28,480 bases of DNA from positions 1 to 28,480 of IMG/VR virus record IMGVR_UViG_3300025127_000191, one strand, 5' to 3'. This document shows, one piece after another, positions 1 to 28,480 of this stretch. A program made the translations under genes and the position numbers. How positions within the stretch are numbered: the stretch's first letter is position 1; every line of letters starts with the position of its first letter. Origin of the DNA: a virus. Below the pieces are notes generated by a model. It was not told the origin of the DNA, did not search any database, and saw only the letters and a program-made list of their open reading frames with translations.

Positions 1-147
1 GGCACATCTGACTCTGTACCAGCACGACTGTCTGACGGTGAGTTTGTTATCACAGCGAAAGCCGTTCGAGGTGCAGGCGGTGGAGATAGAGATATCGGAG
101 CGGCACGTATGTATGATATGATGGCAGAACTGGAGGCGCAGGGCTAA
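1..147 (+). CDS. C-terminal end of a phage structural protein (partial)
   Basis: An open frame enters from the left edge and stops with TAA at 145-147. The 48 visible residues include SDGEFVITAKAVRGAGGGDR and end MYDMMAELEAQG. The 'SDGEFV' type of C-terminus is one I associate with large virion or tail-related proteins of marine phages; this is a memory-based family resemblance, not a search. The stop overlaps the next start by one base (TAATG), so the two genes are translationally coupled. The gene start and most of the protein lie outside the window, so no function is assigned beyond probable virion component. Confidence 0.7.
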   Translation, partial: GTSDSVPARLSDGEFVITAKAVRGAGGGDRDIGAARMYDMMAELEAQG

Positions 148-1004
148 TGTCAACAGCAACCCAAACAGTTACGACCAGGCTGCCTGAGTTTCAGGAACAG
201 TACATCGCTGATCTTCTAGCTTCGGCGCAGAATCTGTTTAAACCAACAGAGGAAGGTGGCATGGGTTTGACTATGCCGTTTGTCCAGAAGCAGCTTGCTG
301 GACTTTCGGAGGGTCAACAAAAAGCCATTTCTTCCGCCTTGTCTGGTGTCGGAGCATATCAGCCGTTTTTAGAGCAGGCGCAAGGTGCGCTTGGAGAAGC
401 TGCTGAGTTTATGTCGCCTGATGCATACAAGCAGTTCATGGATCCATATCTGGATGATGTGGTTCAACGAGCGCAAGCTGATATTGGAAGACAAGGACAG
501 ATTCAAGGGCGCAGCGCAGATGCTGCCGCTGTAAATCAGGGTGCCTTTGGTGGATCCAGGTCGGCAGTTCTTCAAGGGGAGATTGGAAGAAACACGTTAG
601 AGCAGCAAGCTAAAACTGGTGAACGTCTTCGCAGTGCAGGTTTCACGCAGGCGAGTCAATTGGCGCAGCAAGCAGCAGGGCAAAAGCTAGCACAGGCTCA
701 AGGCATAGCGGGGCTTGGTCAACTGGGTCAGCAGTTGGGTGCTCAAGACATTAATACGCTACTAGGCATTGGTGGGTTGCAACAGGGTCAGGCACAACAG
801 GCTCTAAATGTTGGACAAGCAAACGCACTAGCGCAGCAGCAGCTTCCATTCCAACAGCTTGGTTTCTTAGGAGACATTTTCCGTGGAGTTCCGGCGTTGC
901 AACAACAAACGTCTCAACAATACATGCCCCCGGCTAGTTTAGCTTCACAGCTTTTTGGTCTCGGTATTGCAGGTCTCGGTGCTTTTGGAGAGTTTGGAAA
1001 ATGA
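147..1004 (+). CDS. Gln/Ala/Gly-rich putative virion protein, 285 aa
   Basis: The start ATG overlaps the previous stop (TAATG at 145-149) and the stop overlaps the next start (ATGA at 1001-1004), which places it firmly in the rightward structural operon. The protein is mostly predicted helix and is rich in Gln, Ala and Gly. Its middle carries GAFGGSRSAVLQGEIGRNT followed by a Gln/Ala-rich helical stretch. I associate the 'GxFGGSR' segment with conserved marine phage virion proteins near tail and internal-protein genes. No enzymatic motif, signal peptide or clear membrane segment is visible. An internal virion or tail-tube-associated role is inference from context. Confidence 0.75.
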   Translation: MSTATQTVTTRLPEFQEQYIADLLASAQNLFKPTEEGGMGLTMPFVQKQLAGLSEGQQKAISSALSGVGAYQPFLEQAQGALGEAAEFMSPDAYKQFMDPYLDDVVQRAQADIGRQGQIQGRSADAAAVNQGAFGGSRSAVLQGEIGRNTLEQQAKTGERLRSAGFTQASQLAQQAAGQKLAQAQGIAGLGQLGQQLGAQDINTLLGIGGLQQGQAQQALNVGQANALAQQQLPFQQLGFLGDIFRGVPALQQQTSQQYMPPASLASQLFGLGIAGLGAFGEFGK

Positions 1005-2194
1005 TTGGAAGAGGACCGCTTGATCGTCGGATGTTCGTAAATCCGCAACAGCGCCGCAGTATGGCGCGCATGCCACAAGGGATCTTGGCCTCCGGTCCAC
1101 GGATCATGAACGCGGCTATGAACCAGTTTGGTGCGGACGGTTCTATCGTGACGATACCCGACATCGGAGGACCGATAATACAAGACGGTATCGTGACGAT
1201 ACCTGAAGTGGTTCTGCCGAACACTTCGGACGCTTTGCCAAATAGTCAGAACACTCCGCAAGGTTCCCCGCCTGTTGTTGGCAATGAAGATAACATCGGC
1301 ACTCTTGACGACGTTGCCCCAGATAATCAACCCGCACCGATACCGTCCCCGCCGAAGCCCAAGCCGTCCAAAGAAAAGGTACAGGAAATCATCAAGGCTC
1401 GGGAAGAATCCAACACCCCGTCGTCGCAACAGACGATGGAAAGCATCATGGACAAGATCGCAAAACTTCGCGGCACCGCCGATGAAAAGAAAACCAAAAA
1501 GCAAGCGTTGGATGAAGCAAAACAATTTTTAAAGGATGCGGGTGTAGACAACGTAGATGACATCCGCTCCAGTCGCGACTTCATGCTGATGACCCTTGGT
1601 CTAAACATTGCGGCTGGGGGCAGTGATCGTGCTTTAGACAATATCATAGCGGGAAGCAAAGAGACTCTAGGAACTTTCGGTGCCCTGAAAGCCAAGGAGA
1701 AAGAAGCAGAACGCTCAATTAATCTTGCTGCCGCAGAAATGGCAAAATCTGAAATTGCCGCTCAACAAGAGCGCGGCTTGAAAGCCAGCGAGTTGGAGAT
1801 TCAAGCACTGACCAGTCAGCTTGAACAGCAGATCAAAGCAGAGCTTGGCCCGGATGATTTACAGATTGCAAGAGCCTTGATGGAGGATGATGACACTCTG
1901 TCACTCTCTGACGCGATTACAATTACCAAGGCGCAGAGGTCTGGGTTCAAAGCGTCGATACTAGATGAGTTGAAGAAACAGTATCCAAACGCCAATCAAG
2001 GTCAACTTGCACTCATTGTTGCTAATGCCGGGTATCTCAAGCAAATCGTTGACGAACAAGGCTTGGAAGGCTTGGCAAAAATCCTTGGTGTCACTACCGT
2101 TGAGGCGGAATCAATCGCATCACAGGCTGGTGCTGCTGCCGAAATACCGGACCAAGATCCAGGCGGCGCGCAGAATGTAATCGTTATCGAGTAG
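1001..2194 (+). CDS. Coiled-coil putative virion-associated protein, 397 aa
   Basis: The gene starts in the ATGA overlap with the preceding gene and stops ten bases before the 1398-residue gene. The N-terminus (about residues 1-45) is basic and Met/Arg-rich. It is followed by two near-identical blocks, GSIVTIPD and DGIVTIPE, at about residues 47-68, encoded by a repeated 14-base sequence (1144-1157 and 1190-1203). A Pro-rich linker (about 105-125) leads into a long charged region with coiled-coil character (about 125-290). No catalytic motif is recognised. Its position between virion genes suggests a minor structural or scaffold-like protein, which is inference. Confidence 0.7.
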   Translation: MIGRGPLDRRMFVNPQQRRSMARMPQGILASGPRIMNAAMNQFGADGSIVTIPDIGGPIIQDGIVTIPEVVLPNTSDALPNSQNTPQGSPPVVGNEDNIGTLDDVAPDNQPAPIPSPPKPKPSKEKVQEIIKAREESNTPSSQQTMESIMDKIAKLRGTADEKKTKKQALDEAKQFLKDAGVDNVDDIRSSRDFMLMTLGLNIAAGGSDRALDNIIAGSKETLGTFGALKAKEKEAERSINLAAAEMAKSEIAAQQERGLKASELEIQALTSQLEQQIKAELGPDDLQIARALMEDDDTLSLSDAITITKAQRSGFKASILDELKKQYPNANQGQLALIVANAGYLKQIVDEQGLEGLAKILGVTTVEAESIASQAGAAAEIPDQDPGGAQNVIVIE

Positions 2195-2204
2195 GAACAG
2201 ACCC

Positions 2205-5200
2205 ATGCCGATATACGAGTATCAGGGTCAACGATACCAGCTACCCGACGGCCTGACCAACGAACAGGCTAAAGAAAAAATCCTAGAATATATCGCGTCA
2301 CAACAGGCCGCCGCACCACGAACCACGGAGCAGCCCGAGAGCGAGGGCTTCTTGCAGGAGGTCGGTGAGGGCATCGTAGGTGGCGTTATAGAAATGGGTT
2401 CGGGCATCGCCGAAACAGCGGCGCTCTTTCCAGATTATTTCGCAGAAACCGATTACGCTAGGCAGATATCTAGGGCCAAGCAAGATTTGAAGGACTCTCT
2501 GGGCATCGATCCCGCAGGACCGGCGGGGCAGATTACAGAAGCCATCGTGCAATTTGCCATCCCCGGTTTGGGGGCAGCAGGCGTAATCGGAAAAGCCGCG
2601 AAACTTCGAAATCTTGGAAAAACAACCACTCGGGCTGCTCAAATAGTCGGGGCGGGGGCTGCTGATGCAATTGTTGCCTCTGACGGCACCACCACCGTGG
2701 GTGATTTTTTTGGTGGCGGTCCTTCGATGACATCCAAAGACATTGGTTTGTCGGGCAAGGCAGAAGCAGAGCGCCGGATCGGAAACAAACTCAAAGTCGG
2801 CCTTGAGGCCGCTGGTGCTACCGCCGCTATCGAACCAGCATTAAAGGCTATGGGGTACAGCGCCAAGGCAGGTGTGTCTGGAGTTCGCGCCCTCGCGGAC
2901 GTAACAAGGGTCGCACCGGCATTGTCAAAGACGGGCGAGATTCTTTCAAGACCGATCCAAAAGGCCATTGAACAAGATAATCTGTATGGCCGAGTTTGGG
3001 ATCGATCTCTTGGAGTTTTTCGTTCTAGAGGCATGTTGCCACAAAACGTGTTTGAGAAACGATCTAATCTAACGAGTCGAGTCGAATCTGAGTTGAGTAA
3101 GTCAGGTCGTGTCTTGCGAAAACTGCAAACGAAATTGAATAAAATTTTTGATGCAGACAACCCATCGTTTCGTAACATCATGATCAACGGATCATCGACC
3201 ACGCGCGTCGAAGCGATGAACTTGTTGTATTCATTTATGACACGAGATCCTGATTACATCGCAGCGGCCACGCGTGAGGCTCAACGTCTTGGAATCCGAC
3301 AGTTTGATCCAGCGTCCACGGACGATCTTGCTCAGTTCTTACCGGACTTTATGAGAGATGCCGCGATTACCATGCGAGGTCAAATCGATCTGGTATCTCA
3401 AGAAATTGCAGAATCCCCTTTTGTTACTTCTGGGCTGTTTCCTGACATCAGAGAAATTATTAACGACGAGCTTGGAACATATATGCGTCGTAAATACGCT
3501 GCGTTTGAAAATCCAAACTGGTTCAGCACAGAAGAGTTCCAACAAGCATACGAGAACGCTAAACAGTTTTATATAGACAACCCAGATATCGCGGAAAGTC
3601 TGTACACGCGCTTTGTCGGACCAATCCCTGACACTGGAATCACGACCGGTATCGGCATCAACCGTCGAACAGATCGAGTTGCTGTAGAGGACTTGCTCGA
3701 CAACTTTGTGTCTCGATACCAAGCTCCACGGTCTGCAACAGCAATGGATGGGACTAATACAAGAATCGTTCGTGATCGCTTACGCACATCGTTGTTCACT
3801 CGTCGCAAGATGACAGATCCTATCCTTCGTTCTGTGTTGGGAGAAATAAAGGATCCACTAGAAACGTATGTGAGCACCATATCTGATTTAGCAGAGTTTC
3901 GAGTCGTAGATGATTTTTACAACTATCTTGATCAAAACATTCTTGATCAGGGCGACCTGCTTATAACACCACAAACATACGAGGCGCTTCCTGATGTCCT
4001 GCCCAACGGTCTGTTGAAAAGGGATGTATATTCAAAACTAGGCGATGAGCCGCTCCCTCCTGCACCGGGGCAAACTGTTGGTGATTTGAAAGCAGACATT
4101 CAATTTGGATCTATTCAAGGTAACTATGCGAAAAGATCTTTGTTCAACGAACTTACCAGAACAACTCAAATTGCTGGGTTAGATCTTGATAATTTTATAC
4201 TTCGAGCGACTTACGGAAACTTTTTAAAAGCAAAGGGGGCCACACAGTTTGCCAAAACTGTGCTGTCTCCGATCACACAAGTTCGTAACGTCACGTCGGC
4301 AGCTTTGTTCGCCGCTGCACAAGGCAATATTGGACGCGGTGCCAAGTTAGGCGAATCCGTCAACATGGTTTTCGACAACATCTACAAAGGCGAAATACCA
4401 AAGTTGATGCGGATGCTTGGCATAACTGCCGACGAAGCACGAGCAACTTACTTTCGCAAGTTACAGGAAGTGGGCGTTGTTGGTACGCAGGCCCAAATCC
4501 GAGAGATCGACAAGCTGTTGGAAGAGGGCTTGGGTGGGTCACTCAAGAGTTCTATCGATGATTTGGGCGTAGACGTTGGCTCCAACAAGGGCGTGTTCCG
4601 CCGCACTCTTGGCCGCTCCAAGCTGGGACAGTTTTTGGATAGTGCGATCATCGAACGTGGAAAAGGACTGACCACGAGGGCACGAGATTACTATCAAGGC
4701 GGCGATGATATTTGGAAGGTATACAATTTTGAGTTTGAAAAGAGCAAGCTGGTGTCCGCGCTTGGCAGTGAAGATGCGGCAGAAGCGTACGCTCGATCTG
4801 TCGGGTTTGACACGATTGATGAATATGCAGCCGACATCGTAAAAAACGTCGTTCCAAATTATCTTCGTGTCCCTGAAGCGGTGAAGTCCTGGCGCAAGTT
4901 ACCGTTTGGTAACTTCATAGCGTTTCCAGCAGAAATTATCCGGACAAGTTCAAACACACTGAAATATGCAATACGTGAGTTGCAGTCTGAAAATAGAGCC
5001 GTGCGTGACATAGGCATGCGCCGACTGGCTGGTTTTACTTTGACGGCTGGTGTTGCTGGTCCCGCCTTACAGCAGTTGGGTATGTACGCTACCGGGGTAG
5101 CTCAAGATCAAATGGAAGCGTTGCAACGTAGAGTGGCTCCGTGGAGTCGAGCGTCTACATTGATTCCAACCAGCGTTGAAGTAAAAAAAGGCCCGGATGG

Positions 5201-6401
5201 AGAACAAAAGCCGTATGTCACCGGCTACATAGATTACAGTTTCTTCAATCCGTACGATTATTTTAATCGCCCGGCCCGAGCCATCATGGAAGCTGCGGCT
5301 AGAAACGAATTACGTGGTCTTGATGGTGAGGGTCTTTTTAGAGATGCAGCGGTTGGTGTAGTCTCCGAAATGTTCAAACCATTCAAAGATCTTTCTATCA
5401 TCGCGGAAAAGATTTTGGATGTAGAACGTGGTGAAACAAAGACGGGTCAAAAGGTTTACAACAAACCTCAAGGTGAATTTAGGGGTGACGATGGTACAGA
5501 GATCGCAGTCAAGTCGTTCTTCCACATCGCCGATGCATTCAACCCAGGAGCCATAGAACAGTTTGTTGGACGAGTTGATGTGCAGCCTGAGACGGGTGAA
5601 GTTGGCTACATCCCCAGCCGTATCGTGACGGCCATGACTGCACCGCACGGGCGTGATGCTCGTGGTAATGTTCGTAATGTTGAAGAAGAACTGCTGTCCT
5701 TCTTCACCGGTCTGCGAGAGGCAGACATAAAACCAGAAAACGTGGTGAAGTACGGAGCATATCAGTATGGAGATGTGGTTCGTGGGATCAGTGCGGACTT
5801 CAACTCAACACTGCGCGTAGAGACTCAAATGGATCCGATGAATGTGATCGAAGCGTATGCGCGCGCAAACGAAAAATTGTTCCGAGAGGAAAACAAAATT
5901 TTTGGTCTTGTTAAAGACATGCGGACCTTGGGCATGCCAGATCGAGAGATTCGAAAGGCACTGAAAAAAGCAAACGTAGGCAACGTCAACAGAATTATGC
6001 GGGGACTTTTTACACCAAAACAAATCTCCGACAACATAAAGAAAGTGGCGCGGAAAAACGTGCAAGAGTTTGGCGGCACTTTCCCGTTGAAAGAACTCAA
6101 CGACATTCGCAGAATTTTGAATCGTCGACCTTTGACAGGCGCGATAAATCTTGATGTGTCGGGTATGAAGAAAAGGTTTGATGTCAGTCAGGCGACGATA
6201 CAGCCTCCAGTTTCGACGCCGACAACCACGGACGTTGCCCCAGCGCCGGCGGCACCCGTGGAAATGGGGGCCGCTCCGATTCTCCCTAGTGCAGCGGCCC
6301 CCGCACCTATATCACAAGGACCACTGACCACGGATCTCGGATCATTGGTAAAGGATCCAAGGACCAGACAATTAATTGAAAGACAAAGGGGACTGGGATG
6401 A
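2205..6401 (+). CDS. Giant putative internal virion/ejection-type protein, 1398 aa
   Basis: This is the largest gene in the window. The N-terminus MPIYEYQGQRYQLPDG resembles a short N-terminal module that I remember on several marine phage virion proteins. Glycine-rich hydrophobic stretches at about residues 50-65 and 105-160 look capable of membrane insertion. The long middle is helical. Around residues 895-970 lies a distinctive block with LPFGNFIAFPAEIIRTS and then a hydrophobic segment, FTLTAGVAGPALQQLGMYA. The last 65 residues are a Pro/Ala-rich tail. I see no lytic transglycosylase or RNA polymerase motif. Size, hydrophobic segments and position just before the lysozyme fit a genome-ejection or 'large polyvalent' virion protein. 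That role is inference. Confidence 0.75.
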   Translation: MPIYEYQGQRYQLPDGLTNEQAKEKILEYIASQQAAAPRTTEQPESEGFLQEVGEGIVGGVIEMGSGIAETAALFPDYFAETDYARQISRAKQDLKDSLGIDPAGPAGQITEAIVQFAIPGLGAAGVIGKAAKLRNLGKTTTRAAQIVGAGAADAIVASDGTTTVGDFFGGGPSMTSKDIGLSGKAEAERRIGNKLKVGLEAAGATAAIEPALKAMGYSAKAGVSGVRALADVTRVAPALSKTGEILSRPIQKAIEQDNLYGRVWDRSLGVFRSRGMLPQNVFEKRSNLTSRVESELSKSGRVLRKLQTKLNKIFDADNPSFRNIMINGSSTTRVEAMNLLYSFMTRDPDYIAAATREAQRLGIRQFDPASTDDLAQFLPDFMRDAAITMRGQIDLVSQEIAESPFVTSGLFPDIREIINDELGTYMRRKYAAFENPNWFSTEEFQQAYENAKQFYIDNPDIAESLYTRFVGPIPDTGITTGIGINRRTDRVAVEDLLDNFVSRYQAPRSATAMDGTNTRIVRDRLRTSLFTRRKMTDPILRSVLGEIKDPLETYVSTISDLAEFRVVDDFYNYLDQNILDQGDLLITPQTYEALPDVLPNGLLKRDVYSKLGDEPLPPAPGQTVGDLKADIQFGSIQGNYAKRSLFNELTRTTQIAGLDLDNFILRATYGNFLKAKGATQFAKTVLSPITQVRNVTSAALFAAAQGNIGRGAKLGESVNMVFDNIYKGEIPKLMRMLGITADEARATYFRKLQEVGVVGTQAQIREIDKLLEEGLGGSLKSSIDDLGVDVGSNKGVFRRTLGRSKLGQFLDSAIIERGKGLTTRARDYYQGGDDIWKVYNFEFEKSKLVSALGSEDAAEAYARSVGFDTIDEYAADIVKNVVPNYLRVPEAVKSWRKLPFGNFIAFPAEIIRTSSNTLKYAIRELQSENRAVRDIGMRRLAGFTLTAGVAGPALQQLGMYATGVAQDQMEALQRRVAPWSRASTLIPTSVEVKKGPDGEQKPYVTGYIDYSFFNPYDYFNRPARAIMEAAARNELRGLDGEGLFRDAAVGVVSEMFKPFKDLSIIAEKILDVERGETKTGQKVYNKPQGEFRGDDGTEIAVKSFFHIADAFNPGAIEQFVGRVDVQPETGEVGYIPSRIVTAMTAPHGRDARGNVRNVEEELLSFFTGLREADIKPENVVKYGAYQYGDVVRGISADFNSTLRVETQMDPMNVIEAYARANEKLFREENKIFGLVKDMRTLGMPDREIRKALKKANVGNVNRIMRGLFTPKQISDNIKKVARKNVQEFGGTFPLKELNDIRRILNRRPLTGAINLDVSGMKKRFDVSQATIQPPVSTPTTTDVAPAPAAPVEMGAAPILPSAAAPAPISQGPLTTDLGSLVKDPRTRQLIERQRGLG

Positions 6402-6847
6402 ACCTAGAACAACTGCAAAAAGAGCTAGCAGCCGACGAAGGATGCAAGCTGGAAATCTATTTGGACCATTTAGGGTACCCTACCGTTGGAATCGGACACC
6501 TTATTCACGAAGATGACGACCTACACGGCTTCGAAGTAGGCTCAGAGGTCTCTCAGGAGCTTGTCGATGAACTATTCCACGACGATGTCCAACGAACTCT
6601 ACGAGATTGCGAATTTTTGTACAGTGATTTCAATGACTTACCAGAAGAGGCCCAATTGATCATAGCAAACATGTGCTTCCAATTGGGCCGTCCTCGGCTA
6701 TCTGGCTTCAAAAAAATGAAGGCAGCGGTGGATTCGAGGGACTTCCGCGAGGCCAGCCGTCAGATGTTGGACTCGAAGTGGGCTAATCAGACTCCGAATC
6801 GGGCGACTCGTTTGGCTGATCGGATGGCGGCGTTGGGTGATACATAA
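6398..6847 (+). CDS. Endolysin, T4-type lysozyme (GH24 muramidase), 149 aa
   Basis: The protein should hydrolyse the beta-1,4 bond between MurNAc and GlcNAc in peptidoglycan for host lysis. The catalytic triad of the T4 lysozyme family is visible with exact spacing: Glu14 in AADEG, Asp23 in IYLDHLGY and Thr29 in PTVGIGHL (T4 residues 11, 20 and 26). The C-terminal part has WANQTPNRATRLADRM, typical of the family. There is no signal peptide, so export would need a holin, and none is recognised in the window. The start ATG overlaps the stop of the 1398-residue gene by four bases. Its last 65 bases overlap the end of a convergent leftward gene. Confidence 0.93.
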   Translation: MNLEQLQKELAADEGCKLEIYLDHLGYPTVGIGHLIHEDDDLHGFEVGSEVSQELVDELFHDDVQRTLRDCEFLYSDFNDLPEEAQLIIANMCFQLGRPRLSGFKKMKAAVDSRDFREASRQMLDSKWANQTPNRATRLADRMAALGDT

Positions 6848-6974
6848 GATAGAAAATACCACAGTCCATACAGTGCAGGTTTGAGACAATAAAGTAGTCT
6901 TCCATGTCCTCTGTGTCATGGTCACCACCCCAGATCACCTGGCCCCCGCATCCGAAACACTTTAGCTCTGTCAT
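6783..6974 (-). CDS. Small zinc-ribbon protein, 63 aa
   Basis: The sequence shows two Cys pairs, CFGCGG near residues 6-11 and CMDCG near residues 35-39, flanking the acidic segment WGGDHDTEDMED. This 'CxxCGG..WGGDHD...CxxC' layout is one I recall in small proteins of marine phages; the function is unknown. A single structural zinc is likely. Its start overlaps the stop of the upstream basic protein by four bases (ATGA), so it is the last gene of the leftward replication operon. Its 3' end runs 65 bases into the convergent lysozyme gene, so coding is double-stranded there. The C-terminal tail after the second Cys pair is Pro/Ser/Asp-rich. Confidence 0.8.
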   Translation of the reverse strand: MTELKCFGCGGQVIWGGDHDTEDMEDYFIVSNLHCMDCGIFYLMYHPTPPSDQPNESPDSESD

Positions 6975-7192
6975 TTGGTTTTGTTCTTGCTGCCCTTGGG
7001 TCTACCGCGTTTCTTCGGAGCAGCTTTCTTGGGTGCAGCCTTTTTCTTCACTGGTGCTTCGCCCCCGACCCACGCCTCGTTGATTGTTGGTGTGGACGCA
7101 TCGTCCCCCATCAGCCGTCCGTTTCTATCTCGTGCCCTTTCCGGTGGTTCGCTCAACGATGGAAAGAACAGCTTCATTATAGATTTGATCAT
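6971..7192 (-). CDS. Small basic protein with AT-hook-like tail, 73 aa
   Basis: The N-terminal half (MIKSIMKLFFPSL onward) is short and amphipathic. The C-terminal third is strongly basic, with repeated KKAAPKK units ending KKRGRPKGSKNKTK. The RGRP core is the AT-hook motif that inserts in the minor groove of AT-rich DNA. A DNA-binding or genome-condensing role is therefore inferred; no enzymatic domain is present. A good ribosome binding site (AAGGAG) lies six bases before the ATG. It lies between the DNA polymerase gene (39-base gap) and the zinc-ribbon gene, which it overlaps by four bases. Confidence 0.78.
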   Translation of the reverse strand: MIKSIMKLFFPSLSEPPERARDRNGRLMGDDASTPTINEAWVGGEAPVKKKAAPKKAAPKKRGRPKGSKNKTK

Positions 7193-7231
7193 TTTTCACT
7201 CCTTGTGGTTGTTGATCGAAAATAATCCATA

Positions 7232-9106
7232 TTATCCCACCTCGCCCCAGTTGTTCCCAATCTCCGCATCCACGTCGAAAGGAACAGCTAGACCGTGTAC
7301 ACAAGTTTTCATAATTTCAACTATCTTGTCTGCTTGTTCACGTGAGTTCACACTAAAACACAATTCGTCATGAACGGTGAGCAACGGCAGCAACCCTTCT
7401 TTGTAGCACTCAACCATTGCCTTCTTTGTTTGGTCGGCACTTGAACCTTGTATCAAGCGGTTCAGGGCTTTGTATGTAAACGCGCGCCGTATCATACCCC
7501 GGCCGCCGTATTCTTTGGCTGCCTCTTCCAACGGCAGTGCTCTGTTAAACTCATAGGACCGTGGCTCCCACATGTTGAAGTGACACTTGCGACCAAGCCA
7601 TGTCCGAACAACACCATGCTCTGCTGCTGTGTTCGCAGCCAAGTCTGCCATGCCTTTCACAAAGGGCACCTTTATGTGGTACTCCGCCAACAAACGCTTG
7701 GCCTCTTCCTCTGATATGTCCAGAGTTGTGCCCAGTTTCTTTCGGCCCATGCCATACATGATGCCCAGGTTTACTGTCTTGGCTTCTTTGCGTGTGACAC
7801 CCGCCATGTCTGCCACCATCTGATGGAAGTCAGCGTTGCCGTCGTGGTACATCTTCACAATGTCATCGATCAGCGGACTGCGGTTTGGCCCTTTCAATGC
7901 CCAACAATAGTGAGCAAGCCACCTGGGTTCCTGTGATGCATAGTCAAAGCTGCCCCACTTCTCGCCCTCTTCTGGCAAGAACAAACCACGGATCATCTTT
8001 TTGATTTCGGGATCCCGCGCTGGTTGTTGTTGGAGATTCGGGTGGGACGAAGAAAATCGTCCGGTGACTGTGCCCCCTTCATCTGAACGAAGAGGGTTAA
8101 AATCACAATGGATACGACCATTATGCTCATGCTTGAGTATCGTCTCGATAAAGGTTGTGTTGGCCTTGTTGAACTCGCGAAGCCTAACAATCTTTTGAGC
8201 CACGGGGTGAACATGATTCGCCAAGAATACTTTTGTAAACGCTGGAGCATTTGTCTTTGCCGTCCTCTTGTATGACAGGCCCAGCTTATCAAACACCTTG
8301 GCAATAGACGACGCTGCCCACGGCTCTACCCAGATTCCTGTCTCGTCTTTAACTTCTTTGAGCAGGTTCTGCTCAAGCGTAACCAGCTTTTTCTTTGTTT
8401 GCTCTGCCTTATCCACATCTACCCGGACGCCGCGCTCTTTCATGTCAAGCAAGACCGGCAAAAGCGAAGACTCCAGCTTGAAGATGCTTTCTATGTTGTC
8501 GCCTTTTATCTCAATACTCAAACGATCCCACAGCTTTAGTGTGATCTCGGCGTCCTTCTCGGCATACCTGCCCACAAATGATGCATGCAACTTCCACATC
8601 TCGCTCTTTGGATCGATACCATACATCGCTGCGGCCGAGCGCAGCATAACCTCGCTCTTGCCTTCTTCGAGATACTCACGACACAGCGAGTTCAGATTGT
8701 AGAATCTACGATTCTCGTTGAGCAGCGGGGCTGCAATCATCGTGTCGATGATTGGCCCTTGCACATCTATGCCAGCCCAGCGTAGCCAGCCCAGATCGTA
8801 CAGTGCATTGTGCATGACCTTTTCTATGTGCGGTGTGGCAAGTTGTTTCTTCAGCCAGTTGAAGACGGTCTTCTCTGGCATGTTGCCGCCGCCCTCGTGA
8901 CGTATCGGAAAGTATCCAACAAAATCCCCGGCCGCCACAGCGATGCCGATGACATACCCATCATCTCTGCACCATCCCGGCCCGAGTGTCGTAAGATTCG
9001 GATCCCGAGTCTCAAGATCAATTGCCATGCGATTAACGGAGGTCAAGTCCGGCAGACTCGACGGGGGCATCCATTCTTCTTCGAAGTCTAACAGATCAGT
9101 CCGCAT
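7232..9106 (-). CDS. polA: Family A DNA polymerase with 3'-5' exonuclease, Leu762 type, 624 aa
   Basis: This is the replicative polymerase, without a 5' nuclease domain. The proofreading domain is intact: Asp30/Glu32 in AIDLETRD, Asp104 in HNALYDLGW, and Tyr181/Asp185 in GRYAEKDAE. The polymerase motifs follow: motif A with Asp388 in FDYASQEPR, motif B with Lys443 and Tyr451 in KTVNLGIMYGMG, and motif C HDE at 579-581. At the position equivalent to E. coli Phe762 there is Leu447 (codon CTG on the minus strand, bases 7766-7768). That places it in the Leu762 class known from environmental phages. It overlaps the upstream gene by 11 bases and is co-transcribed with the primase and helicase. Confidence 0.96.
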   Translation of the reverse strand: MRTDLLDFEEEWMPPSSLPDLTSVNRMAIDLETRDPNLTTLGPGWCRDDGYVIGIAVAAGDFVGYFPIRHEGGGNMPEKTVFNWLKKQLATPHIEKVMHNALYDLGWLRWAGIDVQGPIIDTMIAAPLLNENRRFYNLNSLCREYLEEGKSEVMLRSAAAMYGIDPKSEMWKLHASFVGRYAEKDAEITLKLWDRLSIEIKGDNIESIFKLESSLLPVLLDMKERGVRVDVDKAEQTKKKLVTLEQNLLKEVKDETGIWVEPWAASSIAKVFDKLGLSYKRTAKTNAPAFTKVFLANHVHPVAQKIVRLREFNKANTTFIETILKHEHNGRIHCDFNPLRSDEGGTVTGRFSSSHPNLQQQPARDPEIKKMIRGLFLPEEGEKWGSFDYASQEPRWLAHYCWALKGPNRSPLIDDIVKMYHDGNADFHQMVADMAGVTRKEAKTVNLGIMYGMGRKKLGTTLDISEEEAKRLLAEYHIKVPFVKGMADLAANTAAEHGVVRTWLGRKCHFNMWEPRSYEFNRALPLEEAAKEYGGRGMIRRAFTYKALNRLIQGSSADQTKKAMVECYKEGLLPLLTVHDELCFSVNSREQADKIVEIMKTCVHGLAVPFDVDAEIGNNWGEVG

Positions 9107-9374
9107 CTTTTATTTCTCCCCCCAAAGCAGCATACCCTATGATGTCTACCCAAGTGTCGTTCTGATCCACATCTTGTGTCAAACGCGCCAGTTTCAAACC
9201 AATCATCATCATCGTAACCTCTTCGGGGGTTATCTTGTTCAGCAACTTTTTTTGCAGCAGCACGTTCCAGATCGTTGCTATGCGCTCGTGATTAACTAAA
9301 GCCGAGCCATACTGCTCGGACCTCGGCCCATTGATCAGTGTCTTTGCTTCTTCGAGGAACTCATCACGTGTCAT
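9096..9374 (-). CDS. DUF6378-like phage protein, 92 aa
   Basis: The protein has the pattern GPRSEQYGSALVNHERIA, then ITPEEVTMMMIGLKLARL, then DTWVDIIGYAALG. I recognise this from memory as the DUF6378 family, which is common in phages of many hosts. It is all-helical, and the conserved acidic and His residues recall small nucleotide-handling folds, but no activity is established to my knowledge. Its start overlaps the helicase stop by four bases and its end overlaps the polymerase start by 11 bases, so it is translated together with replication genes. A role in nucleotide or DNA metabolism is inference from context. Confidence 0.82.
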   Translation of the reverse strand: MTRDEFLEEAKTLINGPRSEQYGSALVNHERIATIWNVLLQKKLLNKITPEEVTMMMIGLKLARLTQDVDQNDTWVDIIGYAALGGEIKDAD

Positions 9375-10915
9375 AGTTCAAACCTGTAGTTAGAATAAGA
9401 CTGCACAATGTGCAGCGTCTTTCGTGCTCTTGTCATGCCCACATAAAAGGTGCGAATCTCTTCGTCCTCGCTAGAGAACTTTTGCACCTTCGGACTCGTC
9501 TCTGTAAACAAAACTACGTTGTCTGCTTCGCCACCCTTGGCCCGATGAATAGTAGACACCTCGATGCGAGGCTTGCTGACATTGAGTATCGACTCACCCA
9601 TGCGCCTGACAGACGTTATGTATGCATAGTCGATGTCTCGTATGCGTATGACATCGTACCACGGATCATCTTTGCCAGCCGCCATGCCACAGAAGACGTT
9701 AAGGTAATTCAGATCATACAACCCATGAGAATCTAATCCCGATATCTTGCGGCGGCATGCCTTGGACAGGTACCTGTCAGAGGCGGTGGCCATCTTGGCA
9801 AATGCTTTGAGGTCATCTCCAGACAGAGACTCGCCCTTCTGCAACTTCAGCCATACATCGATGGCTTCAAGGATGCGGGATGATATAGACCAGCGATTGT
9901 CTTTCCAGAACAGATAGCCCATGTCCCGCAGCTTGTTAGCAATCCTGTTGGCGATGAAGTTTGTACGAGCCAGGATCAACCACTCACCTTTTGACATGTC
10001 GATGTCCTCTAGTTCGTAGCTGTAAGTAATCTCGCCCTCTTCGTCTGTGGGCATCCAGTCCTTGTCTTGCCTAATCGACAGGCGATTTACCACGTTGTCT
10101 GCAAGCTGCTGGATTTTTTTGGGTACCCTGTAGGATTTGTCAAGCACTTGCTTGTGCTCAGACGAGGACAAAAAGTTGTCCACTTTTACGCCCATCCAAG
10201 AGAAGATGCATTGATCATCATCGCCTGCAAACACCACACGCTCCGAACATGGAACGACCACCTCATGTATCATGCGCCACTGTAGTGGCACCAAGTCTTG
10301 CGCTTCATCCACAATGAGCAGATCGAAAGACGGACACTCACCGTTTTCGATGAAGCGTTCGATCATGTCGATGAAGTCAACTTTCTTCGTCTCTTGTTTG
10401 TATTCCTCTACAGCAGACACGACGTGCTCTAGCTCTCGGAAGTAGAGCATGTTGTCAGAGAACGTCTGATCGAACACCGATTCCAGCGTTTGACCTGTGG
10501 CACGGGCCATATTGTACATGTTGTAGTATTCATCGCCCTTGGCTTGCCCTGGTGTAAATAACAGACCTTCATCCATGCGGATGTTCTGACTCGATGTCAT
10601 GGGCAGACCAAGAATCTTGGACAAGACGTTAAGATCACCACCGTCCAAGACCTGTTCCCGGCGCAGCCCAAGCTGTTGGAACGCCATCGAATGTAACGTC
10701 CGAAACCAAACCAGATCTTTGACGTTTACTTGCAGCTTTTTAATGGCCCGGTCTCTCGCCTCAGTCGCAGCCTTCTTGCTGAACGACATAAAGCCAACAC
10801 GAGATGGAGCGATGCCAGATTCTAATGCCTCTTGCACCATGTTGATCAGGCGAGTGGTCTTGCCTGTGCCGGGGGGACCAAAGATGGTCGTACTTTTGTA
10901 GCTTGTGTAGCTCAA
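9371..10915 (-). CDS. UvrD/Rep-like SF1A DNA helicase, 514 aa
   Basis: This is an ATP-dependent DNA helicase. The visible motifs in order are Walker A GPPGTGKT (13-20), motif Ia-like FMSFSKKAATEARDR (42-56), Walker B DEAQD (203-207), motif III GDDDQCIFSW (231-240), motif V-like STIHRAKGGEADNVV, and motif VI YVGMTRARK (491-499). The set is complete for superfamily 1A (UvrD/PcrA/Rep). At 514 residues it is shorter than bacterial UvrD (about 720), as is usual for phage versions. It overlaps the primase gene upstream by four bases. It may supply strand unwinding for replication or recombination. Confidence 0.95.
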   Translation of the reverse strand: MSYTSYKSTTIFGPPGTGKTTRLINMVQEALESGIAPSRVGFMSFSKKAATEARDRAIKKLQVNVKDLVWFRTLHSMAFQQLGLRREQVLDGGDLNVLSKILGLPMTSSQNIRMDEGLLFTPGQAKGDEYYNMYNMARATGQTLESVFDQTFSDNMLYFRELEHVVSAVEEYKQETKKVDFIDMIERFIENGECPSFDLLIVDEAQDLVPLQWRMIHEVVVPCSERVVFAGDDDQCIFSWMGVKVDNFLSSSEHKQVLDKSYRVPKKIQQLADNVVNRLSIRQDKDWMPTDEEGEITYSYELEDIDMSKGEWLILARTNFIANRIANKLRDMGYLFWKDNRWSISSRILEAIDVWLKLQKGESLSGDDLKAFAKMATASDRYLSKACRRKISGLDSHGLYDLNYLNVFCGMAAGKDDPWYDVIRIRDIDYAYITSVRRMGESILNVSKPRIEVSTIHRAKGGEADNVVLFTETSPKVQKFSSEDEEIRTFYVGMTRARKTLHIVQSYSNYRFEL

Positions 10916-12447
10916 AACGGAACCTCCTCTTTCGGGATGTTGGCCGGCGGTATCTCCACTTCCTCACGAAACATGGGCACCCACCACACACGCATTTGTT
11001 TCTGGTCACCCTTGGACGTTTTGAACCACACGCGTCCGTTAGACTTGTCACCGCCGTTCAACTCTTTGAGCCGTTCCTGAATCTGTCCACGGCTGTAGCG
11101 GTCAAACTTGTGGTTCCGAAGGAACCGCATCAACGCGTCGAGCTTGAAGTATGTCAGCCCTTCCTCTTCGTCAGAGTATGGCTTGCCGAGCGTGATCTCT
11201 TCTGGTGCTTGCCCCTGCACCCTGCCCTCACAGAATGCCTCAAGCAACTCGACAAACTGACCACGCATTGTCAGTTCCTCCGGCACTTCGATCTCGACCA
11301 TGTTTTCCATCAGCATTGCGACAATGGTCTGCCAGTCCACCATCTTCATCAGAGGCGGCATGACATGTATCTGCTCCATACATGCTTTCTGAAACTTCTG
11401 TGGAGTCTGCAAATCGTCTGTGGTCAACTCAACACGCCGCCCACCCACGTCACAGAACCACACCGGCGGCTCTGATTTTACAACACACAAGCCAGCTACA
11501 TCTGCTGATGCACTGCCACCACCAATGCCAAACTTTTTGGTGCGGCACAGCCCACGGTTGCAAAAGCTTTTCAGCGGTTCTTGGTCACACGGGAAGCCAT
11601 ATTCCTTCTTATCGTGTTGAGACTGAATAGACACGATCTCAGAAGCTGGTAGTGGGGGTGAAGATATGCGGTTATTAATTTCTTCCAGCCGCCTTTTCCA
11701 ATCATCTGGCTTTTCCTTCTTACATGCCACCGCTGTTGCGAACATCACTGTGTTACGAGTGCCCTCGGGCACCCCCTGTCCAAACATGCAGTTCAGACAG
11801 GGGGGCCACTCCTTGAACTCGTCCTCGATAACTCCAAACGACAACCCAACAAAATCGTCAGAATTAGAGGCTCTCCCATCTACGAGTTCAAGGAATTCTT
11901 CCAAGGACGCCGGCTCACCATCCTCTTTGATGGCGTGTCGCAGCGTTTGCTCGGCATCGAAGTAGGGCAGATTGATGAAGTTGCCGACATCACCACGCTC
12001 CGCCAAGAGTTTCTCTTGCTTTGGAAATATCTCACAACCGCCGTGCCCGATGAACGCAGCGATCTCTGACGCTTTGTCTCGAAACTCACCGGCACCTATG
12101 TAATCCGTAAAGAAAAAGAATATGTGAGCACCGCCCGACTTCGAACGGCAGACCACGCATGGCACACCCAACTCTCGCAGCCTGCGGTCAAGACCGGGCA
12201 GATCAAGCGGATATTCATCAATATCAAGCGCACCAAACTTACATACATTGTTTTCATTGATAGGTATCGAACCAACGCCCTGCTGGCCGTTGAGGTGTGA
12301 TTCAATCAACGCAAGTGTCAGGGGCTTCCTGACAATCTTGGATATCGCTTTCTGTTTTCCGGCTCTACGTTCATTTGATATCTGTGTCTGTCCATGTGCT
12401 GCACCAAAGCCTTGAAATGCAGCCATGAACTTTTCTGCTGAGTTCAT
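10912..12447 (-). CDS. Archaeo-eukaryotic (PrimPol-type) primase, 511 aa
   Basis: The protein would make primers for PolA. The N-terminal half has the archaeo-eukaryotic primase signature: the metal-binding pair Asp75-x-Asp77 in GALDIDEYP, Ser104...His108 in RSKSGGAH, and the later GNFINLPYF block (155-163) typical of phage and TOTE-type PrimPol domains. Five cysteines (217, 220, 287, 296, 301) in CLNC and PCDQEPLKSFCNRGLC could bind zinc or an Fe-S cluster; the ligand is unknown. The C-terminus (about 410-500) has winged-helix character. No Walker A motif is seen, so it is not a primase-helicase fusion. A GAGGG sequence precedes the start by nine bases. Confidence 0.88.
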   Translation of the reverse strand: MNSAEKFMAAFQGFGAAHGQTQISNERRAGKQKAISKIVRKPLTLALIESHLNGQQGVGSIPINENNVCKFGALDIDEYPLDLPGLDRRLRELGVPCVVCRSKSGGAHIFFFFTDYIGAGEFRDKASEIAAFIGHGGCEIFPKQEKLLAERGDVGNFINLPYFDAEQTLRHAIKEDGEPASLEEFLELVDGRASNSDDFVGLSFGVIEDEFKEWPPCLNCMFGQGVPEGTRNTVMFATAVACKKEKPDDWKRRLEEINNRISSPPLPASEIVSIQSQHDKKEYGFPCDQEPLKSFCNRGLCRTKKFGIGGGSASADVAGLCVVKSEPPVWFCDVGGRRVELTTDDLQTPQKFQKACMEQIHVMPPLMKMVDWQTIVAMLMENMVEIEVPEELTMRGQFVELLEAFCEGRVQGQAPEEITLGKPYSDEEEGLTYFKLDALMRFLRNHKFDRYSRGQIQERLKELNGGDKSNGRVWFKTSKGDQKQMRVWWVPMFREEVEIPPANIPKEEVPF

Positions 12448-12592
12448 AACTACCAGCCCTCTGTATTGGGTTAGGGCAGGGGGTGAGTGTCTCGTTATCT
12501 AATACCGCCAAATAATGGTTAGTATCCATAGCTGTGATCGAAACCCTCTTTGTTTACGCCTCCCCCTGTAAGGCGCTTTTGAGCCAGCTATG
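12448..12592. other. Gap between SSB-like and primase genes, 145 bp
   Basis: No convincing gene is seen. A 51-codon frame on the minus strand, starting MDTNHYLAV and ending inside the primase, lacks a well-spaced ribosome binding site. A weak inverted repeat (GGCGC...GAGCC, one mismatch, around 12572-12585) is followed by no T-tract, so a terminator is not supported. The primase ribosome binding site lies at the left end. Confidence 0.5.
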
Positions 12593-13390
12593 TTAGAAGG
12601 GGATGTCGTCTGCGTTTGATTCCTGATTAGCAGGCATCTCTTCAGACGGGGCGGCACTGGTCTTGATCTCACCACGACGGAACTGCTCATACAGACCCTT
12701 CGCTTCCAAGACAGCAGCCTGGGGGACGGACTCGACATCGGACTGCGCGATAGCGTAGTTGTACCACGTACCACGGTCATTGCTTTCCGACACCGTAGAC
12801 AGGTGCCAGACGGTTGCCCACATGGGAGGCGTGAACAAACCACGAGTCGGGTGCTGGATCTTCATGCCAGCACGACGGGTGTTCCACTGCTTCGCAACTT
12901 TCATCTGGGTCTTCTTCATATCCAGAACCATTTGCTGCGTTACACCGTCATCACCCACGGCGATCACAAGATACTGCGCGGAGCGAACCAACTCGTTACC
13001 ATTCGGTAGGATTTCGTTCGAACCATTGCGCTGGGCCTGACGAATGTCAGGATTGTTCTTGTCCAACTCACCAAGGAATCCACCACCGCTCTCACGCAGT
13101 TGGAACTCCAGATACTTCATCTCGTAAGCACACGGGATGATCTTCAGACCTTCTTCGCCTTCCCACAGTTGCTGGGTGACGTTGTTAAACATGTCACCAG
13201 CAGACGCGCCCTTGATAAACTTCGGGTCATTCTTTACCAACTGCGGGGATAAGGCTTGGCAGATACGCAAAAAGGGAATCTGCATATCTTCAGAAGACAT
13301 AGTTTCCATACCCTGACCTGCACTTTCGAACAGATCGTCCATTATCATCGATACACCAGTCTCGTTCTTCGTTGCTACTTTCGTACTCAT
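12593..13390 (-). CDS. Putative single-stranded DNA-binding protein, 265 aa
   Basis: The key evidence is the C-terminus: an acidic, disordered tail (SEEMPANQESNADDIPF) ending exactly in DDIPF, the tip used by bacterial SSB to recruit partner proteins. The body includes MQIPFLRICQALSPQL and KFIKGASAGDMFN and is not obviously an E. coli-type OB fold by eye. The ATG at 13390 was chosen because GAGGAA lies eight bases upstream; the frame also extends 63 bases further upstream without support. It begins four bases after the stop of the neighbouring 188-residue gene. Position upstream of primase, helicase and polymerase supports a replication role; the SSB call is inference. Confidence 0.8.
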   Translation of the reverse strand: MSTKVATKNETGVSMIMDDLFESAGQGMETMSSEDMQIPFLRICQALSPQLVKNDPKFIKGASAGDMFNNVTQQLWEGEEGLKIIPCAYEMKYLEFQLRESGGGFLGELDKNNPDIRQAQRNGSNEILPNGNELVRSAQYLVIAVGDDGVTQQMVLDMKKTQMKVAKQWNTRRAGMKIQHPTRGLFTPPMWATVWHLSTVSESNDRGTWYNYAIAQSDVESVPQAAVLEAKGLYEQFRRGEIKTSAAPSEEMPANQESNADDIPF

Positions 13391-13394
13391 CGTT

Positions 13395-13961
13395 CTATTT
13401 CCTCGATATCTTTGCTTCTGTTCCACAAAACACACCGAACATATCGAAGTCAATTGCTTCGCCTGATTCGATGCGGCTCTTCACCCATGCCTTCAGCGTT
13501 TGCGGATGCACATGGGTCTTTTGCGCGGGATCCAAACCGAAGTCTTCACGCAACTGATCTACAACGGTGTGTGCCACGTTGTCCTGACCAGTGTTGAAAG
13601 ACACAGTCACATCATGCTTGATGATGTCACCTTCTCCGATCTCACGAAGCCACGCATAAGCTGACTCACGGCGCTCTTCTGGGATGCGCGCGTGAACAAA
13701 CTGACGAAGGGACACCTTGTTACCGTCAACAGTGACGCTTTCGATGTCCATCTCCTGCATCAAAGCAGGGATGTCTTCCTCGTTGATCTTACGTTTTTTG
13801 AATTTCAAATCCTTGAGGAACTTTTCTGTATCAGCGATCTGCTGATCCATGTCCAAGGATTGCTTGACTAGGCTGGATAAACGAGAGCCTTTTGTCTCGT
13901 CTATTTTGTCGAACTTGTCGGCCTCTACCGACTCGTCTATCAGCGAAAACACATCGCTCAT
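13395..13961 (-). CDS. Conserved phage protein of unknown function next to SSB, 188 aa
   Basis: An N-terminal acidic segment (MSDVFSLIDESVEADKF) leads into a coiled-coil stretch at about residues 28-65 (SSLVKQSLDMDQQIADTEKF onward). A folded domain follows, containing ESVTVDGNKVSLRQFVHARI, RRESAYAWLREIGEGDIIKH and KTHVHPQTLKAWVKSRIES. I recall similar proteins with this order beside SSB-like genes in many marine phages, always unannotated. The conserved pairing implies a shared job in replication or recombination, which is inference. No nuclease or ATPase motif is visible. The stop lies four bases before the SSB-like start, and the SSB ribosome binding site lies inside this gene. Confidence 0.82.
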   Translation of the reverse strand: MSDVFSLIDESVEADKFDKIDETKGSRLSSLVKQSLDMDQQIADTEKFLKDLKFKKRKINEEDIPALMQEMDIESVTVDGNKVSLRQFVHARIPEERRESAYAWLREIGEGDIIKHDVTVSFNTGQDNVAHTVVDQLREDFGLDPAQKTHVHPQTLKAWVKSRIESGEAIDFDMFGVFCGTEAKISRK

Positions 13962-14066
13962 CTTGCTTCTCCATGTTATTACCGTTTAAGTTTACGCCCT
14001 TCGGCGGTGTGTAGGTGTTCCGTAGATTTGTTCGTTGCCATTTACGCGGGTCCGACATTGATCTGA

Positions 14067-14106
14067 ATCTTTGATACTTCTCCAATAACCACGGGTTATC
14101 AAAGAT
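14067..14106. repeat. Nested inverted repeat in the leader of the SSB operon
   Basis: ATCTTTGATA (14067-14076) is repeated as its exact reverse complement TATCAAAGAT (14097-14106). Inside lies a second perfect dyad, ATAACC (14085-14090) and GGTTAT (14094-14099), which shares three bases with the right outer arm. The element lies in the 243-bp gap 13962-14204, about 105 bp upstream of the start of the 188-residue gene. It could be an operator or an RNA structure in the leftward leader. The rest of the gap shows no supported gene. Confidence 0.55.
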
Positions 14107-14204
14107 CAAACATCTACGGCATTGTTTTAGACGAAAGCAAACCCACTGCCCCTCGCCTTAAAAGGTGCGTCATTATCCAGAACGCGTTTGACCCGCTACC
14201 CGAA

Positions 14205-14495
14205 TCACTCTTTTGATTCTTTCATGTCCTTACGCTCTTCCCGATCCATAGCATGGTTGAAACCGTCACGTGCCTCTGCATTAGGAAAACCAATATGACC
14301 CCCAGCAAGTTCCAACTCATAGTTCTTGGACACCAAATATGTAATCTGACCTGCCAAGCTGCGGTGATTTTCTTCTGCCAATGTGGTCAACATTTCATAC
14401 GTATCTGCCGGAATCGACACACTCGTAAACTTTCGAGCGCCCGTCTTCATGTTGCCGATTGTCCTGTACTTTCTCATAGCCCACTTGCCTGTCAC
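14205..14495 (-). CDS. Ribbon-helix-helix (Arc/CopG-like) DNA-binding protein, 96 aa, GTG start
   Basis: The segment KFTSVSIPADTYEMLTTLAE then ENHRSLAGQITYLVSKNYE has the beta strand, helix, turn, helix pattern of ribbon-helix-helix repressors, which bind operators as dimers. The C-terminus is charged (DREERKDMKESKE). The start was set at GTG 14495 (VTGKWAMRKYR) because AAGGAG lies seven bases upstream. The ATG at 14477 has no such site, and a longer frame to 14576 has no support. It lies between the SF2 helicase (86-bp gap) and the replication operon, so it could regulate leftward transcription. Target sites are unknown. Confidence 0.8.
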   Translation of the reverse strand: MTGKWAMRKYRTIGNMKTGARKFTSVSIPADTYEMLTTLAEENHRSLAGQITYLVSKNYELELAGGHIGFPNAEARDGFNHAMDREERKDMKESKE

Positions 14496-14581
14496 TAAAA
14501 AGCTCCTTCGAACCAAGTTCGTTTGTTGTTTTAACGTGTGCATTATTGCAACGTCAAGTAAAATCTGTGACCACATACGAT

Positions 14582-16030
14582 TTACGGCGTAACCTCAAGC
14601 CACTTACGTGTTTCTTCTCCCAAAGCCTGTGCCGAAAGCTTTATCTTTTGCTGCAAGTTGCGGACGATGTGCTCATCCACAGTTCCTGGGGTGATTAAAT
14701 CAACGTAGGTGACATGGTTGTCCTGCCCGATACGATGACATCGATCCTCGGATTGTATGCGGCTCTCAAGATTGAAGTCGTTGGCGTAGTAGATCACGTT
14801 CGTTGCCGCATGTAACGTCAGACCCATGCCTGCGGTTTGCGGGTTGCCAACAAAGAACCGTGCATCTTCGAACTGAAACTTACGTATGGCATCCTGTCTG
14901 TCATCGTCGCTGGTGTCCCCATAATATGTGACCACGGACGCCGGTCCATACTCCTCGACCAACATGCCGTATATCTTTCGTATATCGTACCGGAAACGTG
15001 ACCAGATGATAACCTTGCCCGTCATCTCCTCGATGGTCTGCATCATCGCATCCAAACGATTCGTTGGAAACTCGATCCGATCACCGTTATCCAACACGAC
15101 GTTGCCACACAGTATCTGCTGCAACCGCAACAGTTGAGTCATGATCGCCGGAGCCGACACCAACTCATCACCATCTATCAAAGCTATCGCCGTGTCCCGC
15201 ATGGTCTTGTAATACTGTAATTGATCCTTGGTCAGCGGTACTTCGCGTGTCACATATATCTTGTCGGGCAGATCGAGCGCCTCTTCTTTGGTGACTCTGT
15301 ATGAAAAGGCATCCAGCCTGTCAGACAACTCTTCCAAGTTCCTGTAGCCCACCACCATTTGAAAGCTGTGCGATCCCATGCGTTGTGTGCGTGTGATGGC
15401 ATAGCGTCCTTGAAATGAAAAATAAGATGAGAAGCCCAACAAATCTTTGTCCAAGAAAGCACACTGTGCGTACAAATCCATCGGTGACTTTGTCACCGGA
15501 GATCCTGTCAGGATGCGCCTGTAGGTTGCTCGTTTACCGAACTCAACCAGAGCCTTAGTTCGCTTGGCCTTGGGATTCTTGATTGTTGTGGACTCATCAA
15601 CTGCAAGTAGGAACTTACTATTCTGTGTGAACGCACCCACAAATGCCGGCAGCTTCTTTGTCGCGAAACCCTCCACGTTTGCCAGTAATATGCGGAGGAC
15701 ACCACGCTCTTCAATGCCGGTCTTGAGATGTACGATCTGCGCTTTGTTGGGATTCGAATTCCATACATAAACCTCATGCGGCACACTGTCGGGCAGGTGC
15801 CGTGGAATCTCCGACGTTTGCCAATTACGGTACACGCCCTTCGGCGCGACGATAACGACTGTATCAATTTTGCCTTGCTCGTAGAGCCACGTAACATTGT
15901 CGATCAATACCTTAGACTTACCGCACCCCATCTCCATGAAGTAGCCGTAGTTGATTTTGTCATACGATCTTTGCAACGCCTCTAGCTGGTGTGCGTAGGG
16001 CTGTGTCTTAAATGTAAAATCTTCCGGCAC
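14582..16030 (-). CDS. SNF2-like SF2 DNA helicase/translocase, 482 aa, GTG start
   Basis: The motifs in order are: Q-like N-terminus (YAHQLEAL), Walker A MGCGKSK (34-40), motif Ia VIVAPKGVYRNW (59-70), Walker B DEST (145-148), motif III LTGSPVT (174-180), GNPQTAGMGLTLHAA in the second RecA domain, and motif VI EDRCHRIGQ (428-436). The DExx plus 'HRIGQ' combination is characteristic of SNF2-type SF2 ATPases. The start is GTG at 16030, with GAGG eight bases before it. The ribosome binding site lies within the upstream zinc-ribbon gene. It probably remodels or unwinds DNA during replication or recombination. It could partly replace the missing replicative helicase, which is inference. Confidence 0.94.
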   Translation of the reverse strand: MPEDFTFKTQPYAHQLEALQRSYDKINYGYFMEMGCGKSKVLIDNVTWLYEQGKIDTVVIVAPKGVYRNWQTSEIPRHLPDSVPHEVYVWNSNPNKAQIVHLKTGIEERGVLRILLANVEGFATKKLPAFVGAFTQNSKFLLAVDESTTIKNPKAKRTKALVEFGKRATYRRILTGSPVTKSPMDLYAQCAFLDKDLLGFSSYFSFQGRYAITRTQRMGSHSFQMVVGYRNLEELSDRLDAFSYRVTKEEALDLPDKIYVTREVPLTKDQLQYYKTMRDTAIALIDGDELVSAPAIMTQLLRLQQILCGNVVLDNGDRIEFPTNRLDAMMQTIEEMTGKVIIWSRFRYDIRKIYGMLVEEYGPASVVTYYGDTSDDDRQDAIRKFQFEDARFFVGNPQTAGMGLTLHAATNVIYYANDFNLESRIQSEDRCHRIGQDNHVTYVDLITPGTVDEHIVRNLQQKIKLSAQALGEETRKWLEVTP

Positions 16031-16033
16031 GTT

Positions 16034-16213
16034 TTAAACCTCGCTCTCATCCCTGCGATCATCTGCCGCTTCTCTTGGCTTCCAAGACCATGAGCACAGT
16101 TTGCATCTTTGATCCTGATCCAGCGCAGTCTCACAACGTGGGCACAAATTGTTCTGTAGAATCTTGGCCCACGAACCATCGCCCTTAACTAGCCAACTCG
16201 GTTCCCTGTTCAA
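16034..16213 (-). CDS. Zinc-ribbon microprotein, 59 aa, TTG start
   Basis: A short frame encodes a protein with CPRC (24-27) and CKLC (37-40), a Trp-rich stretch SWSWKPREAA, and a charged end. Two CxxC knuckles nine residues apart fit a rubredoxin-like or zinc-ribbon fold. The start is TTG at 16213, overlapping the upstream stop in a TTGA arrangement, with AAGGAG seven bases before it. The stop TAA lies three bases before the helicase GTG. The tight packing and strong ribosome binding site support a real gene despite the rare start codon. It may bind nucleic acid or a host protein; no function is known. Confidence 0.8.
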   Translation of the reverse strand: MNREPSWLVKGDGSWAKILQNNLCPRCETALDQDQRCKLCSWSWKPREAADDRRDESEV

Positions 16214-16497
16214 TGCCTCACTCCTTCATCGTCGTCATCGTCAATGTCATGTTCTTTTTCTTCCATGATCGAATCATAGACGTTCTGGTTTGCGCTTCGG
16301 ATTGCTTTCGAAAGCACATCCAAAACACACAGCGGTTCCTCTGGATTGTTCAACGTCACCAAGGATAAGCCGGAAGATATCAAAAGGTATCCTGCGAACT
16401 CAGGGTCCAGGCCCACGTCTTGAAACGCATCCATCAGGTCGTTCATTGCTTCGGTTGAAGCGCGCGCCTGTTCTTCCGTTAACTCTTTTTTCTTCAT
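16210..16497 (-). CDS. Small acidic helical protein, 95 aa
   Basis: I do not recognise the family. The N-terminus is lysine-rich (MKKKELTEEQ), the body is helical (ARASTEAMNDLMDAFQDVG, then YLLISSGLSLVTL), and the C-terminus carries an acidic run (EEKEHDIDDDDDEG). Its ATG overlaps the stop of the upstream gene (ATGA) and its TGA overlaps the TTG start of the zinc-ribbon gene, so it is embedded in a coupled leftward cluster. Acidic tails of this kind occur on phage proteins that bind host nucleic-acid-binding enzymes, but that is only a possibility here. Confidence 0.8.
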   Translation of the reverse strand: MKKKELTEEQARASTEAMNDLMDAFQDVGLDPEFAGYLLISSGLSLVTLNNPEEPLCVLDVLSKAIRSANQNVYDSIMEEKEHDIDDDDDEGVRH

Positions 16498-16685
16498 TCC
16501 CAGTACCTTTTCAATGTGTCAACGCGGATGCACACAGCCTCTTCATTCACAGGCATATCATCCCAGAAAATCTTCGATGCCGCCACGTGGCACTCTTCGA
16601 CGGTGTCAAAGACCCCCACGTTCTTCACGCGAAACTCTTCGGCCCCCGCCGCAGTGATCCACAACAACACCCAACTAACTATCAT
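16494..16685 (-). CDS. Small membrane-anchored or secreted protein, 63 aa
   Basis: The N-terminus MIVSWVLLWITAAGAEEF looks like a short signal peptide or membrane anchor, with a possible AxA-type cleavage site (AAGA). The mature part contains NVGVFDTVEECHVAASKIF and ends AVCIRVDTLKRYWE; its two Cys could form a disulfide outside the cytoplasm. ATG 16685 was chosen because GAGG lies five bases upstream; the frame runs further upstream but overlaps another well-supported gene. No holin or spanin pattern is evident. It overlaps the neighbouring zinc-finger gene by 11 bases. Confidence 0.72.
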   Translation of the reverse strand: MIVSWVLLWITAAGAEEFRVKNVGVFDTVEECHVAASKIFWDDMPVNEEAVCIRVDTLKRYWE

Positions 16686-16836
16686 TTTGCCTCGGAAGCT
16701 GATCACCCAAGACCTCTCTCCTGTAGGTCTTGTCTTCATAGGCACACTCGTCGCAACGAATGTCCCCAAAATAGCTGGTATGTTCCCAGCATATCTCACC
16801 GCATTGGTCGCACTCGACCCCTTCGTAATCATCCAT
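16675..16836 (-). CDS. Cys-rich zinc-finger microprotein, 53 aa
   Basis: The frame encodes MDDYEGVECDQCGEICWEHT and a second half with IRCDECAYED and a basic end. Cys9, Cys12, Cys16, His19, Cys28 and Cys31 form a clear zinc-binding pattern (CxxC...CxxC with extra ligands). GAGG lies seven bases before the ATG. It overlaps the upstream gene by eight bases and the downstream gene by 11 bases, in three different frames. It is easily missed because of its length. Function is unknown; small zinc fingers of this kind often bind nucleic acids or act as protein adaptors. Confidence 0.82.
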   Translation of the reverse strand: MDDYEGVECDQCGEICWEHTSYFGDIRCDECAYEDKTYRREVLGDQLPRQNDS

Positions 16837-17029
16837 CGCTCAACCTCAACCTTGCTTTCATCAGCAGGCTTTGCGCTTCGTGCAGCTTGCTCACGGCGGC
16901 ATCGACAAGATCATGCTCCGCCTGCTCGTAGTTTTCGTCGCCAGTAAACAGCAACTCCGACGATTTATTCACCGCACGACTCAACAGAAGTTGTGCATCC
17001 CGATACTTCTCGGTTCTTACTTTGCCCAT
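16829..17029 (-). CDS. Small helical protein, 66 aa
   Basis: I do not recognise this protein. It is almost fully helical with heptad-like spacing (RDAQLLLSRAVNKSSELLF, then DLVDAAVSKLHEAQSLLMKA), so a helical hairpin or coiled-coil dimer is likely. There are no Cys residues, membrane segment or catalytic motif. GAGG lies eight bases before the ATG, and both ends overlap neighbours, which is consistent with the coupled leftward cluster. Confidence 0.75.
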   Translation of the reverse strand: MGKVRTEKYRDAQLLLSRAVNKSSELLFTGDENYEQAEHDLVDAAVSKLHEAQSLLMKARLRLSDG

Positions 17030-17334
17030 CTGATCTTCCTCAAAAATCTGCGCTTCGTCAGACGACGACGCTTCCTCGACAACACATCACCCGACTGCCC
17101 ATGTATGCGCCGAACAACGTGACCATTCACCGATACCTTGCCGGTTTCCAAATGACCGGCACGGTACGGCTCCTCTCTAAAATCAAAATCTATCGGCCCC
17201 CAGCAATCCCAACCGAATATCTTATCGAATTCGCGATCAAGAAGATTGCCGTTGTGTAGGGCGGCGAGACGCATCCGGTGAAAGATGCGCCTCTCCTCTT
17301 TCTGTTCTTCTGTCAACTCAGGATGGTTGTCCAT
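17017..17334 (-). CDS. Unknown phage protein with basic C-terminus, 105 aa
   Basis: The N-terminus is acidic (MDNHPELTEEQKEERRIFHR) and the middle carries FDKIFGWDCWGPIDFDFREE. The C-terminal 25 residues are strongly basic (SRKRRRLTKRRFLRKIRWAK), consistent with nucleic-acid binding. ATG 17334 was preferred over GTG 17343 because GGAG lies eight bases upstream of the ATG and the upstream gene stops at 17337. No known family is recognised. Confidence 0.75.
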   Translation of the reverse strand: MDNHPELTEEQKEERRIFHRMRLAALHNGNLLDREFDKIFGWDCWGPIDFDFREEPYRAGHLETGKVSVNGHVVRRIHGQSGDVLSRKRRRLTKRRFLRKIRWAK

Positions 17335-17336
17335 CA

Positions 17337-17534
17337 CTAGCACTCCGGATCAAAGTCATGCCACTCTTGGGCTTCGTCAGGCTGACCATCGGGCTGCTCA
17401 ACCCCGTTCATCTCGTCCTGTGTCCTGTCATACACATCCAGATTCTGTGCGCCATGCTTCGCGGCCCACGAATCTCGGCTCATCCACGCGGCATCCTCTT
17501 GCATGCCAATCAGCCAATCACTTACCTTACCCAT
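17337..17534 (-). CDS. Small acidic protein, 65 aa
   Basis: The protein starts MGKVSDWLIGMQEDAAWMSR and continues with an acidic, Gln/Asp-rich second half ending HDFDPEC. No family is recognised. The ATG at 17534 overlaps the stop of the 35-residue gene by one base (TGATG), and AGAGG lies eight bases upstream. A GTG three bases earlier is an alternative start. The composition resembles its neighbours in this early cluster. Confidence 0.72.
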   Translation of the reverse strand: MGKVSDWLIGMQEDAAWMSRDSWAAKHGAQNLDVYDRTQDEMNGVEQPDGQPDEAQEWHDFDPEC

Positions 17535-17641
17535 CACTCGATCCTCTCACAGTCACAGCCCCATTCGTCGAACAGCGATTCGTCCCACGAACCATCCTCT
17601 GTAAGACCACACTCACAGTTTTCCTCGATCTCTTCTTCCAT
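17534..17641 (-). CDS. Acidic Cys-rich microprotein, 35 aa
   Basis: This tiny gene encodes MEEEIEENCECGLTEDGSWD and ends with GCDCERIE. Four Cys in two CxC pairs could hold one metal ion. About 40% of the residues are Asp or Glu. The gene fits exactly between neighbours, with TGATG overlaps at both ends, and GAGG lies eight bases before its ATG. That positional evidence is the main support, since a 35-codon frame alone would not be convincing. It might mimic DNA or bind a host protein; this is speculation. Confidence 0.7.
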   Translation of the reverse strand: MEEEIEENCECGLTEDGSWDESLFDEWGCDCERIE

Positions 17642-17913
17642 CAGTCCATCCTCTCGCCATCGATGTACTCGGCGTCAGGCCACTTGTAGTCCATGCCGTC
17701 ACCATTCTCCTCGGCAGTCGGCTCGTACTCGAACCTGTGACCGTCCTTCTCCCACTGCACATGCAACAGCCCCCACTTGATCCAGAAGTTGTATGCCGTT
17801 TTGACATCACGCGGCGCACCCTCTTCGTCGGTGGGCCAACCCTCAATGTGCTTGGGTTCCCAGAAATGTGTGGTCTGTACGTGGTACTCGGCCTCAATGA
17901 TCTTCGCTCCCAT
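17641..17913 (-). CDS. Unknown Trp-rich phage protein, 90 aa
   Basis: The sequence starts MGAKIIEAEYHVQTTHFWEP and contains YNFWIKWGLLHVQWEKDGHR, so it is rich in aromatic residues and probably forms beta strands. The C-terminus is acidic (KWPDAEYIDGERMD). ATG 17913 was chosen because GAGGAG lies seven bases upstream; the frame continues upstream without support. It begins one base after the stop of the next gene upstream, and its end overlaps the 35-residue gene. No family is recognised. Confidence 0.78.
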   Translation of the reverse strand: MGAKIIEAEYHVQTTHFWEPKHIEGWPTDEEGAPRDVKTAYNFWIKWGLLHVQWEKDGHRFEYEPTAEENGDGMDYKWPDAEYIDGERMD

Positions 17914-17914
17914 A

Positions 17915-18172
17915 TCAATACTCCTCTCTCGGCTCCGGCTCGAACCAGACCTTCTCGCCTGTCTCGCCATGCCAGCCCTCGTTGTACTCAGCAATCTCCT
18001 CGACGGTCATGTGCTCAGACTCCACAGTCTGACAGCCATGATCGCTGTACCAATGCCAATGCGGATTGTACCGCCGACCATAATACCTGTCTGCCGAACC
18101 ACGGTCCCTTGGACTGCCGTGCTTCGCATCGCCACGCACCCAAGGCGGTGCCACCCTCACTCGTTCAGTCAT
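17915..18172 (-). CDS. Conserved marine-phage-type hypothetical protein, 85 aa
   Basis: The pattern APPWVRGDAKHGSPRDRG, SADRYYGRRYNPHWHWY and MTVEEIAEYNEGW is one I remember from small proteins of marine phages. They share the 'DRGSADxYYxR..PHW' core and an 'EIxEYNxG' helix. The function is unknown. A purine-rich run (GGGGGGA) precedes the ATG. The start overlaps the upstream gene by eight bases. The family memory is moderately secure; no name or structure is offered. Confidence 0.8.
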   Translation of the reverse strand: MTERVRVAPPWVRGDAKHGSPRDRGSADRYYGRRYNPHWHWYSDHGCQTVESEHMTVEEIAEYNEGWHGETGEKVWFEPEPREEY

Positions 18173-18524
18173 CTGTCGTCCCCCCTGTGAGAGTCCACAC
18201 GTGACGGAAGTTAGTCTGCCAGTTATTGGCTACCCGATCACATTCGTAGACATCTACCCCCACTCTGCCATTAACAAAGTGCATACACAGGTCAAACATT
18301 CTGTCGCTATCCTCAAACTGGATGCCGTCCCAATGTATCTCTTCATATTCTTCCCCAGCCCACTCGGACTCATCCGTGTATAAACCTGTGTTTGGGTCCA
18401 CATCAGCAGGAAGCCAATTCTTAATCCAATCAGGATATGCTTCTGTTTTGTAGTAGTGGATTAGCTGGTCTTTTTCATCGTCGGATAACACAAGGTCAAA
18501 TCCGCTGTTGTAATTGTCATCCAT
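18165..18524 (-). CDS. Unknown acidic protein, 119 aa
   Basis: The protein begins MDDNYNSGFDLVLSDDEKDQ and is acidic throughout (DESEWAGEEYEEIHWDG), with a C-terminal segment CMHFVNGRVGVDVYECDRVA. I do not recognise the family. ATG 18524 has GGGAG eight bases upstream; upstream extension of the frame is Arg/Ser-rich and looks non-coding. It overlaps both neighbours by eight bases, so it belongs to the first operon left of the control region. Confidence 0.78.
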   Translation of the reverse strand: MDDNYNSGFDLVLSDDEKDQLIHYYKTEAYPDWIKNWLPADVDPNTGLYTDESEWAGEEYEEIHWDGIQFEDSDRMFDLCMHFVNGRVGVDVYECDRVANNWQTNFRHVWTLTGGTTDD

Positions 18525-18999
18525 AGACCGCACTCCCGAACAAACCTGTCTGCACGATCTGGTCCGCAATCTCGGCGTCGATGTCACAGGTGTATGGGTT
18601 CATGATCGACAGCTTGATCTCCGGCGGCAGATTGTTGATGCCACGCGTAACCACCTCGAATGACATACCCTCGGTGATCTCGGACTCGCCGGACTCCCAG
18701 TCATCGGCATTGTGGTAGACCTTGATCGGGAAGTTGCGGATGCAATGGTTGCCGTTCTTGATGTCCAGATCGGGGATGCCGCGTCGTAACTCATCATCGA
18801 CTCGCCGACCACAATGCTGGTACGGAACCCACGCACGATCCTCGTCATACCGAACGGCATCCATCCAGTAGTTGCACCCACCCTCCAAGGCCGTGACCCA
18901 CACGGCCTCGCAGATTTCTACCCATGCTTCCCACGAGGGGTTCGCTTGGATGATGATTCGTGGCGCACCAGTGTCTGCCGAAAACTCTACCTTATTCAT
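18517..18999 (-). CDS. First gene of the leftward early cluster, unknown, 160 aa
   Basis: The sequence includes PRIIIQANPSWEAWVEICEA, YWMDAVRYDEDRAWVPYQHC and KVYHNADDWESGESEITEGM. It is predicted to be a mixed alpha/beta globular protein; no family is recognised. ATG 18999 was chosen because GGAG lies six bases upstream; GTG at 19011 is an alternative. It is the promoter-proximal gene of the leftward cluster. Its leader begins about 20 bp downstream of the promoter-like site at 19029-19057, so it is probably expressed early. Confidence 0.78.
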   Translation of the reverse strand: MNKVEFSADTGAPRIIIQANPSWEAWVEICEAVWVTALEGGCNYWMDAVRYDEDRAWVPYQHCGRRVDDELRRGIPDLDIKNGNHCIRNFPIKVYHNADDWESGESEITEGMSFEVVTRGINNLPPEIKLSIMNPYTCDIDAEIADQIVQTGLFGSAVYG

Positions 19000-19028
19000 A
19001 TCAGTCTCCACTTGTTAGGTATTAATGT

Positions 19029-19057
19029 ATAGTACAACAATATAAAACAATGGCCAA
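19029..19057 (-). promoter_or_regulatory. Leftward promoter-like site P1 with shared 17-bp spacer
   Basis: On the minus strand TTGGCC (19052-19057) is separated by a 17-bp spacer, ATTGTTTTATATTGTTG, from TACTAT (19029-19034). The spacer nearly matches the spacers of three other leftward sites in the window. It would drive the early cluster that begins at 18999. The hexamers alone are weak, so the assignment rests on the family of sites. Confidence 0.6.
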
Positions 19058-19124
19058 ACACTTTGTGACGTTTTGTATAAGCCTTTTCTACGGGTAACGT
19101 GTTCGATGAAAAAAATTCTGAAAA

Positions 19125-19242
19125 AAGTGTCACAAGTGTCACAAAACATGGTTTTTGGTCCGCGAACCATTGTCCTGCTTCAAAAACGCCTGTGACACTT
19201 CGTGTTTTTAAAGTGTCACAACAAGACAGATAAGTGTCACAA
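19125..19242. repeat. Five iteron-like copies of AAGTGTCACA
   Basis: AAGTGTCACAA occurs at 19125-19135, 19134-19144, 19211-19221 and 19232-19242. The 10-base core occurs inverted at 19191-19200 (TGTGACACTT). The first two copies are 9 bp apart and overlap by two bases. Each copy contains the imperfect dyad GTG-T-CAC. The cluster lies in the 323-bp non-coding divergent region between the leftward early cluster and terS. It may be a repressor operator array or a replication origin; the sequence does not decide between them. Confidence 0.8.
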
Positions 19243-19286
19243 ACAGCCTGTTGCCCTAGTGGTACGCGCATGCTTTTTCGAAAAGT

Positions 19287-19316
19287 TTGACGAAACCCAG
19301 AAAAATTCGTTATACA
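19287..19316 (+). promoter_or_regulatory. Rightward promoter for terS
   Basis: TTGACG (19287-19292) and TATACA (19311-19316) are separated by 18 bp, close to the sigma-70 consensus. Transcription would start about where the terS ATG lies (19323), implying a very short or absent leader. Confidence 0.55.
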
Positions 19317-19322
19317 CAAGAC

Positions 19323-19859
19323 ATGGGACGCCCTGCTGGATTGACCGAAAGACAACGCACCTTCGCCAAGTATTATGTCGAGGGTCGATACTCGAACGCA
19401 GAATGTGCGCGCAAAGCCGGCTACGCTGAAAAGAGTGCCGCCGTACAGGCCGCTAAACTTCTCGACGGTCACAGCTTTCCTGATGTTCCTGTCCTGATCA
19501 AAGAGTTGCGAGAGGCACGGGAACGCCGATATGGCGTCACGCTGCTCAATCAACTCAAACGATTTGAGGAGTTGTCCGTCGGTGCGGAAGAAGCGGGGCA
19601 GTTTTCCGCCGCGATCAATGCCGAGAAGATTCGATCTTCGCTCGGTGGGTTGACCATCGACAGGCGAGAATCCACTCACGTTCATCAGCTTGACAAGCTT
19701 TCGCGAGAAGAGATCGTCGCCCGTCTGGCTTCGATCCGCAATCAATATCCCCATGCCTTCAACGATATGAAACAGGTTGTCGATGCCAAAGACAGAAGCG
19801 AATCTATGGAAATCGTTGAGGCAGATTTTACCGAACAAGACACACGCGCAACGGGTTGA
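19323..19859 (+). CDS. terS: Terminase small subunit, 178 aa
   Basis: The small terminase subunit recognises the packaging site and recruits the large subunit. The N-terminus GRPAGLTERQRTFAKYYVEG, followed by SNAECARKAGY, is the typical helix-turn-helix opening of the Terminase_2/XtmA-type family. Downstream come QAAKLLDGHSFPDVPVLI and a helical region suited to oligomerisation. The start is set at ATG 19323, where the family homology begins. No ribosome binding site precedes it; a TTG at 19287 would add 12 basic residues but overlaps the promoter -35. Its end overlaps the nuclease gene by 77 bases. It is separated from terL by about 2.5 kb. Confidence 0.88.
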   Translation: MGRPAGLTERQRTFAKYYVEGRYSNAECARKAGYAEKSAAVQAAKLLDGHSFPDVPVLIKELREARERRYGVTLLNQLKRFEELSVGAEEAGQFSAAINAEKIRSSLGGLTIDRRESTHVHQLDKLSREEIVARLASIRNQYPHAFNDMKQVVDAKDRSESMEIVEADFTEQDTRATG

Positions 19860-20223
19860 AAACCGATCTACGCAGGGCATGCCAGATGTGTACATGTGCA
19901 TGGATGCTGTGCCGTTCTGGCTTGAATTAAAAATAATAAAAAATAATCGGGTTCTGGTGTCTAAGTCACAGATTGCGTGGAATCTGGCGCATTCCCGTTG
20001 CGGGGGCGTTAGCTTTTTCTTGTTACACGCACCCTCGACAGGCGATGTATTTTTATTTGAAGGCAAATATGCGCTTGAAATCCACGGTTCGCGGATCGAT
20101 GACCTCTGCGCCTGCGGCCCTGCGCCCTTATGGCATGGGCCGATACGCGAGTTGCCTGCGGCCCTGCGCCCTGCGGCCTTGTCGATCTGGAGCTTAAAGC
20201 TCGAGCAGCAGCCCGAGCTATAG
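19783..20223 (+). CDS. VRR-NUC-like PD-(D/E)XK nuclease, 146 aa
   Basis: The core matches the VRR-NUC arrangement: Glu26 in AQRVENRSTQG, Pro34-Asp35 in GMPDVY, Glu48-x-Lys50 in FWLELK, and a later Gln in KSQIAWNLAH. Such enzymes cut branched DNA structures, and phage members may resolve replication intermediates before packaging. The fold appears complete by about residue 105. The remaining 40 residues (CACGPAPLWHGPIRELPAAL onward) are encoded by CCTGCGGCC repeats and look like a repeat-derived extension. The stop codon lies in the centre of a long palindrome. It overlaps terS by 77 bases; ATG 19783 has AGG six bases upstream. Confidence 0.8.
   Translation: MPKTEANLWKSLRQILPNKTHAQRVENRSTQGMPDVYMCMDAVPFWLELKIIKNNRVLVSKSQIAWNLAHSRCGGVSFFLLHAPSTGDVFLFEGKYALEIHGSRIDDLCACGPAPLWHGPIRELPAALRPAALSIWSLKLEQQPEL
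20111..20178. repeat. CCTGCGGCC repeats inside the nuclease 3' end
   Basis: A perfect 18-bp direct repeat, CCTGCGGCCCTGCGCCCT, occurs at 20111-20128 and 20155-20172. A third 9-bp core follows at 20170-20178. The same 9-mer recurs at 21012-21040, on the other side of the DUF7227-like gene. Confidence 0.85.
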
Positions 20224-20232
20224 CTCGGGCTG
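20209..20232. terminator. Perfect 24-bp palindrome between convergent genes
   Basis: CAGCCCGAGC (20209-20218), TATA, and GCTCGGGCTG (20223-20232) form a 10-bp GC-rich stem. The nuclease stop TAG (20221-20223) lies inside it, and the DUF7227-like stop begins at the next base. No T-tract follows on either strand. It is probably a bidirectional terminator or mRNA 3' end, but a protein-binding site is also possible. Confidence 0.6.
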
Positions 20233-20949
20233 TCAGTGTTGAACGATTGCAATGGATTTAGCTTTTTTGGATGCGCCGGCGCAAAGCTTGCACGTGTCAC
20301 ATGTGGCGCGCCTGCCGGCTTCTTTGCTGGCGGGGCATAATACTTCGTAGTCTCGCACAATCTGGTCTATGTTTTGGACCACTCGAAAGGTGCGCTTTCC
20401 ATCTTGCCAAGCTTTGACTGCCTCGGCCTCGGTGTCTGCGCTGATCATGAATACGTTGGGATCTACTGCAACACCACCTAGATTATCTTGGTGGCTGTAG
20501 GCTGTGTGTCCTATGGCGCGGCTGCGGAGACTGTCCCAGATATACGACGGGACGGCTGCCCCGTCGCCATATGTACCGATTCGGACCATGCGCCCCGCGC
20601 CAATCTCGGCAATGTTGTCATGACCAGTGATGACGGGATATCCGCCCTTTTGTAAATGTTTCCAAGTGATCAACACGCCTTGGAACAATGCGACGTAACA
20701 CTTGCGGCCCTTGGCCATTTTGCCAGGGGCATCGGCTGCGACGGCCTCGCCCCTAAACTTGCAATTACCGCAAATGCTGTAATCATGGCCAAGCTTGTTA
20801 TTCAGCATCGGGTCTAGCCCGTTGTCGCATAGGATATATGTCTGGACCATGTTGCCGGTTTTTGTGTTCCGGCTTTTGGCTATCGCGATAGCCACAATGG
20901 GTTGGCCGTCAATCAGCGATGGCCCCCGATATATGATTCCTGATTTCAT
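20233..20949 (-). CDS. DUF7227-like protein, 238 aa
   Basis: I recognise this from memory as the DUF7227 family found on phages and plasmids. Conserved parts are GIIYRGPSLIDGQPIV, TKTGNMVQTYIL, the Cys pair DYSICGNCKFRG, GRMVRIGTYGDGAAVP and YIWDSL, and a C-terminal Cys cluster in CPASKEAGRR then CDTCKLCAGAS. The Cys residues suggest two zinc or metal sites; the activity is unknown. GGAG lies eight bases before the ATG. It forms its own transcription unit, with the promoter-like site P2 about 25 bp upstream and a palindrome abutting its stop. It lies between terS and terL on the strand opposite to both. Confidence 0.85.
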   Translation of the reverse strand: MKSGIIYRGPSLIDGQPIVAIAIAKSRNTKTGNMVQTYILCDNGLDPMLNNKLGHDYSICGNCKFRGEAVAADAPGKMAKGRKCYVALFQGVLITWKHLQKGGYPVITGHDNIAEIGAGRMVRIGTYGDGAAVPSYIWDSLRSRAIGHTAYSHQDNLGGVAVDPNVFMISADTEAEAVKAWQDGKRTFRVVQNIDQIVRDYEVLCPASKEAGRRATCDTCKLCAGASKKAKSIAIVQH

Positions 20950-20973
20950 GATTTAAACTCCAATCTTTAAAAC

Positions 20974-21002
20974 ATTTTACAACAAAATAAAACAATTATC
21001 AA
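20974..21002 (-). promoter_or_regulatory. Leftward promoter P2 with shared 17-bp spacer
   Basis: On the minus strand TTGATA (20997-21002), a 17-bp spacer ATTGTTTTATTTTGTTG, and TAAAAT (20974-20979) make the best promoter of the four related sites. Each hexamer matches the sigma-70 consensus at five of six positions. It would drive the DUF7227-like gene. Confidence 0.75.
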
Positions 21003-21011
21003 ACGCTAATA

Positions 21012-21040
21012 CCTGCGGCCTGCGGCCTGCGCCTGCGGCC
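21012..21040. repeat. CCTGCGGCC tandem repeats upstream of DUF7227-like gene
   Basis: Three copies of CCTGCGGCC lie at 21012-21020, 21019-21027 and 21032-21040, just upstream of promoter P2. They match the repeats at 20111-20178, so the DUF7227-like gene is flanked by the same short repeat. Confidence 0.85.
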
Positions 21041-21060
21041 GTCTGTGGATCGCGGGCACT

Positions 21061-21093
21061 AAAACAAAAAAAGCCCGCGCCGTAGCGCGGGCT
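21061..21093 (-). terminator. Intrinsic terminator of the 97-residue gene
   Basis: On the minus strand a perfect 9-bp stem AGCCCGCGC/GCGCGGGCT with a 4-base loop (21072-21093) is followed by a run of seven T and then GTTTT (21061-21071). This is a classic rho-independent terminator, 12 bp beyond the stop at 21106. Confidence 0.9.
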
Positions 21094-21105
21094 TGGTCTC
21101 GCTGA

Positions 21106-21399
21106 CTAGGACAGCGAGAAGATGCCACGGGTTCCGTAGTGTTCCCTCCATTCGTCCGTGGCTTGGACTAGCACAGCGACCTGCAAGATATCTTTAACGT
21201 ACATGTCGCCCATGTCTCCGTAGGCTCCGGCTGCTGGTGATTCGCCTAGTACGAACCAACGGGCAAGATCATTGCCCTTTTCTTTGTCCGGCCGCTGGTA
21301 AGTTTTCAATACTTTCCACGTCATCGATCCGGCTTGGTAGATGGCATACGGCGCATTGCGGTCCGCTGTTTTGCCGAAAGGGTTGGATTTCCTAGTCAT
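21106..21399 (-). CDS. Conserved phage protein of unknown function, 97 aa
   Basis: The sequence begins MTRKSNPFGKTADRNAPYAI and contains MTWKVLKTYQRPD, ARWFVLGESP and GDMGDMYVKDILQVAVLVQ. I recall proteins with the same order (N-terminal 'NPFGKT', then 'TWKVLK', 'ARWF' and 'DMGD.YV') in phages, sometimes near DUF7227 genes, with no known function. GGAG lies eight bases before the ATG. It is a single-gene unit with its own promoter-like site P3 and a strong terminator. Confidence 0.8.
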   Translation of the reverse strand: MTRKSNPFGKTADRNAPYAIYQAGSMTWKVLKTYQRPDKEKGNDLARWFVLGESPAAGAYGDMGDMYVKDILQVAVLVQATDEWREHYGTRGIFSLS

Positions 21400-21441
21400 C
21401 GCTTTTTCTCCTTTTCTTTAACGATAAGATTATCTTACACG

Positions 21442-21470
21442 ATTATGCAACAAAGTAAAACACTAAATGC
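21442..21470 (-). promoter_or_regulatory. Leftward promoter-like site P3 with shared spacer
   Basis: On the minus strand the -10 CATAAT (21442-21447) is preceded by the 17-bp spacer AGTGTTTTACTTTGTTG (21448-21464) and a poor -35 (GCATTT). ATCTTACACGA (plus strand, 21432-21442) just beyond it is also present at site P4. Confidence 0.6.
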
Positions 21471-21476
21471 GCCTGC

Positions 21477-21497
21477 GACCCGCGCTGCGCGCGGGTC
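21477..21497 (-). terminator. Hairpin at the end of the 72-residue gene
   Basis: GACCCGCG (21477-21484) and CGCGGGTC (21490-21497) form an 8-bp stem with a five-base loop and overlap the stop codon at 21496-21498. No clean T-tract follows, so terminator function is uncertain. Confidence 0.45.
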
Positions 21498-21714
21498 AAT
21501 ACTCGGCCATCGCGGCGTAGTATGGAAGTTTGTGGAGCGTCAGCCCACCGCCCGTCATCGAGGTGACAGCGTGGTATGACTCTGCGACTCGGTTGGTTTC
21601 TGCGCGCATTGCTGGATCGACGGCATGCTCCGCAGGAACACTCGCCACCTTTTGGGTGGCGAGTGCTTTTTGGTTTATCCGAACCAGTTCGGCAGCTAGT
21701 TCTTCGAGGGTCAT
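21496..21714 (-). CDS. Small hypothetical protein, 72 aa
   Basis: The protein begins MTLEELAAELVRINQKALAT and ends TLHKLPYYAAMAEY. It is helical in the first half, and no family is recognised. The main support is the ATGA overlap with the stop of the winged-helix gene upstream. An 11-bp perfect hairpin lies within the coding sequence (21639-21665), which is unusual. The gene may be real, or the frame may cover a regulatory structure. Confidence 0.55.
   Translation of the reverse strand: MTLEELAAELVRINQKALATQKVASVPAEHAVDPAMRAETNRVAESYHAVTSMTGGGLTLHKLPYYAAMAEY
21639..21671 (+). terminator. Terminator-like hairpin on the plus strand inside a leftward gene
   Basis: CACTCGCCACC (21639-21649), a five-base loop, and GGTGGCGAGTG (21655-21665) form a perfect 11-bp stem. 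It is followed by CTTTTTGG on the plus strand. It would stop rightward transcription coming from terS before terL. Confidence 0.6.
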
Positions 21715-22118
21715 GTTCCGACTGCCTGCGGGAATTGATTGACGATTCTGTATCGACCATCCACCAGTTTGATGGTGCTGCCGTTCAGCTTCAGCTTCCT
21801 GCGTAGAGACCAGATGGTTGAGTGAACCGTGCCCAGCTTCAGCTTGGTTCTTTGGACCAAGTCAGCAGATGATAGATCGGTGTTTCGGAGCAGCCTCCAG
21901 ATTTTCCGCTCGGCTTTGGTCAACCCACTCACGGCCCGTGCCTTCGCCTTTGCAGTTGGCACCTCAACGATCTTCGCGCTGCCGGAGATCCCTTTGGCAT
22001 TCTCCAACGCTTCGGTGAGTGCAACTTTACGGTTCATCTGATTGTTGATGATCGAGGTGCATGTCTCGATCTGCTGCTCAAGCCACTCAACGTGGCCCTG
22101 TGGTACTATTGTCTTCAT
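21711..22118 (-). CDS. Winged-helix DNA-binding protein, candidate regulator, 135 aa
   Basis: The N-terminal half is a coiled coil (HVEWLEQQIETCTSIINNQM, then KVALTEALENAKG). The C-terminal half, GLTKAERKIWRLLRNTDLSS, ADLVQRTKLKLGTVHSTIWS and LRRKLKLNGSTIKL, is a winged helix with a recognition helix around TVHSTIWSLRR and a two-stranded wing. It is probably dimeric. ATG 22118 was chosen because GGGAG lies six bases upstream. Its own promoter-like site P4 carries the shared 17-bp element, so autoregulation and control of P1-P3 is a natural hypothesis. It is co-transcribed with the 72-residue gene. Confidence 0.82.
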   Translation of the reverse strand: MKTIVPQGHVEWLEQQIETCTSIINNQMNRKVALTEALENAKGISGSAKIVEVPTAKAKARAVSGLTKAERKIWRLLRNTDLSSADLVQRTKLKLGTVHSTIWSLRRKLKLNGSTIKLVDGRYRIVNQFPQAVGT

Positions 22119-22162
22119 AGGTATCTCCCTAGTTAAGATTGATAGTCTTATGATCTTACACG

Positions 22163-22191
22163 AATGTACAACAATGTACAACACTTTCTAT
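22163..22191 (-). promoter_or_regulatory. Leftward promoter-like site P4 with shared spacer
   Basis: On the minus strand TACATT (22163-22168) follows the 17-bp spacer AGTGTTGTACATTGTTG (22169-22185). The -35 position (ATAGAA) is poor. Two tandem 10-bp copies, ATGTACAACA, are visible on the plus strand at 22164-22183. ATCTTACACGA (22153-22163) is shared with P3. Confidence 0.55.
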
Positions 22192-22341
22192 GCTCACTTT
22201 GAGCGCCGGGGTTACTGTTGCGCCCCAGCAACAGTCCTCGAAAAAAGTTTCCCCCTCCCCCCTTTTTTGCTTGACTGCGGTCCTGTGCGCGCAACATATA
22301 CAAGCATTGATAAATTCATTGGCCCGTATTATCGTTCGGAC
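22192..22341 (+). promoter_or_regulatory. Leader region of terL with a hairpin
   Basis: ACTGTTGC (22214-22221) and GCAACAGT (22228-22235) form a perfect 8-bp stem with a six-base loop, followed at a distance by pyrimidine-rich sequence (22250-22268). TTGACT (22271-22276) and TATACA (22297-22302), 20 bp apart, are a poor promoter candidate. TATTAT at 22327 has no suitable -35. No gene is seen in this 150-bp stretch. Confidence 0.4.
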
Positions 22342-23829
22342 ATGGACACGGGTAACTTAGACCTCCTCCCTGAAGAAGTGCTGAAAGAGATGTTGATGCT
22401 GGAAGAACAGCGTCAGCGGATCGAGTTGCGTGAATCGGCCAGAGATAATTTTATGGAATACGTCATGCATGTGTATGACGGGTTCATTGTAGGGCGGCAC
22501 CATAAAATCATTGCTGAGAAGCTTGAGCGCATAGCATCGGGTGACCTGAAGCGTTTGATTGTGAACATGCCGCCTCGTCATTCGAAGTCAGAGTTTGCTT
22601 CGTATTTGATGCCTAGCTGGTTCCTGGGCCGCAATCCAAAGTTAAAGATCATTCAGGCGACGATGAACACGGAGTTGGCGGTACGGTTTGGCCGCAAGGT
22701 TCGTGATTTGATTGCCGACCCGATCTATCACGATGTTTTTCCTGACACGGATTTGAAGGCGGACAGTCAGGCTGCTGGTCGGTGGGAGACGAGCGTGGGC
22801 GGCGAGTATTTTGCTGCTGGTGTTGGTGCGGCGATGACGGGTCGTGGTGCGGATTTGTTGATTATTGATGACCCGCACTCGGAGCAGGATGCGTTGTCCT
22901 CGTCTGCTTATGACAATACGTATGAGTGGTACACATCTGGGCCGCGTCAGCGTTTGCAGCCTGGTGGTTCGATCATCATTGTTCAAACGCGGTGGTCAAA
23001 GAAGGATTTGACGGGTCGGTTACTACAATCGCAGGCGGCGGATATAATGTCAGATCAGTGGGAGGTAGTTGAGTTTCCTGCGATTATGCCGTCGGGGGAA
23101 CCGTTATGGCCTGAGTTTTGGCAAAAAGACGAGCTTTTGAAGGTCAAGGCTTCGTTGTCCGTGGGCAAATGGAATGCACAGTGGCAGCAGAATCCGGTAT
23201 CGGAAGAGACGGCTGTCATCAAGCGTGAGTGGTGGAACGAGTGGGATGAGGAGGACATTCCGAAGTTAGACTACATTATTCAGTCTTATGACACGGCGTA
23301 CAGCAAGCGGGAGACGGCGGACTATTCTGCGATTACGACGTGGGGTGTATTTGAGCCGCATAGCAATGGTGATCAGCATTTGATTTTGTTGGATGCGAAG
23401 CGTGGCCGTTGGAGCTTTCCTGAGTTGAAACAGGTTGCATTGGAGGAAAACGAGTATTGGGAGCCTGACATGATGTTGATCGAGGCCAAGGCGAGTGGTA
23501 CGCCGTTGGCGGATGAGATGCGTTTGTTGAATTTACCGGTGCTTACGTTTTCGCCTGGTCGTCGCAAGGGCAGTGGCGGCATAGATAAGATGACACGGAT
23601 GCACATGGCATCGCCGATTTTCGAGTCAGGAAAAGTTTGGTATCCTGCGGCGCAGAAGTTCGCGGACGAGGTGATAGAAGAAGTTGCTTCTTTTCCAAAT
23701 GGCGATCATGATGACTTCTGTGATAGCATGACAATGGCTCTGATGCGTTTTCGTCAGGGTGGTTTTATCAGTTTACAGGGCGAAGAGCTAGAAGACTGGT
23801 TGCCCTCTAAGAAGCGAGACTATTACTAA
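22342..23829 (+). CDS. terL: Terminase large subunit, 495 aa
   Basis: This is the packaging motor ATPase and headful/site nuclease. The ATPase domain has the Walker A-like NMPPRHSKSE (75-84), with the atypical phage spacing, and Walker B LLIIDD (172-177). The nuclease domain has Asp317 in QSYDTAYSKR, Glu381 in LIEAKASGTPLADE and Asp461 in HDDFCDSM, the expected acidic triad of the RNase H-like fold. The start is set at ATG 22342 (MDTGNLDLLP) because the homologous part begins there; upstream codons look non-coding and no strong ribosome binding site is seen. The stop overlaps the next start by one base (TAATG). Confidence 0.95.
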   Translation: MDTGNLDLLPEEVLKEMLMLEEQRQRIELRESARDNFMEYVMHVYDGFIVGRHHKIIAEKLERIASGDLKRLIVNMPPRHSKSEFASYLMPSWFLGRNPKLKIIQATMNTELAVRFGRKVRDLIADPIYHDVFPDTDLKADSQAAGRWETSVGGEYFAAGVGAAMTGRGADLLIIDDPHSEQDALSSSAYDNTYEWYTSGPRQRLQPGGSIIIVQTRWSKKDLTGRLLQSQAADIMSDQWEVVEFPAIMPSGEPLWPEFWQKDELLKVKASLSVGKWNAQWQQNPVSEETAVIKREWWNEWDEEDIPKLDYIIQSYDTAYSKRETADYSAITTWGVFEPHSNGDQHLILLDAKRGRWSFPELKQVALEENEYWEPDMMLIEAKASGTPLADEMRLLNLPVLTFSPGRRKGSGGIDKMTRMHMASPIFESGKVWYPAAQKFADEVIEEVASFPNGDHDDFCDSMTMALMRFRQGGFISLQGEELEDWLPSKKRDYY

Positions 23830-26800
23830 TGGTAGCACCTTCTCAACCTAATCTTCGTTCAGGTGTCATGACGTTGCCTCGTCGCAAGCCGACTCCTGTT
23901 GAACGTGCGATGGCAAATCGGCTTTCGCTTGCTGAACAATTTCAGAACAGGCGGCCGATGGGCGAGGTATTGGCGGAGGGCGCGGATGTTTTGGAGGGTG
24001 TTGGTGTTGGCGCGGTAGCTGGCATCGGTGGGTTTTTCCCGGATGTTTTGGCGATATTGGGCCGTGATGCCCCGATGTTGTTTTCTAAATATATGTTGGG
24101 TAAACCGCTGTCTGAGGATGAGAACGCGGTTTTTCGTGCCTTGACCAAAGCACAGGATGCTTTCGGTGCCGAGGCGATCATGCGCGGCATGGGTTACGGC
24201 GAGAGGATAGACGCGCCGAGTGACAGTGACGATGCGTTGTCTCGTGCGGGTGTAAATCCGTTTAGGCAGGGTGCACTTGCCGGCGAGTTTTTGGCTGATC
24301 CGTTTGCTGCTTTGAAGGCGGCGAAGTTAGCAAAGTCTGCGTTTGGTGGTTCGCGGTCCACGGACGCTTTAGCAGATGCAGCGGCGGCTGATGCGGCAGC
24401 ACGTGAGGATCAAGCACGAGCGTTGTTACTCGATCCAGGAGAATTGCCTGAGATTAAGAAAAAGCGGGACGTAGATGATCTTGCGGCGGGTGCTTTTTTT
24501 AATGCAGGGCCGCGCAATTTAGACTATGCGGGGCTGTCAGACAATGATCTTGTTCAGGCTTACAATCGTGCAGTAGACACCTACAACCAGCGGCGCACTG
24601 GCGGAACCACGGACGACACGTTCACGGTTACTGAGTTTGATCGCGTTCAACAGGACATCCAAAGCGAGATTGCTGGTCGTAGAGGTAACGAGCATCGGCG
24701 TCTTACGGAGGACGAGTTAACAGAGGCTCGTGATCGACAAGAAGCTGAACAGCAGTTTGATGCCATAGATTCGCTTCTCACTGACCGCGTTGATGAGACT
24801 GTGCTGACCGCCCAAAATGTTGCGCGTGTTGGCCGAGGGGACGTTGAAGATGAGATCCCGGCGTTGTTTTCGGAGGGATTTCAGAGTCAGCCGGGCGGCA
24901 TTGGTTCATTAGACTCCAAAAATCCCGTTTTTGCACAGAACGCGGTAAAGATCGGTGGAGAAGATGAGTTTGTTGGCAAAGTTCGACATTATTCTCCGGC
25001 GCTAACTAGCTTTGTGAATATGGTAGATAGCGGCAAGTTTGCACGGGCCGCGAACAAAAACGGCGAGATTACTGGAACGCAGTTCTTGAGCATGCTCAAG
25101 GGTGATGCAGGCGTGATGTCCGAGGTTAAAGATTCGCCTTTTGAGACGGCGTTGCTCAAGGATCCGAACCAGAAGTTTACGGCGGAAGAGATTCGTCGCT
25201 TGATGACGACAAGACTGCCGCAGACTCGCACCCGCTTATTCTTGAACAGAACGGTTGATGCTGAAGAACAGGCAGGCACAGCACCCGCAAGAATCGCTGG
25301 ACGAACAAGTAGGTATGAGTCGTCTCAAATGCCGGATGAGTTGTTGGCTTATGAAAGCGCGAATCGGAATGATCCAGATCCTCGGGTTGGGTATTTTACA
25401 ATGGTTATGTCCAACACCACAGGCAACGTAATAGACGTGCCTGGATTTGGTCTGATGAAAGCCGCTGACATTGACAATCATGATTATTTCAGTCCGTACC
25501 CCGGTTTTTACGGTCATGCCCGAGGTATCGGTATCAAAGAATATAACACCAATGATCTGTATGGTTACGCGGCAGAGCTTCAATCTAACCACGTTTCAAA
25601 CGCAGATAGTGGCAGTAAAATTCTTTCTCTTTACTCTGGTACGGGTAAGGACGAATACTACAGGACACTCGACCAACGATTAGACGGCTGGCGGAAGGGA
25701 TTTCAGCGAGGCGCGGAACAAAGCATTCGCGTCCCTTTTACTCCAGAAGTTTCACGGTTGATGCAGCAGCGGCTAGAACTTCGGCCTGATGCCTTACGTA
25801 AGGTAGAAGAAGCGTCGGAAAATTTAACTTTAGCAGAAAAGCGTATTGCACAACGCAGACGCGAATCACCTAGCTTTGACGATTTTGAGCCGTTCCGAGC
25901 AGACCCTCAAGGTGATGATTTTCGTGCGGATTCATTGCGCGCAGGAATTGCATACGCACAAAGCATGCCTCAAGTAGGCAGGTTAAGAAGCACTATAAAA
26001 AGAAACTATAAAAAGCTGTTTTTTCCTGAAAGGATATCTGGTGGTTACCTTAATGTTAGAGAAACTGGGGATCCGTATTTTCCATCATTAGACACAATTG
26101 GGGCACAGGGGTCGATCAAAGAGTTTCTTGATTCAACTGGACAACCCTCTTCTCCAGTTTTGCTTGGTTCTTTACGAAGTCAGATAAGAGACACGCGCCG
26201 ATTAATTACAAGAATGTCGGAGAAGGATTACGTTATTGGGAATCCCGAAATAAAAAGAAGATTTCCTATAGTTGTGGAATCCAGCCCCAGAGAAGCTCCG
26301 GGCAGAGAAAACAAGACAGTGGCAGAAATTTTCTCTAATCTTCCCGAAGAAGAGCAGCTAGAGATTGCTGGCCTGGAGATATCCACAAAACTCGCGAACG
26401 ACCATTATGTAAACACCCTTACAGGACAAATCTTTTCGGACCCTGTGTTTTTGAAAAAACTGCGGGGTCTGTCTCAAGACGAAAGGGATCTTCTTCAAGC
26501 GCCAGGTGGCAGCCTCGACCTTGCTGGAAAAATTGCAAGTTCGTTTAGTAAAGCGGATAAGCAGAAGTTTGCAGAATATGCAGAAACAGCGCAGCAAGAA
26601 ACAGACAGATTATTCGGCGCAAATGCATCTGGATTATCAAGAGAACAACGGTTTTTAATTTTAAACTCAAAATCACTAACATCTAATGAGTCTTTAAAAA
26701 ATTTCATCAACATGTCAATAAGAGAGGACACGGTTAACAACATTTTTAAATACGCAGATCATCTTGAGGACGAACGAAAGATCAGTGAACTTCGTAACTT

Positions 26801-27521
26801 TATCTCTGATCAAACTCTTACAAAAGAATATCAAGATGCGTTCGCAGAGTTTGAGCAGAGGCTTGCTCAACACCCCGACGGCGAAAACATGAAAACGCTG
26901 GTAGAAATTGCCAAAGCAACTTCTGAAAGCGAAGGAAGAGAGGGCTTCATATCTCCAGCGCCGTACAGTAGCGAAGTAGATTTTTATTCTGGTGGATTGC
27001 GTATGTTGGCTAAAGAGCTTCAGGCTCGGGGCTACAAAGGCATGATTGTTCCCGATTGGAGAGCGGTAGCAAACGAGCGGGGTTTTGCAGGGGGCCGAGT
27101 GGGCGAGGAGGCCCGACCCGACGATGATTTTGTCGGACCAATGGAAAAAACAAATGAAACGGCGGCGAACAGATTTGCTAAATTCAAAAAATTATATGGC
27201 ACCGCGCTGGATAAAAGTATTCGAGAGTTCGAAAAGGCTGGAGGCACCGTTGAAGTTAGGAACACGCAGCCTGGCAACGAGTTTTATATAGAATCTGGCG
27301 GCAGCCCAAAAAAACTTGTGGCAAAAGCATCTCAATACGACCCCAACCTCGACAGCATCGTTGAAGTGGACGTTCCGTTACGAATTCTTAGGTTTGACAC
27401 CCCAGAAGGCAAAGAACTTCTTAGTGGCCCGATCCGCCGCGCAAAAGGCGGCCCCGTAGACTTGAGACCAAAAAAGCTGGTACACTCGGGAATCGGCGGT
27501 ATGGCAAGGCAGGTGATGTGA
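23829..27521 (+). CDS. Large polyvalent-type protein between terL and portal, 1230 aa
   Basis: The start overlaps the terL stop (TAATG). An N-terminal glycine-rich hydrophobic stretch (about residues 50-80, VGVGAVAGIGGFFPDVLAIL) could associate with membranes. Later parts match, from memory, a phage-wide module of unknown function: KVRHYSPALTSF with ITGTQFLSML (about 383-425), GHARGIG then AAELQSNH (about 562-587, the usual 'EIQSD' site), RMLAKELQARGYKGMIVPDW (about 1058-1077), and KLYGTALDKSIREFEKAGG (about 1121-1139). The module is divergent here, with Asn for the usual Asp. The ending RAKGGPVDLRPKKL is basic. It may be a virion protein delivered with DNA; that is inference. Confidence 0.8.
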   Translation: MVAPSQPNLRSGVMTLPRRKPTPVERAMANRLSLAEQFQNRRPMGEVLAEGADVLEGVGVGAVAGIGGFFPDVLAILGRDAPMLFSKYMLGKPLSEDENAVFRALTKAQDAFGAEAIMRGMGYGERIDAPSDSDDALSRAGVNPFRQGALAGEFLADPFAALKAAKLAKSAFGGSRSTDALADAAAADAAAREDQARALLLDPGELPEIKKKRDVDDLAAGAFFNAGPRNLDYAGLSDNDLVQAYNRAVDTYNQRRTGGTTDDTFTVTEFDRVQQDIQSEIAGRRGNEHRRLTEDELTEARDRQEAEQQFDAIDSLLTDRVDETVLTAQNVARVGRGDVEDEIPALFSEGFQSQPGGIGSLDSKNPVFAQNAVKIGGEDEFVGKVRHYSPALTSFVNMVDSGKFARAANKNGEITGTQFLSMLKGDAGVMSEVKDSPFETALLKDPNQKFTAEEIRRLMTTRLPQTRTRLFLNRTVDAEEQAGTAPARIAGRTSRYESSQMPDELLAYESANRNDPDPRVGYFTMVMSNTTGNVIDVPGFGLMKAADIDNHDYFSPYPGFYGHARGIGIKEYNTNDLYGYAAELQSNHVSNADSGSKILSLYSGTGKDEYYRTLDQRLDGWRKGFQRGAEQSIRVPFTPEVSRLMQQRLELRPDALRKVEEASENLTLAEKRIAQRRRESPSFDDFEPFRADPQGDDFRADSLRAGIAYAQSMPQVGRLRSTIKRNYKKLFFPERISGGYLNVRETGDPYFPSLDTIGAQGSIKEFLDSTGQPSSPVLLGSLRSQIRDTRRLITRMSEKDYVIGNPEIKRRFPIVVESSPREAPGRENKTVAEIFSNLPEEEQLEIAGLEISTKLANDHYVNTLTGQIFSDPVFLKKLRGLSQDERDLLQAPGGSLDLAGKIASSFSKADKQKFAEYAETAQQETDRLFGANASGLSREQRFLILNSKSLTSNESLKNFINMSIREDTVNNIFKYADHLEDERKISELRNFISDQTLTKEYQDAFAEFEQRLAQHPDGENMKTLVEIAKATSESEGREGFISPAPYSSEVDFYSGGLRMLAKELQARGYKGMIVPDWRAVANERGFAGGRVGEEARPDDDFVGPMEKTNETAANRFAKFKKLYGTALDKSIREFEKAGGTVEVRNTQPGNEFYIESGGSPKKLVAKASQYDPNLDSIVEVDVPLRILRFDTPEGKELLSGPIRRAKGGPVDLRPKKLVHSGIGGMARQVM

Positions 27522-27796
27522 TGGACTATAAAGAAGGAAGACAGATGCTGATTGCCAGTCTTCGTAATCAGCAAGAAATAATAAAGGGTTCTTTGAAGGA
27601 TCCTGACATACGAACTCCCGAAGTTCGCAGTGCGCTTATGAAAAGCATTCTGGATCTTGAAGATCAAATACGTGAGATTTCAATTGCAGGCGACTTAGGT
27701 GGAACTCGCATGCACAAGAAAGGCGGCGCAGTGAAGAAAAAACGAGGTGGCGCGATTATGAAAAAACGAGGTGGCACCTTTAAGGGGACATTCTGA
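27521..27796 (+). CDS. Small protein with basic KKRGG repeats, 91 aa
   Basis: The N-terminal two thirds are helical (MDYKEGRQMLIASLRNQQEI, then SALMKSILDLEDQIREI). The tail has KKGGAVKKKRGGAIMKKRGG and ends TFKGTF. ATG 27521 overlaps the previous stop by one base (TGATG); GTG 27518 is an alternative. The stop overlaps the next start. The Gly/Lys tail may bind nucleic acid. The FKGTF ending resembles the FKGIF ending of the next protein. No family name is offered. Confidence 0.78.
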   Translation: MDYKEGRQMLIASLRNQQEIIKGSLKDPDIRTPEVRSALMKSILDLEDQIREISIAGDLGGTRMHKKGGAVKKKRGGAIMKKRGGTFKGTF

Positions 27797-28011
27797 TGGC
27801 AAAGAAAAAAGACGACATTAAAGACGAAAAGCTTCTGGCAAAACTTCGTGACAGGTTTTATGACCCAAAGCCGGGCGAGACAGATTACTCAGCGACGATG
27901 TCATTTGACGAGTACGTCAAACGCATTGGTCCGCCCAAGAAAGCTGCCGGCGGCATGGTCAAAGGTTTTAGCCCCATTGCTCGTCCGCAGAAGTTCAAAG
28001 GAATCTTTTAA
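27796..28011 (+). CDS. Small basic protein ending FKGIF, 71 aa
   Basis: The protein starts MAKKKDDIKDEKLLAKLRDR, has an acidic middle, and ends GGMVKGFSPIARPQKFKGIF. Its start overlaps the previous stop (TGATG) and its stop overlaps the portal start (TAATG), so it is translationally coupled to the portal gene. I recall small proteins with similar Gly/Lys-rich tails and a 'RPxKFxG' ending near portal genes of marine phages. Function is unknown; a minor capsid or assembly factor is possible. Confidence 0.78.
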   Translation: MAKKKDDIKDEKLLAKLRDRFYDPKPGETDYSATMSFDEYVKRIGPPKKAAGGMVKGFSPIARPQKFKGIF

Positions 28012-28480
28012 TGGCACTTCCTCCACAGACAGTAGACATGGCGATGGGTCCAGGCGGCCCGGTGCAGCAGATGCCCGAAGAAATGACAGTCGAACTGCCT
28101 ATGGAGGACACGCTTCCAGAGGGCATTGAGATGGCTGGCATGGAAGAGATGGTCGAGGTCCAGGCTGAGATGTACGACCATAACGCCAATCTAGCCGAGG
28201 TTCTGGATGACTCGACACTTGGGTCTTTGTCGTCTGATTTGCGGGGCAAGGTGGATGATGACAAGGAATCCCGTGAGGACTGGGAAGAGGCTATTGCCAA
28301 GGGCTTGAAGTTACTTGGTGTGAATTACGAAGAACGTAACGAGCCGTTTATGGGTGCAAGTGGTGTGCACCACCCGCTTCTGAGCGAGGCGGTGACGCAG
28401 TTTCAGGCGCAGGCGTACAAAGAGATGCTGCCGGCAGGCGGACCTGTGAAGACTCAAATCCTTGGTGCATCAAACAAGAT
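28011..28480 (+). CDS. Portal protein, N-terminal 156 residues (partial)
   Basis: The frame runs off the right edge. An acidic, Met-rich N-terminus (MALPPQTVDMAMGPGG, then several Glu/Met segments) is followed by RNEPFMGASGVHHPLLSEAV and TQFQAQAYKEMLPAGGPVKT. The 'GASGVxHPLLxEAVxQFQAQAYKEMLP' region is one I recognise from portal proteins of marine tailed phages. The portal forms the dodecameric ring at the capsid vertex through which DNA is packaged. The order terL, large protein, two small proteins, portal supports this call. Confidence 0.88.
   Translation, partial: MALPPQTVDMAMGPGGPVQQMPEEMTVELPMEDTLPEGIEMAGMEEMVEVQAEMYDHNANLAEVLDDSTLGSLSSDLRGKVDDDKESREDWEEAIAKGLKLLGVNYEERNEPFMGASGVHHPLLSEAVTQFQAQAYKEMLPAGGPVKTQILGASNK

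What the first reader, a model, noticed from the sequence alone, without database searches (positions are those of the whole stretch)
23829..27521. Divergent 'ELQS' polyvalent protein placed between terL and portal
A 1230-residue protein sits where phages normally place terL directly before portal. It appears to carry a widespread phage module of unknown function usually recognised by an EIQSD core. Here the core reads AELQSNH, with Asn replacing the usual Asp. A hydrophobic glycine-rich N-terminus and a basic end suggest delivery into the host. It could be a virion-carried effector.
Basis: partly seen in the sequence, partly recalled or inferred. Interest (0 to 1): 0.6.

Follow-up and report, generated by a model that had tools for sequence, protein, structure and literature searches.

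The report
Swappable phage cargo protein, GNAT-like core
Between two nearly identical packaging genes, a common group of marine phages carries an interchangeable large cargo protein; this one contains a diverged copy of a widespread, unnamed phage domain predicted to have an acetyltransferase-like fold, so it is probably an accessory weapon carried into the host, although delivery and chemistry are unproven.

Summary
A 1230-aa ORF (23829-27521) lies between terL and portal and carries a divergent EIQSD module (ELQSN at residues 583-587). Profile-profile comparison with 69 classic EIQSDWHQ modules gives E 7.7e-10 overall, 2.6e-11 for the N-half and 1.2e-4 for the C-half (best of 30 shuffles 0.03 and 0.11). 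Relatives in the same slot read ELQSN, EMQSN, EIQSN or EVQSN, and a few EIQSD or EIQTD. Asn is therefore a clade trait, while His551, Arg565, Glu583, Gln585 and Tyr1123 stay conserved.

Two things are new. (1) The classic module, modelled at pLDDT 90, has GNAT (acetyltransferase) topology; all 50 listed structural matches are GNAT-type (Z 8-10). The usual acetyl-CoA loop motif is absent, so an acyltransferase is not established. (2) The slot is a swappable cargo site. terL and portal are 77-98% and 70-100% identical between phages, but the slot ranges from empty (86 bp) to 6.5 kb. Its proteins share a C-terminal tail (GGxVDLRxxxGIGxMARxVM type), also found on an ADP-ribosyltransferase (ART-PolyVal).

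Best explanation: an accessory polyvalent effector, probably packaged and ejected into the host. Virion presence and enzymatic activity were not testable.

The parts
22300..23829 (+). terL (terminase large subunit), left border of the cargo slot; stop codon overlaps the cargo start (TAATG)
   Evidence: phrog_38 E 1.2e-106; 61% identical to terL of Pelagibacter phage HTVC027P; sequence at the junction. The start codon is not settled: the mechanical ORF begins at 22042.
23829..27521 (+). cargo protein, 1230 aa, with divergent EIQSD module
   Evidence: ORF; family alignments A1, A2
23829..24305 (+). residues 1-159: shared N-terminal segment with Gly-rich hydrophobic stretch (about residues 52-78), conserved at 39-65% in slot relatives whose centre has diverged
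   Evidence: BLAST segments; identity table
24969..25628 (+). residues 381-600: N-half of the EIQSD module, with invariant His551, Arg565, Glu583, Gln585
   Evidence: hhalign E 2.6e-11, 7.7e-10; conservation counts
25575..25589 (+). ELQSN core, residues 583-587
   Evidence: sequence; A2 column counts: E 22/23, Q 23/23, N 20 and D 2 of 22
25671..26927 (+). residues 615-1033: helical insert between the two module halves, mostly low to medium confidence
   Evidence: secondary structure of model mc72f84c32be7
26946..27425 (+). residues 1040-1199: C-half of the module (PAPY..., QARGYKGMIVPDW, Tyr1123)
   Evidence: hhalign E 1.2e-4; P1045 27/27 and Y1123 27/27
27429..27521 (+). C-terminal tail RRAKGGPVDLRPKKLVHSGIGGMARQVM, the slot-specific tail
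   Evidence: 44 loci; tail pattern in 31/51 slot ORFs against 5/165 other ORFs, four of them terL itself
27518..27796 (+). small slot ORF (92 aa) ending KKKRGGAIMKKRGGTFKGTF, second slot tail type
   Evidence: 38 slot ORFs in related loci share the RGGTFKG tail
27796..28014 (+). small slot ORF ending GGMVKGFSPIARPQKFKGIF
   Evidence: sequence read
28011..28480 (+). portal protein, N-terminal part, right border of the slot (cut by window end)
   Evidence: 95% identical to the portal N-terminus of L002, which matches portal/head-to-tail proteins of isolated phages

Best explanation
The protein is one allele of an interchangeable cargo gene in a fixed slot between terL and portal of an abundant marine podovirus-like group. 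It has a shared N-terminal segment, a diverged EIQSD module split by a helical insert, and a slot-specific C-terminal tail. The module has a GNAT-like fold with an invariant His/Arg/Glu/Gln/Tyr set, so it is most likely an enzyme that modifies a host molecule. The likely sequence of events is: translated with the late packaging genes; recruited to the particle through the shared end segments; ejected with the DNA; acts early in infection, probably against a host defence or a host process. Shown: module homology, predicted fold of the classic module, slot swapping, shared tail. Inferred: packaging by the tail, ejection, enzymatic activity, target.
For: Module homology: E 7.7e-10, 2.6e-11, 1.2e-4 with shuffle controls. 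Fold: classic module pLDDT 89.9, all 50 listed VIA matches are GNAT-type domains or proteins containing one, Z 7.9-10.1; the window model, though poor (pLDDT 66), gives Arabidopsis NAT9 Z 7.8 over 160 residues and NatD Z 7.1 across the insert. Swapping: L132 has terL 98% and portal 99% identical but centre 24%; slot length 86 bp to 6.5 kb. Same tail on an ART-PolyVal protein above the Pfam cut-off (L181, L232). L168 (with module) and L185/L199 (no clear module) share N-terminal segment and tail but not the centre. Classic modules sit in polyvalent proteins with ART-PolyVal, PBECR5, LPD38. In HTVC028P the module protein lies among genes annotated as internal virion proteins.
Against: No virion proteomics for any member. 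The canonical GNAT pyrophosphate motif (Q/R-x-x-G-x-G/A) is missing, and a long insert sits where that loop would be. The WHQxG run of classic modules is lost in this clade. The window's own model is low confidence, and the Foldseek E-values for the GNAT match are only 0.007 to 0.2. The tail could be an assembly or stability element instead of a packaging signal.
Confidence: 0.55

Rival explanations
1. Intracellular late protein: made and used inside the producing cell (for example against competing phages or host functions) and never packaged. The tail is a localisation or stability element.
For: No evidence of particle presence; the gene sits beside packaging genes, not in the DNA-ejection gene block at window 147-6401.
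Against: Late operon position overlapping terL. Polyvalent proteins in terminase-portal phages are predicted to be packaged (PMC5512222). An EIQSD module lies among internal virion protein genes in HTVC028P.
Confidence: 0.22
2. Non-catalytic structural or chaperone protein: a GNAT-like scaffold that helps assemble the portal vertex or binds DNA through its basic ends.
For: Missing acetyl-CoA motif; basic Gly-Gly tails on every gene of the slot; fixed position next to portal. The best structural matches include the C-terminal domain of isocitrate lyase 2, which (own knowledge) is thought to sense acetyl-CoA without being an acetyltransferase.
Against: 13 of 68 loci with both borders have under 700 bp between terL and portal, down to 86 bp in L174 with terL 89% and portal 88% identical, so it is not needed for assembly. 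Invariant polar residues and extreme divergence with conserved borders suit an effector better.
Confidence: 0.15
3. Active acyl-CoA-dependent acyltransferase of GNAT type that acylates host protein, tRNA or DNA (a narrower version of the best explanation, not exclusive of it).
For: GNAT topology; GNAT toxins AtaT, KacT and TacT among the matches. GNATs are already reported in polyvalent proteins (PMC5512222 section 11).
Against: No Q/RxxGxG/A motif; variable inserts at the pyrophosphate-loop position; no Pfam acetyltransferase match in 69 classic modules.
Confidence: 0.3

Closest known systems
EIQSD(WHQ) module of phage polyvalent proteins (unnamed in Pfam; inside phrog_7348, labelled 'endolysin')
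   Same: Colinear N-half and C-half; shared His, Arg, Glu, Gln, Pro and Tyr; same predicted secondary structure order
   Different: N instead of D; WHQxG run lost; about 420-residue helical insert; no direct HMM match without the family profile
GNAT acetyltransferase superfamily (GCN5, NatD, AtaT/KacT/TacT toxins, ICL2 C-terminal domain)
   Same: Predicted topology of the classic module, Z 8-10
   Different: No canonical acetyl-CoA loop motif; large inserts; no sequence match to any acetyltransferase family
Polyvalent proteins (Iyer et al. 2017, PMC5512222)
   Same: Large multidomain phage proteins beside terminase/portal genes; classic EIQSD modules share chains with ART-PolyVal, PBECR5, LPD38, ddrB-ParB
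   Different: Only one recognisable module here; EIQSD not found in the literature searched; fixed slot with shared end segments
ART-PolyVal protein in the same slot (L181, L232)
   Same: Same position and same type of C-terminal tail
   Different: Unrelated catalytic domain, about 220-250 aa
T4 Alt and other packaged, ejected modifying enzymes
   Same: Proposed mode of action (own knowledge and PMC5512222 introduction)
   Different: Not homologous; no particle evidence here

Membership tests
EIQSD module family | Profile-level homology over the module N-half | tested here: met
   hhalign E 2.6e-11, best shuffle 0.032
EIQSD module family | Homology over the C-half (PDAPFK..W, GYDxI) | tested here: met
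   hhalign E 1.2e-4, best shuffle 0.11
EIQSD module family | Invariant polar core His, Arg, Glu, Gln, Tyr | tested here: met
   H551 23/23, R565 22/23, E583 22/23, Q585 23/23, Y1123 27/27. Equivalence of His551 and Tyr1123 to classic H221 and Y397 is by order and motif context, only partly covered by the profile alignment.
EIQSD module family | EIQSD core with Asp and following WHQxG (typical, not shown to be defining) | tested here: not met
   ELQSNHVSN here. In A3 the invariance of EIQSDWHQxG is imposed by the search pattern, so it is not proven defining; filed as a divergent subfamily, with Asp and WHQ also absent or changed in other clear members
GNAT superfamily | GNAT topology | tested here: inconclusive
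   Clear for the classic module; the window's own model is weak but agrees (Z 7.8)
GNAT superfamily | Q/R-x-x-G-x-G/A acetyl-CoA loop | tested here: not met
   Not present after the ELQSN strand, nor as an invariant in A3
GNAT superfamily | Acyl-CoA binding or transfer | not testable with these tools
   Needs biochemistry
Polyvalent proteins | Encoded beside terminase/portal genes in a large protein with conflict-type domains | tested here: met
   Position; module partners in other phages
Polyvalent proteins | Packaged in the virion | not testable with these tools
   No proteomics for a member was found

The most novel reading that the evidence does not exclude
The terL-portal slot is a phage counterpart of polymorphic-toxin loci: a fixed cargo site with shared end segments, whose C-terminal Gly-Gly/basic tail is a packaging signal that loads unrelated effectors (EIQSD/GNAT-like, ART, peptidase-like) into particles. 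The EIQSD domain would be a new GNAT-fold enzyme family lacking the usual acetyl-CoA motif.
Probability: 0.35. Interest if true: 0.85.

Novelty: new variant of a known kind. Interest (0 to 1): 0.62.

Why it matters
A fold assignment makes the family testable. The slot offers a natural library: the same borders, hundreds of contigs, different cargo, and empty versions as controls. If the tail is a packaging signal, it would help to find virion effectors by sequence and to study how phages load proteins into particles.

Tried and rejected
Pfam, PHROGs, NCBIfam, PADLOC and PDB sequence searches of the window protein: nothing above cut-off (the PUB_1 hit at E 0.008 is far below its cut-off). tblastn of the whole protein in phage records: none. 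Classic HMM against the window sequence alone was too weak (0.009 in a three-sequence search), and hhalign with only three window relatives gave E 0.0079; the link appeared only after relatives found through the tail were added. An 'endolysin' reading from phrog_7348 was set aside: that profile is 2564 positions long and the window protein itself does not match it. Structure matches of the window model are dominated by helical bundles matching the insert; these were disregarded. I first took the PH1 gene upstream of its EIQSD protein as terL; its two records disagree (TerL or portal), so it is not used as evidence. Literature search for EIQSD found nothing relevant. The survey of slot contents was drawn from portal-positive contigs, best 80 kept of at least 598.

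Full report
OBSERVATION. The ORF at 23829-27521 is real and begins at the stop codon of terL (TAATG). It is followed by two small ORFs and the portal gene. No library recognised it. Two close relatives came from IMG/VR. Searching with its last 114 residues brought 44 loci, nearly all ending in a near-identical tail, and nearly all full-length ones carrying E-x-Q-S-N.

MODULE. A degenerate DNA pattern for EIQSDWHQ collected 120 IMG/VR stretches. Their modules (A3, 69 sequences) have a shared architecture of about 450 residues. The window family (A2, 27 sequences) aligns to it with E 7.7e-10. Cut into halves, the N-half gives 2.6e-11 and the C-half 1.2e-4; 30 column shuffles gave at best 0.032 and 0.11, reversed profiles 0.15 and 0.07. 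Intermediates in the slot match both profiles (L173, L181, L186, L232). L168, which has EIQSD, matches residues 381-565 directly by BLAST at 6e-14. Residues conserved in both sets: His551, Arg565, Glu583, Gln585, Pro1045, Tyr1123. Asn587 is the rule in this clade.

FOLD. The classic module was predicted with mean pLDDT 89.9. Its strand/helix order fits beta1-alpha1-alpha2-beta2-beta3-beta4-alpha3-beta5-alpha4-beta6-beta7 of GNATs, preceded by a small helical part. Foldseek E-values are weak (0.007 to 0.2), but in the second look all 50 listed entries are GNAT-type domains or proteins containing one, Z 7.9 to 10.1: ICL2 C-terminal domain, Rv1916, AtaT, KacT, TacT, GCN5, NatD. The tool warns that Z under 8 can be a common arrangement; the uniformity of the list is what persuades. 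The window model is weak (pLDDT 66); apart from helical proteins matching the insert, the listed entries are GNATs aligned across the insert (NAT9 Z 7.8, 160 residues; NatD 7.1). The EIQSD core would sit at the end of beta4 and the conserved Tyr in alpha4 (inference from secondary structure order; no coordinates were available for superposition). The acetyl-CoA loop motif is absent, and variable inserts lie just there, so the chemistry is open.

SLOT. In related contigs terL (77-98%) and portal (70-100%) are conserved while the protein between is not. L132 is the sharpest case: terL 98%, portal 99%, N-segment 53%, centre 24%, tail 93%. Of 68 loci with both borders, 13 have under 700 bp between them and 41 have 2.5 kb or more (redundant and partly chosen through the tail, so not a frequency estimate). 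The tail pattern occurs in 31 of 51 slot ORFs of at least 180 aa and in 5 of 165 other ORFs from the same loci, four of those being terL. It is shared by proteins otherwise unrelated by BLAST: EIQSD-type, ART-PolyVal (L181, L232; for L181 Pfam 35.4 bits against a cut-off of 31.2), an LPD23-like protein with HEVQH (L184; weak, below the Pfam cut-off), L202, L210. L168 and L185/L199 share N-segment and tail but not the centre. More distant isolated phages hold other genes in the slot: a PcfJ-like protein in DSL-LC04, hypothetical proteins in HTVC027P and 023Pt_psg01.

CONTEXT OF THE CLASSIC MODULE. Full-length classic proteins hold ART-PolyVal, PBECR5, LPD38, ddrB-ParB and strawberry-notch helicase domains, the repertoire of polyvalent proteins (PMC5512222). 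That paper already lists two RimI-like GNAT families in polyvalent proteins; whether EIQSD is one of them could not be checked by sequence, but no classic module matches a Pfam acetyltransferase. In HTVC028P the module protein lies among genes annotated as internal virion proteins. In PH1 it occupies the N-terminal part (about residues 1-416) of a protein whose remainder, but not that part, is conserved in Edwardsiella, Vibrio and Dickeya phages, where some records call it tail tape measure.

MECHANISM. Most likely: an accessory, swappable effector translated with packaging genes, loaded via the shared ends, ejected, acting early on a host molecule. Steps after translation are inference. My probabilities: module homology 0.97; GNAT-like fold 0.85; swappable accessory slot 0.9; particle delivery 0.6; acyltransferase 0.3.

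Noticed in passing
L181:3-650 and L232:2670-3413: ART-PolyVal protein in the terL-portal slot with a GGxIDLRxGIGxLF tail, followed by a second tailed ORF carrying an EIQSD-type module: two tailed cargo genes in tandem.
   Followed up: partly
window 27518-27796 and 27796-28014; 38 ORFs in related loci: Small slot ORFs share a different Gly-Gly/basic C-terminal tail, RGGTFKG[TVI][FY] (or QKFKGIF); every gene between terL and portal in the window ends in a basic Gly-Gly tail.
   Followed up: partly
phrog_7348 (66 of 69 classic modules match): This profile is labelled 'endolysin', so EIQSD-module proteins are likely to be mis-annotated as lysins (for example the 12-kb 'lysin' gene of Nostoc phage Nsp-JY18, L126).
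   Followed up: no
L125 (Pseudoalteromonas phage PH1): The gene upstream of the EIQSD protein is called TerL in KX365747 and portal in NC_031908; the two records disagree.
   Followed up: no
L043:2312-12598: One 3429-residue protein carries two EIQSD modules plus a GGDEF (diguanylate cyclase) domain.
   Followed up: no
L170:4819-7074 and L184:21-2306: Slot proteins with HExxH-like motifs (HEAAH, HEVQH), possible zinc peptidase cargo.
   Followed up: no
L174: Contig with terL and portal 89% and 88% identical to the query but only 86 bp between them: an empty slot.
   Followed up: yes
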